DNA of 64,000 nucleotides from contig NZ_JAAVSY010000003.1 of assembly GCF_012102745.1 (NCBI RefSeq), positions 124,001-188,000 on the forward strand. Direction: 5' to 3'. The position numbers and the translations under genes were made by a program. Under the pieces are notes generated by a model. That model did no database searches. It saw only the letters and a list, made by a program, of their open reading frames with translations, and was not told the DNA's origin. Of the stretch, positions 1 through 64,000 are shown in pieces. This DNA comes from Haematospirillum sp. H4485 (lineage in GTDB: Bacteria; Pseudomonadota; Alphaproteobacteria; Rhodospirillales; Rhodospirillaceae). Each line of letters starts with the position of its first letter. Within the stretch, counting starts at the first letter, position 1.

Positions 1-1
1 T

Positions 2-1069
2 TCCGGCGGGCAGATGATTGCGGGCTATAATCTTGGGCAGGACAGGATTACCCGGCTGGTTGGCAGGGATGATGCCCGCCATTTGTGGGATTTGTGTGAA
101 GAGTCCCTCTCACTGACCCGTTCGCTTGTTGCAGAGCATGCCATCGATTGTGACTTTGTGAATGGTCACGTGATGGTCGGGGAGAAGGGCCGGCATGCCT
201 CTGCCTTGCATGCGCTTTGCCGGGAGTGGGAGGACGGTGGGCGCAAGGGGCTGGAGCTGTGGGACCACGCGCAAACCCAGACCCATGTTGCAAGCCCCCG
301 TTATACATGCGCTCTCTATGATCCCGGTGGCGGGCACTTGCATCCATTGAACTATACCCTTGGACTTGCATCTGCAGCCGAGCGTGCCGGGGCTGTTTTT
401 TGTGAGCAAACTCCGATGGTGTCCTGGCAGGATGGCGATCCTGCTGTTGTCCGGACCCCTCATGGGCAGGTTTATGCACGCTTTGTTTTGTTCTGCGGTA
501 ATGCCTATCTGTGGGGAAACGAGCCTACCCTTGCCCGTACGATTATGCCGGTTGGTACCTATATTGCGGCGACGGAGCCTTTGGGGGAGGCGCGTGCCCG
601 TGCGCTCGTTCCCGGTAACGAAGCGGTGGCCGACTGTCGCTTTGTCCTGAACTATTTCCGCCGCTCACGTGATCATCGTTTGCTCTACGGTGGGCGCGTC
701 AGTTACTCGCGCCTGGATCCCCCCAGCGTGTCGGAGGCTATGCGAAAAAGCATGGTGGATTGTTTCCCGCAGCTGGCCGATGTGCGTATTGATTACGCAT
801 GGGGTGGATTGGTTGCCATTACCATGAACCGTATGCCTCACTTCGGACGTCTGTCACCAAATGTCTTGTTTGCTCATGGTTTCTCCGGTCATGGCATTGC
901 CTTGACCGGATTGGCCGGCAAGTTGATGGCCGAAGTGATTGATGGCCAAGCCGGTCGGTTTGATGTCTTCACCCGTATACCACACCATGCCTTCCCCGGG
1001 GGCCGCTGGATGCGCACGCCGTTGCTGGTTCTGGCAATGATGTGGCGTCGTTTGTGTGATGTCTTGTAG
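2..1069 (+). CDS. FAD-dependent amine oxidoreductase, PuuB/OrdL type (5' end outside the window)
   Basis: The frame is already open at the first complete codon, so the N-terminal FAD dinucleotide-binding segment and the start codon lie upstream. The first visible residues, SGGQ followed by IAGYN, fit the block just after the Rossmann fold in DAO-family flavoenzymes. Near the C-terminus are WGGLVAITMNRMPHFG and FAHGFSGHG, the conserved FAD/substrate loop of gamma-glutamylputrescine oxidoreductase-like proteins. Known members oxidise secondary or N-substituted amines, releasing an aldehyde, NH3 and H2O2. The substrate cannot be read from the sequence; a putrescine-type amine is one inference, sarcosine-like amines another. 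A MarR gene starts about 90 nt downstream, but nothing ties the two together functionally. Confidence 0.85.
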   Translation, partial: SGGQMIAGYNLGQDRITRLVGRDDARHLWDLCEESLSLTRSLVAEHAIDCDFVNGHVMVGEKGRHASALHALCREWEDGGRKGLELWDHAQTQTHVASPRYTCALYDPGGGHLHPLNYTLGLASAAERAGAVFCEQTPMVSWQDGDPAVVRTPHGQVYARFVLFCGNAYLWGNEPTLARTIMPVGTYIAATEPLGEARARALVPGNEAVADCRFVLNYFRRSRDHRLLYGGRVSYSRLDPPSVSEAMRKSMVDCFPQLADVRIDYAWGGLVAITMNRMPHFGRLSPNVLFAHGFSGHGIALTGLAGKLMAEVIDGQAGRFDVFTRIPHHAFPGGRWMRTPLLVLAMMWRRLCDVL

Positions 1070-1160
1070 CGGTCTGGAACAGGTTAACAAGGGCCGGAGT
1101 TGCAGCGTGGCTGTTTTACAGGTATTCCAAGGTAAGGTGAAGGATGACGGTGAGTTCCTC

Positions 1161-1679
1161 ATGACTGATCTCAAGGCGGGTGTGAACCAGCTTTTTCTCC
1201 GCGAGGAGGAGCTGCGGCGCGGTATGGAGCTTCTGTTCTTTGCCTATCGTGATTTTACAGCTGAAGCTGATCTTGTGTTACGCAAGCTGGGCCTTGGTCG
1301 TGCGCATCACCGGATGATCTATTTTGTCGGGCGTCATCCCGGGCTTAGCGTATCTGATCTGCTCTCGATCCTGAAAATTACCAAGCAAAGTCTTTCGCGT
1401 GTTCTGGGGGAGCTGGTGCGTGATGGCTACATTATCCAGAATCCGGGCACCAAAGACCGGCGACAGCGCCTTCTGGATCTGACCGAGAAGGGCTATGCCT
1501 TGGAACGCCAGCTTTTTGAGAGTCAGAAAAGTATTCTGGCGCGTTCTTACCGTGATGCGGGGGGAGAAGCTGTTGATGGTTTCCGGCATGTCCTCTCGGG
1601 CATGATCCTGCGTGAAACAGACCGTGCAAAGCTTTCTGTGCCCGGTGGTGCCAAGGTACCTGATCTGGACCGGACCTGA
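1161..1679 (+). CDS. petP: MarR-family transcriptional regulator, PetP-like
   Basis: A 172-residue winged-helix protein. The central segment has the MarR recognition region (GLSVSDLLSILKITKQSLSR) followed by a wing with KDRRQRLLDLTEKG. I chose ATG 1161 over upstream in-frame starts because the MarR fold begins right after it and a purine-rich GGTGAG lies just before it. It is followed after 4 nt by an OmpR-type regulator and then a kinase. MarR plus OmpR-type regulator is the arrangement of petP-petR, described upstream of the bc1 operon in Rhodobacter capsulatus; here petABC is about 30 kb away. The symbol is based on this arrangement and domain types, so treat it as likely rather than certain. 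Confidence 0.8.
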   Translation: MTDLKAGVNQLFLREEELRRGMELLFFAYRDFTAEADLVLRKLGLGRAHHRMIYFVGRHPGLSVSDLLSILKITKQSLSRVLGELVRDGYIIQNPGTKDRRQRLLDLTEKGYALERQLFESQKSILARSYRDAGGEAVDGFRHVLSGMILRETDRAKLSVPGGAKVPDLDRT

Positions 1680-1683
1680 TGCC

Positions 1684-2388
1684 GTGAATGATCCAGTCGA
1701 CGCGCCGGCTCATATTCTGGTTGTGGATGACGATACGCGTTTGCGCGATCTTCTGCGTCGTTTTCTGGGGCAGGCGGGATATATGGTCTCTGTTGCTCCC
1801 GATGCGGCCGAGGCCAGAACGCAAATGGCCGCCGTTGAATTTGATCTGCTGATCGTCGATATCATGATGCCCGGTGAAGATGGTTACAGTCTGACCCGTG
1901 CAATTCGTCAACAGTCTGATGTTCCCGTTCTGATGCTGACCGCCAGGGGAGAGCAGGAAGATCGGGTTGCTGGCCTTGAGACCGGGGCGGATGATTATCT
2001 TGGCAAGCCTTTTGATCCGCGGGAGCTTTTGCTGCGCATCCAGGCTATTCTGCGCCGGCGGCAGCCAAGGCCCGTTGATGTTCAGTCTGCTGTTCGTCAT
2101 ATCCGTATGGGGGAGTGTTCTTTTGACCTTCAACGTCGGGAACTCGTGTGCTGTGGGAGCCGGGTGCATTTGACAACGGCAGAAGCAGATTTGTTGGTGG
2201 CTTTGGCCTTGCACAGCGGGGAAGCTTTGCCGCGGGAGGATCTGGCCGATGCCCTTGGTATTGAGGGGGGTGTTCGGGCTGTTGATGTGCAGGTCACGCG
2301 CCTGCGGCGCAAGATAGAGGTTGATCCGCGCCAGCCCCTTTATCTGCAGACGGTGCGTGGCACCGGTTACTGTTTGAGGCCGGACTGA
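1684..2388 (+). CDS. petR: OmpR/PhoB-family response regulator, PetR-like
   Basis: A 234-residue response regulator: receiver domain (about 10-125) and C-terminal winged helix (about 140-232). Receiver residues are all present: acidic pocket D15-D16, phosphoacceptor D59 in VDIMMPGEDG, T86 in MLTARG and K108 in LGKPF. The C-terminal domain ends with the usual RRKIEVDP and TVRGTGYCL elements of OmpR-type DNA-binding domains. The start is GTG 1684, 4 nt after the MarR stop; ATGs nearby are out of frame. The kinase gene begins one base after its stop codon, so the pair is almost certainly co-transcribed. Known PetR of Rhodobacter capsulatus is needed for respiratory and photosynthetic growth; the same role here is inference. 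Confidence 0.88.
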   Translation: MNDPVDAPAHILVVDDDTRLRDLLRRFLGQAGYMVSVAPDAAEARTQMAAVEFDLLIVDIMMPGEDGYSLTRAIRQQSDVPVLMLTARGEQEDRVAGLETGADDYLGKPFDPRELLLRIQAILRRRQPRPVDVQSAVRHIRMGECSFDLQRRELVCCGSRVHLTTAEADLLVALALHSGEALPREDLADALGIEGGVRAVDVQVTRLRRKIEVDPRQPLYLQTVRGTGYCLRPD

Positions 2389-2389
2389 G

Positions 2390-3730
2390 ATGCGTTTTGT
2401 AACAGGTACACCGCGTGCTCTGCGCAACCTTGTTCCAAGGGGTCTTCTGGGTCGTTTTCTGCTGATTCTTGCCGTTCCTCTTGTCGTGTTGCAGGCTGTG
2501 ACGGCGCAGGTCTTTTTTGATCGTCACTGGGATACAGTCTTGCGGCGGCTGGCATTGGGTATTGCCGGCGATGTTGCCGTTATCGTCGAGCTTCTGGCCC
2601 GTTTTCCGGATGAGGGACAGCAGGGCTGGATTCTTGATTTGGCCCGTAGCCGGATGCACTTGGACAGCGTTTTTGCTCCCGATGAGATTCTTCCGAACCT
2701 TCCGCCACCCAGTGCAGGAGAGCAAGCGGCCGATGTTCTGGCTGCCAGCCTGCGTGAGAGCTTGCAGCGTCCGGTTCTGATCGAGGCCAATTTCTTTTCC
2801 GGAGATATCGTCATCGCCGTTCAGCTGTCCGATGGTGTGTTGCACGTGGTGGCACCACGCAAACGGCTTTTTACATCGACAACGTATATCTTTCTGCTCT
2901 GGATGGTTGGCACGTCGTTGATCCTGCTGGGGATCGCGATCCTTTTTACATCCAATCAGGTGCGCTCCATCCGTCGTCTTGCTGCCAGTGCAGAAGGTTT
3001 CGGCAAGGGACGTGACCTTCCACCGATCAAACCGGAAGGAGCGCGAGAGGTCCGGCAGGCTGGCATCGCCTTCAATCAGATGCGGGCTAGAATTCGTAGG
3101 CAAATCGATCAGCGTACAGAGATGCTGGCGGGTGTTTCCCACGACTTGCGTACGCCATTGACGCGGATGCGACTTCAATTAGCGATGATGGGGGATAATG
3201 CGGAAACGTCTGATCTCAAGGATGATATTGCCGAGATGGAAAGGATGCTGGACGGATATCTGGATTTTGCCCGTGGAGAGGGGACAGAAACAGCCGTCGA
3301 GACCGACCTCTCGGACTTGGTTGACAGAATGGCTGGTCGGTTTCGTCGCCACGGGGTGAATATTGAGCTTGTTCCTTTGCCTGATGCGCCGGTCCTTCTG
3401 ACGGCAAGGGCCCAAGGGCTGGAGCGTGCCCTGGGAAACCTGCTGTCCAATGCAGCCCATTACGGGACGCGTGTGCGTTTGGGGCTTGAAGTGGGGGAAG
3501 AGTGGATCAACCTCGTTGTTGAAGATGATGGACCCGGTATACCGTTTCCTGTCAGAGAGGATGTGTTCAGGCCTTTCTGGCGGGGTGATCCTTCACGCAA
3601 CACCCAGACCGGCGGTGTCGGCTTGGGGTTGAGCATTGCGCGTGAGATGGCCCACGCCCACGGGGGTGAGGTTTTGCTGGATGACAGCACCCTCGGTGGA
3701 CTGCGGGCCGTTATTCATCTTCCACGCTAA
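2390..3730 (+). CDS. Sensor histidine kinase, EnvZ-like
   Basis: A 446-residue inner-membrane kinase. First transmembrane helix about residues 17-40 (RFLLILAVPLVVLQAV), a periplasmic loop of about 120 residues, second helix about 164-188 (IFLLWMVGTSLILLGIAI), then HAMP, a dimerisation/phosphoacceptor segment with H251 in VSHDLRTPLTRMR, an N box (NLLSNAAHY), and ATP-binding G boxes (DDGPGIP, GGVGLGLSI). The phosphoacceptor motif and size match the EnvZ subfamily. It is the last gene of the MarR-regulator-kinase operon and should phosphorylate the adjacent response regulator. The signal it senses is unknown; its periplasmic domain has no motif I recognise. Confidence 0.9.
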   Translation: MRFVTGTPRALRNLVPRGLLGRFLLILAVPLVVLQAVTAQVFFDRHWDTVLRRLALGIAGDVAVIVELLARFPDEGQQGWILDLARSRMHLDSVFAPDEILPNLPPPSAGEQAADVLAASLRESLQRPVLIEANFFSGDIVIAVQLSDGVLHVVAPRKRLFTSTTYIFLLWMVGTSLILLGIAILFTSNQVRSIRRLAASAEGFGKGRDLPPIKPEGAREVRQAGIAFNQMRARIRRQIDQRTEMLAGVSHDLRTPLTRMRLQLAMMGDNAETSDLKDDIAEMERMLDGYLDFARGEGTETAVETDLSDLVDRMAGRFRRHGVNIELVPLPDAPVLLTARAQGLERALGNLLSNAAHYGTRVRLGLEVGEEWINLVVEDDGPGIPFPVREDVFRPFWRGDPSRNTQTGGVGLGLSIAREMAHAHGGEVLLDDSTLGGLRAVIHLPR

Positions 3731-3793
3731 ATCTATACCTTCTCTGGCAGGATCTCCTCTTCATGTAGCCCTTTCCATCAGGAACCATCTGTC

Positions 3794-4756
3794 TCAGGCG
3801 GGGCATACTCCCCCCATTTTTGAGTTTGCCAGTATTGGACTCTTCCAGCGTTGCAGGGCCTGTCGGATGTTTCGATGTTCTGTTGCAATCAGCTCGCGGA
3901 TACGGGTTTCCAGCTTCTGTAGCGCGCGTGCTTCAATCTGGCGTATGCGTTCCCGTGACAGGCCATAGTCTTCGCCCAAGCTTTCAAGAGTGGCCGGATC
4001 ATCCGTCAGTTTGCGACGTGTCAGGATATCCTTCTCGCGTTCGTTCAGTGTACCGAGCGCCGTGTGTACAAGGTGGTGCGAACGGTCACGTTCCTCGGTT
4101 GTCTGCAGCACAGACTCCTGATCTGGCCGTTCATCGACCAAAAGCTCGAGACGCTCTGTATCACTTTCGGCTCCTGCCATCGCGTTCAGCGATCCGTCCC
4201 GTCGGTTCAGGCGGGCATCCATAGCCAGCACATCATCTGCGCTGACATCCAGGGTGCGGGCAATCTCCTCGGCCTGTTCATCCCGGAGCGGTTTGTCTCC
4301 ATAAATGCCAAGCTTGGCTTTCATTCGTCTCAGATTGTAGAAAAGCCGCTTTCTGGTCGAGGCCGTTCCGATTTTGACAAGAGACCAAGAGTTCAGGACG
4401 TACTCGTTGACGGCAGCCCGTATCCACCACACGGCGTAGGTGGAGAGGCGGAATCCCTTGTCCGGCTGAAACTTTTGTATGGCTCGTATCAGGCCAAGGT
4501 TACCTTCGGCAATAAGGTCTGCCATGGGCAATCCATAGCGTTTGTACTGCATGGCTACCTTGACGACCAGTCTCAGGTGGCTTGTAACCAGACGATGCAA
4601 GCTTTTCTGGTTGCCTGTCAGGGTAAAGTCACGTGCCAGTCCATGCTCTTCTTCCACAGAAAGAAGAGGGAACTTCCGTATTTCGGCCAAGTAGAGAGCC
4701 AGGCTTTCCTCTATCAGCAACGACGAGCGGGGGGGCGAGAGTGCCTGTGTTGTCAT
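3794..4756 (-). CDS. rpoH: RNA polymerase sigma-32 factor
   Basis: A 320-residue sigma-70-family factor without region 1.1. Region 2 is intact (DLIAEGNLGLIRAIQKF, FRLSTYAVWWIRAAV) and is followed by RKRLFYNLRRMK, the RpoH box that distinguishes heat-shock sigma factors from RpoD and RpoS. Region 4.2 carries [18 protein letters not shown] chose ATG 4756 because AGGGAG lies 9 nt before it, whereas it would abut the alternative ATG at 4765. It lies 57 nt downstream of an hsp20 gene on the same strand, so the two may be co-transcribed. The same window holds htpG with a sigma-32-like promoter. Alphaproteobacteria often carry more than one rpoH; whether this is the only copy cannot be seen here. 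Confidence 0.93.
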   Translation of the reverse strand: MTTQALSPPRSSLLIEESLALYLAEIRKFPLLSVEEEHGLARDFTLTGNQKSLHRLVTSHLRLVVKVAMQYKRYGLPMADLIAEGNLGLIRAIQKFQPDKGFRLSTYAVWWIRAAVNEYVLNSWSLVKIGTASTRKRLFYNLRRMKAKLGIYGDKPLRDEQAEEIARTLDVSADDVLAMDARLNRRDGSLNAMAGAESDTERLELLVDERPDQESVLQTTEERDRSHHLVHTALGTLNEREKDILTRRKLTDDPATLESLGEDYGLSRERIRQIEARALQKLETRIRELIATEHRNIRQALQRWKSPILANSKMGGVCPA

Positions 4757-4812
4757 GATGATCATCTCCCTGCTGTGTGGCGATGCAATTATCCCTCATG
4801 ACCGGGGCAGGA

Positions 4813-5331
4813 TCATGGCGCCTGCCCCGGTACAAGACGGCATCCAGCGGCGCTGGGCAATGTTTTTGCTGCTGTCGCGATGGCAATATGCCTTGGTTTC
4901 GATGCCTCAGGGATCTCGCGAACCAGTGTGATGGTCAACAGCCCGTTTTCCAGATGGGCACCTGTAACCGTCATATGGTCTGCCAGCTGGAAGTGGCGCA
5001 CAAAGCCGCGGAACGCTATACCGCGATGCAAATAGCGACGCTCACCTTGGTCCCCGTCATTCGGGGTGGCATCAGTATCACCGGCCAAGGGAGACCGATT
5101 GCCACGGACAACCAGCAGGTCATCGTGCACTTCAACGTCCAGGTCGTTCTCAGGGAAGCCGGCAACGGCCAGCGTGATAGCGTACGAATCTTCGCCTGTC
5201 TTTTCAATGTTGTATGGTGGCCAGCTTGTGGCCTGTTCTCCCGAATGCCGCAACGTGGCTTCCGCCAGACGCGCAAGACGGTCAAATCCTACGCCAGAGC
5301 GGAACAGGGGAGAAAAATCAAACGCATTCAT
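4813..5331 (-). CDS. Small heat-shock protein, Hsp20/IbpA family
   Basis: A 172-residue alpha-crystallin-domain chaperone. The N-terminus MNAFDFSPLFRS-GFDRL matches IbpA-type proteins. The alpha-crystallin core covers about residues 35-140, with NIEKTGEDSYAITLAVAGF at its start and the FxRxFxL-like GFVRHFQLADHM near its end. Start choice: AAGGAGG is followed directly by ATG 5337, but leaves a good 6-nt spacing to ATG 5331, so 5331 is preferred. The gene precedes rpoH on the same strand. IbpA proteins hold denatured proteins for refolding by DnaK. The 3' tail after the core is longer than usual and poor in recognisable motifs; no clear I-x-I/V tail motif is visible. Confidence 0.9.
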   Translation of the reverse strand: MNAFDFSPLFRSGVGFDRLARLAEATLRHSGEQATSWPPYNIEKTGEDSYAITLAVAGFPENDLDVEVHDDLLVVRGNRSPLAGDTDATPNDGDQGERRYLHRGIAFRGFVRHFQLADHMTVTGAHLENGLLTITLVREIPEASKPRHIAIATAAKTLPSAAGCRLVPGQAP

Positions 5332-5875
5332 GTCCATCCTCCTTCGAGCGATGTTACGCTGCCCGTCCTGTAGACCAAGCAGCACCGACTCCAGGTCCGA
5401 TTCTTGCGATACGAACCCGGTAACTCATGAACGTGTGGTGGAGTGCGCAGGCTCCCTGCCCGTAACTGCAGAGCAGCATTGACAGACCCGCATCGGCGCA
5501 TCTTTGGCATATGGAAAGCCAAAAAATTGCCGCTTTTCATGTCCTTAATCCGTGATTTCCCATCAATGGACCAAGGCAGGAACTCCGACATGAACAAAGG
5601 TGCCATTATGGCCACCACACGTCGTACCACCCGTGCGGGTCAACCTTTTGAAAAGGAAGATTTTCCAGCCCGGGTTTCATCTGGCACCAAGCGCACAGCA
5701 CCCGCTTTGCGGCGTGTCATGCTACAGTGCAGGCGCAAACCTGCGTTGTTTTGCAGCATTTGCGCGAACGAATTATGGGGGGTACACTGTTATGTGTCAA
5801 GGGGAGCTCTTCTCTCTACTGGAATAGTATTATAGCCTTTTTACAAAGCATTGAAGTATGTAGAGGAGGTTATTG
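5332..5875. other. Intergenic region between hsp20 and cytochrome b561 without a convincing gene
   Basis: This 544-bp stretch separates divergent genes. The side next to hsp20 would be a leader of up to 200 nt and contains short imperfect stems (GGTTCG/CGGACC and GCTGC/GCAGC in the hsp20 RNA), but I see no ROSE-type element sequestering the AAGGAGG ribosome site. A TTTGGC / GCCAAA inverted repeat lies at 5503-5523. A frame from ATG 5590 or 5608 to 5835 could encode about 75-81 residues (MATTRRTTRAG...), but another frame is open over the same bases and codon use is poor, so I do not call it as a gene. Confidence 0.5.
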
Positions 5876-6586
5876 ATGAGCGGTGATGACAAAGGAGTAG
5901 AGGTCTGGGATTTGCCGGTAAGGCTTTTTCACTGGTCTCTGGTCACATGTGTTCTGATACTGTTCTTGACGGGCGAGATTGGCGGCCTTGATTTCAGCAT
6001 GCCATTTACAGGGATGCTGGTTGGAAATATGGATTTGCACATGACCTTGGGAAGTATTGTGCTGGCCTTGCTGATTTTCAGGGTGTTGTGGGGTTTTGTG
6101 GGGTCATCAACGGCTCGCTTCATTCACTTTGTGCGTGGCCCATCTGACGTTCTCGATTACCTGCGTGCACTCCTTCGTGGTGAATTGCCGCGGCATGTTG
6201 GCCATAATCCCGCCGGTGCCCTTATGGTTTTGGCTCTGTTGGGTGTGCTCTTCCTGCAGGTTGGAACAGGGCTTTTTTCCAATGATGATATATTCTCCGA
6301 AGGTCCCTTGGCGCATCTGGTCAGCAAGGACGTCAGCGATTTGATGACGGAGCTTCACGAGGCTTCGTTCGGTCTTTTGCTGTTGTGCGTGTCGCTACAT
6401 ATCAGTGCAGCGCTGTATTACCGGATACGGGGGGAAGATCTGGTAACGCCGATGATAACGGGACGGAAACATTCTGCCGATATCCCTGCCGATTCCCCGC
6501 TGCCAGCTTTTGTCGGGCCGGTCTGGGCAGCAGCTCTTTTTGCTTTTTCGTGTTTCATTGTATGGGGTGTCATTCTGAAGTTGTGA
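5876..6586 (+). CDS. Cytochrome b561 family di-haem membrane protein
   Basis: A 236-residue membrane protein with the N-terminal VWDLPVRLFHWSLV motif of the bacterial/Ni-hydrogenase-type cytochrome b561 family and about four to five transmembrane helices. Candidate haem ligands are the histidine in RLFHW, the one in DLHMTLG, and those in TELHEASF and VSLHISAALYY. Start: AGGAGG lies about 7 nt before ATG 5876; a TTG one codon earlier is less likely. Such proteins pass electrons between the quinone pool and a periplasmic c-type cytochrome or enzyme. A cytochrome c' gene lies just downstream, convergent, which makes it a plausible but unproven partner. Confidence 0.88.
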   Translation: MSGDDKGVEVWDLPVRLFHWSLVTCVLILFLTGEIGGLDFSMPFTGMLVGNMDLHMTLGSIVLALLIFRVLWGFVGSSTARFIHFVRGPSDVLDYLRALLRGELPRHVGHNPAGALMVLALLGVLFLQVGTGLFSNDDIFSEGPLAHLVSKDVSDLMTELHEASFGLLLLCVSLHISAALYYRIRGEDLVTPMITGRKHSADIPADSPLPAFVGPVWAAALFAFSCFIVWGVILKL

Positions 6587-6619
6587 TGTGAGCCAAGGCA
6601 GGTCTGTGTATGTGTTGTA

Positions 6620-6652
6620 TCACGTGGGAAGGAGCTGTTGCTTCCCACGTGA
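6620..6652. terminator. 12-bp perfect hairpin between cytochrome b561 and cytochrome c' genes
   Basis: TCACGTGGGAAG (6620-6631) and CTTCCCACGTGA (6641-6652) form a perfect 12-bp stem with a 9-nt loop, 34 nt after the b561 stop and 13 nt from the cytochrome c' stop. It probably ends both convergent transcripts. There is no strong T tract on either strand, so a purely intrinsic terminator is not certain. Confidence 0.7.
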
Positions 6653-6664
6653 CCGTAAGGCGAT

Positions 6665-7111
6665 CTACTTCTTGTTTCTGAACGTATCGTGACAGTTCTT
6701 GCAGCTCTTGCCGACATCCCCGACGGCGGCCTGCACAGCAGACATGTCCCCGGATGCGGCGGCTGTTTCCAGTTTGGCTGTGCTGGTCAGCATCATTTGC
6801 ATGGCTTCATCAAATTTTGCACTGTCAGACCAGATTGTGTCCTTGGCTGTCGTATCTCCGCCGCTGGTTTTTTCCTTGAAGGCAGCGCTGCTCATTTTAG
6901 CTGCTGCCGACAGGCCGCTTGCGTGTGTTGCCAAATGCTCTTTATGCGGAACTTGTTCCTTGATGATGGCCACGATTGAGTTCATGTGAGAACCTATGAT
7001 CTCCATATTGTTCTCACGGTATTTGATGGTTTCTTTTTCGCCGGCCTGTGCGCAGATCGGAAGCGCCAGCAGGCAGGATGTGACCAAGGCCATGGATTTG
7101 ATCGCATGCAT
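6665..7111 (-). CDS. Cytochrome c' / c-556 family haem protein
   Basis: A 148-residue periplasmic cytochrome. A signal peptide (about residues 1-23, ending ICAQA) precedes a four-helix-bundle domain, and the single haem-binding motif CKNCH sits at the C-terminus (C137, C140, H141), the diagnostic position of the c' / c-556 family. Near the mature N-terminus is YRENNMEII; a Met four residues after the conserved Arg leaves open whether the haem is low-spin (c-556-like) or high-spin (c'). Known c' proteins bind nitric oxide. The start has AAGGA about 8 nt upstream. It faces the b561 gene and probably exchanges electrons with a membrane cytochrome. Confidence 0.92.
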   Translation of the reverse strand: MHAIKSMALVTSCLLALPICAQAGEKETIKYRENNMEIIGSHMNSIVAIIKEQVPHKEHLATHASGLSAAAKMSSAAFKEKTSGGDTTAKDTIWSDSAKFDEAMQMMLTSTAKLETAAASGDMSAVQAAVGDVGKSCKNCHDTFRNKK

Positions 7112-7358
7112 GAGATGATTCCTTCGTATGATGTTGTCCAGGAATGTGAATAACGAAACTTTACTGACAAATATGGCGGAATTTTACTAATCTTTATTGT
7201 AAAGTATCGAAAAAAAATCGTCCATAAAGATGTCCTGTTATGTTAATTGTTTTGATGGACATGATTTGTTGTCATGTTTCTTGATAGATTGAAAGTATTC
7301 TGAACATAATCCGTGCGTCGAACATTTGATTTGATGTCTAACAATCGGGAATCCTGAC

Positions 7359-7961
7359 ATGTCTTTATTGCAGTCATCCTTACATGCTCTGTGTGTTTTT
7401 TGTGGATCCTCTTTCGGTTCCAGCCCACGCTATGCTGATGCCGCAAGTCGTTTGGGAACTCTTCTTGGGGAGAACGGAATTCGCCTGGTTTATGGCGGTG
7501 GTGCCGTTGGCTTGATGGGAACTGTCGCCAAGGCATGTCTGGAGGCCGGTGGGAAGGTAACCGGTATTATTCCGCAGCATCTTGCCAGTGCCGAGGTGGC
7601 AATGGAAGGCCTGACCGAATTGATTGTTGTACCGGACATGCATACACGCAAGCGCATGATGTTCGAGCGTTCCGATGCCTTTGCTGTTCTTCCCGGTGGT
7701 TTCGGGACCATGGACGAGACATTCGAGATCCTGACGTGGAAGCAGCTCAAGCTCCATGATCGCCCGGTTGTTATTGCGGATATCGGGGGGCACTGGACTC
7801 CGTTCCTGCGGTTCAATGAATCCATGGCGGCCGAGGGATTCGTGCGGCCCGAGGGCCTTGAGCTGTATTCGGTTGTCAGCGACGTTGATGATGTTCTGCC
7901 GGCGGCACGTAATAATCTTGATCTGGCCAGCCGTGTGCATGAAAGGGTCGGGTTGTTTTGA
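7359..7961 (+). CDS. LOG-family (TIGR00730) nucleotide 5'-monophosphate phosphoribohydrolase
   Basis: A 200-residue Rossmann-fold protein. The family signatures are complete: YGGGAVGLMG (about 45-54), R98-K99 in HTRKRMMF, and PGGFGTMDE (112-120) with the catalytic glutamate. Members cleave cytokinin riboside 5'-monophosphates or other nucleoside monophosphates to base plus ribose 5-phosphate. In non-plant bacteria the physiological substrate is usually unclear, and nothing here narrows it. The upstream 247 bp, shared with the divergent cytochrome c' gene, are unusually AT-rich and should hold both promoters; I cannot assign boxes with confidence. Confidence 0.9.
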   Translation: MSLLQSSLHALCVFCGSSFGSSPRYADAASRLGTLLGENGIRLVYGGGAVGLMGTVAKACLEAGGKVTGIIPQHLASAEVAMEGLTELIVVPDMHTRKRMMFERSDAFAVLPGGFGTMDETFEILTWKQLKLHDRPVVIADIGGHWTPFLRFNESMAAEGFVRPEGLELYSVVSDVDDVLPAARNNLDLASRVHERVGLF

Positions 7962-8138
7962 TGTCGCGTGTCTTCTTTGTTTTTCAAGTCAGTAGATAAT
8001 ATGGGTTCGGCTCTTGCGTGACAGGTGCTGTTGCGCTTAAGGTTCGTGCATCCGTCTGATTTCCTCAGGTGGGCCGGACCGGGCCGATCCCTCCATCCCG
8101 GGCGTGTGGTCATCCTCAAACCGTAAAAGGGTCCGAAC

Positions 8139-9356
8139 ATGAGCAAGATCAAGGTCGCCAAGCCGATCGTCGAACTCGACGGCGACGAGATGACCCGCAT
8201 CATATGGAAGTTTATCAAGGACAAGCTGATCCTTCCGTATCTGGATATTGACCTGAAGTATTATGACCTCAGCATCCAGAAGCGTGATGAGACTGCTGAT
8301 CAGATTACGGTTGATTCTGCGAATGCGATCAAGCAGTACGGGGTTGGTGTCAAGTGTGCGACCATCACGCCGGATGAGCAGCGGGTTCAGGAATTCAGCC
8401 TGAAGAAGATGTGGAAATCCCCGAACGGGACAATCCGCAATATTCTGGATGGAACCGTATTCCGCGAGCCGATTATCTGCCGTAACGTTCCCCGTTATGT
8501 CCCCGGCTGGACCAAGCCAATCGTCATTGGTCGCCATGCTTTTGGTGACCAATATCGCGCCACCGATTTCAGGGTTCCGGGCAAGGGCACCCTGACCATG
8601 ACGTTTACGCCGGATGGTGGTGGTGAGCCTGTCCAGTATGAGGTTTTCAAGTTCCCCGAGGCCGGGGTAGCCATGGGCATGTATAATCTGGATGAATCTG
8701 TGCGTGGCTTCGCCCGGTCCTGTTTTAACTATGGACTGATGCGGAGCTGGCCGGTTTATCTGTCCACCAAGAATACTATTCTCAAGGCGTATGACGGGCG
8801 CTTCAAGGATCTCTTCCAGGAGGTTTTCGATCGTGAGTTTGCCTCTGAGTTCAAGGCGCGGGGCATAACGTACGAGCATCGTTTGATCGATGACATGGTT
8901 GCCTGCGCCATGAAGTGGTCCGGTGGTTTTGTTTGGGCCTGCAAGAATTACGATGGTGATGTGCAGTCTGATACTGTGGCTCAGGGTTTCGGGTCGCTTG
9001 GCTTAATGACGTCCGTTCTTCTTAGCCCCGATGGTAAAACAATCGAAGCCGAGGCCGCCCACGGCACTGTGACGCGTCACTATCGTCTGCATCAGCAGGG
9101 GAAAGAAACGTCGACAAATCCCATAGCCTCGATTTTTGCATGGACTCGTGGCCTGAAATTCCGTGGTGAGTTTGACAATACGCCACAGGTGATCAAATTT
9201 GCGGAAGCTCTTGAGACCGTGTGTGTGGAGGCGGTTGAGGATGGAAAGATGACCAAGGACTTGGCCATCCTGATCGGTCCGAATCAGCCATGGATGACGA
9301 CAACCCAATTTCTGGAAGAACTGGACGGTCGTTTGCGTCGCAAGATGGGAAGCTGA
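8139..9356 (+). CDS. icd: NADP-dependent isocitrate dehydrogenase
   Basis: A 405-residue enzyme of the short, eukaryote-like homodimeric NADP-IDH type common in alphaproteobacteria. It starts with the typical [20 protein letters not shown] and contains the substrate-binding SPNGTIRN motif and, near the C-terminus, [12 protein letters not shown]-(x)-STNPIASI, which binds isocitrate/Mg and NADP. It decarboxylates isocitrate to 2-oxoglutarate in the TCA cycle and is a main source of cytoplasmic NADPH. The gene stands alone: about 180 bp separate it from the LOG gene, and ohr follows after 51 bp on the same strand. Confidence 0.97.
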
Positions 9357-9407
9357 CCAGGGCGGCCTGATGGTCTGTTCGCTTGGGTTCACTACGGAGC
9401 ATGTTTC

Positions 9408-9833
9408 ATGTCTATTCCGCAGGTTCTTTACCGTGCCCATGCCAAGGCGACGGGCGGTCGCAATGGTCATGCCTCGATCCCGGAAGCTGGTCTTGAGCTT
9501 AAGCTGACCAGTCCCAAGGAGCTGAATGGCTCCGGTGGCGAGGGAGCAAACCCCGAACAGCTGTTTGCCGCCGGGTATAGCGCCTGTTTTCTTGGGGCCA
9601 TGAAGTTTGTTTTGAACCGCGACGGCATAGCGATGCCAGCAGATGCCAGTATAGAGGGGGCTGTTGGCATCGGTCCGATTCCGGACGGCTTTGGGATAGA
9701 AGTCGAGCTGAAAATTTCCTTGCCGGGTATGGGTCGTGCAGCGGCGCAGGGCTTGATCGACAAGGCTCACAAGGTTTGCCCGTATTCCAATGCCACCCGT
9801 GGGAATATTGATGTTCGGCTGACCCTTGCCTAG
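9408..9833 (+). CDS. ohr: Organic hydroperoxide resistance protein (Ohr/OsmC family)
   Basis: A 141-residue peroxidase. Both catalytic cysteines are present, C60 in AAGYSACF and C124 in [16 protein letters not shown], and the spacing and the [13 protein letters not shown] block identify the Ohr subfamily rather than OsmC. Ohr reduces organic hydroperoxides with lipoylated protein as reductant. No ohrR-type MarR gene is adjacent; the only MarR gene of the window, at 1.2 kb, belongs to a two-component operon. The gene lies 51 bp after icd and may be read through from it, since I see no terminator between them. Confidence 0.95.
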
Positions 9834-9868
9834 TGCCTCAGGAGTCCTGATGGTGCCGGTGCTTTGGA

Positions 9869-10999
9869 TCAGCGGGAGGCGAGTTGCCCGGTTGTATTCT
9901 GCGCGGGTTTCTTTCTGCTTTCCATGGGCAGTGATGTTAGCTGGTTGATCATGGCCCGGACGGATCGTATTTGGATACCGTCGCGGTTCAAGTAGTCTTG
10001 GTTGGTGTAGCCCCACCAGTCCCAGCATCCTGCCGGGTTATAGAGAGGGGCTGCGCTGACTTGGGGGTACAGCACAACAATCCGGTTGCTGGCTGCCCAC
10101 TGATTGTAGCCTGTTTCTGTGAAAAAGCGATTTCCTATAAAAAACTGGTTCTGCTGGCATCCGTGGAAAGCCACGTGCAGCCGGCAGGTTTCCCCTGCTG
10201 TGCAGTCATCAGGAATAAAGACATGGCCGGTTTCGTGCATGCCATCCCGCGTTGGTGTATTGGGGACAAACGGGCGTTGCGAGAAAGCAAATAATGTCCC
10301 CCGATCTTTGTCGGCAGGCTGTAGCGTCTCGTCCATCAGAAAGGATAGAGCCCGGCCTGCACCATCCATATGACAGTCGTTGATATAAGGCAGGCGTGTC
10401 ACCGGGCACGGGACAGAGCCTTGCAAGCTTAACATTCCGTGGCCGGCGTTCACATCAAAGAGCGTTTCTATCTGAGAAGCAGGCATCAGTTTTCCGTACC
10501 AGTTTCCCAGTGCCTGCATAACAGCTTGGGGAATCAGGGTGTCATTGATTCCTGAGAACAGGAAAACACGATGATTTCTGATGTTTGACAGCGCATCAAT
10601 TTTGTTCTGCTCTTCAAGTTTTTGTGCCCCGTTCATCAAGGCCAGCGTATCGGGAGGCCCCATAAAGCTGCTGATAGGATTCCACGGCATGCCAACAACA
10701 TTTTGGCAATGAGCCGCGGCTTCTGTCAGTGTCGCCATCGTGCCGTCGCCACGGGCACACCCGAAAGGCCCTCCACCAAAAACAGCGGCCCCCTTGATCG
10801 ATGCCGAGTGTGCTACCTGCATCTGCACAGCCATAAATGCGCCGGAACTCAGGCCGGAAACGGTGACGCTGTCGGCCTCAAGTCCCAGTGCAGGAAGATT
10901 GATGGAGGGGGGGGCGCTGCCTGCCCAAGATCCGGAATATGCAGCGGTAATGCCAATCCATGCCATAACAGCAGGCCATAGGCTTTGTCCCCGTTTCAT
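9869..10999 (-). CDS. Secreted/periplasmic poly(3-hydroxybutyrate) depolymerase-type esterase
   Basis: A 376-residue alpha/beta hydrolase. A signal peptide is visible at residues 1-27 (MKRG...AAYSGSWAGS). The lipase-type box is GLSSG with S51 as nucleophile, placed close to the mature N-terminus and followed by GAFMAVQMQ, as in type-II PHB depolymerases; a conserved HGCQQ and a QVSAAPLYNPAGCWDWWGY block follow. This resembles the periplasmic PhaZ1 of Rhodospirillum rubrum. ATG 10999 is chosen because GGGGGTGAG precedes it and the signal peptide starts there. It follows nadC on the same strand after 87 bp. Together with the thiolase at 55 kb it suggests PHB turnover in this organism. Confidence 0.85.
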   Translation of the reverse strand: MKRGQSLWPAVMAWIGITAAYSGSWAGSAPPSINLPALGLEADSVTVSGLSSGAFMAVQMQVAHSASIKGAAVFGGGPFGCARGDGTMATLTEAAAHCQNVVGMPWNPISSFMGPPDTLALMNGAQKLEEQNKIDALSNIRNHRVFLFSGINDTLIPQAVMQALGNWYGKLMPASQIETLFDVNAGHGMLSLQGSVPCPVTRLPYINDCHMDGAGRALSFLMDETLQPADKDRGTLFAFSQRPFVPNTPTRDGMHETGHVFIPDDCTAGETCRLHVAFHGCQQNQFFIGNRFFTETGYNQWAASNRIVVLYPQVSAAPLYNPAGCWDWWGYTNQDYLNRDGIQIRSVRAMINQLTSLPMESRKKPAQNTTGQLASR

Positions 11000-11086
11000 G
11001 TGCTCACCCCCATCAGGCACAGTGATGCCATTATGATAACAGGGGTTGATGCTTATGGGGAGTCGTCCCCATATGGGTGTGTTTGT

Positions 11087-11947
11087 TTACACGGGCGCCA
11101 CGTCCAAGCCGATATCAAGTTGGCGTACGCTGTGCGTAAGGAAGCCAAGAGATATGACATCTACGCCCGTGGCGGCAACGTCTGCAATGGTATTGGGGGT
11201 TATACCGCCGCTGGCCTCTACAACAAGGCGGCGGTTTACCATGGCTACTGCCCGGCCCAGGGTATCTGCTGTCATGTTGTCAAGCAAGACGACGTCAACA
11301 GACAGTGAAGGTGGAAGAGACAGGATGTGGTCCAGCTGATCCAGGGTATCGACCTCGATTTCTATTTTCACCATATGACCGACATGCTTGCGGACACGCC
11401 GGATGGCTTCATCGACAGAGCCGGCCACTGCAATGTGATTGTCCTTGATCATGACGGCGTCATCGAGGCCAAAGCGGTGATTAATTCCACCACCGGTCCG
11501 GACGGCACATTTCTCCAGAATACGAAGCCCTGGTGTTGTTTTGCGGGTATCGGCAATCTGTGCCCTGTGCGGTTGGGCTTTCTGGACACAGAGCCGTGTT
11601 ACCGTGGCAATGGACGAAAGGCGGGCCAGAAGGTTAAGGGCGACCCTCTCGCCAGTCAGGATGGAGCGCGCTGAGCCTGTAACCGCAGCAACAACCGTTC
11701 CGGCTTCAACGTCATCCCCGTCTTTTGCCAGGCTTTGGAAGGTCAAGGATGGGTCCACCAGCATCATGGTCCGTTCTGCTGCAGCAAGACCGCACAGGCG
11801 CCCTCCTTCACGGAACCGGAATTCAGCCTGCATGGTCAGATGTGGTGGCGCAATGGCATCGGTGGTGATGTCACCGGCCCGTCCCATGTCTTCGCGCAGG
11901 GCTTGTTGAAGGATTGGGTCAAGCAGAAGGGGGTGGGGTGTGCTCAT
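11087..11947 (-). CDS. nadC: Nicotinate-nucleotide pyrophosphorylase (quinolinate phosphoribosyltransferase)
   Basis: A 286-residue enzyme of NAD synthesis that converts quinolinate and PRPP to nicotinate mononucleotide and CO2. The N-terminal REDMGRAGDITTDA and the central ARLSSIATVTRLCV and DTRKTTPGLRILEKCAVRTGGG-type phosphate/quinolinate sites are intact, as is IEIEVDTLDQ. Its ATG overlaps the nadB stop codon (ATGA), so it is translationally coupled to nadB. It is the last of the nadA-nadB-nadC genes. The length is normal for the family. Confidence 0.97.
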   Translation of the reverse strand: MSTPHPLLLDPILQQALREDMGRAGDITTDAIAPPHLTMQAEFRFREGGRLCGLAAAERTMMLVDPSLTFQSLAKDGDDVEAGTVVAAVTGSARSILTGERVALNLLARLSSIATVTRLCVQKAQPHRAQIADTRKTTPGLRILEKCAVRTGGGINHRFGLDDAVMIKDNHIAVAGSVDEAIRRVRKHVGHMVKIEIEVDTLDQLDHILSLPPSLSVDVVLLDNMTADTLGRAVAMVNRRLVVEASGGITPNTIADVAATGVDVISLGFLTHSVRQLDIGLDVAPV

Positions 11948-13545
11948 GGCAAGAAAGGCTCCGGCACAGCATGAGGCAAGGCAGGAGGCATGGCCCCTGT
12001 GCCATGGTGCGTTAGTGTAGCGGGTGTCAGGATTTGCTTGTGACGGTGTGCGAGGGCAGGGTCACAATGGGGGAAATCTGTGCGCATATGTGCGCCCCGG
12101 CTTTCCTTGCGTTCCAGTGCCGCAGTACAGACAAGGCGGGCTGTCATCAGAAGGGAATGTGTTTCCAGTGCCGCCCTTGGGTGCATCCCGTTTGGGGCTT
12201 TTGCTGTTCGTTCATCCAGGAAGGCAAGCATGCGTCCCATTCCTTCCGCGTTGCGACTGATCCCCAGTGCCTGACCAGCCAGAAGGCGCAAGGTTCCAAG
12301 GCCGCCAGGATCGGGCAGGGTGTTGAAAGGTGGCTTGTCCCTCTGCTCCACTTTGTATTTTTTACCAACAGAAGGTGTGGATTGAATATCTGTAGCTGCC
12401 CTTTGTCCAAAAACCAGAGCCTCGGGCAGGGAGTTCGAAGCCAGGCGATTGGCACCGTGGATGCCCGTACACGCAACCTCTCCGACAGCCCAAAGCCCTT
12501 GGCAGCTGGTTCGTCCGTGACTGTCTGTTACGATACCCCCCATGGCGTAGTGCGCGGCGGGTTCTACGGGAATTGGTGTTCGTCTGGGGTCCAGCCCATG
12601 TGACTGACAGATTTCAATCACCTGAGGAAACGTGTTGCCATCTTTCTTGGACAGGGCAGGGCGTAAATCCAGAAAGACAGTTTGTCCGCGCAGGCGTTCG
12701 GCTTCTATGGCGTGGGCAACGATGTCGCGCGGGGCTAGTTCATCGACAAAGCGGTGTCCGTGTTCGTTCAGCAAAATGGCGCCAGCCCCGCGCAGTGCCT
12801 CTGTCAGCAGGGGAAGGCGGGAGAAGCCGTGTATGGTACGGGACGGAACGGAAAGAGCTGTTGGATGGAACTGCATGAACTCCATGTCTGCGATCATGGC
12901 CCCGGCCTGAGCGGCTATTGCCAGACCATCACCCGTATTTTCCACCGGGTTGGTCGTGCCGGGCCATAGCTGCCCCCAGCCGCCCGTTGCCAGAACAACA
13001 GCCCGGGCCGGTTGATGGAACCATCCCATCGTGTCGCTGTACAGCCAGATACCATCCACGCGGCTGTCTGTTGATGTTAGCTGTGCAGCTATGGTTGATG
13101 TCAGGACCGCTATATGCTCTGCAAACTGCACCTGTTTGACCAGCCAGGATGCGAGACCAAGGCCAGACCGGTCGCCATTGATGTGAAGAATCCGATTGGT
13201 GGAATGGGCTGCTTCACGCCCCAGGCACAGCGAACCATCTTTCTTACGGTCGGCGGGCAGCCCCTTCTTCAGCGCCTCCAAGAAGTATGATGCACTTTCC
13301 CTTGCCAGCAGATGGGCCATGCTGGAATCTGTCAGGCCCGCCCCTGCGGCAATGGTATCGGCTGCATGCTCCCGTACATGATCGTCCGGAGACAGGACAG
13401 CCGCCATTCCCCCCTGTGCCCAAGGCGTTGAGCCTGAGATGATGGCATTGGTTTTCGTGACCAGAACAACCGGAAGGGGCGCCAAGGCCAAGGCTGTTGC
13501 CATGCCTGCGGCACCGCTTCCTACCACAACGACGGGCTGATTCAT
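11944..13545 (-). CDS. nadB: L-aspartate oxidase
   Basis: A 533-residue flavoprotein that oxidises L-aspartate to iminoaspartate for the quinolinate synthase encoded just upstream. The FAD site VVVGSGAAGMATALALA is at the N-terminus; the succinate dehydrogenase/fumarate reductase-like motifs STPWAQGGMAA and HPTAL, and GLWAVGEVACTGIHGANRLASNSL-like FAD contacts follow in order. ATG 13545 is placed one base after the nadA stop; longer in-frame starts lie inside nadA and have no family similarity. The stop overlaps the nadC start. Confidence 0.96.
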   Translation of the reverse strand: MNQPVVVVGSGAAGMATALALAPLPVVLVTKTNAIISGSTPWAQGGMAAVLSPDDHVREHAADTIAAGAGLTDSSMAHLLARESASYFLEALKKGLPADRKKDGSLCLGREAAHSTNRILHINGDRSGLGLASWLVKQVQFAEHIAVLTSTIAAQLTSTDSRVDGIWLYSDTMGWFHQPARAVVLATGGWGQLWPGTTNPVENTGDGLAIAAQAGAMIADMEFMQFHPTALSVPSRTIHGFSRLPLLTEALRGAGAILLNEHGHRFVDELAPRDIVAHAIEAERLRGQTVFLDLRPALSKKDGNTFPQVIEICQSHGLDPRRTPIPVEPAAHYAMGGIVTDSHGRTSCQGLWAVGEVACTGIHGANRLASNSLPEALVFGQRAATDIQSTPSVGKKYKVEQRDKPPFNTLPDPGGLGTLRLLAGQALGISRNAEGMGRMLAFLDERTAKAPNGMHPRAALETHSLLMTARLVCTAALERKESRGAHMRTDFPHCDPALAHRHKQILTPATLTHHGTGAMPPALPHAVPEPFLP

Positions 13546-13546
13546 G

Positions 13547-14548
13547 TTACGAGCGCCCGACAGCCAGCATCCGTTCAACAGATACCCGGGCACGGCGTGC
13601 CAGTTCGACCGGGATATCAATGCGTGGCTCCAAGGTTTGCAGGCTGTTTGCAATAGACTCCAGGGTAATGCGCTTCATGTGCGGGCACATGTGGCAGGAT
13701 CGGATAAAGTCTGTTTCAGGATGGGACTTCATCAGATTATCCCCCATCGAGCATTCTGTGATCAGAAGTACGCGACCGGGTTTTTCTCGTTCCAGGTAAT
13801 CTGCCATCTGGGCGGTTGAACCGGCAAAGTCTGCGGCCTGGATCACGTCAGATGGGCATTCCGGGTGGGCAATTACAACCAGGTTATTGTTGTAGTCTTC
13901 GCGGATGCTGTGTATGTCCTCGGGACGATACTGTTCATGCACCTCGCAGGATCCATCAAAGGGGATAATACGGACATCGGTCTGGGTCTGAACCCATGCG
14001 GCCAGATAGCGATCAGGCAGAAACAGAACGCTGTCGCTGCCGGTTTCGCGGGCAATCGCCTCCACAATCCGTACGGCATTTCCTGATGTACAGCAGATGT
14101 CTGCTTCGGCTTTGACGGCAGCCGAGGTGTTGACATACACACACACAGGCACCCCGGGCCATTGTTGTCTCAAGGCCCTGATATCATCTGGTGTGATAGA
14201 TTCAGCCAGTGAACACCCGGCGCGCATATCCGGGATCAGGACTGTGCGTGTCGGGTTCAGAAGCTTCGCTGTTTCTGCCATAAAGTGAACCCCGGCGACG
14301 ACGATAACCTCGGCATCTACCTCAACGGCCTTCTGTGCCAAGGCCAGGGAGTCCCCTGTGATGTCGGCGACGCCGTGGAAAATTTCCGGGCGCATGTAAT
14401 TATGGGCCAGAATAACGGCCTGACGCTCTGCTTTCAGGGCCTGAATGTGTTCGATAACCGGTGTTATGAGGGACCATTCCATTGGCGTCAGCATGGACTG
14501 CATGCGCATATAGAGAAGGTCAAGATCCGGTTTCCGGGGCATATTCAT
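13547..14548 (-). CDS. nadA: Quinolinate synthase
   Basis: A 333-residue [4Fe-4S] enzyme condensing iminoaspartate with dihydroxyacetone phosphate. Signature elements: VILAHNYMRPEI near residue 45, cysteines in MRAGCSLAESI and DICCTSGNAV, and SCHMCPHMKRIT near the C-terminus, which supply cluster ligands. It is the first gene of nadABC. The 176 bp before it contain three regularly spaced half-sites that look like an operator, and NrtR is encoded immediately upstream, so repression by NrtR when NAD (ADP-ribose) is ample is a reasonable inference. A second ATG at 14542 is also possible. Confidence 0.96.
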   Translation of the reverse strand: MNMPRKPDLDLLYMRMQSMLTPMEWSLITPVIEHIQALKAERQAVILAHNYMRPEIFHGVADITGDSLALAQKAVEVDAEVIVVAGVHFMAETAKLLNPTRTVLIPDMRAGCSLAESITPDDIRALRQQWPGVPVCVYVNTSAAVKAEADICCTSGNAVRIVEAIARETGSDSVLFLPDRYLAAWVQTQTDVRIIPFDGSCEVHEQYRPEDIHSIREDYNNNLVVIAHPECPSDVIQAADFAGSTAQMADYLEREKPGRVLLITECSMGDNLMKSHPETDFIRSCHMCPHMKRITLESIANSLQTLEPRIDIPVELARRARVSVERMLAVGRS

Positions 14549-14609
14549 AGGAAAAACTCCCGATGATTCCTTGCCGCCTGTAGGAAGCGGGCAGAATCGT
14601 GCTCATCCT

Positions 14610-14640
14610 GAGTATAATTAATATGCTCTTCTAGAGTATA
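14610..14640. promoter_or_regulatory. Candidate NrtR operator before nadA: three half-sites 12 bp apart
   Basis: GAGTATA at 14610, TATGCTC (reverse orientation, one mismatch) at 14622 and GAGTATA at 14634 start exactly 12 bp apart. Adjacent pairs form two overlapping imperfect palindromes: GAGTATAATTAATATGCTC (14610-14628) and TATGCTC-TTCTA-GAGTATA (14622-14640). The array lies 62 nt before nadA and 85 nt after the nrtR stop. I did not match it to a published NrtR consensus; the assignment rests on symmetry and context. Confidence 0.6.
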
Positions 14641-14724
14641 TTGCGGGATGTGGCAAGAGGAATGTGAGTCCGGAAACAAAGATGCAGGTGTTTATGCCTG
14701 CTCTATGCGATATATATCAATGTG

Positions 14725-15765
14725 TTAGGATTGTTCTCCGCGTACAACCGGGACGCCAATACCCAGCGTGCGGCGTTCCAGGATAGCGGCGCGGCGGAAT
14801 CGGAACAATTCAGCCGGGCGACCACGTCCCTGGGTCTCCATTTTCCCTGTTGGTTCCACCAGATCCATGCTTGCGATGGTCCGTCGGAAATTCTGCTTGT
14901 GAACTGTGGTGCCAAACAAGGCTTCAACAACGCGCTGAAGCTGCAGCAGGGTAAAGGTATCCGGAACCAGGTCAAACACAACCGGGCGCCATGCCAGCTT
15001 GCCCCGCAACCGGGTCAGTGCGCTGGCCAAGACACGTCGGTGATCCATTTCCATGGGTTTGCCCAAGGCGGCTATCACGTTTCTTTTGGTGTCAGGCACA
15101 GGTGGGGCTTTTTTGCCATTGGCCTGGGCCAAGGCATTGGCGTCACGCCGGGACTCATGGACCAAGCCGGCTTCGTAGAGAAGTTCGTAGCGATCTAGGG
15201 CCCTGACAGGATCGAATGTGCCGGGGGCTATCGTTCCAAAGGCAAGATCAATACGATCCAGGCGGTGTTTACGTACGGGAAAGGCTTGTTCCTCTGCCCA
15301 TGAGCGCAGGCATGGCATAATGACACGATCAATCAGTTCCGGACGTCCTGCTCGCCAGTCCTCCCATGGCAGAAAGCTGTACCAGTCATGCCATGTTGCC
15401 TTGTTGTGTTTGTCGGTTCCTGTTTCGCGTGTCAGGGCCAGATATGCGATTGAAACCAGGCGCCCAGCTCCGTGTAATTCCTGTGGATCACGATTCCGAC
15501 CGCCGAACGTATATAACTGCTCCACATATTGCAGGGCCAAGCCTGTTCGTGTTTCGACCCACTGCCGACACCCGTGATCAAGGCTACGATGGCTGGCCGG
15601 ATCAAAGGGGCCGCAGGGCAGTGTTCCTGAAAAGGCAAGGTTTTTATAGCCAGTGACATCAGATTGCGAGTGTTGATCTCTGGCAAGCAGGATCCGTGGA
15701 ACATCGTCGGTCACTGCGGCGATGACCGCCATCAGGGACAGTGATACCGAAGGTGTATTGGACAC
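14725..15765 (-). CDS. nrtR: NrtR-type Nudix-related transcriptional regulator of NAD metabolism
   Basis: A 346-residue protein with an N-terminal Nudix-like domain (about 10-175) and a C-terminal winged helix (about 240-335, DTFTLLQLQRVVEALFG...QNFRRTIASM). The Nudix box is degenerate: where a catalytic Nudix enzyme has REUxEExGU, this has CRQWVETRTGL, so hydrolysis is unlikely and ligand sensing more likely. Known NrtR proteins bind ADP-ribose and repress NAD synthesis genes. It lies directly upstream of nadABC on the same strand. The start appears to be GTG 15765, without a strong ribosome site; ATG 15732 is an alternative. The protein is longer than typical NrtR (about 220-330 residues), with an insertion between the two domains. 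Confidence 0.82.
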   Translation of the reverse strand: MSNTPSVSLSLMAVIAAVTDDVPRILLARDQHSQSDVTGYKNLAFSGTLPCGPFDPASHRSLDHGCRQWVETRTGLALQYVEQLYTFGGRNRDPQELHGAGRLVSIAYLALTRETGTDKHNKATWHDWYSFLPWEDWRAGRPELIDRVIMPCLRSWAEEQAFPVRKHRLDRIDLAFGTIAPGTFDPVRALDRYELLYEAGLVHESRRDANALAQANGKKAPPVPDTKRNVIAALGKPMEMDHRRVLASALTRLRGKLAWRPVVFDLVPDTFTLLQLQRVVEALFGTTVHKQNFRRTIASMDLVEPTGKMETQGRGRPAELFRFRRAAILERRTLGIGVPVVRGEQS

Positions 15766-15953
15766 AGGAAGCAGGCTCCACTCAGATCATGAAAGATGTG
15801 ATCGCTCCAAGCACCGGACGCCCGGACCATCCTATGCAAACCATCGGTTCTGGCAAGGGGAATGCTTGACCATACACCACAGGGCTTGTCCACGAGAACT
15901 CTTCTGCCATAATCGCAACCGGGCGGATGGGGATTGCCGGGGGGAACGGACCA

Positions 15954-17789
15954 ATGCTTGATATGCCAACGTTATGGGTGTCGATGGTGGCTATATCCAC
16001 CCTGATGGCAGTAACGACCGGCATGATGGCCTTCGCGCCAGGATGGCGTCCTATTATGGCGCCTTTATGCCTTTCCCAGATACTCAAGGCATTGGGCAGT
16101 TTTCTGCTTGCCCTGCGTGGATCTGCTGGGGACTGGTTGTCTGTCATTGTCGCCAATATCTTTTTGTTGGTGGTTATCGCGCTGTCTCTTGTCGTGGTCG
16201 ATCGTCTCAGTGGTGTGCGCCGTTCACCTCGGGTTACATGGGCGTCGGTACTGGGTGTGGTTGTTTTCGCCTGCCTGATTACTTGGTTCACGATTGTAGA
16301 TCCCAGCTTGCCGGTACGTATGGTTCTTATGGGAATCTTTGCTGCTTTTTTCTGTTGGGTTGCAGCATGGAGGATGTTTTCATCCGTCGAAGGTGAAGCG
16401 GGCACGGTTGGTGCCATTATTCTTTTCTTCTTGGGTGTGGCCATGGGCAGCCGCGGGATGTATGGAGTTTCCCTGCCGCCTGGTATTGATTTTCTACAGC
16501 TTGGGAACGTCAATTCCGTAACCATTCTTGTCGCGGAAATGCTGCAGTATGCTGCAATTGTTGCCTTCAGCTGGGTTATGACCAGCCGCTGGCAGGCGAC
16601 TGCCGTGGCGGCGGCCCGTGCGGGGGCAAAGGCAGAGCGTGCGCGCGAAGAGGCGGACGTCCGTTTCCAGGCTGTTTTCCGCCAAGCTGCTGTTGGTATT
16701 GCCCTGATGGATCTTGATGGTCGCATTATTGTAGCCAACGATGCGTTTGTCCGCCTGTTTGGGTATGACGCCTCTGATCCTGTTGTGGGTCTTTCATGCC
16801 ATGATTTTTCTGTCTCCGAAGATATACAGGCCGAGCGGGATGTCATTGCCTCCATGCTCAGGGGCGAATGTACAGTCAGCCATGTTGAGAAACGCGGCCT
16901 GCATCGTTCCGGCCAGGTTATCTGGGTTGACCGTATGTTGGCCATGGTATGTCGTGCGGGTGGCGATCCGGTCAGTCTTGTTATGTCTGTTGTTGATGTG
17001 ACGGAGCGACGTCATGCTCAGGCTGCCTTGGTCGAGGAACGTGCTGCTCTGCGCTGTAGTAACAAGGATCTGGAACAGATTATAGCCCTTGTATCCAGCC
17101 ATATCAGAGGCCCGGCTCGCTCCATATCCGGCTATCTTGGTCTGTTGGAGCGCCGTATAGAATCGCTTCTGGGTGAGGGAGAGCGTGAGTATCTGCGTTT
17201 GGCATCGGAGGGTGCATTATGTATAGACCGGTCCCTTGAGGGCCTTCTGGACTACATATCCCTGACACGTGTTCAGGCGCACACGGATCAGGTCTCTGTC
17301 ATGGATGTTATCAACGATGTCTTTGATGCTCTCCGGGGGCAGATTGAAGCTGTCGGCGCCTTGGTGCGGGTCATCGGTACGGACGCCGATGTGCGTTGTA
17401 ACCGTGACATGTTGTGCCGGGTTTTTGGTAATCTTCTTGATAATGCATTGAAGTACAAGAAAGAAGGACACGCACCGGAGATGCGCTTTTCTGTATGCCG
17501 CACAGAACAGGGAGTGGAGGTATCGATTGCTGATAACGGCATTGGTATTCCGGATGATGTGCAGGTCAATCTTTTTGATTTTCAGCCGGGTTCCAGTTCC
17601 GTGACAGAATGCGGACGACGTGGCATTGGGCTGGCTGTCAGTCGCAAGATTGTCGAGAGTTTCGGCGGTAGCATCCGTGTTTCGTCAGCTATAGGACGAG
17701 GCTCGACGTTTGTTGTCTTCTTGCCATTGACGGTATGTGACGACAAGTCAAGGGCAGCGGCTGTTTACGAAGCCGTAGCGACAGCCTGA
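15954..17789 (+). CDS. PAS-domain sensor histidine kinase with multi-helix membrane domain
   Basis: A 611-residue kinase. The first 200 residues form six to seven membrane helices (for example ISTLMAVTTGMMAF, VIVANIFLLVVIALSLVVV, GIFAAFFCWVAAW) as in membrane-integral sensor domains. A short coiled coil (AAARAGAKAERAREEAD) leads to a PAS domain (about 225-345), then a phosphoacceptor helix with H383 in SSHIRGPARS, an N box (FGNLLDNALKYK) and G boxes (DNGIGIP, RRGIGLAVS). The HIRGPARSI motif is the HATPase family variant found in phytochrome-like kinases. ATG 15954 has GGGGGGAACGGA upstream; ATG 15927 is an alternative. No response regulator is adjacent, so it is an orphan kinase. It is divergent from nrtR. 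Confidence 0.87.
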   Translation: MLDMPTLWVSMVAISTLMAVTTGMMAFAPGWRPIMAPLCLSQILKALGSFLLALRGSAGDWLSVIVANIFLLVVIALSLVVVDRLSGVRRSPRVTWASVLGVVVFACLITWFTIVDPSLPVRMVLMGIFAAFFCWVAAWRMFSSVEGEAGTVGAIILFFLGVAMGSRGMYGVSLPPGIDFLQLGNVNSVTILVAEMLQYAAIVAFSWVMTSRWQATAVAAARAGAKAERAREEADVRFQAVFRQAAVGIALMDLDGRIIVANDAFVRLFGYDASDPVVGLSCHDFSVSEDIQAERDVIASMLRGECTVSHVEKRGLHRSGQVIWVDRMLAMVCRAGGDPVSLVMSVVDVTERRHAQAALVEERAALRCSNKDLEQIIALVSSHIRGPARSISGYLGLLERRIESLLGEGEREYLRLASEGALCIDRSLEGLLDYISLTRVQAHTDQVSVMDVINDVFDALRGQIEAVGALVRVIGTDADVRCNRDMLCRVFGNLLDNALKYKKEGHAPEMRFSVCRTEQGVEVSIADNGIGIPDDVQVNLFDFQPGSSSVTECGRRGIGLAVSRKIVESFGGSIRVSSAIGRGSTFVVFLPLTVCDDKSRAAAVYEAVATA

Positions 17790-17824
17790 CCGGTTTTTTG
17801 TGGTACCGGTCAGGCTGTCTTTTT
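17780..17824 (+). terminator. Strong intrinsic terminator overlapping the kinase stop codon
   Basis: GACAGCCTGACCGGT (17780-17794) pairs perfectly with ACCGGTCAGGCTGTC (17805-17819) across a 10-nt loop and is followed by TTTTT (17820-17824). The stop codon TGA (17787-17789) sits within the 5' arm, so terminating ribosomes cover part of the stem. It also separates this gene from htpG, whose stop is 4 nt further on the other strand. Confidence 0.93.
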
Positions 17825-17827
17825 CAA

Positions 17828-19714
17828 TCAACCCAATCCTTGTTCCATCAGGCGAGCCATGCGTCCTGCAAAGGCGGCGGGGTCAATCGGCAGTTCCCCT
17901 TCAACAATCCGCGCCTGATCAAGCAAGAGGAACGCTGCATCTTCCAGTGCCGGGCTGGTTGTTTCTGCATTGGCCCGGGCGGCCAGGCTGCGGATCAGGG
18001 CATGTCCGGGATTGATTTCCAAAACCCGTGCAGCGGCTCCATCTGTTTTTTCACCCCTGTGCTGACGCATCAGCCGTTCCAGGTGAATGGACATTTGGCC
18101 TTCGTCCGAAACAAGGCAACACACAGATGTTGTCAGACGTGACGATGGACGAACATCCTTGACCTTGTCGCCCAGCGTTCCTTTCAGCAAGGCAACCAGG
18201 CGGTCCATCTGGTCGGTTGGCGGCACGTTCTTTTCTTCGTCAGGCTTGCTGTCCTCGCACGCGATCGCGTCCAGGTCGGCTGCGCCGCTGCTGACGGAAC
18301 GGAACGGTTTGTCACGGAATGACGGCACCATGCCGGTCCAGAACTCATCAATCGGGTCAGAGAGAAGAAGAACCTCGATCCCGCGGGCAAGATAACCTTC
18401 CAGCTGAGGGCTTTTGCGCAGGGCTTCTGCGGAATCGCCCGTTATGAAATAGATGGCTTCCTGTCCATCCTTCATGCGTTCCAGGTATTGCGTCAGGCTG
18501 ACAGGCGTATTGCTGGCTGTGGAATGGAAGCGTGCCAGTTCCAGAATATCAGTACGCCGCTCAAAGTCTTCGTACAGGCCTTCCTTGAGGACAGGGCCAA
18601 ATGTTTTCCAGAAAACAAGCCAGCTGTCCGCGTCGTTGGCCTTCTTGCCCAGATCGGCAAGGAGTCGTTTGACCAGGCCGGTGCGTATTTTCGATACCAT
18701 CGGGTTGTTTTGCAGCATTTCACGGCTGACGTTCAGCGGCAGGTCTGCACTGTCCACGACGCCGCGCACAAAACGCAACCAAGCAGGCAAAAGCTCTTCG
18801 CAACTGTCGGAAATCAGGACGCGGTTGGCATAGAGCTTCACATGCTGGCGACGGGATGGTTCGAACAAGTCCAAGGGTTTTTCGGACGGCACAAACAGGA
18901 GGGCCGTGTATTCCAAGGTTCCTTCAGCACGGTAATGCGTTGTCATCCATGGTGTGTCAAAGGCATGAGCAACGTGTTGGTAGAAGTCCTTGTACTGATC
19001 CTCTGTGATGTCATTGCGGTTCAGTGTCCAGAGAGCCGAGGCGGTGTTCAGTGTTTCATCATCGCTTTTGCCATCATTGCCGCCCACCAGAATGACTGGC
19101 AGCCCGATGTGCTCGGAATAGGACTTTACAACCTTGCGCAGGGTCCATCCTTCCAGGAACTCTTTTGCCTCTTCTTTGAGGTGCAGAGTAATGACGGTGC
19201 CACGTGTGGCACCGGGGGCTTCTGTCACCGTGAAGCTGCCGCGCCCGTCACTGGACCATTTCCATCCCTGTTCTGAGCCGGCCTTGCACGATACAACTTC
19301 AACCCGGTCGGCGACCATGAAGGCAGAGTAGAAACCAACGCCGAACTGGCCGATCTGGGTAATATCCTTGCGGGCGTCGCCGGACAGTGACTTCAGAAAT
19401 TCGCTGGTGCCGGAACGGGCGATGGTTCCCAGATTGGTGACAAGTTCATCACGGCTCATGCCGATGCCATTATCAGTAATGACCAAGGTTCCCGCATCCC
19501 GATCGGTTTGTAACCGTACAGCGAGGGTACTGTTTTCAACAATCAGCTCAGGCTTGGTCAGGGCCTCATAACGCAGTTTGTCGCAGGCATCCGAGGCATT
19601 TGATATCAGCTCTCTCAGGAAGATGTCCCGCTGCGAGTAAAGAGAGTTTACCACTATATCAAGCAGGTTGTTGACCTCGGCTTGGAAGGTCATCTTCTCT
19701 TCGGTGATCGTCAT
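17828..19714 (-). CDS. htpG: Hsp90-family chaperone HtpG
   Basis: A 628-residue Hsp90. The N-terminal GHKL ATPase has the family signatures SLYSQRDIFLRELISNASDACDK-type helix (around 24-46), DNGIGM and GQFGVGFYS; the middle domain contains the charged catalytic-loop region, and the C-terminal dimerisation domain is present. HtpG remodels client proteins together with DnaK. Upstream, at 19791-19819, lies a promoter of the sigma-32 class, fitting control by the RpoH encoded at 4 kb. Confidence 0.97.
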   Translation of the reverse strand: MTITEEKMTFQAEVNNLLDIVVNSLYSQRDIFLRELISNASDACDKLRYEALTKPELIVENSTLAVRLQTDRDAGTLVITDNGIGMSRDELVTNLGTIARSGTSEFLKSLSGDARKDITQIGQFGVGFYSAFMVADRVEVVSCKAGSEQGWKWSSDGRGSFTVTEAPGATRGTVITLHLKEEAKEFLEGWTLRKVVKSYSEHIGLPVILVGGNDGKSDDETLNTASALWTLNRNDITEDQYKDFYQHVAHAFDTPWMTTHYRAEGTLEYTALLFVPSEKPLDLFEPSRRQHVKLYANRVLISDSCEELLPAWLRFVRGVVDSADLPLNVSREMLQNNPMVSKIRTGLVKRLLADLGKKANDADSWLVFWKTFGPVLKEGLYEDFERRTDILELARFHSTASNTPVSLTQYLERMKDGQEAIYFITGDSAEALRKSPQLEGYLARGIEVLLLSDPIDEFWTGMVPSFRDKPFRSVSSGAADLDAIACEDSKPDEEKNVPPTDQMDRLVALLKGTLGDKVKDVRPSSRLTTSVCCLVSDEGQMSIHLERLMRQHRGEKTDGAAARVLEINPGHALIRSLAARANAETTSPALEDAAFLLLDQARIVEGELPIDPAAFAGRMARLMEQGLG

Positions 19715-20095
19715 GGTTTTCCTCTGGTCATCATAATTGTTTCGGTTGCAGGATGCCGTACATCCGTGTTTCTTCCACAGCTAGGGGCCCATATGGTGGA
19801 GATTGCCATATTTTGCAAGGGGCAAGAAATATCCTCCGGTGAAGCTTGTTGATGCCTGTTGCGGCGCCGGAGAAAAGGGATCAGAATATGAGGATGAGTG
19901 AATCAGAGTCGTCTTTATAAACAGATGGTTGTCTGAATTCCCGGGCGCGGTGTTGCGCCCCTGAAGATCTGGCCGGTGGGCGTGATCTACGCAGCCCTTG
20001 GATGGTGTGCAGATCAGCTCTGGCGGTCGGTGTGTTCAGTGCCCCACTGCTACCGCACGAGTATGGGTGGGGTCCGATCCGAGGGAGAGGCCTTG
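19715..20095. other. Intergenic region between htpG and the HPF gene
   Basis: 381 bp between divergent genes. Besides the htpG promoter (19791-19819) it contains a GGGCGC/GCGCCC hairpin with a 6-nt loop at 19943-19960, with no T run. I see no convincing gene: in-frame extensions of the HPF frame to 19976 lack family similarity. Confidence 0.6.
19791..19819 (-). promoter_or_regulatory. Candidate RpoH (sigma-32) promoter of htpG
   Basis: On the minus strand, CTTGCAA (19819-19813) is followed after 14 nt by CACCATAT (19798-19791). This is close to the sigma-32 pattern CTTGAAA-N(13-15)-CCCCATnT. The -10 element lies about 77 nt before the htpG ATG, a normal leader length. Confidence 0.6.
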
Positions 20096-20434
20096 ATGCA
20101 GATTCCCGTTCAGGTTTCCTTTCATGGTGTAGATCATTCCGATTCGGTAAAGCAGAAGGTGCATGACAAGGTCGCCAAGCTTGGGCGATTCTGTCCTGAT
20201 ATTATCAGCTGCCGTGTCACGATAGGTAAGCAGCGAAAAAGCCCGCATGTCGAATATCACAAGGGAGAGCCGTTCCAGGTTGGTATAGACGTTGCTGTGC
20301 CCGGTGATGTGCTGGTGGTGCAACGTGGTCCCCATGAAAGCGATGGGGGTGAGGATATTGCGATAGCGCTCAGGGATGCATTTGAAGCCATGAGCCGAAA
20401 GGTCAGGAGTTATGCTGATCGTCGGCGGGCCTAG
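20096..20434 (+). CDS. Ribosome-associated hibernation factor, HPF/RaiA (S30AE) family, short form
   Basis: A 112-residue single S30AE domain: MQIPVQVSFHGVDHS start, a central SCRVTIGKQRKSPH strand and DAFEAMSRKVRSYADRRR at the end, where the basic residues contact rRNA. ATG 20096 has GGGAGAGG 5 nt upstream. It lacks the C-terminal dimerisation domain of long HPF, so it should act as a short form that inactivates 70S ribosomes in stationary phase or stress. In many proteobacteria hpf follows rpoN; here no rpoN is near, so it is a stand-alone copy. Confidence 0.85.
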   Translation: MQIPVQVSFHGVDHSDSVKQKVHDKVAKLGRFCPDIISCRVTIGKQRKSPHVEYHKGEPFQVGIDVAVPGDVLVVQRGPHESDGGEDIAIALRDAFEAMSRKVRSYADRRRA

Positions 20435-20565
20435 AGCCAGCAGGCATAATGAAAGCATATTATTTCTGGATTTCTGCCTTCGTCCTCCGCTACAGCGGGG
20501 GACTTTTTTGCGTATTATGTCACATGGATTGTGTCATTAATTATATTCGTGTCATGGTGGTGGCT

Positions 20566-21453
20566 ATGTGCAAAAGTGCACTGGCTTGCATATTGGGTTT
20601 CGGTCTTATGTTTTCTTGGCGTCCTGTTTCTACACTTTCACTGATTATGCTTCTGGTCTCTGGGTGTGCGCGGAATCTGGAGTCTGATCCGGAGTCTGAT
20701 ATTGTTGATACATCGGCGGCTGTTTTGGAAAAACGTTATCGTGATGCGCCTTCTGTCTTGTACGTTCCGGAAGACGGAGGAGTAAAGATACCAGTTGGCG
20801 CCCCGCATGGCGCTTCTTCCCCGCCGTTTGTTGATTTCGGGGCGTCTGAATCAAAACCGTCTCCGCGTCTTGCTGAAGGTGACCGTTCCACGATCGCTGA
20901 TTTTTTATCCCGTCCTCCCACAGTCCCTCCAGATTCTGGTAATGCGCAGGATATTTACAGCAATGCACGGTGTCCGGTTGCGATCGAGGGTGCCCTTGAT
21001 GCTGTTAGCGGTTATCTGGCTTTGCCATCGTCGCGCTTTGATGAACGTACGTGGGTTGAGCATGCGTTGCGGGCAACGGCTTTCGCTGTACATGCCTGTG
21101 AAGGAACGCACGGAGAACCCATCGCAGCGTACTGGCGGGCCACATCATTTTTTCTTCATGGACAATACCCGCGAGCTGCCTTGTATTTCCGGCGCGTGGC
21201 ACAGTCTCGCTCCGTACTGAACGCTCACGGCTATCCTTTGGCCTTGGCTGTGCTTCTTGAGACCTGTCAGGCTGACAGGGAAGGTCTGGATGCATACCGA
21301 TTGGCCGGCCTGCACGAGACTGCCGGGCTTTGGCATTCAGCGGCAGACTTGTACAGGCAGGCCGCGTCCGGCTCCTGTCGTTTGCTGGCAGAAAGGGCAG
21401 AAACGCGCCTGGTTGCCTTGGGGGATCATGCCAAGTCGTTTGCGCAGCACTAG
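20566..21453 (+). CDS. Lipoprotein of unknown function with TPR-like helices
   Basis: About 295 residues. The N-terminus has a hydrophobic signal ending in the lipobox LVSGC (cysteine about residue 32-33 from ATG 20566), so the mature protein is probably anchored to a membrane. A Pro/Ser-rich linker of about 100 residues follows, then a helical domain (about 130-290) with Ala-rich helices such as TWVEHALRATAFAVHACEG and YWRATSFFLHGQYPRAALYFRRVAQ that resemble tetratricopeptide units. The start is uncertain: ATG 20566 has GGTGG just upstream; ATG 20554 and a later ATG just before the hydrophobic stretch are alternatives. I do not recognise the family and infer no function. Confidence 0.7.
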   Translation: MCKSALACILGFGLMFSWRPVSTLSLIMLLVSGCARNLESDPESDIVDTSAAVLEKRYRDAPSVLYVPEDGGVKIPVGAPHGASSPPFVDFGASESKPSPRLAEGDRSTIADFLSRPPTVPPDSGNAQDIYSNARCPVAIEGALDAVSGYLALPSSRFDERTWVEHALRATAFAVHACEGTHGEPIAAYWRATSFFLHGQYPRAALYFRRVAQSRSVLNAHGYPLALAVLLETCQADREGLDAYRLAGLHETAGLWHSAADLYRQAASGSCRLLAERAETRLVALGDHAKSFAQH

Positions 21454-21667
21454 GAAGATCCTGTTTTGTGGTACGCGTATGTTTGTGCCGATACATATCC
21501 GTGGCTGTATCCAGTTCTTATACCCGAAGTTGCCTCTATAGCGGGTTGAAGGATCGGTCATTTATCCCGTCAGACAGCCAATCCAGAACGTTCTTGCGGT
21601 GTTATTGGCCGCGTGTTCAACTGCCAGCGGGGAAAAGAACGGGGTGCTACGGCAGGAGAGTGTCGCA

Positions 21668-22495
21668 ATGGCTTCTTTCTGGGGGTGTCCAAGGCGTTTT
21701 GGTGCGGCCGTGTGCGCTGCTCTTACGCTTCTTCTGGCCGTTGATGGGCCGTTGCGCCCGGCAGAGGCATCCGGCCCCGTCATGCGCTGGGAGCGCGGGA
21801 CATGCAGCCGTCCCCTGTATTTTGGTATTACGCCGGACTGGCCACCTTATCAGTATGTCAGCCCCAGTGGATCCCCCTTGGGCGATGATGTTGCGCTTAT
21901 TCGCGAAACGGCCAAGGTCCTTGGGTGCCCTCTGGTCGTTGAAATTACATCTTGGAGCCGCCTTCTCAGTGGTCTTCTGTCTGGCAAGATTGATGTCATT
22001 GGCGGGGCTTCCTGGACCAAGGAGCGGGCCCGGAACCATCATTACAGCAGTCCGTATCGTCAGGAAACGCTGGGTCTGTTTGTTCGCAGTGCGGATGTGG
22101 GGAAGCTGACCCTGACCGGTTTGTCCTCGTTCATTGGAACACCGCTACGGCTTGGTGTTGTGGCTGATACCTACATTGGTGGCGAATATGAGAAGCTGGT
22201 TGATGACCCTGCTTTCAAGAAGATTGTTGTTGAAGATCCCCGGCAGGACCAGTTTGCCTTGGTAGCAACCAAGCGGATTGATGCATTCCTGACAGACAGT
22301 GGATCCGGCCTGTATTCCATCTACAGGAATGGGCTGGATGATACGGTCACATTGTATCCTAGCTATCTGCTTGATAATGGCCCTGTTTATTACATGTTTG
22401 GCAAGGCATCGGTGGATGCAAGCGTGATTGCCCCTTTCAACAAGGCGCTTGAGGATGTGCTGGCCCGTCGGAGCGCGGCAGGTACCCAGCAGTAG
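21668..22495 (+). CDS. Orphan periplasmic substrate-binding protein, SBP_bac_3 type
   Basis: A 275-residue protein with a signal peptide (CPRRFGAAVCAALTLLLAV...AEA) and the family-3 fold: GITPDWPPYQYVSPSGSPLGDDVALI at the start of the mature domain, SGKIDVIGGASWTKERARN in the middle, and GLYSIYRNGLDD near the end. AGGAG lies about 8 nt before ATG 21668. Such proteins bind polar amino acids or related solutes. No ABC permease or ATPase gene is adjacent, and a second orphan of the same class lies at 34.6 kb. It may serve a distant transporter or be a sensor or enzyme-like derivative. Confidence 0.83.
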   Translation: MASFWGCPRRFGAAVCAALTLLLAVDGPLRPAEASGPVMRWERGTCSRPLYFGITPDWPPYQYVSPSGSPLGDDVALIRETAKVLGCPLVVEITSWSRLLSGLLSGKIDVIGGASWTKERARNHHYSSPYRQETLGLFVRSADVGKLTLTGLSSFIGTPLRLGVVADTYIGGEYEKLVDDPAFKKIVVEDPRQDQFALVATKRIDAFLTDSGSGLYSIYRNGLDDTVTLYPSYLLDNGPVYYMFGKASVDASVIAPFNKALEDVLARRSAAGTQQ

Positions 22496-22761
22496 AATAG
22501 TGATGCCTCTTGCGTCTTGGTTCAGGATGTGCGACCGTTCTCCCCGTTCGTTTACGGTTACCGTGGGAGCCGTGTGTGTTTCGTCTTTTCTCCTTGTTGT
22601 CAGCAGGGCGCGTGCGGTGTCGGCCGCCGATGCGGTCCATGCGGCGCTTGGTCTTGAGCGCTACGGTCTGGACAGGAACAGGGGCCTGGTAAAAGGCTGC
22701 CCCGCGGGATTGGCTGCTGTGCCGGTCCCTTGTTTCCCTGTTTTGATGAGACGACTGTTCA

Positions 22762-23982
22762 ATGACACATCATCCAGATTCTTCCTCCCTGCGTGGGGGA
22801 GCCGATTCGCGCGGCCATTTTGGTATCTATGGTGGCCGCTATGTTGCAGAAACCCTGATGCCGCTGATCCTGGAGGTTGAGGAGGCTTATAATACCCTTC
22901 GCCGAGATCCCGCGTTCCGGGCCGAGTTGAACCAGCTGTTATCCGCCTATGTTGGACGTCCCAGTCCGTTATATCTGGCCCGTAGTCTGAGTGACGAGCT
23001 GGGTGGGGCCAGGATTTACCTGAAGCGGGAAGACCTCAACCATACTGGTGCCCACAAGATCAACAGCTGCTTGGGGCAGATTCTTCTGGCCCGTCGGATG
23101 GGGAAGACGCGCATTATTGCTGAAACCGGTGCAGGTCAGCACGGGGTTGCAACAGCAACGGTTTGCGCCCTGTTTGGTTTGTCCTGCGTCATTTATATGG
23201 GGGCGACAGATATAGCCCGGCAGCAGCCCAATGTTTTCCGCATGAAACTTCTGGGGGCCGATGTCAGGGCGGTCCAGAGTGGTGCTGCAACCCTCAAGGA
23301 TGCGATGAATGAAGCGCTGCGGGACTGGGTTGCCCACGTCCGGGATACGTACTACCTGATCGGGACTGTTGCCGGTCCGCATCCCTATCCGACCATGGTA
23401 CGTGATTTCCAGTGTGTTATTGGCGAAGAGACCCGTGTCCAGATGCAGGATGAGTGTGGGTCGCTTCCAGACAGCCTGGTGGCCTGTGTCGGTGGTGGAT
23501 CCAACGCCATGGGTTTGTTCCATCCTTTTCTTGATGACCGCGATGTCCGGATTATCGGGGTGGAAGCAGCCGGGCATGGCCTGGAAACGGGCAAGCATGC
23601 GGCCAGTCTGGCCGGTGGGCGTCCCGGTGTTTTGCACGGCAACTGTACCTCTATCCTGCAAGACGATGATGGGCAGATTGCAGAGGCTCACTCCATTTCA
23701 GCAGGTCTTGATTATCCCGGGATTGGTCCGGAGCATGCGTGGTTACACGATACGGGGCGTGTTGAATATGTATCGGTTACAGACGAGGAAGCATTGGAAG
23801 CCTTTCACCGTCTGACACGGCGGGAGGGGATTATACCAGCTCTTGAGTCAGCGCATGCCTTGGCGCATGCCATCCGTGTGGCCCCGGATTTACCGCAGGA
23901 TCATCGGATGGTGGTTTGCCTGTCCGGGCGGGGGGACAAGGATATGAACACTGTGGCTGCGGCCATGGGGATCGCGCTGTGA
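22762..23982 (+). CDS. trpB: Tryptophan synthase beta chain
   Basis: A 406-residue PLP enzyme. The PLP lysine is K99 in [13 protein letters not shown]; the phosphate-binding GGGSNAMG loop and [10 protein letters not shown]-terminal motif are present. It joins indole, delivered through the tunnel from TrpA, to serine. trpA begins 14 nt after its stop. In related genomes trpF often comes directly before trpB, but here the upstream neighbour is a binding protein and no trpF is visible. Confidence 0.98.
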
Positions 23983-23996
23983 AGATGGAGAGACCA

Positions 23997-24833
23997 ATGC
24001 ACACCCATACGCCGACCCTTGTGGTCAACCGCCTTGATGATTGTTTTGCCGGCCTGAAGCAGGCAGGGCGGGCTGCTCTTGTGACCTATATCATGGCCGG
24101 TGATCCTGATCCGGCTTTGTCCCTGGAGGTTATGGCCGGTTTACCGGCAGCCGGGGCTGACATCATCGAACTGGGAATGCCTTTCTCGGATCCCATGGCT
24201 GATGGTCCCACCATTCAGGCCGCAGCCGGTCGTGCCCTGAAGGCAGGTATGACCCTGCCGGGTACGCTGGAGCTTTTGAGGCAATTCCGCCGTCAGGACC
24301 GCAAGACGCCGGTTGTTTTGATGGGGTATTACAATCCTGTTTATTCTTACGGGCCGGCCCGTTTTGCTGCGGATGCGGCAGAGGCTGGTGCTGATGGTGT
24401 GATTCTTGTGGATCTTCCGCCCGAGGAAGCCGAAACCTTTGTTGTGGATTTAGCCCATAACGGTCTGCATATGATCTGCTTGGCGGCTCCCACGACGGAC
24501 AGTCGCCGTTTGTCGGTCATACTGGACCGTGCGGGTGGTTTCCTTTATTACGTCTCTGTCACGGGAGTAACCGGGACTGTCCTTGCCGATGTCGAAGAAG
24601 TTCGGTCTTCTGTTGATCGTCTGCGGCGGACGACAGATTTGCCTGTGGCAACTGGTTTCGGGATTCGTACGCCGGATCAGGCTGCGGCTTTTGCCCGATT
24701 TGCTGATGCCGTTGTCGTTGGTTCCGCCCTTGTTGAGGTGATTGCCGACAAGAGCAAAGGATCAGGGCAGGTGCCGGCAGCGCTTGGGTTTGTAGCCTCT
24801 TTGGCAGAGGGGGTGCGCTTGGCGGGGAAATAG
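23997..24833 (+). CDS. trpA: Tryptophan synthase alpha chain
   Basis: A 278-residue TIM barrel that cleaves indole-3-glycerol phosphate. Conserved catalytic acids are in IIELGMPFSDPMADGP (Glu) and GVILVDLPPEEA (Asp), and the phosphate site is ATGFGIRTPDQA. ATG 23997 has GGAGAG 5 nt upstream; ATG 23985 is an in-frame alternative only 2 nt after the trpB stop. It continues in the same direction into accD. Confidence 0.97.
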   Translation: MHTHTPTLVVNRLDDCFAGLKQAGRAALVTYIMAGDPDPALSLEVMAGLPAAGADIIELGMPFSDPMADGPTIQAAAGRALKAGMTLPGTLELLRQFRRQDRKTPVVLMGYYNPVYSYGPARFAADAAEAGADGVILVDLPPEEAETFVVDLAHNGLHMICLAAPTTDSRRLSVILDRAGGFLYYVSVTGVTGTVLADVEEVRSSVDRLRRTTDLPVATGFGIRTPDQAAAFARFADAVVVGSALVEVIADKSKGSGQVPAALGFVASLAEGVRLAGK

Positions 24834-24904
24834 GGTATACGCTCTGTCCTGCCCCCGAACAGGTGGGTTATTTTATAGTCGAGGCAACACGGGATTTCCC
24901 GATA

Positions 24905-25801
24905 ATGAACTGGCTGACCAACTTCGTCCGCCCCAAAATCCAGCAACTGGTTCGTCCCAAGGATGTGCCGGACAATTTATGGGTCAAGTGTCCTTCGTGT
25001 GAGCAGATGGTATTCCATCGCGAGCTGGAGAAGAACCTCCACGTTTGTACGCACTGCGGCCATCATATGCGGATTGCCGTCAAGAAGCGGCTGGAATTGC
25101 TGTTTGATGATGGAAAGTACAAGCGGGTTGAACTGCCCAAGGTGGCTGAAGATCCCCTGCGCTTCAAGGACCTGAAGAGCTATTCCTCCCGTCTTCGCGA
25201 TGCCCGGTCCAAGACCGGGGAGCATGATGCGATTATCGTGGCAACCGGTACGATTGGCGGTATTGAAACCGTTGTCGCCGCCTTTGACTTTGCCTTCATG
25301 GGCGGATCGATGGGGATGGCTGTCGGTGAGGGCATTGTTACCGCAGCCGAGCTGGCTGTTGTACAGGATGCGCCGTTGGTCGTTGTGCCGGCATCCGGCG
25401 GGGCTCGTATGCAGGAAGGGGCGCTGTCCCTGATGCAGATGGCTCGTACCACGGTGGCTGTGGACAAGGTCAAGGAGAAGGGGCTGCCCTACATTGTGCT
25501 TCTGACGGACCCAACCACGGGCGGGGTAACAGCAAGCTTTGCCATGCTGGGGGATATTCACGTGGCTGAAGCCGGTGCCGTTATCGGGTTTGCTGGCGCC
25601 CGTGTGATTGAGAGCACGATTCGCCAGAAGCTGCCCGAAGGGTTCCAGAAGGCGGAGTATCTGCGTGAGCATGGTATGGTTGATATCGTTGCCACCCGTC
25701 AGGAACTGCCCGGGGTTCTGGGTAATATCCTGAATCTTCTGCGTCACCGAGGCCCGGCGGGACAGGTGGTGGCGCTGCGTTCACGCTTTCCGGCTGAATG
25801 A
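24905..25801 (+). CDS. accD: Acetyl-CoA carboxylase carboxyltransferase subunit beta
   Basis: A 298-residue subunit of the carboxyltransferase half of acetyl-CoA carboxylase (with AccA, not in this window). The N-terminal zinc ribbon has C29, C32, C48 and C51 (CPSC, CTHC). The crotonase-fold core follows with GGSMGMAVGEGI and PASGGARMQEG acyl-CoA contacts. ATG 24905 fits the usual MNWLTNFVRPKI start. It provides malonyl-CoA for fatty acid synthesis. Its place between trpA and folC is a common alphaproteobacterial order. Confidence 0.97.
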   Translation: MNWLTNFVRPKIQQLVRPKDVPDNLWVKCPSCEQMVFHRELEKNLHVCTHCGHHMRIAVKKRLELLFDDGKYKRVELPKVAEDPLRFKDLKSYSSRLRDARSKTGEHDAIIVATGTIGGIETVVAAFDFAFMGGSMGMAVGEGIVTAAELAVVQDAPLVVVPASGGARMQEGALSLMQMARTTVAVDKVKEKGLPYIVLLTDPTTGGVTASFAMLGDIHVAEAGAVIGFAGARVIESTIRQKLPEGFQKAEYLREHGMVDIVATRQELPGVLGNILNLLRHRGPAGQVVALRSRFPAE

Positions 25802-25825
25802 CGGGCAGGGGTAAAGGGGCGGTTG

Positions 25826-27139
25826 ATGTTGGTTTCTCCTCCTGCTGTGGGTCCGGACCGTGTTCTGGAGCGCCTTACGGCGCTCCACCCCAAGGCCATC
25901 GACCTTTCCCTTGACCGTATGTGGTCGCTGCTGGACCGTCTCGGAAATCCCCAGAACGCCCTGCCGCCAGTTGTCCATGTTGCCGGGACCAACGGCAAAG
26001 GCTCAACAATCGCGACCATGCGGGCTTTGCTGGAAGCGGGTGGTTTGCGTGTGCATGTGTATACGTCTCCTCACTTGGTTCGCTTCAATGAACGCATTGT
26101 TCTGTCTGGTTCACGGATTACAGACCAAGCCTTGTCTGCTCTTCTTGAGGAGGTCGAGGCTTGTAATGCCGGGCAGCCCATTACGTTTTTCGAGGTGACA
26201 ACTGCGGCGGCTTTTCTGGCTTTTTCGCGTGTACCGGCTGATGTCGTCTTGCTGGAAACCGGTCTGGGTGGTCGCCTTGATGCAACCAACGTTGTCAAGA
26301 AACCCTTGGTGACGGTTCTGACTTCTATCTCTCTCGATCATCAAGCCTATCTGGGAGATACGGTTGCGGCCATCGCTGCGGAAAAGGCCGGTATTATGCG
26401 TGCCGGGGTGCCGTGTATAAGCATGAAGCAGAAAGCAGATGTGCTTCCGGTTCTGGAGTTTTCTGCGTCCGCAATCGGGGCCCCTATCCTGTTGCAGGGC
26501 AGGGACTTTTCCGGTGTTATGCATGACCAGTCACTGGTTTATACGGGGTTGAATGGGTCGGTGCATGCCCTTCCTGCCCCCGTTCTGCCCGGGGGGCATC
26601 AGGCCCATAATACCACCCTTGCCCTTGCCGTGATTGAGCACCTTGGCATGGTCCCATCTGATGTGTGGGGGCGTGGTCTGTCACGTGTCGTTTGGCCTGC
26701 GCGTTTGCAGCACTTGGTTCAGGGACCCCTGTCAGATCTTCTGCCAAAGGGGTGGGATCTTTGGCTTGATGGCGGTCATAATCCGGATGCCGGGTTGAAT
26801 CTGGCGGATCACGTCTGTGGGCAGTGGCAGGACAGGCCGCTGGATCTGGTTATTGGTATGATCGATACCAAGGATGAAGGTGGTTTTCTGGCACCCTTGG
26901 CCCGTGTTGCCTCTCGCATCCGGACTGTTCCGGTGCATGGAAGCTTGGCGGGCCGTTCTCCCGAACATTTGGCACAGGTAGCCCGTAGTCTTGGAGTAGA
27001 GGATACGGCTGCCTGCGCCGATGTGTCGGCAGCTCTGGCAAGCCTTGCAGCAACAGCAGGGGATTCCCTGCGGCGTGTCCTGATCTGCGGCTCCCTTTAT
27101 CTGGCTGGTGATGTTCTGGCCCGCAATGGTGGATGCTGA
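25826..27139 (+). CDS. folC: Bifunctional dihydrofolate synthase / folylpolyglutamate synthase
   Basis: A 437-residue Mur-ligase-family enzyme adding glutamate to dihydropteroate and folates. The ATP P-loop is GTNGKGS (residues 54-60), TSPHLVRFNERI follows, and LETGLGGRLDATN is the next conserved block; DGGHNPDA lies in the C-terminal domain. AAAGGGG lies before ATG 25826; a TTG one codon earlier is less likely. It ends the trpB-trpA-accD-folC run and meets pheA tail to tail 38 bp later. Confidence 0.96.
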   Translation: MLVSPPAVGPDRVLERLTALHPKAIDLSLDRMWSLLDRLGNPQNALPPVVHVAGTNGKGSTIATMRALLEAGGLRVHVYTSPHLVRFNERIVLSGSRITDQALSALLEEVEACNAGQPITFFEVTTAAAFLAFSRVPADVVLLETGLGGRLDATNVVKKPLVTVLTSISLDHQAYLGDTVAAIAAEKAGIMRAGVPCISMKQKADVLPVLEFSASAIGAPILLQGRDFSGVMHDQSLVYTGLNGSVHALPAPVLPGGHQAHNTTLALAVIEHLGMVPSDVWGRGLSRVVWPARLQHLVQGPLSDLLPKGWDLWLDGGHNPDAGLNLADHVCGQWQDRPLDLVIGMIDTKDEGGFLAPLARVASRIRTVPVHGSLAGRSPEHLAQVARSLGVEDTAACADVSAALASLAATAGDSLRRVLICGSLYLAGDVLARNGGC

Positions 27140-27177
27140 GCATACCAATCCACGTGGCAAAACGGAGGTGATGCCGG

Positions 27178-28059
27178 CTATGACCCCGGCACCATATCCC
27201 TGTTCCGTGCCCTGAAGCGATAGGGGTGAGCGGGCCAGACACCCAGAATGCGCACTTCGGTGCTGAAGAACTCCAGCTCTTCCATAGCGCGTATCATGGA
27301 TGGGCTGGCTGGATGTCCCTCGATCTCGGCAAAGAAGCGCGTTGAGATAAATTGCCCGTTGATCTGGTAGCTTTCCAGTCGGCTCATATTGACGTTGTTG
27401 GTGGCGAAGCCTCCCAATACCTTGTAGAGAGCCGAAGGAACATTGCGGACCTGGAAGATCAGGCCGGTGACAACCGGGCCGGATTCAACAGCCGGAACAA
27501 GGGGTGTGCGGGCCATGACAACAAAGCGTGTGGTGTTGTGCGTGTCATCTTCCACATTGGCTTTAAGGGACACCAGCCCATGAATCTCGCCGGCCAGCGC
27601 GGATGCAATGGCGGCGACCTGTGGATCCCCCAAGCTGGCGATATCACGGGCGCTGCCGGCGGTATCGGCTGCAATTACAGCATTGAGTCCCAGGTCACGG
27701 ATCAGGGTACGGCACTGGCCTATGGCGTGAACATGGCTGTAAACGGTGCGTATATCTTCCAGCCTGGATCCAGGTACACCCAGAAGGTGGTGGTGCACTG
27801 GCAGGTAGTATTCCCCGATGATATGAAGGCCGGAATCCGGTAGCAGGTGGTGAATATCTGCCACCCGTCCTGCCAGTGAATTTTCAATCGGAATCATGGC
27901 GTAGCGAGCTTGTTCATTGCGCACAGACGCCAACGCATCTTCAAAGCTGATGCAGGGCAGGACATCAAGGTCAGGAAAAACATCGCTGCATGCGATATGG
28001 GAGTAAGCACCAGGCATTCCCTGGAATGCAACGGACATGGGGTGTTGTGTATTTGGCAT
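27178..28059 (-). CDS. pheA: Prephenate dehydratase
   Basis: A 293-residue monofunctional enzyme converting prephenate to phenylpyruvate. The catalytic domain has GMPGAYSHIA, IPIENSLAG and the TTRF active-site motif (HNTTRFVVMA). The C-terminal ACT domain starts with VRNVPSALYKVLGGF. The usual Phe-binding ESRP motif in the ACT domain reads ESYQ here, which may alter feedback inhibition. No chorismate mutase domain is present. It follows kdsB after 5 bp on the same strand. An internal ATG at 28038 (MSVAFQG) is an alternative start. Confidence 0.95.
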   Translation of the reverse strand: MPNTQHPMSVAFQGMPGAYSHIACSDVFPDLDVLPCISFEDALASVRNEQARYAMIPIENSLAGRVADIHHLLPDSGLHIIGEYYLPVHHHLLGVPGSRLEDIRTVYSHVHAIGQCRTLIRDLGLNAVIAADTAGSARDIASLGDPQVAAIASALAGEIHGLVSLKANVEDDTHNTTRFVVMARTPLVPAVESGPVVTGLIFQVRNVPSALYKVLGGFATNNVNMSRLESYQINGQFISTRFFAEIEGHPASPSMIRAMEELEFFSTEVRILGVWPAHPYRFRARNRDMVPGS

Positions 28060-28064
28060 GGGAC

Positions 28065-28844
28065 TTACGATTTTGCAGAGTTCAGGATGGAACGGGCTTT
28101 CTCAAGATCGGCGGGTGTGTCAACGCCTAGGGGAACAGTCTGGACGCGCACGCAGTCAATGCGCATTCCGTACTCCAGGGCACGCAATTGTTCCAGTTTC
28201 TCGCGGCGCTCCAACGGTGACGGGGGCAGGCTGACAAAGCGCTCCAGTGCCTCCCGTCGATAGGCGTAGAGGCCAATATGATGCCATAGCGGTCCATCTC
28301 CCCACGGTGCCGTGGCCCGCGTAAAAGCCAGTGCGCGCGCGACAGATGGCTGTCCGGAGGCAGGCAGCGCCGTGACGGCCTTGACCACGTCGGGGCTGGT
28401 GCGTTCTTCCGGATCGGAGACAGGTGCAACCAGGGTGGCGATGTCAACCTGGTCGTCGTGCAGGGGTTCAAGTGCCGCGCGAATCAGGGATGGGTCCAGG
28501 GTTGGCAGATCTCCCTGAACATTGATGATAACAGGGTGCCGTCCTTCAGGGTCAAACTGCTGGACCGCATGCCATACACGATCCGACCCCGAAGGAAGAT
28601 CCGGAGGTGTCAGCAGGGCCAGTCCACCGGCCTGCTGTATGGCTGCGGCAATCTCGGGTTCAGCGCAGGCGACAACAACTGGCCCGACGTCTGCCTCGAT
28701 GGCCCGCCGCCAGACATGGACAATCATCGGCTCTCCACACAGGTCAGCCAAGGGCTTTCCGGGCAGGCGGGTTGAAGCCATGCGGGCAGGTATAACAATC
28801 AAAGGGGCAGCCGGCAGGGAGGAAACAGAAGCGGCAGAGGTCAT
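28065..28844 (-). CDS. kdsB: 3-deoxy-manno-octulosonate cytidylyltransferase (CMP-KDO synthetase)
   Basis: A 259-residue nucleotidyltransferase that activates KDO for lipid A-core assembly. The nucleotide-binding [14 protein letters not shown], the [10 protein letters not shown] block and [15 protein letters not shown] are diagnostic. ATG 28844 is used because the nucleotidyltransferase fold begins about 15 residues later; upstream residues in the frame have no similarity. kdsB-pheA is a common gene pair in this class and is probably co-transcribed here. Confidence 0.95.
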
Positions 28845-28981
28845 GAGAGGCTGATGCTCCGGTACGACAAAAATTCGAGCACGCACTGTACCAGCAAGAT
28901 AATGCAGGGGGGAAGCTCTTGCCCGGATGGCTGCAATGTCGCACTCTGGTCGGCATGCTTGTGGGTATGGAGTGACATATT

Positions 28982-29245
28982 TTGGAGACCCGTGAACATT
29001 ATCAGCAAATCAGCACGTTGATTGCCTCTGTCGCCAAGGCTCTTGGATTGCCGGATGATCAGGTTGCCAAGGAAATCGAAAGCGGTGCTATTGTGTTGGG
29101 CATGGGACAGGATGATAACGGAAATCATTTTGTTGAGGCCCGAAGGGGTCCTGTAGTCGGGCGTATTTTCCGGGGTGCTATCCGTTATGCCGACGGTGTG
29201 GAGCCCTCTGGCGCATCGCCTGAAAGTGGGGGCAAGGGACCATGA
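28982..29245 (+). CDS. Small protein of unknown function upstream of the CNB/TPR gene
   Basis: An 87-residue frame, acidic in its first half ([35 protein letters not shown]) and ending in a Gly/Ser/Pro tail. Helical N-terminus and a probable beta segment ([22 protein letters not shown]). The start appears to be TTG 28982, with GGAG about 11 nt upstream; no ATG is available nearby. Only 21 nt separate it from the next gene on the same strand, so the two are likely co-transcribed. I do not recognise the family. Confidence 0.55.
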
Positions 29246-29266
29246 TCTGTTTGTCAGGGGGACACC

Positions 29267-31168
29267 GTGCGCAGTGAAACGCGCCATTTTCTGGCTGGTG
29301 ATATCATCTTCCGCGAGGGGGATGACAGCGATGCAGCCTGGGTGATTGAGAGTGGCCGTGTTGAGCTGGTCAAGTCCGGTGTTACGGGCGCGCCAATGCG
29401 CTTGTCCATTCTGGGGCGCGGTGACCTGTTCGGGGAAAGCGGGATTCTGGATAGCAGTGCCCGAAGCTTTACAGCCCGTGCGGATACCGATGTCATTGCC
29501 AAGGCAATTCCACGGTCCGAGTTCCTGAAGGCCATTCAGACTGATCCGGCGTCTGCCCTGAAGATCATGACCCAGCTGGCCAAGCGGCAGCGAGATACAG
29601 ATGAGCGCCTGGTGCGTGGCGATATTGACCTGACGGATCCGGTGCTGTCAGCCAGTCGTGAGCTTGTTGCCCTGAGTGGGCCGCCGGCCTCGGTTCCTCC
29701 GCCGGGTGTTCCGTCATGGGAAGTGGGGCGTCGTTCCAATTCCCTGTTCGGACGTCTGGCTCGGGCTTTTGTGCCGGGTATCAAGGCACGGGCTGCGCGG
29801 CGTCGGGTTCGCACCATTATGGTGACTCCTCTGTCCCTTGAGCCCGAGTACGACCAGCGTCCCTATCTTATTGAGGCGCTGGGCGGGCTGGAGCACATGG
29901 CGGTCAAGCCATCATCGGGTTCTTTGTTTCCTCCGGCACTGGGTATGCCGGTTTACAGTGCAGCCGCGTCGCAGGCCCGGGCGCGCCGCATGCTGGAGGA
30001 CGAGCGTGTCGATGTTCTTGTCTGGGGAGGGGAAACCGGCGACGGGCGCCTGATTGAACTCCGGTTTTGTACCACGACGCCGCCGGTTGGTGATCGTCCG
30101 GGGGGGCTCCCACCTGATCAGGCACTGATCCTTCCTGCTGATTTCGATGCGCGTTGGGCTCCTTTGCTGAAGGCATGCGTCCTGACGGCCTTTGCCAACG
30201 GATTTCAGCCGTTGATGACCGCCGATGACAGCATGGCCTTGGTGACCCTGACCGATCAGGCGGCTGACGTTGTGTTCAATCCGCCGGAACAGCTGGATGC
30301 GGTGGCTGTCGGTCAGTTGCTTGCCACCTATGGCTATGTGGCGGCAACGGCGGCCAACTGCATTCGCCGTCCCGACCTTCAGGAACGCGCGGCGGAGGCA
30401 TGGCGCAGTGCGCTGAACCGCTTGTCCGATGATACCCGTGGCGTGGCCCGTCTGTCCTTGGCCTTGGGGATGGTGGTTCAGGGGCATGCCGAGAAAAGTG
30501 ATGACGAGCAAACCCTGCGCGAGGCTGTGCAGATCTATCGCAATGGGTTGCGGGGTGTTCAGCGTGATGATGATCCCCAGTTATGGGGGCGGTTGCAGTA
30601 CCGTATTGGCACCGCCCTGTTCCGTCTGGACTTGATGACGGGTGATGACCATACCCTGCGTGAGGCTCTGCTGAGTTTCCGGGACGCAACGGGTGTGATC
30701 AATCGTGCCGACGATCCGTGGCGCTGGTCCGACGCCATGCATGCCATGGCTCAGGCCTTGCAGGTCTGGGGGGATCATAACCGGAATATCGAGGTCTTGG
30801 GCAAGGCTGTGGACTTGTGCCGTGTCGCGCTGGAGGTGCGCACTCCGGAAGCGGCTCCACACCTCTTTGCAGCCACACGGAACAACATGGGATCTGCACT
30901 GTTCCTGATGGCAAAGTACACAAGCGATCCAGAGTTTTTGCGGTTGGCCGCTGCTGCTTTTCGTGACGCTTTGGCTGTATACCGCGAGAATGGTGGTCGT
31001 GGTCGGGCTTTGTACACAACCATCGAAAAGAATTTGCAGCGGGCTGAGGACATGTTGCGACGCCAGGATATTCGTCCGGTTGCAGCGGTGCGCTGGGCGG
31101 ATGAACCCGCACCATTACGTGTTCCAGCCCCCCTGCGCGAGGAAGATGACCTGATCTTCCGGCTGTGA
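29267..31168 (+). CDS. Cyclic-nucleotide-binding domain protein with TPR-like C-terminal repeats
   Basis: 633 residues. A CNB (Crp/Fnr-type effector) domain fills about residues 1-115, with FLAGDIIFREGDDSD, GRGDLFGESGIL and a phosphate-cassette-like DSSARSFTARADTD; no HTH follows, so it is not a Crp-type regulator. A basic linker and a middle domain of unknown fold (about 180-330, RTIMVTPLSLEPEYDQRPYL, DVLVWGGETGDGR) come next, then about four helical repeats of about 50 residues of TPR type, each with a pattern like LxxAxxxYRxAL. GTG 29267 has AGGGGGA upstream. It is cytoplasmic, with no signal or membrane helix. Function unknown; ligand-controlled protein-protein interaction is an inference. 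Confidence 0.8.
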   Translation: MRSETRHFLAGDIIFREGDDSDAAWVIESGRVELVKSGVTGAPMRLSILGRGDLFGESGILDSSARSFTARADTDVIAKAIPRSEFLKAIQTDPASALKIMTQLAKRQRDTDERLVRGDIDLTDPVLSASRELVALSGPPASVPPPGVPSWEVGRRSNSLFGRLARAFVPGIKARAARRRVRTIMVTPLSLEPEYDQRPYLIEALGGLEHMAVKPSSGSLFPPALGMPVYSAAASQARARRMLEDERVDVLVWGGETGDGRLIELRFCTTTPPVGDRPGGLPPDQALILPADFDARWAPLLKACVLTAFANGFQPLMTADDSMALVTLTDQAADVVFNPPEQLDAVAVGQLLATYGYVAATAANCIRRPDLQERAAEAWRSALNRLSDDTRGVARLSLALGMVVQGHAEKSDDEQTLREAVQIYRNGLRGVQRDDDPQLWGRLQYRIGTALFRLDLMTGDDHTLREALLSFRDATGVINRADDPWRWSDAMHAMAQALQVWGDHNRNIEVLGKAVDLCRVALEVRTPEAAPHLFAATRNNMGSALFLMAKYTSDPEFLRLAAAAFRDALAVYRENGGRGRALYTTIEKNLQRAEDMLRRQDIRPVAAVRWADEPAPLRVPAPLREEDDLIFRL

Positions 31169-31229
31169 TGGTTCTTTCATGTCATGTGTGGCTGCAAGGA
31201 CATATCTGCATCTGCGGCATTTTTCTGCT

Positions 31230-31706
31230 TCAGACCTGTGATGCATGAACAGGGTGAAAGCCATTGGTCTGGCGCAGGGCTTCCCCGGTAATCATGGCTG
31301 CTGCTGTGACGACATTCAGTGACCGCATGCCCGGTTTCATTGGCACACATATCTGTAGGTCAGCACGGTTGTGGACTTCTGCTGGTACCCCGCAGCTTTC
31401 ACGTCCCAGCAGCAGCGTGTCATCAGGATGGAACGTCACGTCTGTGTGCGGTGTCGAGGCCCTTGTTGTCAGCAGGACAAGGCGACTTTTGCGGCATATG
31501 TGTTCATCAAGAAAAGCAGACCATGATGTATGCCACAGGGTATGTGTCCGCCGGGAATAGTCGAGACCTGCCCGCCGCATGCGGCTATCATCGTGTACGA
31601 ATCCGCAAGGCCCGATAATATCCAGTTCCAGGCCAAGGCAAGCGGTCAGGCGAATCATGGCCCCGGCATTCTGGGGAATATCGGGTTGATAAAGCGCGAT
31701 GCGCAT
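31230..31706 (-). CDS. trmL: tRNA (cytidine(34)-2'-O)-methyltransferase
   Basis: A 158-residue minimal SPOUT methyltransferase that methylates the wobble ribose of tRNA-Leu. Motifs: IALYQPDIPQNAGAMIRL at the N-terminus, LLLGRESCGVP and the knotted SAM site VPMKPGMRSLNVVTAAA. Length is typical. It is divergent from petA, a neighbourhood frequently seen in alphaproteobacteria. Confidence 0.94.
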   Translation of the reverse strand: MRIALYQPDIPQNAGAMIRLTACLGLELDIIGPCGFVHDDSRMRRAGLDYSRRTHTLWHTSWSAFLDEHICRKSRLVLLTTRASTPHTDVTFHPDDTLLLGRESCGVPAEVHNRADLQICVPMKPGMRSLNVVTAAAMITGEALRQTNGFHPVHASQV

Positions 31707-31928
31707 CGTGGTTTCTCCGGGTACAATGTCAAATGGCCATCTGCGAAAGCCGATGACTTTTCAAAGGGTCTGATTTGTTTTATACCGCGCGGATGGGCTG
31801 TGTCTCCGTCGGGAAACGGGGGCAGGGCATACCGAATATCAGGCGTACCAAGGGCCGACGGGGCTGGGTGCGTGTTTTTTTCAGCGTTTGCGCGTTTCCC
31901 CAGCGTGCTATGGAGAGGGGTTTAGAGG

Positions 31929-32480
31929 ATGGCTGACACGGCGAATCCCGCTAACGGTTCATCTGATGGCGAGACCCGTCGCGATTTCTTGCTGTATGCA
32001 TCGACAGCTGTCGGGGTGGCCGGTGCCGGCCTTGCCTTGTGGCCGTTTGTTCACAGTATGAATCCGGCGGCTGACACTTTGGCTCTTGCGTCGACCGAGG
32101 TGGACCTGACGCCCATCGCGGAAGGGCAGGCTATCACCGTGATGTGGCGCGGCAAGCCAGTTTTCGTACGTCATCGTACATCTGCAGAGATTGAGGCCGC
32201 TCGTGCTGTGAATACGGCGGATCTTCGTGATCCCCAGAAAGACGAAGCGCGTGTCAAGAAGGCGCAGTGGCTGGTGATGGTTGGTGTGTGCACCCACCTT
32301 GGGTGTATTCCGCTTGGCCAGAAGGCTGTCGATCCCAAGGGTGATTTTGGCGGCTGGTTCTGTCCATGCCACGGGTCGCACTACGATACCTCGGGGCGTA
32401 TTCGCAAGGGGCCTGCGCCGCTTAACCTGCATATCCCGGAATACGCGTTTCTGGGCGAGAACACCGTGAAGATTGGTTGA
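31929..32480 (+). CDS. petA: Ubiquinol-cytochrome c reductase iron-sulfur subunit (Rieske protein)
   Basis: A 183-residue subunit of the bc1 complex. [12 protein letters not shown] gives a twin-arginine-like N-terminal anchor with one membrane helix (about 23-42). The [2Fe-2S] cluster motifs CTHLGC and CPCHGSHYD are intact. It takes one electron from ubiquinol at the Qo site and passes it to cytochrome c1. petA starts the petABC operon; its promoter must lie in the 222 bp shared with divergent trmL. Confidence 0.98.
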
Positions 32481-32494
32481 GAGGGGCGCACAGG

Positions 32495-33721
32495 ATGAGT
32501 TTCGTTCCAAAAAGCAAGGCCATCAAGTGGCTGGACGAGCGTCTGCCCGTCTTCTCCATGCTGCATCATACGGCCTATGAATATCCGACCCCCAAGAATC
32601 TGAGCTACTGGTGGAACTTTGGTTCCTTGGCCGGTCTGGTTCTTGTCATCATGATTTTATCCGGCTTGTTCCTGGCCATGAATTATGCGGCCAACACGGG
32701 TCTGGCCTTTGTTTCCGTCGAGCGCATCATGCGTGATGTCAACTATGGCTGGTTGATGCGCTATGTGCATGCGAACGGGGCCTCGATGTTCTTTATCGTG
32801 GTTTACCTGCACATGGTGCGCGCCTTCTACTATGGCTCTTACAAACCCCCGCGGGAGGTTTTGTGGTGGCTTGGGCTGATCATCATGCTGGTCATGATGG
32901 GGACTGCCTTTATGGGGTACGTCCTGCCATGGGGGCAGATGTCCTTCTGGGGGGCTACGGTTATTACCAACCTGTTCTCGGCCATTCCTTTGGTTGGTGA
33001 GCATATTGTGACGTGGCTGTGGGGTGGTTTCTCGGTTGATAACCCGACCCTGAACCGCTTCTTTGCCCTTCACTTCCTGCTGCCATTTGTTCTGGTCGGT
33101 ATCGTCGTCTTGCACGTATGGGCCTTGCATACTGTCAGTTCCAACAACCCGCTTGGAATTGATATGAAGGGTCCGCAGGACAGCCTGCCGTTCCATCCGT
33201 ACTACACCATCAAGGATTTGTTTGGTGTGGGCGTGTTCATGATGTTTTTCATGGTGTTTGTGTTCTGGGCACCGAATTATCTGGGGCATCCGGACAATTA
33301 CATCCCGGCTAACCCGATGGTGACTCCGGCGCACATTGTTCCTGAGTGGTATTTCCTGCCGTTCTACGCCATTTTGCGCGCTGTACCGGACAAACTTGGC
33401 GGCGTTTTGCTGATGTTTGGTGCCATTGTTATCTTGGCTGCCATGCCGTGGCTGGATACGTCCAAGGTTCGTTCCTGTACTTTCCGTCCGGTTTACAAGT
33501 GGTTTGTGATGCTGTTCATCGCGGATTGCATGCTTTTGGGTTACATCGGGGGCAAGCCGGCTGAAGAGCCCTATATCCTGATCGGCCAGATTGCAACCGC
33601 TTGGTATTTCATCCATCTTCTGGTCGTTACGCCGCTGGTTGGCTGGCTTGAAAAGCCGCGTCCCCTGCCGGAAAGCATTGCGCTTGCGGTCACGAAGAAA
33701 GCTGCGACGGAGAGCGCCTGA
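32495..33721 (+). CDS. petB: Cytochrome b subunit of the bc1 complex
   Basis: A 408-residue integral membrane subunit with eight helices. The haem-ligand histidines lie in [13 protein letters not shown] and LHMVRAF (helix B) and in ALHFLLPF and LHVWALHTV (helix D); the Qo-site PEWY motif is present ([10 protein letters not shown]). ATG 32495 has CAGG before it and fits the usual start; 14 bp separate it from petA. Its stop codon overlaps the start of petC. Confidence 0.98.
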
Positions 33722-34494
33722 TGCAAAAGCTTCTTATTGCCGCCGTTGTGGCGCTTGGATGGTCTGTTGTCGCTCCTGTCTCCCCTGCCCACGCTGCCGG
33801 GACCGATACCAAGCTGGTGACACAGCCTTGGTCTTGGCAGGGCGTGTTTGGTCATTATGACCGTGCCCAGTTGCGCCGTGGGTTGCAGGTGTATCAAGAG
33901 GTCTGCGCGACCTGTCACAGCCTCAAGCTGATCCGCTACCGCAGTTTGGCGGAGATTGGCCTGACCGAGGATGAGATTAAGGACTATGCGGCGGCTTTTG
34001 AATATCAGGATGGCTTTGATGACAGCGGCGAACCGAAGATTCGCCCCGGTATTCCGGCAGATCCGATCAAGGCTCCTTATCCCAATGATCAGGCCGCGCG
34101 TGCTGCAAACGGGGGTGCTTTGCCGCCTGATCTGTCCCTGATGGCCAAGGCTCGTCCTCATGGCCCTGATTATCTCTTTACCCTTCTGACGTCCTATGAA
34201 GAGCCTCCGAAGGGTACAGAGGTTATGGCGGGGATGTACTATAACCCGGCCTTCCCTGGGCACCAGATTGGCATGCCGCAGATGATTTATGACGAGACCG
34301 TTACGTATGCAGACGGATCTCCGAATACGGCGGCAGCGATCAGTCGTGATATTGTTGCCTTCCTGAATTGGTCAGCTGAGCCAGAGCTGGAAGCGCGCAA
34401 GTCACTGGGCGTTAAAGTAATGATCTTCCTTCTGGTGATGACGGCGCTTTTCTATGCCCTGAAGCGCCAGATTTGGAAGGATGTGGAGCATTGA
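33721..34494 (+). CDS. petC: Cytochrome c1 subunit of the bc1 complex
   Basis: A 257-residue haem protein with a signal peptide (about 1-25, ending PAHA). The haem c site is CATCH (C62, C65, H66) and the sixth ligand is probably a Met in the GMPQM region; one C-terminal helix (VMIFLLVMTALFYAL) anchors it. ATG 33721 overlaps the petB TGA by one base, giving translational coupling. It transfers electrons from the Rieske protein to periplasmic or membrane cytochrome c. Confidence 0.98.
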   Translation: MQKLLIAAVVALGWSVVAPVSPAHAAGTDTKLVTQPWSWQGVFGHYDRAQLRRGLQVYQEVCATCHSLKLIRYRSLAEIGLTEDEIKDYAAAFEYQDGFDDSGEPKIRPGIPADPIKAPYPNDQAARAANGGALPPDLSLMAKARPHGPDYLFTLLTSYEEPPKGTEVMAGMYYNPAFPGHQIGMPQMIYDETVTYADGSPNTAAAISRDIVAFLNWSAEPELEARKSLGVKVMIFLLVMTALFYALKRQIWKDVEH

Positions 34495-34519
34495 TCTAGC
34501 CTTCCATAAGGCTTCCAGG

Positions 34520-34549
34520 GAGCCGCCGCGTAAAATACGGCGGCTCTTT
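34520..34549 (+). terminator. Intrinsic terminator of petABC
   Basis: GAGCCGCCG (34520-34528) and CGGCGGCTC (34538-34546) pair perfectly around a 9-nt loop and are followed by TTTC-TCTG. It lies 25 nt after the petC stop and separates the operon from the binding-protein gene. Confidence 0.85.
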
Positions 34550-34574
34550 CTCTGTTGTTCAGGGGGGTGGGGCT

Positions 34575-35351
34575 ATGAAGAGAAATGGTTTCCACCATTG
34601 GAAGTGGATCCGGGATATTCTGACGGTTTTGCTGCTGTCCTTGCTGTCCAAGGAATCTCTTGCTGCTTCTGATGTTTTGGTTGTTGCCAGTCTGGAGCAT
34701 TATCCCCCTTATTCAGATCATGACCTGAAGGAACAGGGTTTCTGCCCCGATGTGACCAAAACGGCACTGGAGAGAGCCGGATACAAGGTTGAAATACGGC
34801 TTATGGATTGGCGCAAGGTTCTGGAGAGTGCGTCCAGCGGGGAGGCTGATGTCATTACCTGTTCTTGGTATGTGCCGTCGCGGGAGAGTTTTCTGATTTT
34901 TACACGTCTCCTGCATGCAAACCGTTTGGTTTTTGCTGTATCGAAGATGGATTCCTTTGAATATACGCGGCTGGAGGATCTGAAGGGAAAGAAGGTGGGG
35001 GTTGTTGCCGGTTATGGTTATCCCCCTGATTTTCTTGATGCGCCCTATATCCAGAGAGTCGTCGGGCCATCTGTAGAGGACAATATTCGTGCTGTTGCCA
35101 CGGGTGGGCTTGATGCGACGCTGGATGATGAAGGGCTGATGCGCAGCCAGTTGCGCCGCTCTTTGTCCGCGTTGGCCGGAGATATTCGTCTGACCCGGGG
35201 CGCTATCCACGAAACGCCCTTGGTTGCTGGCGTTTCGCGCCATCGCGCTGATGCGGCTGAAATTGTTGAACGGTTTAATGCAGCCTTGGTTGTGATGGCG
35301 GGTGACGGTACCCTCAAGGACCTGCGACGGCGGCATGACCTTATTGAGTAG
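34575..35351 (+). CDS. Second orphan periplasmic substrate-binding protein, SBP_bac_3 type
   Basis: A 258-residue protein with a signal peptide (about 1-31, ILTVLLLSLLSKESLAA) and the family-3 pattern: ASLEHYPPYSDHDLKEQGF at the mature start, SGEADVITCSWYVPSRESFLIFT in the first lobe, and LKGKKVGVVAGYGYPPDF at the second. GGGGGTGGGG precedes ATG 34575. No transporter membrane or ATPase gene is next to it. It resembles in class, but not closely in sequence, the protein at 21.7 kb. The ligand is unknown; the acidic/aromatic pocket residues fit an amino acid-like solute. Confidence 0.84.
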   Translation: MKRNGFHHWKWIRDILTVLLLSLLSKESLAASDVLVVASLEHYPPYSDHDLKEQGFCPDVTKTALERAGYKVEIRLMDWRKVLESASSGEADVITCSWYVPSRESFLIFTRLLHANRLVFAVSKMDSFEYTRLEDLKGKKVGVVAGYGYPPDFLDAPYIQRVVGPSVEDNIRAVATGGLDATLDDEGLMRSQLRRSLSALAGDIRLTRGAIHETPLVAGVSRHRADAAEIVERFNAALVVMAGDGTLKDLRRRHDLIE

Positions 35352-35429
35352 CTTCCCCCTTCCAGGGCTTGCATGATCCTCGTAGAGCCTCTATTGCATG
35401 CAGAACTACTTTGTATGTACGAGACTGCG

Positions 35430-35726
35430 ATGACTGATACTGTCCCTGAATCTCCCAAGGGGGATCCTATAGTGAATCTTGTGTTGTCCATGGCTGCTGA
35501 TGCCGGTGTGCGTGGCGTCAGTGCACAAGAAATTGCCAAGGTATATTTCTCCCAGCGTCGCCGCCCAAAGGATCCTGATGATGGTTGGCGCCGTTTTATG
35601 AATCCGGTTAAACAGCAGGTGCTCAGCTTGGCGCGCAGTGGGCGCATTGAGATTGTTCGTGGGGGTGAGGTACAAGATCCAAACGATTTCAGGGGTCTTG
35701 TCCGCGTGCGTTTGCCTAGGGAATGA
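35430..35726 (+). CDS. DUF3253-type small winged-helix-like protein
   Basis: A 98-residue protein. Residues ending in DPNDFRGLVRVRLPR match the C-terminal VDP-x(3)-RG-x-IR-R signature I associate with DUF3253, and the body (VSAQEIAKVYFSQRR, WRRFMNPVKQQVLSLARSGRIEIVRGG) has the helix-turn-helix-wing layout of that family. Function is not known. ATG 35430 gives the conventional length; ATG 35415 is an alternative. It is followed by an inverted-repeat-rich gap. Confidence 0.72.
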   Translation: MTDTVPESPKGDPIVNLVLSMAADAGVRGVSAQEIAKVYFSQRRRPKDPDDGWRRFMNPVKQQVLSLARSGRIEIVRGGEVQDPNDFRGLVRVRLPRE

Positions 35727-35737
35727 CAGGTAACCCT

Positions 35738-35804
35738 GTAATGCTCTGTTGTTAGAAAAAGGAGCTCCGCATAAGCGGGGCCTGAGTGAACAGGGAGGCA
35801 TTAC
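35738..35804 (+). repeat. Nested inverted repeats (candidate structured RNA)
   Basis: Outer arms GTAATGC (35738-35744) and GCATTAC (35798-35804) enclose CTGTT (35746-35750) / AACAG (35789-35793), which enclose GCTCCGC-ATAA-GCGGGGC (35764-35781). The single imperfect pair is U:G when read as plus-strand RNA, which favours a plus-strand transcript, possibly the 3' untranslated region of the DUF3253 gene. Confidence 0.5.
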
Positions 35805-35849
35805 GTCCGATGATAGACGCTGGATAAAAACCGCCAGGCGGACCCGGCG

Positions 35850-35920
35850 CTGGTGTAGGAATAACTTGGGGTTACTCCCGCACCAGTCCTGCTGTTCGTG
35901 TGGGTGAACAGCAGGACTGG
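35850..35920. repeat. Two overlapping, mutually exclusive hairpins
   Basis: Hairpin 1: CTGGTG (35850-35855) with CACCAG (35881-35886), extended inside by GGAATAAC (35858-35865) and GTTACTCC (35871-35878). Hairpin 2: CCAGTCCTGCTGTTC (35883-35897) with GAACAGCAGGACTGG (35906-35920), a perfect 15-bp stem with an 8-nt loop. They share CCAG (35883-35886), so both cannot form at once. Neither has a T run. Hairpin 2 lies 88 nt beyond the stop of the minus-strand LysR gene and could end that transcript. Confidence 0.6.
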
Positions 35921-36008
35921 AAGTGTAGGCGGCGGCGGGAAAACACACCAAAGCAAAAGATCTGTTGCTGCCATGCGCTCTGCGCATGCTTCGTGTGTGT
36001 CGTGATTG

Positions 36009-36905
36009 TCAGGGAGCCGGCGTGTTGTCTTTCTGGAGCTTCTGGAGAAGAAAGTCCCTGAAGACCATGACGCGCTTTGAGTGACGAAGCTCTTCCGGAT
36101 ATACAAAGTAACAGTCAAAACTTGGTCCACGCAATTCAGGAAGCACTTGTACCAAGTTAGATGCGACTGAGGCAAAATAATCTGGAAGAGCTGCAATGCC
36201 CAAGCCGGAGTGCACGGCGCGATAAATTCCGTAAATGTTGTTGATGCGCAGAACTGCAGAGCGAGGCGTTGTCGTTCCGGCAGACAAAAGCCAGTTCATG
36301 TTGTCAACTGGTGCCTTTGAATCATCACCATACGTGATAAGCCGGTGATTGTCGAGATCCGCCGGTGTTTTGGGTGTGCCATGTTTCTGCAGGTATTCTG
36401 GTGCAGCATAGACATTGTAATGCAGGTTGATCAGATGCCTTTGGATCAAATCCGGCTGGCGGGGGGCGTTGAAGCGGATGGCAACATCTGCGGCGCGCAT
36501 GGCCAGATCCACTTCCTGATCATCAAGCAGAAGCGATATCTCTATGCTGGGGTATTGCTCCATAAAATCGGTAATGCGGGGAGTCAGCCATACGGACCCG
36601 AAAGCAACTGTCGTTGTAACCTTCAGCAAGCCTTCAGGGCGTTCCCTGCTCTCGGTTATCCGTGCTTCAACCATTGACAGGCGTGCAAACACCTCGTGCA
36701 CGGTATGATACAGAAGCTCGCCTTGCTCGGTCAGGATCAGGCCACGGGCGTGGCGATGAAACAGGGAGACCCGCAGGCTTTCTTCCAGGGCACTGATCTG
36801 TCGGCTGACGGCAGACTGACTCAGGTGCAGCACATCTCCTGCATGGGTAAAGCTACCAGCCTCTGCGACGGTGTGAAAAACACGCAGTTTATCCCAGTCC
36901 ATCAT
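36009..36905 (-). CDS. LysR-family transcriptional regulator
   Basis: About 298 residues. The N-terminal winged helix is typical (WDKLRVFHTVAEAGSFTHAG, LSQSAVSRQISALEE), followed by a LysR effector domain (about 90-295) with KVTTTVAFGSVWLTPRI and AVHSGLGIAALPDY. Three starts are possible: ATG 36926 with GAGAG upstream, and ATG 36905 or 36902 with AGGG upstream; the family usually starts at MDWDKL. It lies downstream of trxB on the same strand with 126 bp between them. Its target genes are unknown. Confidence 0.88.
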   Translation of the reverse strand: MMDWDKLRVFHTVAEAGSFTHAGDVLHLSQSAVSRQISALEESLRVSLFHRHARGLILTEQGELLYHTVHEVFARLSMVEARITESRERPEGLLKVTTTVAFGSVWLTPRITDFMEQYPSIEISLLLDDQEVDLAMRAADVAIRFNAPRQPDLIQRHLINLHYNVYAAPEYLQKHGTPKTPADLDNHRLITYGDDSKAPVDNMNWLLSAGTTTPRSAVLRINNIYGIYRAVHSGLGIAALPDYFASVASNLVQVLPELRGPSFDCYFVYPEELRHSKRVMVFRDFLLQKLQKDNTPAP

Positions 36906-37031
36906 GGTGCCCTGTCGCCCGGCCATAATTCTCTCGTTTTCTTCAAATTTTGTTCTATTCCAAGGGTACCGGTACCAAGCCCGGGCTGGCAAGGTGGTGT
37001 CGGGAAGAAGTCCTTACCAGCCCGATCTTTC

Positions 37032-37979
37032 CTAGATATCGTCGTCTGTCCGCAGGAAACGATCAGCTTCAAGCGCGGCCATGCAACCGGTTCCCGCAGC
37101 GGTTATAGCCTGGCGGAACACATGATCCTGCACATCGCCAGCAGCAAAAACGCCCGGGATCGAGGTTGCAGTCGAGTCCGGCTGCGTAATCAAATAGCCG
37201 TTCTCGTCGGTTTGAAGCTGACCGATAAATAGGTCCGTATTGGGTTTATGGCCGATGGCAATGAACACGCCGTCACAGGCAAGATCAGAAAGGGCCCCCG
37301 TTATTGTATCTTCCAGGCGGATGCCGGTTACACCCTCGGGATTACCTCCGCCCAGGATCTCATGGACCTTGCTGTTCCAGCGTACTGTGATTTTGGGGTT
37401 TCGCAGCAGGCGGTCCTGCAGTATTTTCTCGGCCCGGAAACTGTCGCGGCGGTGTACAACGGTGACGCTGGCGCAGATATTTGCCAGATACAGGGCTTCT
37501 TCTACAGCACTGTTGCCGCCACCAACGACGACGACATTCTTTCCACGGAAGAAGAAGCCATCACACGTCGCGCAGGCAGACACGCCAAGGCCGGCGTATT
37601 TCTTTTCGCTTGGTATGTCCAACCATTTGGCAGAGGCCCCGGTTGCGATAATCAGTGTATCGCTTTTCCATACGTCGCCGCCGTCGGTGCGAACCGTAAA
37701 TGGGCGCCGGGACAGATCAACGGATGTCGCCATATCGTGCACGATGCGGGCACCGCAATGTTCAGCCTGTTGGCGCATCTGTTCCATGAGCCAAGGCCCT
37801 TGGACTGGATCGGCAAAGCCCGGATAGTTTTCAACGTCTGTTGTTATGGTCAGCTGTCCGCCAGGTTGGAGTCCTGCCAGGACAACCGGTTCCAGATTGG
37901 CGCGGGCCGTGTAGATGGCGGCTGTACAACCAGCGGCTCCGGTGCCAAGGATGAGAACCCGGGTACGATGCTCAGTCAT
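37032..37979 (-). CDS. trxB: Thioredoxin-disulfide reductase
   Basis: A 315-residue flavoprotein. FAD site VLILGTGAAGCTAAIY at the N-terminus, redox pair C136-A-T-C139-D-G, NADPH site VVVGGGNSAVEEALY and C-terminal FAD contact GVFAAGDVQD are all present. It reduces thioredoxin with NADPH. ATG 37979 has GGAGG 11 nt upstream and fits the family start. The peroxiredoxin encoded just upstream is likely served by this thioredoxin system. Confidence 0.97.
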   Translation of the reverse strand: MTEHRTRVLILGTGAAGCTAAIYTARANLEPVVLAGLQPGGQLTITTDVENYPGFADPVQGPWLMEQMRQQAEHCGARIVHDMATSVDLSRRPFTVRTDGGDVWKSDTLIIATGASAKWLDIPSEKKYAGLGVSACATCDGFFFRGKNVVVVGGGNSAVEEALYLANICASVTVVHRRDSFRAEKILQDRLLRNPKITVRWNSKVHEILGGGNPEGVTGIRLEDTITGALSDLACDGVFIAIGHKPNTDLFIGQLQTDENGYLITQPDSTATSIPGVFAAGDVQDHVFRQAITAAGTGCMAALEADRFLRTDDDI

Positions 37980-38075
37980 ATGTAGAAAAACCTCCGGGCA
38001 GTGGTGTGTTTTCAATACGCAAGGGGGTTGCAGCAGGCTTGATCAGGGGCGAGGGAGTATTATTCCCCGATGTGC

Positions 38076-38110
38076 CAAAACGGGGTCCCGATGGAGCGTC
38101 GGGACCCCGT
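38076..38110 (-). terminator. Intrinsic terminator of the peroxiredoxin gene
   Basis: ACGGGGTCCCGA (38080-38091) and TCGGGACCCCGT (38099-38110) form a perfect 12-bp stem. On the minus strand the second arm is followed by TTTT (38079-38076 with the last arm base), 26 nt after the peroxiredoxin stop. Confidence 0.88.
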
Positions 38111-38135
38111 CTTCAGGGTTTGTCTGATGACCGTA

Positions 38136-38759
38136 TTACAGGGCCTCAGCGTTCTCTTTCAGGAAGTTGGCCACGCCCTTGGGGCTTGCTTCCATACCCT
38201 TTTTGCCTTTTGTCCAGCCGGCGGGGCATACTTCCCCATGCTCTTCATGGAACTGCAGGGCATCAATCATCCGCAGTGCTTCATCAACGTTACGGCCCAA
38301 GGGCAGGTCGTTGATTGTGGCATGCCGGACCATGCCCGCCTTGTCGATCAGGAAAGAGCCGCGCAGGGCAACACCAGCATCTTCGATCAAGACACCAAAT
38401 GAACGGGCGATGTTCTTCTTGAGGTCGGCAACCAAGGGGAACTGTACATTCCCAAGTCCGCCTTCGTTTTGCGGTGTATTTTTCCAGGCCAGATGAGAAA
38501 ACTGGCTGTCAACAGAAATGCCTATGACTTTTGTATTGGCTGCTGTGAACTGCTGGAGACGATGGTCGTGCGCAATAATTTCCGAAGGACAAACAAAAGT
38601 GAAATCCAGAGGGTAGAAGAATACCCAGCCATAGGATCCGTGCAAGTAGCTTTTCAAGTTGAACTGAGCATTGATGCTGTTGTCGGGCATAACAGCCTGA
38701 GCGGTAAAATCCGAGACAGGCTTGCCAACAAGGGTTCCAACGTGTGCAAAATCAGTCAT
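38136..38759 (-). CDS. Typical 2-Cys peroxiredoxin (AhpC/Prx1 type)
   Basis: A 207-residue thiol peroxidase. Peroxidatic C57 lies in DFTFVCPSEI and resolving C178 in GEVCPAGW. A GGLG motif is present (about 100-103), but the C-terminal YF motif of oxidation-sensitive eukaryotic-type enzymes is not seen, so it is probably robust against overoxidation. It reduces H2O2 and alkyl hydroperoxides. trxB follows downstream on the same strand but is separated by a terminator. No ahpF or oxyR is adjacent. Confidence 0.95.
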   Translation of the reverse strand: MTDFAHVGTLVGKPVSDFTAQAVMPDNSINAQFNLKSYLHGSYGWVFFYPLDFTFVCPSEIIAHDHRLQQFTAANTKVIGISVDSQFSHLAWKNTPQNEGGLGNVQFPLVADLKKNIARSFGVLIEDAGVALRGSFLIDKAGMVRHATINDLPLGRNVDEALRMIDALQFHEEHGEVCPAGWTKGKKGMEASPKGVANFLKENAEAL

Positions 38760-39040
38760 GAAACAATCTCCGGCTGGATAGCGTTCTGGTTAGTGAGGAG
38801 TCTAGTTCCTGAAGCTCATAACCATAGGGGAGTGTATGTTTTTTCGCAAGTCTGGAATCGATCTAAAAATGACGCAGGGCATACATCTTATGGGGGATAT
38901 CAATTCATGGTAACGCTTATGGATGCGATTCTTCTTTTAGTATCTTCGTATTGATCTTGAGAGTTCTGTACCATTTACGGTAATTTCCTTGCGTATTGGG
39001 ACAGTTGGTTTGTCCCTGACGCTTTGAGAGGAAGCTACAG

Positions 39041-39580
39041 ATGCAGCGTGTCAAGCTGGATCGGACAGACAGGCACATTCTTCATGACCTTCAGGAGAAT
39101 GGTCGTATGACGAATGTCGAGTTGGCTAACAGGGCCGGGATTTCCGCCCCGCCGTGTTTGCGGCGTGTCCGTGCCTTGGAGGAATCCGGTTGTATACACG
39201 GTTATCATGCAGCAGTAGATCCCAAGGTGCTTGGATACAATGTAACAGCTTTTGCGCATGTCGGCCTGGACAGCCAAGCCGAGGCCGACCTGCGTGCTTT
39301 CGAGGATCTGGTTGCCGGTTGGGATAATGTGCGGGAATGCCATATGCTTGCCGGCGAGACGGACTTTATCCTCAAAATTGTTGCCCAGGACTGGGACGAT
39401 TATCAGCGTTTCCTGACGACACAGCTGACCGTTGCGCCCCATGTGACGCATGTCAAAAGCGCTCTCGCGATTCGTACAGGCAAGTACAGGCCCGGTGTGC
39501 CGATCGATATTGATAGTGATCGTAAGTCGCGTTCAGATCTCTACTTGGGTGCCAAGCTCGATCAGTCGGTTGGGGGGTAA
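39041..39580 (+). CDS. Lrp/AsnC-family transcriptional regulator
   Basis: A 179-residue regulator: HTH at about 5-60 (LDRTDRHILHDLQENGRMTNVELANRAG, PPCLRRVRALE) and an AsnC effector domain (about 70-150, GETDFILKIVAQDWDDYQRFL). GAGAGGAAG precedes ATG 39041. The C-terminal tail extends beyond the usual length, and its last 48 bases overlap the 3' end of the convergent kup gene. Such regulators sense amino acids; the target genes are unknown. Confidence 0.9.
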   Translation: MQRVKLDRTDRHILHDLQENGRMTNVELANRAGISAPPCLRRVRALEESGCIHGYHAAVDPKVLGYNVTAFAHVGLDSQAEADLRAFEDLVAGWDNVRECHMLAGETDFILKIVAQDWDDYQRFLTTQLTVAPHVTHVKSALAIRTGKYRPGVPIDIDSDRKSRSDLYLGAKLDQSVGG

Positions 39581-41407
39581 GCGGAAGTACCGCATGGTGT
39601 CTGTGGCGCTTCTTGCCATGGCGATAAACAAGGCAATACGCCACGGTGCCATGCCAGGATTTTTACTTTCAATGACGGTTTCGCGTGACAGGAACCACGA
39701 AATCCCCTGTGGTTCGTAGAAGAACCCTAATTTTTCTGATGAAATGTGCGCCAATGTTCTTGGTATGTTTGGTGTTTCCATAAATCCATAGTGCAGGATA
39801 ATGCGTTGTAGTCCCGGAGCAATCTCCTTGGATTCAAGCCTGTTGTCATCAGAAACAAGGGGAGTTTCTGCTGTAACGGCGCTGAGCAGGATAACGCGCT
39901 CGTGTACAACTTTGTTGTGGCGCAAGTTGTGTAGCAGGGCGAGAGGTAGTCCGGAGCGGATGCTGGTGAGGAAGACGGCTGTTCCCGGTACTTTCGCGAC
40001 ATTATTTCCTGTCAGTTCATTGAATTCGGACTCTGGCCGGGAAACATTCTGTAGCTGTTGTAGAAGAAGTGCCCGTCCTGCTTTCCAAGTCATCAAAATG
40101 ACAACAATAATTGCCGCCACGGTTACAGGCACCCAGCCGCCATCAGGGATCTTGATGGCGCAGCTCAGGAAAAACATCAGATCTGTACCCAAGAAAATGC
40201 CGCAAATCACGAAAATCTTGTTTCGGCTCCAACCCCACAAGATTTTCATGGCCAAAGCCATCATCAGGGCAGTGATAACCATATTTCCGGTTACAGCTAC
40301 CCCATAGGCTGCCGCAAGATTGCTTGATGTTTTGAAACTGAGAACAAGAGCAATGCATGAAACCATAAGGCATGCATTCACTGTTGGCATGTAGATCTGA
40401 CCCATTTCCTGGCCAGACGTATGAATGATGGTCATTCTCGGCAAGTACCCCAGTTGGATCGCTTGCCGGGTCAGGGAAAATGCGCCTGATATAACAGCCT
40501 GTGATGCAATAATGGTGGCCAGCGTTGCCAGAATCACCAAGGGAAGTATCATCGACTGTGGTGCCAGGAGGAAGAATGGATTTTCCGCCGCTTCGGGGGA
40601 ACGCAACAGAAGGGCACCCTGACCGAAATAGTTCAAAAGCAGGCATGGCATGACAAGAATATACCAGCCTGTTCGTATGGCCTTGCGACCAAAGTGCCCC
40701 ATGTCGGCATACAGGGCCTCGGCCCCTGTAACAGACAAAACAACGGCCCCGAGAACAGAAACAGAAATTCCCGGTTCCGTAAAAATGAAGAACCATCCGT
40801 AGTGCGGGCTGAGCGCGGCCAGGATAGACGGTGTGCCGACGATGCTCCGTAGGCCCAGAAAGCCGATAACCAGGAACCATATCAGGCACACGGGGCCGAA
40901 GATCTTGCCAACCATTGCTGTTCCAAACCGCTGGATCAAGAACAAACACAAAAGAATGCTGACGGTGATGGGTATGACAAATTCACTCAGTGCTGGTGCT
41001 GCGATATGTAATCCCTCGACAGCGGACAGGACTGACACAGCAGGCGTGATAATGCTGTCGCCGTAAAACAGGGCTGCCGCCAGAATTCCCAATCCCGTTA
41101 CGGCCGAGAAGGCGCGCCCATCCTGATCCAGGACATTATGCAGGCGTGCCAGAAGCGCCAAGCTGCCGCCTTCGCCACGGTTGTCAGTGCTCATGACGTA
41201 AATGACGTACTTGACGGATACAACAACCAAGATGGTCCAGAATATGAGTGACAGAACGCCAAGTATATGAATGTGGTCCACAGTAACCCCATGTTCGGGG
41301 GACAGGGATTCCTTGAACGCGTAAAGAGGACTTGTCCCAATGTCACCGAAGACAACGCCTATGGCACCAATAATAAGGGGCAGCAGAGGTTTGTTCTGAT
41401 GTGACAT
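39533..41407 (-). CDS. kup: Low-affinity potassium uptake protein Kup
   Basis: A 624-residue K+/H+ symporter with about 12 membrane helices in the first 440 residues and a cytoplasmic C-terminal domain. Signature elements: GVVFGDIGTSPLYAFKESL at the N-terminus, GDSIITPAVSVLSAVEG and the C-terminal FRLPPNRLIELGTQVEI. The intact C-terminal signature shows that the overlap with the lrp gene is real and not a frameshift. The 313 bp upstream, between it and greA, hold several hairpins and may be a regulatory leader. Confidence 0.96.
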   Translation of the reverse strand: MSHQNKPLLPLIIGAIGVVFGDIGTSPLYAFKESLSPEHGVTVDHIHILGVLSLIFWTILVVVSVKYVIYVMSTDNRGEGGSLALLARLHNVLDQDGRAFSAVTGLGILAAALFYGDSIITPAVSVLSAVEGLHIAAPALSEFVIPITVSILLCLFLIQRFGTAMVGKIFGPVCLIWFLVIGFLGLRSIVGTPSILAALSPHYGWFFIFTEPGISVSVLGAVVLSVTGAEALYADMGHFGRKAIRTGWYILVMPCLLLNYFGQGALLLRSPEAAENPFFLLAPQSMILPLVILATLATIIASQAVISGAFSLTRQAIQLGYLPRMTIIHTSGQEMGQIYMPTVNACLMVSCIALVLSFKTSSNLAAAYGVAVTGNMVITALMMALAMKILWGWSRNKIFVICGIFLGTDLMFFLSCAIKIPDGGWVPVTVAAIIVVILMTWKAGRALLLQQLQNVSRPESEFNELTGNNVAKVPGTAVFLTSIRSGLPLALLHNLRHNKVVHERVILLSAVTAETPLVSDDNRLESKEIAPGLQRIILHYGFMETPNIPRTLAHISSEKLGFFYEPQGISWFLSRETVIESKNPGMAPWRIALFIAMARSATDTMRYFRLPPNRLIELGTQVEI

Positions 41408-41720
41408 TATTGTGTTTCAGTCTGTTGTTATGGATGTAAAAGCCATGGCCGGCTTGATTCTGCCTTAGGTAAAGGCTGCCAATTCTAACTGTATCGGCCA
41501 GATTGCGCAGTTCGGGAGCGCAAGATGAGTCTTCTCAGACACTGTTGTTCTCTGGTCTGAGGTAATGTCCATTGTTGTCAGCAGGACGATTTATGGCGGG
41601 ATACGAGGGACGGCAGGAAGCAGAGGCGCTTAGTCACAGCGCCTTCATGTGCTTCTGCATTTCAGGTTTGATTACAGTCCGGGCAATCACGTGTCGGATT
41701 GCCCGGATTCTTGGAGTGTT
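41408..41720. other. Hairpin-rich region between greA and kup
   Basis: No gene is visible in this 313-bp stretch. Three inverted repeats occur: CTCAGAC / GTCTGAG (41534-41540, 41555-41561), AGGCGC / GCGCCT (41624-41629, 41639-41644) and TCCGGGCAATC / GATTGCCCGGA (41678-41688, 41697-41707). The last is just behind greA and probably ends the carAB-greA transcript although it lacks a T run. The others would lie in the kup leader if its promoter is distal. Confidence 0.6.
41678..41707 (-). terminator. Hairpin behind greA
   Basis: Perfect 11-bp stem TCCGGGCAATC / GATTGCCCGGA with an 8-nt loop, 13 nt after the greA stop. No run of T follows on the minus strand, so terminator function is inferred from position and strength. 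Confidence 0.65.
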
Positions 41721-42194
41721 TCAGGAAAAACGAACGTTTACAACTTCATAGGAGCGGAATCCGCCCGGTGCAGATACTTCAGCCGTGTCACCCATGACCT
41801 TTCCAATCAAGGCCCGAGCCAAGGGGGAGGCTATTGAAATCCGACCCTTCTCCAAATCTGCTTCGTGGGGGCCAACAATCTGGTAGGTCACTTCACCATC
41901 TGTATCTTCATCAGCCAGCGTAACCGTTGCCCCGAATCGGATGGTTGAACCAGACAGCTTGCTGACATCAATAACGTCAGCGCGGGACAGAACGTCCTCC
42001 AATTCTGCAATACGCCCTTCAATAAAGCTCTGGCGTTCCCGCGCAGCGTGGTATTCGGCATTCTCTGACAGATCACCGTGTTCACGGGCCTCGGCAATAG
42101 CTTTGATGACCGCGGGGCGTTCCTGGCTTTTCAGCATACGCAGCTCATCTTCCAGGGCCTTCATGCCCTGTGCGGTCATGGGGATCTTTTCCAT
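41721..42194 (-). CDS. greA: Transcription elongation factor GreA
   Basis: A 157-residue factor that rescues backtracked RNA polymerase. The N-terminal coiled coil (about 1-75) includes [20 protein letters not shown] with the acidic tip residues D and E that reach the active site; the C-terminal FKBP-like domain ends [15 protein letters not shown] 42194 ([10 protein letters not shown]) is the conventional start. It is the third gene of carA-carB-greA, about 110 bp after carB. Confidence 0.96.
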
Positions 42195-42304
42195 ATCCGG
42201 GTACGTCCTTACACTTGCTTGTTTGTCGCGAAGGCGACCGGCTGCGCGCAACACCAAGAAACGACCCGGGGCTGCGCAGCGTAGCCCCGGGGCATCGAAT
42301 CGGA

Positions 42305-45300
42305 TCAGGCGGGGAAGTATACCCTGTTTTGTACTTCCGGAACAGAATAGTGTTGCAAGGGGGTTATCCCCGGTTCCTTGTCCTGCAGGCTTCTTATGGC
42401 CTGCGCTGCGGCCCTTGCCCCTGCCATGGTTGTGTAGTGGGTCACAGATCTTGTCAAAGCCGCGCTGCGGATATCCAGGCTGTCGCGTATGCTGTTCATG
42501 CCTTCAGCCGTATTGATAACCATATCAACGGTACCGCACAAGATGGCGTCCACGCAGTGAGGCTGGCCTTCCCGTACTTTGTTGATGGCGGTTGCGGGAA
42601 CGCCTCCCTTGTTCAGGAAAGTAGCTGTTCCGCCTGTTGCCAGGATATCAAATCCCATGGCAAAAAAAGACTTTGCAATATCAAGGGCTTCAGTTTTATC
42701 CGAGTCGCGCACAGACAAGAATATGGTTCCCTGCAGGGGGAGTGGGAGCCCGGCTGCCATCTGGCTTTTGGCGAAGGCATGCCCGAAGCTTCTGGCTATG
42801 CCCATGACTTCGCCTGTTGATTTCATTTCCGGCCCCAGCAGTATGTCGGTGCCGGGGAAGCGGGCGAACGGGAACACGGATTCCTTGACTGCGACGTGGC
42901 TTGGGGTTGTCGTACGCAGCGCAAAGGCAGCCAGGTTTTCACCGGCCATAACCCGGGCTGCTATGCAGGCAACAGGATTGCCGGTGGCCTTGGATACAAA
43001 GGGTACTGTACGGCTTGCGCGCGGGTTTGCTTCCAGGACGTAGACGTCTGTTCCCTGAATGGCGAATTGAATGTTTATAAGCCCTTGTACGTCAAGTTCG
43101 GTAGCAAGAAGGGTGGTTTGTCGTTCCAGCTCCCGTATCAGGGGTGCCTGAAGGGAATGTGGCGGCAGTGAGCAGGCGGAGTCTCCGGAATGAATGCCTG
43201 CTTCCTCAATATGCTCCATAATGCCGGCGATAAACACGGCTCCGCTTGAGTCCCGTATGGCATCAACATCCACCTCGGTTGCGCCGCGTAAATACTGGTC
43301 CAGCAGGATCGGCATGTCGGAAGAAATGGTGATGGTGCCTTGTCCTTCGTTCTGCCCGCCACAGACCTTGGTCAGCCATGTGCGGAGTGAAGATTCGCCA
43401 TGGACAATTTCCATGGCCCGCCCTCCCAGTACAAAGGATGGGCGTACGACCAAGGGATAGCCAAGGATCGTTGCCTGCTCCAGAACGTCTTCCGGGGTTC
43501 GTGCTATTGCGTTGGGTGGCTGGCGAAGCTCCAGTTTTTGCAGGACAGACTGGAATTGCTGGCGGTCTTCGGCTCTGTCGATTGCAGCGGGAGACGTGCC
43601 CAGAACAGGAATATTGGCCTGTTGCAGGGCGCTGGCCAGTTTCAGCGGGGTTTGTCCGCCGAATTGCACGATAACCCCTTTGACGTGGCCCCTGCGTTGT
43701 TCAACCCGTATCAACTCAATAACAGATTCGGCGGTCAGAGGCTCAAAGTACAGGCGATCTGACGTATCCGGGTCGGTTGAGACCGTTTCCGGGTTACAAT
43801 TGACCATAATGGTTTCATAGCCGGCCTCGGAAAGGCTGAAGGCTGCGTGGACGCAGCAGCAGTCAAATTCTATGCCTTGTCCAATACGGTTTGGTCCCCC
43901 ACCCAGGATGATGATCTTCTCACGTGTTGATGGTTTTGCTTCGCAGTCTGCGGCACTTACGCCATCGCCTTCGTAGCAGGCGTACATGTACGCCGTTGGC
44001 GATGAAAATTCCGCTGCACAGCTGTCTATGCGCTTGTAGACCGGGTGAAGGCCCAAGGTATTGCGTAAAGCGGTTACCTCTTCTTCTGTTTGTCCATTCA
44101 GGTGGGCCAGCCTTGCATCAGAAAAGCCCATTTTTTTAAGGGCAAGAAACCCGTATTGGTCCGCAGGAATTCCCTGTTGGCGGATACGGGCTTCAATGTG
44201 GACCAGGTGAGCAATCTGATCCAGAAACCAGCGGTCAATGTGGCAGGCCTCATACACTGTTTCTATGGACATGCCTTCGCGGAAAGCCTGTGCAACAAAA
44301 CGGATCCGGTTTGGGCTTGTTGTTCTCAGAACCCGTACCATGGCGTCATGTCGGGTCTCGTCAGGGTTCACTGTGATGTCGATTTCATCCAGCCCGGTTA
44401 GTCCTGTATCCAGGGATTGCAGGGCTTTCTGGAGTGATTCAGTGAAGGTACGCCCGATGGCCATGACCTCGCCGACCGATTTCATCGAGGTGCCCAGCCG
44501 GGCATCGGTATCGGGGAACTTTTCAAAGGTAAAGCGAGGAATTTTGGTGACGATATAGTCAATAACAGGCTCAAAGCTGGCTGGCGTTTGCCCGGCGGTT
44601 ATCGCGTTGTCCAGTTCATCCAGCGTGTAGCCCACAGCCAGTTTTGCGGCGATGCGTGCGATCGGGAAGCCTGTTGCTTTTGATGCAAGGGCAGACGAGC
44701 GCGAGACCCGGGGGTTCATTTCAATGACCACCAGGCGTCCGTCATCCGGGTTGACCGCAAACTGGACATTGGACCCGCCTGTTTCGACCCCGATTTCCCT
44801 CAGGACCGCCAAGGATGCATCCCGCATGGTCTGGTACTCTTTGTCTGTCAGTGTCAGCGCCGGTGCAACCGTCACAGAGTCCCCGGTGTGGATGCCCATG
44901 GGGTCAATGTTTTCGATAGAGCAGACGATAATCCCGTTGTCTGCCCGATCACGAACCACCTCCATTTCATATTCTTTCCACCCCAGAACAGATTCCTCGA
45001 CCAGAATTTCGTGGACAGGCGAGGCGGCCAGGCCTTGTGTGCAGATATGACCGAATTCTTCCCTGGTTGTTGCGATTCCACCGCCTTGTCCACCCAGTGT
45101 GAAAGAGGGCCGAACGATGGCTGGAAGTCCTATGAAGGCAAGGGCATCATAGGCTTCATCCAGGCTGCGCACCATCCGCGAGCGCGGGCTTTCAAGGCCG
45201 ATGCGGTCCATGGCCTCACGGAACAGCTGCCGATCCTCTGCCTTGCGGATGGCCTCGCGGCAGGCCCCGATCATGATGACGCCATGACGTTCCAGTGTTC

Positions 45301-45616
45301 CGTCATCGGCCAAGGCAAGGGCGCAGTTCAGGGCTGTTTGTCCCCCCATGGTTGGCAGCAGGGCATCCGGTTTTTCCCGGTCAATAATCTGCGCCACAAC
45401 AGCGGGAGTGATCGGTTCGATATAGGTGGCATCGGCCATATCGGGGTCTGTCATGATAGTGGCCGGGTTGGAGTTGACCAAGATAACCCGGTACCCTTCC
45501 TCACGCAGGGCCTTGCAGGCCTGGGCGCCCGAATAGTCAAACTCACAGGCTTGTCCGATAACAATCGGGCCTGCACCGATAATCAGAATGGAGTGGATGT
45601 CTGTGCGTTTGGGCAT
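42305..45616 (-). CDS. carB: Carbamoyl-phosphate synthase large subunit
   Basis: A 1103-residue enzyme made of two homologous halves, each with an ATP-grasp domain (first half starts [21 protein letters not shown], second [21 protein letters not shown]), and a C-terminal MGS-like allosteric domain (about 960-1100). It makes carbamoyl phosphate from bicarbonate, ATP and ammonia channelled from CarA, for pyrimidines and arginine. ATG 45616 fits the family start [10 protein letters not shown]; it is 34 bp after carA. The length is typical. Confidence 0.98.
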
Positions 45617-45650
45617 GCCTGGGGTTTCCTTCCGACAGGGCACGGGACAA

Positions 45651-46877
45651 TTAATTTGGACTGGGTAGGATCAGGTGGCTGCGCAGCCGCTCAGGGGAGG
45701 GCAGTTGCGTATCGTCGGGTGTGCTGGAATGCCGATGCTGTTGCATCAGGCCGACAAAATCACGGAACAAGGAATGGGAATCCTTGGGGCCCGGGCTGGA
45801 TTCCGGGTGATATTGCACGGAAAAAACAGGACGGCCTTTTAGGGCAATCCCCTCGATCGAGCCATCGAAGAGAGATGTGTGTGTGACGACAACCTCATTG
45901 GGAAGGCTGTCGGGGTCGATGGCAAAGCCGTGGTTCTGGCTTGTGATCGCGACGTGCCCCGTTGCCAGGCACTTGACCGGCTGGTTCGATCCACGGTGCC
46001 CCCGCTTCATGCGCAATGTCTTTGCCCCCAAGGCCAAGGCAAGGATCTGATGACCCAGGCAAATGCCAAAGACGGGAAGCCCGGTGGACAGAATCTTTTT
46101 CAGTTCGGGGATCACAGAACGGCCGGTGGCGGCAGGATCACCTGGTCCATTCGACAGGAACACGCCATCAGGGGCAAGGTTCAAGATCTCCCTGGCCGTT
46201 GTGTGAGCTGGTACGATGGTAATCCGGCAGCTTTCGGCAGCCAGGCACCGCAGGATGTTCTGCTTTATGCCGAAGTCAACGGCGACAACATGCCATGGTC
46301 GATCTCTGGATTGTGTATCCGGCCATTCCCATGGTTGCTGGCATGATACGCGTGTAGCCAGGTCCAGCCCGTCTGGCGACGGATGGGTTCGTGCTTGGTG
46401 CAGGAGATGTTCCAGGTTGAAGATACCGTTCGGGTCATGTGCAACAACGCCTGCCATTGTGCCGTGTTCGCGCAGTCGTATGGTCAGTGCGCGTGTGTCG
46501 ATACCGGTGACACACACCACGTTATTCCTGCGCATCCATTCGGGCAGATTGGCTGTTGCACGCCAGCTGGAGTCGATGCCAACGGGTGCGCGCAGGATGC
46601 AGCCTCGGGCAAACGGGTGTTCCGCTTCGTGATCGTCCGGATTGGTGCCTGTATTGCCGATATGCGGAAATGTAAAAGTTATAATCTGCCCGGCAAAGGA
46701 GGGGTCTGTCAGGGTTTCCTGGTAACCGGTCATTCCGGTACAGAAAACAACTTCTCCCGTTGTGTTTCCTTTACGTCCGAGACCATGTCCCCACCATACC
46801 GTTCCGTCGGCAAGGACCAGTACGCCGGTTGCCCTGTCAGGGCATAAACCGGGTGTGCATGCTGTTTGGTCTGTCAT
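45651..46877 (-). CDS. carA: Carbamoyl-phosphate synthase small (glutaminase) subunit
   Basis: A 408-residue class-I glutamine amidotransferase. The C-terminal half holds the triad: nucleophile Cys in VFGICLGHQ, and His and Glu in [10 protein letters not shown]. The N-terminal half has the CPSase small-chain domain ([20 protein letters not shown]). AAGGGAT lies before ATG 46877. It releases ammonia from glutamine for CarB. The 383 bp upstream are shared with the divergent GatB/Yqey gene. Confidence 0.98.
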
Positions 46878-47260
46878 AGGATCCCTTGGTTCATAGCGCC
46901 GCAGGAGTGATCGTCTCCCTTGGAAAATGCAAGGCATGCCAGTGTATGGCTGACCGCTTCTGCATGACTATGCGCACAAAACAACTGCCTTCATGTTCAG
47001 GAAAGAAGGTTAGGGCAAGCGCCAATAGATACCGAGTGCAGGAACGCTCTGCCAATCGCAGGTAAACGATCAACTAATTACATCTGGTTTTGCCCCTTGT
47101 CAATTCAATACAGGAGAGGCAAGGCTTTTGGCTCTTTATTGCCGGTATGCCCAAGGACATGATGGCTCCTTGCTGCGGACAGCATTTGCCAAGGCGTTCA
47201 CACTCGTCTAGTCTGGGCAGATTCGAGATATTCATGACGAACTGTATTTTGAGGTCATCC
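46878..47260. other. Intergenic region between carA and the GatB/Yqey gene
   Basis: 383 bp between divergent genes. I see only a small CAAGGA / TCCTTG inverted repeat (47152-47157, 47167-47172), no peptide-coding leader for carAB and no riboswitch I can recognise. Upstream in-frame extension of the Yqey reading frame to 47090 lacks similarity and is not used. Confidence 0.5.
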
Positions 47261-47716
47261 ATGTTGCGCACTCGGCTGAACGAGGCGTTGAAGGAAGCGT
47301 TGAAGGCACGCGACAATCGTGCATCGGCTACCTTGCGACTGATTCTTGCGGCTTTGAAAGACCGTGATATCGCAGCCCGGACCCGTGGTCTGGGTGAAGG
47401 AATTCCTGAAGAGGAAATCCTGCAGATGCTACAGTCCATGATCAAGCAGCGACGTGAGAGCATCAACCTGTATGAGCAAGGCGGGCGGCTGGAGCTTGCG
47501 GAGCAGGAGCAGGAGGAAATAGCCATTATTGAACGTTTCCTGCCTGTGCAGATGGATGAAGCAGCAACGCGTGAGGCCATTGCCGTGACTCTGCAGGAGC
47601 TGGGAGCCAGTGGCATCAAGGATATGGGGCGGGTTATGACGGCCCTGCGTGAGAAGTTTGCAGGGCGTATGGACTTTGGCAAGGCCAGCCAGGCTGTCAA
47701 GGCAGCCTTATCCTGA
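47261..47716 (+). CDS. GatB/Yqey domain protein
   Basis: A 151-residue, wholly helical protein: RLNEALKEALKARDNRASATLRLILAALKDRDI at the N-terminus and GIKDMGRVMTALREKFAGRMDFG near the end, as in the Yqey family related to the tail domain of GatB. GAGG lies 6 nt before ATG 47261. The precise role is not settled; an RNA- or tRNA-related function is suggested by the GatB relation. Its position just before dnaG and rpoD is conserved in many alphaproteobacteria. Confidence 0.9.
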   Translation: MLRTRLNEALKEALKARDNRASATLRLILAALKDRDIAARTRGLGEGIPEEEILQMLQSMIKQRRESINLYEQGGRLELAEQEQEEIAIIERFLPVQMDEAATREAIAVTLQELGASGIKDMGRVMTALREKFAGRMDFGKASQAVKAALS

Positions 47717-47757
47717 CCGTGTGTTCTTTCCATTGTTATGACGGGTGTGCGTGACCC

Positions 47758-49602
47758 ATGGCTTTGCCCCCGCAGTTCCTTGATGAGCTTCGTGCCCGGC
47801 TTCCGGCCTCGGTTGTAGTTGGGCATCGGGTTCGTTTGGTCCGTCGTGGGCGCGAGCATATTGGTCTTTGCCCGTTTCACAGGGAGAAGACTCCTTCCTT
47901 CACCGTCAATGACGACAAGGGCTTTTATCACTGTTTTGGGTGTGGGGCGCACGGCGACATCATTTCCTTTGAAATGGAAACGGCACACCTGACTTTCCCC
48001 GAAGCTGTGGAAAAGTTGGCGGCGCAGGCTGGTCTTGAGGTGCCGCGTCCCGATCCGCGGGAGATGGAAGCTGCACGTCAAGACGCCGGCATTCTGGATA
48101 TCAACGAGGCAGTCTGCCACTTTTTCCAGCGATCCCTTTTTCTGCCATCCGGTCGTGGCGGGCTTGATTATCTCCGTCGGCGGGGCCTTGATGACGAGGT
48201 CATCCAGACATTTCGTCTGGGTTGGGCCCCTGGTGGGGTGGAGTTGCAGACCGCCTTGCTCGGGAACGGAATAACCGAAGAGCAGATGATCGAGGCTGGT
48301 TTGCTTCGGCGCCTGGATTCCGGGGCTGTGGTTGGTTATTTCCGGGAACGTGTCATGTTTCCAATTACAGACCGGCGGGGGCGGGTTATTGCCTTTGGCG
48401 GTCGGACCTTGGGTGACGGGCAACCCAAATACATGAACAGCCCCGAAACACCGGTCTTCCACAAGGGACAGGTTCTCTACAACCTGTCCCGTGCCCGTGA
48501 GGCTGCGGCCCGGAGTGGAGATATTGTTGTTGCAGAGGGCTATATGGATGTTATTGCCCTGCATCGGGCAGGCATCCCTCATGCTGTTGCTCCGTTGGGG
48601 ACAGCCCTGACGGAGGCTCAGATTGAGTCATTGTGGCGTCTGTCCGACGAGCCTGTCCTGTGTATGGATGGTGACAGCGCCGGGCAACGGGCTGCGGCCC
48701 GTGCTGCCGACCGTGCTTTGCCCCTTCTGAAACCGGGGAAGTCTCTGCGTTTTGTCATGCTTCCGATGGGGCGGGATCCTGACGACCTGTTGCGGGACGA
48801 GGGGGCAAGATCAGTTTGTGCAAGGCTTGCGGTATCTCGCTCCCTGCTGGATGTTTTATGGGACAAGGCGTTGGAAGGGCGGTCGCTGGATACACCGGAA
48901 CGAAGGGCTGGTCTGGAAGCCCATCTGGAAGAGCTGGTACGTCATATCGGGGATCGCAGTGTCCAACAGCATTACCGCCAAGCCTTCCGTGACCGTCAAT
49001 GGAACCTGTTTCGCCAGGCTGGGCGTGGTGCGGCGGTCAAGGCTCGTCCGGCGGGTACTTTCTCTCCCAGGGGGCGCGAATCGCAGTCGCGCTGGGCGGC
49101 TCCGTTGCCGTCAGCCGGAAGCGGTATGATTCTGGCCCCGCCGGCACCGGATGCTGCGGAGGCCTTGCGGCGGCGCATTTTGCTGGTTACGCTCATCACT
49201 CATCCTGACCTTTTTGACAGTGTGGGAGAGCGTTTGGGGCTTCTGGATTTCCCGGAACAGTCCCTTGATACGCTTCGAGGTGCGGTTTTGCTGCTGCTTT
49301 CCCGTCAGTCAGGTCTTGACTTCCATGGTCTGAGACGCCAACTACACGACGAGGGATTTGGTGATGTTCTGGAGTCCCTCCTTGCGTCGAATGTTTTTCT
49401 CCATGCGGCATTCAGCCGTCCGGTCGCCGACAGTCAGGCCGCCTTGGACGGGTGGGAGCACACGTTCGGGTTATCCCGGGGCAGAGATTTGAAGGTGGAT
49501 ATTGGTCGTGCGGTTGAACGGCTTGGTGACAATCCAACCCCGGAGGCTCTTGATGTTTTTATTGCCTTGAAAAAACATGAAAGAGCGTCTGTAGAGGATT
49601 GA
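47758..49602 (+). CDS. dnaG: DNA primase
   Basis: A 614-residue primase. The CHC2 zinc finger has C38, H41, C59 and C62 (CPFH, CFGC). The catalytic core covers about 110-430 with the TOPRIM signature DIVVAEGYMDVIAL and CMDGDSAGQRAAARA. The C-terminal helicase-interaction region (about 460-614) is present. It makes RNA primers for replication. rpoD follows after 105 bp on the same strand, forming the usual macromolecular-synthesis block without rpsU. Confidence 0.97.
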   Translation: MALPPQFLDELRARLPASVVVGHRVRLVRRGREHIGLCPFHREKTPSFTVNDDKGFYHCFGCGAHGDIISFEMETAHLTFPEAVEKLAAQAGLEVPRPDPREMEAARQDAGILDINEAVCHFFQRSLFLPSGRGGLDYLRRRGLDDEVIQTFRLGWAPGGVELQTALLGNGITEEQMIEAGLLRRLDSGAVVGYFRERVMFPITDRRGRVIAFGGRTLGDGQPKYMNSPETPVFHKGQVLYNLSRAREAAARSGDIVVAEGYMDVIALHRAGIPHAVAPLGTALTEAQIESLWRLSDEPVLCMDGDSAGQRAAARAADRALPLLKPGKSLRFVMLPMGRDPDDLLRDEGARSVCARLAVSRSLLDVLWDKALEGRSLDTPERRAGLEAHLEELVRHIGDRSVQQHYRQAFRDRQWNLFRQAGRGAAVKARPAGTFSPRGRESQSRWAAPLPSAGSGMILAPPAPDAAEALRRRILLVTLITHPDLFDSVGERLGLLDFPEQSLDTLRGAVLLLLSRQSGLDFHGLRRQLHDEGFGDVLESLLASNVFLHAAFSRPVADSQAALDGWEHTFGLSRGRDLKVDIGRAVERLGDNPTPEALDVFIALKKHERASVED

Positions 49603-49707
49603 GCATCATCCGGATGATACGGGATGTTATGGAACAGGATGGTCAGAAGGACCGGGATGTGTGCCTTGGGTGCATGTCCGTACGTATTTTGAGGAGAGAG
49701 AACGGGC

Positions 49708-51723
49708 ATGGCAACAAAAGCTGCCGCTGAAACAGAAACCCCTGAAACCAATGATGAGGTTCAGGACGGGCCTTTGCTCGATTCTCTTAATACAGCTGTC
49801 AGGAAACTGGTGGCAAAAGGCAAGGAGCGCGGGTTCATCACCTATGATGAGCTGAATGCGGCGTTGCCTTCAGATGACTTTTCCTCGGAACAAATCGAAG
49901 ACACCATGTCGATGCTGTCGGATATCGGCATCAACATTGTTGAGAACGAGGAAGAGGAAGTCAGCGGCAACGAAACCGACGATTCCGCCGGTAATGTATC
50001 CGAAGACGAACTGGGGCGTACTGACGATCCCGTGCGGATGTACCTGCGCGAGATGGGGTCTGTTGAGCTTTTGTCCCGCGAGGGTGAAATCGCCATTGCC
50101 AAGCGTATTGAAGCCGGGCGTGAGATGATGATCGGCGGGATCTGCGAAAGCCCACTGACCATCGCGGCTTTGCTGGACTGGCATGACGCCTTGGTGGAAG
50201 GAAAGATGATGTTGCGTGACATCATTGATCTGGAAACGACGTATGGCACAGAGCCCGGTGTTGGTGATGATATGGGAGAGGAAGAAGAAGACTCTCCTGT
50301 GGTCGGGGACAGAGATGAGGAGCTTGCCGCTCCGGTCAAGGACCATCGCAAGGCCAAGGAAGAGTCCGGCTCTGATGATGAGACAGACGAGGCAGAGGCT
50401 GATGGCATTGATGCCTCTGCCGAAGGCGATGTTGACGGAGAAATAGAAGAAGCCAGCATCAGCCTTTCCGCTATGGAAGCGGAGTTGCTGCCCGTTATTC
50501 TCCAGTCATTTGAAACAATTGCCCAAGCCTATCAAAAGATGAGAAAGGTTCAGGACCAGCGCCTGGGCCATATCACTGCCGGGGAAGATGTGCCGGCAGC
50601 CTTGGAGAAAAAGTTCGAGAAGCAGAGGTCAGAGCTGGTCAAGATGATGGAGGGCGTTCATCTGAACAACGCCCGTATTGAATACCTTGTTGGCCACCTC
50701 AATGACCTCAACAAGCGCCTGATGATGCTGGAAGGCAAGCTTCTGCGCGTTGCCTTGGACTGCAAGATCAAGCGCGAGGACTTCCTTGATGCTTACTATG
50801 GGGCCGAAATGGATCCCCAGTGGCTGGAAATCATCGCAAGCCGAAGTGGAAAAGGCTGGAAAGACTTTATCGGCAAGCATTCTGCCGAGATTGTCAGAAT
50901 CAGGGAAGCGATTGCGGTTATCTCTGCCGAGGCGCGCCAGCCTATTTTTGAGTTCCGCCGTATTGTCCAGACAGTCCAGAAGGGTGAGCGGGAAGCCAGC
51001 AAGGCCAAAAAGGAAATGATCGAGGCCAACCTTCGCCTGGTTATCTCCATTGCCAAGAAATATACCAACCGTGGCCTTCAGTTCCTGGATCTGATTCAGG
51101 AGGGCAACATTGGCCTTATGAAGGCTGTGGACAAGTTCGAGTACCGCCGTGGGTACAAGTTCTCCACCTATGCGACATGGTGGATTCGTCAGGCTATTAC
51201 CCGTTCCATTGCTGACCAGGCCCGGACGATCCGTATACCGGTTCACATGATTGAAACCATCAACAAGCTGGTTCGTACAAGTCGCCAGATGTTGCATGAG
51301 ATCGGTCGCGAACCAACACCGGAAGAACTGGCCGAAAAGCTGCAGATGCCGCTGGAAAAGGTTCGCAAGGTCCTGAAGATCGCCAAGGAGCCTATTTCTC
51401 TGGAAACTCCTATTGGTGATGAGGAAGACAGTCATCTTGGTGACTTTATCGAGGACAAGAATGCGGTTCAGCCCTTGGATGCGGCGATCAACTCCAATCT
51501 GCGTGAGACGTGCACCCGTATTCTCTCGACCCTGACCGCGCGTGAGGAAAGAGTGCTCAGGATGCGTTTCGGGATTGGCATGAATACCGATCATACGCTT
51601 GAGGAAGTTGGTCAGCAGTTCAGTGTTACTCGTGAGCGTATCAGGCAGATCGAAGCTAAGGCCCTGCGCAAGCTCAAGCATCCGTCCCGCTCACGCAAGC
51701 TGCGTAGTTTCCTGGACGGTTGA
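49708..51723 (+). CDS. rpoD: Primary sigma factor RpoD (sigma-70)
   Basis: 671 residues. Region 1.1 at about 20-85, region 1.2 at [21 protein letters not shown], then an acidic, less conserved insertion (about 190-250, rich in E/D) inside the non-conserved region, followed by regions 2 ([33 protein letters not shown]), 3 and 4 ([23 protein letters not shown]). It directs housekeeping transcription. The acidic insertion is usual for alpha- and gammaproteobacterial RpoD. A strong bidirectional terminator follows. Confidence 0.97.
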
Positions 51724-51740
51724 TCTGTTCTGGTGTTGAT

Positions 51741-51769
51741 AAAAAGGCCACCTTTGAGGTGGCCTTTTT
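51741..51769. terminator. Bidirectional intrinsic terminator between rpoD and the CHASE4 kinase
   Basis: AAAAAGGCCACC (51741-51752), loop TTTGA, GGTGGCCTTTTT (51758-51769): a 12-bp stem including the A/T tracts, so a U run follows the GC stem on both strands. It lies 18 nt after rpoD and 26 nt after the kinase stop. Confidence 0.95.
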
Positions 51770-51794
51770 CATGCATTATCGGTGCATTATTCAC

Positions 51795-54665
51795 TCAGCC
51801 TTCTTTGGTGGTTTCTTTTTTTGTTGCTTCTGCTGCCGGGAGATCAAACCAGAATGTGCTGCCTGTACTGACCGTGCTGGTGAAATCGATGGTGCCGCCC
51901 ATTTTCTTGACCAGCAGGCCCGTAATGGAAAGCCCTATCCCCGTTCCCTGTATCGGTCCACTTTCCTGCCCCAGGCGATTGAAGGGCTGGAACAGGTCCG
52001 CCCTGCGCTCTTCGGGAAGACCGGCGCCGGTGTCTGTTACGGTGATCCGGACGTATCCATCAGGGGCATCTCTGGAATAATCGATCGTAACGCTGCCCCC
52101 AGCCTTGTTATACTTGATGGCATTACTGACGAGATTCAGCAGGATCTGTCGCATTCTGAGTGCATCGGCCAGAACGACAGGAGCCTTTTCCGTTTCGGGG
52201 GCCGCGATAACCTGAACGCCAAACTCACGCGCCATGGTGTCAGTGAGTCCCATGCATTCCTTGATGATCTTGGAGGGTTCAACCCGCCCGATATCCAGCG
52301 TCAGTTGGCCACTTTCAATGCGGGCCAAGTCGAGGATTTCATCGATCAGGGTCAGCAATAACTTGCCGGATTGGTGAATATGCGACAACCAGCTTCTTTG
52401 TCTGTCGCTCAGGGTTTCGGACTTGCTGCTTTCCATAAGCTGGGAAAAGCCAATAATGGCATTCAGGGGTGTCCGTAGCTCGTGACTCATGCGGGATAGA
52501 AAATCAGATTTTGCCCGGTTCGCCCGGTCTGCTGTTTCCCGGGCGTCAATCAGCGCCTGCTCATAGGCAAGGGTCTGTCTGATATCCCGGAAAAACACGA
52601 ATGATCCAGAGCGGGTGCCATCATTTTCGGTCAGAATAGATGCCGAGACATCGAGGGGGATAACATCTCCATCATGACTGACGAACTCCAGCGTATACCG
52701 GCGGTGTATTTCTGTTTTCTCCAGCAAGGCATCGCCCTTCAGGCTATCGCGTGATTCCTGCGTCATGAAGAGCGTAATCGGGCGCCCTTGCATGTCATCT
52801 GGCTCATACCCCAAGATCGAGCGTGTCTTGTTGTTTGTTTCCACGATCAAGTCATCTGCATCGAGACGAATGTAGCCTTCTTCGGTCGTGTCTATGATTT
52901 GCTGAAGCCGGAAGAGAGTTTTTTCCTGTAGGCTGCGCAGGGCATGCTCACCTGTGATGTCTATCATAAGTGTACATATCGCCGTGTCTCCATCCCACAG
53001 CACGGGGAAGCTGGTTGTACGCACGCGCAATGTTGAGCCATCATTCTGGCGATAAAGTGTTTCGAAAGACGTAGTCAGTGTTTTGCCATCGTTATCATCC
53101 TGGTGGTTCTGACCCATTGGCATCAGTGTATCGGCTTGGCCCCCGGGTAATGGCAGGTCTTCCATGCTGTCCAGCCCAACCATATCCATGAAGGCTTGGT
53201 TGGCAAACAACGGCTTGAGATTACGGTGAACAAGAATACCCGCAGGGAGGAGGTTGATCATGAACAGGAATTTTTCGGCCAGATCCTTGTCAGCAGAGCG
53301 AGGGCTGATCAGAATACGGAGACTGTCGTGATCATCATCCGGATGGGAGATCGTCAGATCAACAGGTAGGACAGTGCCGCTTTTGTGCAGTGCCTTGGCT
53401 CTTCGTGTGCGGGGTCCCTGTTCTGTTGCGCCAGATTCCATGGAGACTGAGAATGTACCACTGTCGGTGAGCAGGAGTGTTGATACTGGTACTCCGTCCA
53501 ATTCCCCGCTTTTGTATCCGAACAGGGAGCAGGCCCCGGAATCTGCACCGCGAATGTTTCCGGAATACCCGATCAGGACATAGCCATTGGGTATGCCATG
53601 GCTACTTTCTGGCACGTCCGGGGTTGTGGTGTGGTCATCTCCCGAACCTTCGGCGAGGGTGTTCTCTTCTTCATCTGCTTCCTCTTCATCAAGAGGTGTA
53701 TGTTCTTGATGCTGTCTGGACTCCAGCTCTTCCATCAGGCGCGTATTCAGGCGCAGGGCTGATCGCGCCAATACCGTTGTTCGCAGATGCAGTATAAGCC
53801 CCAAGGCAATAGCCAAGAGAAGGCCGAAGCTGATCAGGCTGATTCGGCGCGCCAAATAAAACAGGGGAGATTGATTCGTTGTGAAGCGCAACCATGCAAC
53901 GGATTGACCAGGGGTTCCCTGTAATGGAACCATACTGGTATCTTTATCATTCAGGGTTTCGTGTGCCAAGGACGCAGGGATAATAGAGAGGCTGCTGAGC
54001 CCGATTTTACGCACAATCCCGTCGATCCATCGGGAGTCCAGGGCGCGAGCCATTACCAGGACAGGCATAGCCTCAAGCCGGGCATCCCGGGGCAGGGGTT
54101 CCGGGTTGGAGAGAATACCTGCTGCCAGGATCCAGGCCGTTCCGGTTGAACTGAAGAACTGGCTGGCTTGGCGGTGTGTGCCACTTAAGGCCGATGCTTC
54201 ACGGACAGCGGAGGCGGTTTCCCATACGGAATGCAGCAGTGGATCATCTTCGGTGAACATAAGCTCAGGGATTCCCTGCTTGATTTCCGAGATGGGCCCG
54301 CTGCCATAAACAATAAAGACCCGGCTTACGCCCCACGTGCTGTTCAGCTCCTGCCCGAAATTATCCCGGATCCATTCCGGATCGGGGAGCAGGAAGAGTT
54401 TCTCCCATGCGTCACTCCACAGGCTGTAGTCACGTATCAGACGTTCCTGCCCCCGGCGGAGCTCTGTGATTTCTGTATCAATATGATTGCGTACATACAG
54501 ATCTGTGCTTGTTCTTGCTTGATCCACGCCTTCATGAGCCAGCCATATCAGCCAGCCGACCAATGCCGACAGGACAGCCAGAAAACCACCCCAGGCCACA
54601 TTGAGAATCCCATGTCGCCGGGGCAGGTCAACAACAGCCGGGAGCGATGCATAGGGATCGGTCAT
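51795..54665 (-). CDS. Membrane sensor histidine kinase with CHASE4-like sensor and several PAS domains
   Basis: About 956 residues from ATG 54665. Membrane helix 1 at about 20-42 (VAWGGFLAVLSALVGWLIWLA); an extracytoplasmic domain of about 225 residues resembling CHASE4 (RDYSLWSDAWEKLF, WIRDNFGQELNS); helix 2 (ISFGLLLAIALGLILHL). Then a highly acidic linker (EEADEEEN), three PAS segments (NGYVLIGYSGNIRGAD; LLPAGILVHRNLKPLFANQAFMD; LIVETNNKTRSILGYEPDDMQG), H728 in MSHELRTPLNAIIGF, N box LVSNAIKYNK and G boxes DTGAGLP and GTGIGLS. No receiver domain and no response regulator beside it. Start uncertain: an in-frame ATG at 54773 also exists. Confidence 0.87.
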   Translation of the reverse strand: MTDPYASLPAVVDLPRRHGILNVAWGGFLAVLSALVGWLIWLAHEGVDQARTSTDLYVRNHIDTEITELRRGQERLIRDYSLWSDAWEKLFLLPDPEWIRDNFGQELNSTWGVSRVFIVYGSGPISEIKQGIPELMFTEDDPLLHSVWETASAVREASALSGTHRQASQFFSSTGTAWILAAGILSNPEPLPRDARLEAMPVLVMARALDSRWIDGIVRKIGLSSLSIIPASLAHETLNDKDTSMVPLQGTPGQSVAWLRFTTNQSPLFYLARRISLISFGLLLAIALGLILHLRTTVLARSALRLNTRLMEELESRQHQEHTPLDEEEADEEENTLAEGSGDDHTTTPDVPESSHGIPNGYVLIGYSGNIRGADSGACSLFGYKSGELDGVPVSTLLLTDSGTFSVSMESGATEQGPRTRRAKALHKSGTVLPVDLTISHPDDDHDSLRILISPRSADKDLAEKFLFMINLLPAGILVHRNLKPLFANQAFMDMVGLDSMEDLPLPGGQADTLMPMGQNHQDDNDGKTLTTSFETLYRQNDGSTLRVRTTSFPVLWDGDTAICTLMIDITGEHALRSLQEKTLFRLQQIIDTTEEGYIRLDADDLIVETNNKTRSILGYEPDDMQGRPITLFMTQESRDSLKGDALLEKTEIHRRYTLEFVSHDGDVIPLDVSASILTENDGTRSGSFVFFRDIRQTLAYEQALIDARETADRANRAKSDFLSRMSHELRTPLNAIIGFSQLMESSKSETLSDRQRSWLSHIHQSGKLLLTLIDEILDLARIESGQLTLDIGRVEPSKIIKECMGLTDTMAREFGVQVIAAPETEKAPVVLADALRMRQILLNLVSNAIKYNKAGGSVTIDYSRDAPDGYVRITVTDTGAGLPEERRADLFQPFNRLGQESGPIQGTGIGLSITGLLVKKMGGTIDFTSTVSTGSTFWFDLPAAEATKKETTKEG

Positions 54666-54874
54666 CGGGTATCGTCGCGCTGCCTGATCAAGTGCACTCT
54701 GGTACAGTGTGGACAAACCCGTGAAACTGTCCACAAAAAGAGGGGACAATTTCCCCGGATTTTCCGCAGACATGCAAAAAATAAAGGTTCCGGCTTTTCC
54801 TTTGCCGGGAAATGCTATATACGGACCTCCCCTGCGCAGGTGGTCCATTACAGGGCTGTCTGGCAACATTTCGG

Positions 54875-54951
54875 GGGCCTGTAGCTCAATTGGTCAGAGC
54901 CGACCGCTCATAACGGTCTGGTTGGGGGTTCAAGTCCCTCCGGGCCTACCA
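54875..54951 (+). tRNA. tRNA with CAU anticodon (tRNA-Ile2 or elongator tRNA-Met)
   Basis: A 77-nt cloverleaf with encoded CCA: acceptor arms GGGCCTG / CGGGCCT (G1:U72 wobble), D arm GCTC/GAGC, anticodon arm GACCG-CTCATAA-CGGTC with anticodon CAU, T arm GGGGG-TTCAAGT-CCCTC. C4:G69 and C5:G68 are pairs known to favour recognition by TilS, which converts the wobble C to lysidine, so an isoleucine identity is more likely than methionine. It is not an initiator tRNA (no three G:C pairs at the base of the anticodon stem). Confidence 0.93.
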
Positions 54952-54953
54952 AA

Positions 54954-54994
54954 AAATACCGCGCATGATTTCTATCAAGGCGCGGTATTTTTTT
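54954..54994. terminator. Bidirectional terminator between the tRNA and the thiolase gene
   Basis: AAATACCGCGC (54954-54964) and GCGCGGTATTT (54980-54990) form an 11-bp stem with T runs on both strands (T7 on plus, T6 on minus). It starts 3 nt after the tRNA CCA and 4 nt from the thiolase stop. Confidence 0.93.
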
Positions 54995-54997
54995 ATG

Positions 54998-56185
54998 TTA
55001 ATCACCCATACGTTCCAGGATCAGGGCAATGCCCTGCCCGCCCCCGATACACATTGTTACCAAGGCATAACGCCCGTTGGTACGGTGCAGGGCGTGTATG
55101 GCTTTTATGACCAGTATGGCACCGGTTGCGCCAACAGGATGGCCCAAGGCAATAGCCCCGCCGTCCGGATTTACCTTCTCCGGGTCCAGGCCAAGCTTCC
55201 GGTTCACGGCACAGGCTTGTGCGGCGAATGCCTCGTTGGATTCAACCAAGTCCAGATCAGACACCGTAAGGCCGGCCCTTTTCAGGGCGATCATGCTGGC
55301 GGGAACCGGTCCTATTCCCATGATGGACGGATCGACCCCCGCGTGACCATAGCTGACAATCCGGGCCATGGGGGTGAGCTTGCGGGTCGAGGCTTCGCGC
55401 TCTGCCATCAGGACAAGGGCAGCCGCGCCGTCGTTGATGCCGGATGCATTTCCAGCGGTGACAGAGCCGTTCTCGCGAAAAATGGTCTTTAACTTTGCAA
55501 GACTGGCCGAAGTCGTCTCGGGACGAACATGCTCATCTGTATCGAACACGGTTTCCTTGCCCCGTGTTTTTATAGTTACGGGGGTAATTTGGCTTTTAAA
55601 GAAACCGGATGCGATGGCACGTGCTGCCCGACGGTGGCTTTCTGCGGCAAAGCCATCCTGTTCATCACGGCTGATCGAGTGTGCTGCCGCGACATTTTCT
55701 GCTGTTACCCCCATGTGGCCGTTGCCAAATGGATCTGTCAGAGCGCCTGTCATCATATCGACCATGGTGCTGTCGCCCATGCGGGCACCCCAGCGTGCAG
55801 TCGGCAGAATGTAGCTGCCCCGGCTCATCACCTCTGTGCCACCGGCAACAGCGATTTGGCAGTCACCCAGCATAATAAAGTGCGCTGCCGACAAGACCGC
55901 CTGCAGGCCTGATCCACACAGGCGATTGACGGTCATGGCCGGGACATGGTCCGGAATGCCGCCCTTGCAGGCAGCCACGCGGGAGACGTACATATCTCGC
56001 GGCTCAGTCGGGATAATATGCCCCATGACCACATGCCCGACATCTGTGGGTGCAATGGCCGTTCGTGTCAGGGCTTCCTTGATCACCAGTGCCCCAAGAT
56101 CGCATGGCGTCAAGTCCTTGAGCGAACCGCCAAAGGTACCAATCGCGGTTCGCGTTCCCCCCAGAATGACTACAGACTCAGCCAT
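54998..56185 (-). CDS. Acetyl-CoA acetyltransferase (beta-ketothiolase)
   Basis: A 395-residue thiolase with the complete catalytic set: C90 in NRLCGSGLQAV, H349 in AIALGHPVGATG and C379 in MCIGGGQG. Positions match biosynthetic PhaA/AtoB-type enzymes. It condenses two acetyl-CoA to acetoacetyl-CoA, or the reverse, and could feed polyhydroxybutyrate synthesis; residues do not separate PhaA from BktB-like chain-length preference. GGGAGGGAAAC precedes ATG 56185. No phaB or phaC is adjacent. Confidence 0.93.
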   Translation of the reverse strand: MAESVVILGGTRTAIGTFGGSLKDLTPCDLGALVIKEALTRTAIAPTDVGHVVMGHIIPTEPRDMYVSRVAACKGGIPDHVPAMTVNRLCGSGLQAVLSAAHFIMLGDCQIAVAGGTEVMSRGSYILPTARWGARMGDSTMVDMMTGALTDPFGNGHMGVTAENVAAAHSISRDEQDGFAAESHRRAARAIASGFFKSQITPVTIKTRGKETVFDTDEHVRPETTSASLAKLKTIFRENGSVTAGNASGINDGAAALVLMAEREASTRKLTPMARIVSYGHAGVDPSIMGIGPVPASMIALKRAGLTVSDLDLVESNEAFAAQACAVNRKLGLDPEKVNPDGGAIALGHPVGATGAILVIKAIHALHRTNGRYALVTMCIGGGQGIALILERMGD

Positions 56186-56317
56186 GTTTCCCTCCCTGTT
56201 CCCCGTGTCTGCGGTTTTCCCGGAAGGATATACACGCAGTGCTTGATCATGGGGCACTATGAAGGGATGGCACCAGTACGGCAACCAGCCTTTGTATAGC
56301 GCGTGATCTTGAACCGC

Positions 56318-56683
56318 TTACATGGATTGCAGCATCAGGCTGCCAACACACAGCACAACACCAAGGCCGGCGCAGAACCGTGCACAGGAGCGATGAGCAG
56401 CCAGCAGGGCATGGGGAACTTCATGACGGGCCTGGGCTACCGGGGGGCGGGCTTGTGGTGCTGTTGCGGCCCATACCGGACCTTCCAAGGGGCCTGTTTC
56501 AGCCACTTTCCGGCCCCGCATCAGCAGAGCGGCTGCACCGCTGGCAGCAATGATGGCACCCACCGACATAGCTGCGGCCGGTGTATCGGCAAAACAGAGG
56601 AAAAGGGTTATTCCAAGGGACGACAGAACCCAGAAGGCCGCCGCACGGGCGGCGTACATCAGGGCAGCTTCTTGGAGGGTCAT
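56318..56683 (-). CDS. Small membrane protein of unknown function
   Basis: A 121-residue protein with a helical N-terminus (LQEAALMYAARAAAFWVLSS), two or three hydrophobic segments (WVLSSLGITLFLCF, AAAMSVGAIIAASGAAALLM, FCAGLGVVLCVGSLML) and a Pro/Ala-rich cytoplasmic stretch between the second and third. AGGTG lies about 5 nt before ATG 56683; residues encoded upstream in the frame look non-coding. It lies 132 bp before the thiolase gene on the same strand. I do not recognise the family. Confidence 0.6.
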   Translation of the reverse strand: MTLQEAALMYAARAAAFWVLSSLGITLFLCFADTPAAAMSVGAIIAASGAAALLMRGRKVAETGPLEGPVWAATAPQARPPVAQARHEVPHALLAAHRSCARFCAGLGVVLCVGSLMLQSM

Positions 56684-56949
56684 GTTACACCTGTAGTATG
56701 TGTGTCCAATAAAGAATCTGCAGCACACTGCCCTTCTGCGATCTTTTTCTCCAGTCCAAAAATGCACCCAGGGGCGTGTTTTTGTGCTTTTGTGGGCATT
56801 TATTATGCAGAGGCAACGCAACAAAATGACAATTCGGGTGCTGATCTGCCCCGGAATGGCCAGATAGCGGTATCTGGTCTTTTCCTTCCTGTCTGTGTGG
56901 GGTAAAACCCACGGCAGAGTTCCCGAGCCAGTTCGCAAACGGAGGATAC

Positions 56950-58629
56950 ATGGCCGCCTATCAATACATCTATACCATGCGTGACCTGACCAAGGTTTAT
57001 CCGGGCGGGCGCAAAGTGGTGGAGGGGGTCTATCTATCCTTCCTGCCCGGAGCCAAGATTGGTGTTCTGGGATACAACGGTGCCGGCAAGTCGACCCTGA
57101 TGCGCATCATGGCCGGTATCGACCAGGAATTCAGCGGTGAGGCGCGCGCGGCAGATGGTGTGCGTGTCGGGTATTTGCCGCAGGAACCCCAGCTTGATAA
57201 TGCCAAGACCGTTCTTGAGAACGTTATGGAAGGGCTGGGCGAAGTCTACACGTGGCGTCAGCGTTTTGATGATGTTTCAGCAAAGTTTGCCGAGGTCGAA
57301 GACGATGAGGCCATGAACGCCCTTTTGGCGGAGCAGGCTGAATTGCAGGAAAAGATTGATGCCTGCGATGGCTGGGATGTCGAGCGCAAGGTTGATATTG
57401 CCATGGATGCCCTGCGCTGTCCGGAAGGGGATGCCCCCGTCGGGACCTTGTCCGGTGGTGAGAAGCGACGTGTTGCGCTGGCGCGCCTGTTGTTGTCACG
57501 GCCGGACATGCTGCTGCTCGATGAGCCGACCAACCATCTGGATGCAGAGTCTGTCTGGTGGCTGGAACGTTTCCTGGAGGAGTATGAGGGGACGGTTGTT
57601 GCTGTTACCCACGACCGCTACTTCCTTGACAATGTGACTGGCTGGATCCTGGAGTTGGATCGTGGCAAGGGTATTCCCTATGAGGGCAACTATTCTTCCT
57701 GGCTGGAGCAGAAGCAAAAGCGTCTGGAGCAGGAACAGCGCGAGGAAGATGCCCGTCAGCGCACCATTTCCCAGGAGCTGGAGTGGATACGCTCCAATCC
57801 AAAGGGGCGTCAGGCCAAGCAGAAAGCCCGTATTACCGCTTTTGATGACCTGGTCGCCAAATCGGCGGACCGCCAGCCCGGGACGGCCCAGATTGTTATT
57901 CCCACGCCCGAGCGTCTGGGCGGCGTTGTGATCGAGGCGGACGGACTGAGTAAATCCTTCGGTGACCGGTTGTTGATCGATAACCTGTCTTTCCGGCTTC
58001 CTCCGGGCGGGATTGTGGGTGTGATCGGTCCAAACGGCGCCGGCAAGACAACCCTGTTCCGCATGTTAACCGGTCAGGAACAGCCGGACGGCGGCAGTAT
58101 TCGTGTTGGTGAGACCGTCAAGCTGGGTTATGTCGACCAAAGCCGTGATGCGCTGGATGACAGCAAAACGGTGTGGGAAGAAATTTCCGGTGGTCACGAT
58201 GAGATTGATCTTGGCAAGCGCAAGATCCAGTCTCGCGCCTATGTCGGGTCATTCAACTTCCGTGGCGGTGACCAGCAAAAGAAGCTGGGGCAACTGTCGG
58301 GCGGGGAACGTAACCGTGTTCACCTGGCCAAAATGCTGAAGTCTGGCGCGAACGTCCTGTTGTTGGACGAACCCACCAACGATCTGGATGTTGATACGCT
58401 CCGCGCCCTGGAAGATGCCCTGCTGGACTTCCCCGGCTGCGCTGTCGTGATTTCGCACGATCGCTGGTTCCTGGATCGTATTGCAACGCATATCCTGGCC
58501 TTTGAGGGTGACAGCCACGTCGAATGGTTCGAGGGGAACTTTGCTGATTACGAAGCGGACAAGAAGCGTCGCCTTGGTGCGGATGCCGATCAGCCGCATC
58601 GTATCCGTTACAAGCCTGTCCACCGCTGA
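56950..58629 (+). CDS. ettA: Energy-dependent translational throttle protein EttA (ABC-F)
   Basis: A 559-residue ABC-F ATPase with two nucleotide-binding domains: Walker [10 protein letters not shown] and GPNGAGKTT, signatures LSGGEKRR and LSGGERNR, Walker [12 protein letters not shown] and [11 protein letters not shown]. The linker (about 240-320) is rich in charged residues. The start [20 protein letters not shown] is typical of EttA. It binds the ribosomal E site and gates entry into elongation according to ATP/ADP. AACGGAGG lies before ATG 56950. Confidence 0.96.
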
Positions 58630-58640
58630 TCAGGTATATA

Positions 58641-58717
58641 CGCCATAGTTGTTATGGCGTTTCCGGCAATGCCCACGCCCTTTTCTGGTTTATGGACCAG
58701 TGGGCGTGGGCATTTTG
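58641..58717 (+). terminator. Two tandem hairpins behind ettA
   Basis: Hairpin 1: ACGCCATA (58641-58648) / TATGGCGT (58654-58661). Hairpin 2: ATGCCCACGCCC (58670-58681) / GGGCGTGGGCAT (58703-58714), followed by TTT; its loop contains a further CTGGT / ACCAG pair. The second is the likely terminator of ettA; the first may act with it. Confidence 0.8.
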
Positions 58718-58757
58718 CATGATTTCACCTCTGCCCTGTGTCACAGGCTGTGGTGAG

Positions 58758-59636
58758 TTATATAATCCTGCGGGCCAGAAGAATGGCTCCTGCCAGAGGA
58801 TCTGCCAAGGGGATGCGCAGAAAGCTCTTGGCTTGAGGAGTCAGGAAAGGTTCAAGCCGGGTAGCGATCCCTCCGCTCAGGCAAACGGATGGAGCGCCCA
58901 GTTCAACAAGCCGCTGTATCATGGCCGAGGCATCACGGGCTGCGGCATTGATAATCATGTGGGCCGTTGTGTCGTGGCGCTGTTCTGCGTCAAACACTGT
59001 CGGGGCAAGGCTGGCATAGTTTTTCGGGCGTGCTGTTGACGTCCAGGACACAACGGCTTTTGGGTCATGGTTGAAGGATTCCATGATCATCCCGGTCAGG
59101 GGAGTCTTTTCCCATAATCCATCCAGCGCCAGTAGGGCGTACTCTACGGCCTTGCGTCCTATCCAGCTGCCCGAGCCGTGATCGGACACCTCAAAGCCCC
59201 AGCCGCCGACAGACACTTCCCGTCCATTGACACGGCCATATCCAGCCGATCCGGTTCCCAGAATCAGGATGGCGCCATCCGTTTCTCCAAAGGCCCCCGT
59301 GCAAGCAATATGCGCGTCAGACGTTACGGTCAGTGATCCCAGCCCATGTGTGTGGGAGAGGAGTGCGGGATCGTCTGTCTGTGCAAATCCGGCCAGTCCA
59401 AACACGGCACGAATGTTTTGTCGATCTTTGGCTTCATCCAGCCCGGCTTTCCTCAAACAGAGATCAATGGCGGTATTGATTGATGCCCACGCAGTTTTTG
59501 TGCCCAGCCGGATGTTGCACGATCCGGACTCCGCTTCTCCGATAGTGGTGCCGTTCTGATCTGTCAGACGGGCTCGGCAGAGGGATCCGCCTCCATCAAG
59601 GCCGAGAAAGAAGCGAAAGGCCATGGGGTGCATCAT
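58758..59636 (-). CDS. BadF/BadG/BcrA-type ATPase, N-acetylglucosamine-kinase-like
   Basis: A 292-residue actin-fold kinase. Phosphate 1 loop FLGLDGGGSLCRA, phosphate 2 loop LILGTGSAGYG, and the adenosine loop LSGGIATRL are in order; WGFEVSDHGSGSWIG matches the sugar-site segment of eukaryote-like N-acetylglucosamine and glucosamine kinases. The likely activity is ATP-dependent phosphorylation of an amino sugar, perhaps from peptidoglycan or chitin. No amino-sugar transport or deacetylase gene is adjacent. Starts at 59636, 59633 and 59624 are possible. Confidence 0.85.
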   Translation of the reverse strand: MMHPMAFRFFLGLDGGGSLCRARLTDQNGTTIGEAESGSCNIRLGTKTAWASINTAIDLCLRKAGLDEAKDRQNIRAVFGLAGFAQTDDPALLSHTHGLGSLTVTSDAHIACTGAFGETDGAILILGTGSAGYGRVNGREVSVGGWGFEVSDHGSGSWIGRKAVEYALLALDGLWEKTPLTGMIMESFNHDPKAVVSWTSTARPKNYASLAPTVFDAEQRHDTTAHMIINAAARDASAMIQRLVELGAPSVCLSGGIATRLEPFLTPQAKSFLRIPLADPLAGAILLARRII

Positions 59637-59899
59637 GTTGTGTTCCGGATGTGCGTTGTGATGTTACCAAGTCTGTACCCATTGCGTCATGAGATGATAC
59701 AACGGGTGGGAATTGTGTATCTGGGCTTATGGTGTATATGAAACGGCAGCTTTCTGTATTGAACAGTAGAATATTTCCTTTCCTGTCATCAAAGAAAAGC
59801 AGATATCAAAGCCGGAGCGGACAGTTTCTGACCGTTTATAGTACCTGAAGCGCGGTGGCCCGTTCGCATAATCAAAATGATATATATGGGAGTGATTGT

Positions 59900-62800
59900 A
59901 TGCCGGCACAGTTTCCGCTGGTCTTTCCACCTGAGTCCCCGGATTTCCCCGCCTGGCGTGATCGTTTGGCCGGTCAGTATCGTCGGGACGAGGACGAACT
60001 GGTCGTCGAACTCATAGAGGCAGCGGCCTGCTCCCGCGAGGAGCAGGACCGGATTGATGCCATGGCCACGCGTCTGGTGTCTGCTGTCCGTAGCCATCGG
60101 GTTGCCAAGGGTGGTGTTGACGCCTTCATGCATGAGTATGACCTGTCAACCCGTGAGGGCTTGACCCTCATGTGTCTGGCCGAGGCTTTGCTGCGCATTC
60201 CCGATCCCTTGACGGTTGATGCCATGGTTCAGGATCGGTTGTGTGGAACAGACTGGGACCGGCATTTCGGCAACAGTCGATCGTTGTTTGTCAATGCGGC
60301 GACTCTTGGTCTGATGGTGACCGGTCGTATCTTGCAGCCGTCTGATTTGCCCGGTGCGGATGGAATGCGCATTGTGCGTTCCTTGATCATGCGTCTGGGG
60401 CAGCCGGTGATTCGTCAGGCCCTGTGTCAGGCCATGAAGATGATGGGGCGCCAGTTTGTTCTGGGGCGTACCATAGAGGAAGCCAGAAAGCGTGGTGCTG
60501 CACAGGAGCGACGGGGCTACCGTTATTCTTTCGACATGCTTGGGGAGTCTGCGCGGACGGAAAGCGATGCCCGGGCATACTTTGTGGCCTATGAGCAGGC
60601 GATACATGCCATCGGCCAAGCGTCCAACGGGCGCGGTGTTCTGGCCGGTCCCGGTATTTCTGTCAAACTTTCGGCTTTGCATCCGCGTTACGAGGCAGCA
60701 AAACGATCTGATATGCTTGAGATTCTGGCCGGCCGTACCCTGACCCTGGCCCGGCTGGCGCGTCAATACGATATTGGTTTCTGCATTGATGCCGAGGAAG
60801 CAGATCGTCTGGAGCTGTCCCTGGAGATTATCCAGCGCGTTTACAGCGATCCATCCCTGGACGGGTGGACAGGGTTCGGGCTTGCGGTGCAGGCCTATCA
60901 GAAAAGAACGCGTGTGACCTTGGAGATTCTGGCCGACATGGTGCGTGCCGTAGGGCGGCGCATGAACATTCGCCTGGTCAAGGGAGCGTACTGGGATACG
61001 GAGATCAAGCGCGCTCAGGAGACGGGGCTTGCGGATTATCCGGTTTATACCCGCAAGGTGACGACCGATGTCTCTTATCTTGCCTGTGCCCGTGCCCTGT
61101 TCGGGTATGGCGATCTCTTCTTCCCGCAGTTTGCGACCCACAATGCTCAGACCATGGCGGCTGTTCTTGAAATGGCTGCCGGCCGTCCTTTCGAATTCCA
61201 GCGTTTGCATGGCATGGGTGAAGAGCTGTATGAGGAGATTGTTCCGGCCGACAAGCTGGGCATTCCATGCCGTATCTATGCGCCTGTCGGCAGTCATGCC
61301 GAGCTGTTGTCGTATTTGGTCCGGCGGTTGCTGGAAAATGGTGCGAATACATCGTTTGTCAACCGGCTGGTCGACGAGCGTATTCCGGTTTCTGCCATCA
61401 TTGCCAACCCTGTTGATGCCCTGCGTTCTGTGGCGGTGCGCCGGCATCCCGGGATTCCCCTGCCGCGTGATCTGTACGGTTCTGGACGGATCAATGCATC
61501 GGGGATGGATCTATCTGACAGCCGTATGCTGTCAGATCTTGCCGAGGCCATGAAAACACATGTTGCGACGACGCTTGCGGCAGGCCCCCTTGTGGGTGGC
61601 GAGGTTCGGAACGGAACGCCATGCCCGGTCTATTCGCCGGCTGATCGCCATCATGTTGTCGGCACCATCAGTGATGCCGGGGATCAGGATATTCGCGACG
61701 GATTGGGGAAGGCCAAGGCTTCGTTTGCAGCCTGGAGCCAGCGACCGGTTGCCGAGCGTGCCGCCATTCTGCGGCGTGCGGCTGACCTGATGGAACAGAA
61801 TATGGCTTTGCTGATGACGCTGTGCATCCGTGAGGCAGGCAAGACATTGCCCGATGCTGTGTCCGAGGTCCGTGAGGCGGTTGACTTCCTGCGCTATTAC
61901 GCAGCGGAAGCGTTACGTTTGGCAGATGATCATGCGCTGACCGGTCGTGGTGTATTTCTATGCATCAGTCCCTGGAATTTTCCCTTGGCCATTTTTACCG
62001 GTCAGGTCTCGGCAGCCTTGGTTGCCGGGAATACTGTTATTGCCAAGCCAGCTGAGCAGACACCCCTTGTAGCCTTTCAGGCTGTGCGCTTGTTGCATGA
62101 AGCCGGTGTTCCGGTCGATAGCCTGTCCCTGTTGCCCGGTCGCGGGGAAACAGTTGGTGCGGCTCTGGTCTCTGATCCCGATATTGCTGGTGTTGCTTTT
62201 ACGGGGTCATCCGATGTGGCGCGGCTGATTGCCCGTTCTCTTGCTGCCCGCGGTGTTGGTCCGGTGCCCTTGATTGCGGAAACGGGTGGCATGAATGCCA
62301 TGATCGTGGATAGTTCGGCCCTGCCGGAACAGGTTGTTCGTGACGTCCTGCTCTCTGCGTTTGGGTCGGCTGGCCAGAGGTGCTCTGCCTTGCGGGTTCT
62401 GTATATTCAGGATGATATCGCCGATACGGTTCTCGCCATGTTGCGTGGTGCCATGAGTGCTGTCCGGGTTGGTCATCCGGGGCGGATCGATACCGATGTT
62501 GGTCCTGTTATTGACGAGGAGGCCCGCTCTGTTCTTGAACAGCATGCGTGCGCGCTTGAAGCGGCAGGGCGCACAGCCACTCTTTGTCCGCTGGCTGCCG
62601 GTACAGATCGTGGTGTGTTCTTTGCGCTACGGCTGTTCGAGATTGAGAGTATACGTGAACTGTCGCGGGAAGTTTTTGGCCCGATCCTCCATGTGATTCG
62701 TTACAAGGCTGCGGATCTGGATCGCGTTCTTGCCGATATCCGTGATACCGGGTACGGGCTGACCATGGGTGTGCATACCCGTATTGAGTCCAGGGCACAG

Positions 62801-63799
62801 CACGTATTCCGGAATTCAAGGGTCGGGAATCTGTATGTCAACCGCTCCATGACCGGAGCTGTCGTCGGTGTCCAGCCTTTTGGCGGAGAGGGCTTGTCAG
62901 GCACCGGTCCCAAGGCGGGTGGCCCATATTATCTGCAGCGCTTTGCCCGATCGTATCCGTTTCCGGCTTCAGCTCTGACAGCCGATGGCCCTGCAACGGT
63001 CTCTCCAGGTGGGGTCTCGGCTTCCTTGCCGGCACCGATGTCGGAAGTCCAGGCGCCGGCATCAGCACTTGTGCGTGCCATGGCTGTGGCCATGCGGGAA
63101 GGATCCGCCTCCAGGCCGGACTTCACGTCCCTCGACAAGCGCGTGGCTGTTCTGGAAGGAATGGTTTCCACGCTTCAGCATCAGGGTGCGCAGCTTCTTG
63201 CTTTGCTGGAGCGTGATGGTGGGGCCGACCGTGTTTCGACCCCATCGGGAGCATTATCGGCTTATGCTGAGATTGTGCACCGGGTTGCCCTGCAGGTGCG
63301 TGCCCTTCTGTCGGGACCGGTTCGCATGCCTGGTCCAACCGGGGAGACCAATGACCTGCATCTGGCCGGTCGTGGCCCTGTCGTTCTTTTCATGGATCAG
63401 GATGCATCCTTGGAGCAGGGGCTTGCCAGGGTTGCGGCAGCGTATGGTGCCGGAAATCCTGTTGTCATGGTTGTCCATCCTTCACTGGCTGGGGCTGTAC
63501 GGTGCATTATGCCGCAAGCGTTCGGGCTGGAGCTTGTGGTTGCAGCGCCTTCGGACTCGCTTGCTGCCTTGGCCGATCTGCATGATGTGGGGGCTGTTGG
63601 TGTCTCGGGGGGCAGAGGTCTTCTGGATCAGGTTGCCCGTGCTGTGGCAGCCCGTGATGGAGCCGTTGTCCCCGTTGTTGATGAAGATGCCGGGCCGGGG
63701 CTTGTCCTGCGGTTCTGTTGTGAGCGAACCCTGACCGTGGATATTACAGCAGCAGGGGGTAACACCCTGCTGATGATGCTTGGTGATGCCGCATCCTGA
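59900..63799 (+). CDS. putA: Bifunctional proline dehydrogenase / L-glutamate gamma-semialdehyde dehydrogenase PutA
   Basis: A 1299-residue enzyme oxidising proline to glutamate. There is no N-terminal ribbon-helix-helix DNA-binding domain, so it is not the autorepressing type. A helical domain (about 1-130) is followed by the FAD-dependent proline dehydrogenase barrel (about 170-490, with RLVKGAYWDTEIK and the FPQFATHNAQT strand), then the aldehyde dehydrogenase (about 540-1020) with E794 in IAETGGMN and catalytic C828 in GSAGQRCSALRV. A C-terminal domain of about 250 residues closes the substrate tunnel in such type-B PutA proteins. GGGAG lies 8 nt before ATG 59900. The regulator is not beside it. 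Confidence 0.96.
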   Translation: MPAQFPLVFPPESPDFPAWRDRLAGQYRRDEDELVVELIEAAACSREEQDRIDAMATRLVSAVRSHRVAKGGVDAFMHEYDLSTREGLTLMCLAEALLRIPDPLTVDAMVQDRLCGTDWDRHFGNSRSLFVNAATLGLMVTGRILQPSDLPGADGMRIVRSLIMRLGQPVIRQALCQAMKMMGRQFVLGRTIEEARKRGAAQERRGYRYSFDMLGESARTESDARAYFVAYEQAIHAIGQASNGRGVLAGPGISVKLSALHPRYEAAKRSDMLEILAGRTLTLARLARQYDIGFCIDAEEADRLELSLEIIQRVYSDPSLDGWTGFGLAVQAYQKRTRVTLEILADMVRAVGRRMNIRLVKGAYWDTEIKRAQETGLADYPVYTRKVTTDVSYLACARALFGYGDLFFPQFATHNAQTMAAVLEMAAGRPFEFQRLHGMGEELYEEIVPADKLGIPCRIYAPVGSHAELLSYLVRRLLENGANTSFVNRLVDERIPVSAIIANPVDALRSVAVRRHPGIPLPRDLYGSGRINASGMDLSDSRMLSDLAEAMKTHVATTLAAGPLVGGEVRNGTPCPVYSPADRHHVVGTISDAGDQDIRDGLGKAKASFAAWSQRPVAERAAILRRAADLMEQNMALLMTLCIREAGKTLPDAVSEVREAVDFLRYYAAEALRLADDHALTGRGVFLCISPWNFPLAIFTGQVSAALVAGNTVIAKPAEQTPLVAFQAVRLLHEAGVPVDSLSLLPGRGETVGAALVSDPDIAGVAFTGSSDVARLIARSLAARGVGPVPLIAETGGMNAMIVDSSALPEQVVRDVLLSAFGSAGQRCSALRVLYIQDDIADTVLAMLRGAMSAVRVGHPGRIDTDVGPVIDEEARSVLEQHACALEAAGRTATLCPLAAGTDRGVFFALRLFEIESIRELSREVFGPILHVIRYKAADLDRVLADIRDTGYGLTMGVHTRIESRAQHVFRNSRVGNLYVNRSMTGAVVGVQPFGGEGLSGTGPKAGGPYYLQRFARSYPFPASALTADGPATVSPGGVSASLPAPMSEVQAPASALVRAMAVAMREGSASRPDFTSLDKRVAVLEGMVSTLQHQGAQLLALLERDGGADRVSTPSGALSAYAEIVHRVALQVRALLSGPVRMPGPTGETNDLHLAGRGPVVLFMDQDASLEQGLARVAAAYGAGNPVVMVVHPSLAGAVRCIMPQAFGLELVVAAPSDSLAALADLHDVGAVGVSGGRGLLDQVARAVAARDGAVVPVVDEDAGPGLVLRFCCERTLTVDITAAGGNTLLMMLGDAAS

Positions 63800-63813
63800 G
63801 CCTGAAGAACAAG

Positions 63814-63851
63814 AAAAGGTCGGGATTCCACGCGATTCCCGGCCTTTTTTT
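63814..63851 (+). terminator. Intrinsic terminator of putA
   Basis: AAAAGGTCGGGA (63814-63825) pairs with TCCCGGCCTTTT (63837-63848; one U:G pair) and is followed by more T, 15 nt after the putA stop. Confidence 0.9.
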
Positions 63852-63918
63852 GCAGATGGCAGAACGGAACATGTGCGGACACGATCCTACTATGCTTCAG
63901 GCATAGTGATCGGGGGTT

Positions 63919-64000
63919 ATGGTGCTTGTCACTGCACTCGTTCGTAATGTGTGCTATTGTTTGCCTTCACAGGCACGATACTGCATGGCCTTGCAGAAAC
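63919..64000 (+). CDS. Possible start of a further gene, cut by the window edge
   Basis: ATG 63919 is preceded by GGGGGTT and opens a frame (MVLVTALVRNVCYCLPSQ...) that stays open to the window end. Only 27 residues are visible; nothing in them is recognisable. Could equally be non-coding. Confidence 0.25.
   Translation, partial: MVLVTALVRNVCYCLPSQARYCMALQK

Follow-up and report, generated by a model that had tools for sequence, protein, structure and literature searches.

A predicted VtlR-linked, AbcR-like small RNA gene in an inverted-repeat-rich gap of Haematospirillum

The gap between two convergent genes of Haematospirillum sp. H4485 is unusually rich in inverted repeats, which raises the question of whether it encodes a structured RNA and, if so, of which kind. 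In the window (the whole stretch of 64,000 nucleotides that was analysed), this gap spans positions 35727-36008, with a DUF3253 gene (+ strand, ending at 35726) and a LysR gene (- strand, ending at 36009) converging on it. All the inverted repeats of the original prediction were found again where it had placed them:

35883-35897/35906-35920: perfect inverted repeat, 15 bp, 100% complementary, 8-nt loop
35850-35865/35871-35886: imperfect inverted repeat, 81% complementary
35738-35744/35798-35804: nested stem GTAATGC/GCATTAC, enclosing a G+C stem
35972-35988: CATGCGC dyad

These repeats are genuine and greatly exceed what chance would produce. The window has two perfect hairpins of 15 bp, one of which is 35883-35920 (the other, with a 10-nt loop, lies at 17780-17819), and five dinucleotide-matched random sequences of 64 kb had no perfect hairpin of at least 11 bp. 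The gap folds better than 200 of 200 shuffles on either strand, the signal being stronger on the minus strand (z = -6.1) than on the plus strand (z = -4.5). It could have been a repeated element, a possibility ruled out by its single copy in its own genome. Very probably, in our view, the minus strand of the gap encodes a trans-acting small RNA (sRNA) that is VtlR-linked and AbcR-like. From sequence comparison, this predicted sRNA belongs to a class-wide, VtlR-linked family that is absent from Rfam 15 and would be AbcR-like in its working.

The regulator and the 3' module

The genes upstream of the gap on the minus strand are the following:

36009..36914 (-): LysR regulator, VtlR/LsrB orthologue; the start codon may be slightly further upstream
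37032..38015 (-): thioredoxin reductase gene trxB, preceding vtlR (TIGR01292, 399.5 bits, cut-off 343)

In the PDB, the LysR protein is best matched by 9HH1 (E = 2.7e-99; next chain, 6.8e-34), which is LsrB from A. tumefaciens solved by cryo-EM, and there is a single match to the protein at E <= 1e-60 in its own genome. The LysR of Haematospirillum sp. H1815, the nearest named relative, is 99% identical to it. In A. tumefaciens the gene order is trxB, vtlR and then the sRNA genes abcR1/abcR2 (PMC7486931), and in S. meliloti abcR1/2 adjoin lsrB (PMC3712013); the window locus, like those of AbcR, lies downstream of trxB-vtlR/lsrB. A family 3 solute-binding protein gene (34575-35351) and a peroxiredoxin gene (38136-38759) are also found near vtlR and trxB, neighbours that would suit the known uptake and redox functions of the AbcR/LsrB circuit.

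The end of the gap that is distal to vtlR carries a three-part module:

35803..35820 (-): hairpin GCGUCUAUCAUCGGACGU, corresponding to the nearly invariant ACGUCUCCCAGACGU; anti-Shine-Dalgarno CUCCCA lost in the window
35787..35799 (-): anti-Shine-Dalgarno linker GCCUCCCUGUUCA
35756..35782 (-): Rho-independent terminator, weakened by a C-A mismatch and a run of only five U (U5)

The gaps that follow the same LysR gene in Novispirillum and others have ACGTCTCCCAGACGTGAAGCCTCCCTGTT in common, followed by a terminator. The alignment of 43 such modules shows a hairpin, then an invariant CCTCCCTG linker, then the terminator; CCUCCCUG is invariant across all 43 homologues, and some pairs of the terminator stem are changed on both sides. 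The pattern CCTCCCTGTT followed by a T-run occurs in 168 of the 248 genomes of the sampled order, the reversed control patterns being near zero. When 30 loci were picked by the LysR protein alone, 27 had the module (with at most one mismatch) within 1.5 kb downstream of vtlR. A covariance model, R1, was built from the module alignment; as this alignment includes the window copy, the one strong match of R1 in its own genome (41.8 bits; next, 15.3 bits) is to a sequence it was built with. Across the class, R1 matches 88 of 142 genomes at E <= 0.01, and its best 30 class-wide loci, picked by the RNA alone, come almost without exception from different families; at 23 of these loci a VtlR orthologue precedes the RNA in the same orientation.

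Several lineages carry two sRNA copies in tandem downstream of vtlR. Such pairs, which resemble abcR1/abcR2, occur at loci L057, L059, L064, L066 and L067 and at L060-L063, L065, L068, L070 and L074; in one lineage the second copy is CCTCCCTGAT, with TATCTT as its -10 element. A second sRNA type, not adjoining vtlR, was observed at L032-L035, L046 and L047, with the module at about position 1501 or 942. It has the common CCTCCCTGTT-terminator end and a different upstream part (TTAAGATGTC...GTGGATGAG...CATCATCCA...TTCGACG), and is apparently a paralogous family with a common 3' module.

The window copy is a divergent member: its hairpin has UAUCAU at the position where most homologues in the 43-module alignment keep CUCCCA, and its terminator is weak. 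The RNA may consequently be of lower stability, terminate early in part, or be undergoing decay. In the extreme case the copy would be a non-functional relic of the family, as the lost hairpin anti-Shine-Dalgarno and the contrast between its mismatched terminator with U5 and the perfect 7-bp G+C stem with U9 of H1815 might suggest. Nevertheless, the operator dyad described below is perfect, as is the 5' stem-loop, the linker is intact, and the gap is 89% identical over its full length in a same-genus genome (G001, a sister species), all of which makes a relic rather unlikely.

Just past the terminator (window 35738-35804), the minus strand carries AACAGAGCATTAC, complementary to the linker region (GTAATGC..CTGTT). 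This sequence is found in both Haematospirillum species and, in a read-through RNA, would mask the linker. As a functional element, the pairing (the GTAATGC/GCATTAC nested stem listed above) was rejected: 7-nt matches are similarly frequent in shuffles and it does not occur family-wide.

Promoter, operator and predicted transcript

Between vtlR and the module lie the elements of a promoter:

35973..35987 (-): LysR-type operator dyad ATGCG-N5-CGCAT (T-N11-A), perfect in the window
35964..35976 (-): VtlR/LsrB half-site-like box GCATGGCAGCAAC, with 5 of the 7 positions of GCAT-N3-TG-N3-T
35946..35958 (-): conserved stretch TTTTGCTTTGGTG of the promoter (-35 region)
35922..35927 (-): -10 element TACACT, separated from the box by the conserved 49 nt

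The CATGCGC/GCGCATG pair, previously described as a further hairpin, lies upstream of the predicted start and is not an RNA structure but a conserved operator dyad: of the 77 homologous upstream regions, 75 contain it with at most two mismatches, as against 188 of 1540 shuffles (12%). The box GCATGGCAGCAAC overlaps this dyad, and from its start to the downstream -10 element the distance is exactly 49 nt. In the PabcR1 promoter of S. meliloti, the VtlR/LsrB box GCAT-N3-TG-N3-T occupies -61 to -49 (PMC8844928), and the window family has its box in that place, with strong evidence at the family level. At the 49-nt spacing, 18 of 54 family copies score at least 12 of 13; each of the remaining spacings between 38 and 61 gives zero to two such copies. 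Taken alone, the window box at this spacing is marginal (P about 0.05), combining 5 of 7 positions with the exact spacing and the perfect dyad. When the promoters are aligned, TTTTGCTTTGGTG corresponds to TTTTGCTGTGGTG in Novispirillum and to TTTTGCCGTGGCG in Insolitispirillum, and in the latter GCATGGCAG and TATCAC are likewise separated by 49 nt. Most ar15/AbcR loci that adjoin vtlR in Rhizobiales share this box and its spacing. The sRNA of Caenispirillum is located away from vtlR, yet it keeps the box at the right spacing, which favors regulation over mere adjacency. Both the operator and the synteny suggest that VtlR would activate the window sRNA.

Two other readings of the gap are to be weighed against this promoter. 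Since the sRNA lies on the vtlR strand, immediately downstream of the gene, it could be derived from the 3' UTR of the vtlR mRNA through cleavage by RNase E, in the manner in which SorX is cut from the ompR-1 mRNA in Rhodobacter (PMC8625941); moreover, the SorX model scores slightly under its cut-off in homologues (40.2 of 46.6 bits). Such an origin seems very improbable, as the sRNA has a conserved promoter of its own which is kept in unlinked copies, and a terminator-like hairpin separates vtlR from the sRNA in Novispirillum. Alternatively, the gap could hold merely the 3' ends of the two genes, that is, bidirectional terminators, which would agree with their convergence and with the terminator-like hairpins of the minus strand. 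We give this reading a very low probability: the promoter and operator between vtlR and the module are conserved, so is the anti-Shine-Dalgarno linker, and relatives have tandem and unlinked copies under the same promoter.

The elements of the sRNA gene upstream of its 3' module can then be described, the start site near 35915 being predicted from the position of the -10 element:

35756..35915 (-): predicted transcript of the sRNA gene, about 160 nt long, with its start placed by promoter geometry and its end at the terminator
35883..35920 (-): perfect inverted repeat of 15 bp; the 5' stem-loop of the RNA is made by its inner 10 bp (35888-35915)
35850..35886 (-): second stem-loop; the predicted fold has the 5' stem-loop too; also folds in H1815
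35826..35849 (-): internal, lineage-specific hairpin resembling a terminator, with U5 after it (U7 in H1815), as read from the sequence

The predicted length of 160 nt in the window is close to the median of 165 nt over 72 homologous predicted transcripts. After the predicted start, the 5' stem-loop is present in most relatives and covaries. The original prediction expected compensatory changes in homologous loci, and they occur both here and in the terminator: 67 cells of 47 aligned stem-loops are changed on both sides. Of 500 arm shuffles, none attains this count or the number of paired cells, although the relatedness of the aligned sequences means that the shuffle result is not a probability. 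The window stem-loop, which has a larger loop, is outside these 47. The suggestion that hairpins 35850-35886 and 35883-35920, which have four bases in common in the DNA, are mutually exclusive and form a conformational switch or riboswitch controlling a flanking gene is scarcely credible, because the predicted start at about 35915 excludes the outermost five base pairs of the 15-bp repeat on the 5' side and leaves the shared bases free, so that both hairpins fold together in the predicted transcript and the idea loses its basis, because the flanking genes are convergent and the gap is thus the leader of neither, and because the third hairpin is an operator.

Relation to known RNA families and predicted mechanism

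The earlier observation that the gap matches no nameable RNA family holds, since Rfam 15 has no gathering-level match there; nor does any of the 40 family loci tested reach the Rfam cut-offs. A structured RNA gene outside the named Rfam families is supported by sequence comparison, as a predicted gene. At a relaxed threshold the weak matches at the gap look like chance, with the exception of SorY (RF02651), which scores 16.5 of 111 bits and is located on the real 3' module. The relaxed matches to MIR6426 and CRISPR-DR29 were rejected, as hairpins of nearly any sequence score so.

The nearest Rfam families to the window family are SorX, SorY and suhB/MmgR. SorX (RF02784) and SorY from Rhodobacter sphaeroides are similarly made up of a hairpin, a CUCCCUGUU linker and a G+C-rich terminator, but all the family loci tested are below the curated cut-offs, the best SorX score being the one already given, in a homologue; SorX itself originates from the ompR-1 3' UTR (PMC8625941). 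MmgR/suhB (RF00519) gives a partial match of up to 29.3 bits, but this is below its 41-bit cut-off and the RNA is shorter; a partial homology of alpha-r15 to MmgR/suhB has also been reported (PMC7143759). The Rhizobiales family RFM SmelC671 has a single-stranded CUCCCUGU between variable hairpins, the last of which is the terminator (PMC3927594). Compared by this published description, it resembles the window family in its CUCCCUGU linker, and the two could be related. The literature search yielded no paper with CCUCCCUGUU, but the family may still be described elsewhere.

The likeness to AbcR1/AbcR2 (alpha-r15, RF02345) lies in the trxB-vtlR/lsrB-sRNA order, the VtlR box and its spacing, a similar length, the anti-Shine-Dalgarno sequences that most homologues have in both the hairpin and the pre-terminator linker, and the tandem copies of some lineages. 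Brucella AbcR carries CUCCCA (motif M1) as its hairpin motif and, in the linker, GUUCCC (PMC5461406); in most members of the window family the homologous hairpin carries the same CUCCCA. In contrast, the linker is GUUCCCCUC in AbcR and CCUCCCUGUU in the window family, the order of the hairpins is not alike, and the ar15 model is blind to the window sequence, finding nothing in the gap at E values up to 10 and no match in its own genome (cut-off 40 bits). When the ar15 search was run on 142 genomes of the class, the controls were silent, and a Rhizobiales-centred repeat was above the cut-off in 5 Rhizobiales genomes. The window copy has neither motif M1 in its hairpin nor the linker motif M2 (GUUCCC), its anti-Shine-Dalgarno linker being CCUCCCUGUU. 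Given the silence of the model and the absence of both motifs from the window copy, the sRNA is not classed as ar15.

The following mechanism may be proposed. VtlR, encoded just upstream, would bind between about -73 and -49, on the T-N11-A dyad and the half-site, and would activate a sigma-70 promoter that has a poor -35 element. Transcription would start near 35915 and end near 35756, and the resulting sRNA would expose the CCUCCCUGUU linker as a single-stranded anti-Shine-Dalgarno sequence. Where target mRNAs have a ribosome-binding site of the AGGGAGG type, pairing with this linker would block their translation, probably with Hfq. While position, conservation, operator, promoter spacing, the stem-loop covarying in relatives and the terminator are established by computation, we infer activation by VtlR, expression, Hfq binding and target repression.

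AbcR targets are mainly uptake and metabolic genes, and Hfq-dependent repression of transporter mRNAs is a criterion of the ar15/AbcR family. Start sites with ACAGGGAG followed by ATG number 13 in the Haematospirillum genome versus 3 in the control, but only three of the 13 precede credible long frames (ParA-like, CorA-like and thiolase, named by eye); with so few credible linker-complementary sites, no targets are claimed. The thiolase (acetyl-CoA acetyltransferase-like) gene at 55000-56199 (-), which has ACAGGGAGGGAAACATG, complementary to the sRNA linker, before its start, is a candidate.

Significance of the VtlR-linked family

AbcR sRNAs and their activator VtlR/LsrB are important for the virulence of Brucella and for the plant interactions of Agrobacterium and Sinorhizobium, and the AbcR literature consulted treats these sRNAs in Rhizobiales. 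It seems fairly probable that VtlR and an adjacent anti-Shine-Dalgarno sRNA make up an ancestral, class-wide unit, the window family and the Rhizobiales AbcR having both descended from the same promoter and locus or replaced each other there. If so, the unit would be a core post-transcriptional circuit of the Alphaproteobacteria, probably redox-linked, and a highly conserved RNA family, present in many other alphaproteobacterial families, would be missing from Rfam. The VtlR-linked family would then permit a direct test of how nearly the whole of an sRNA can change under a promoter and a regulator that remain fixed.
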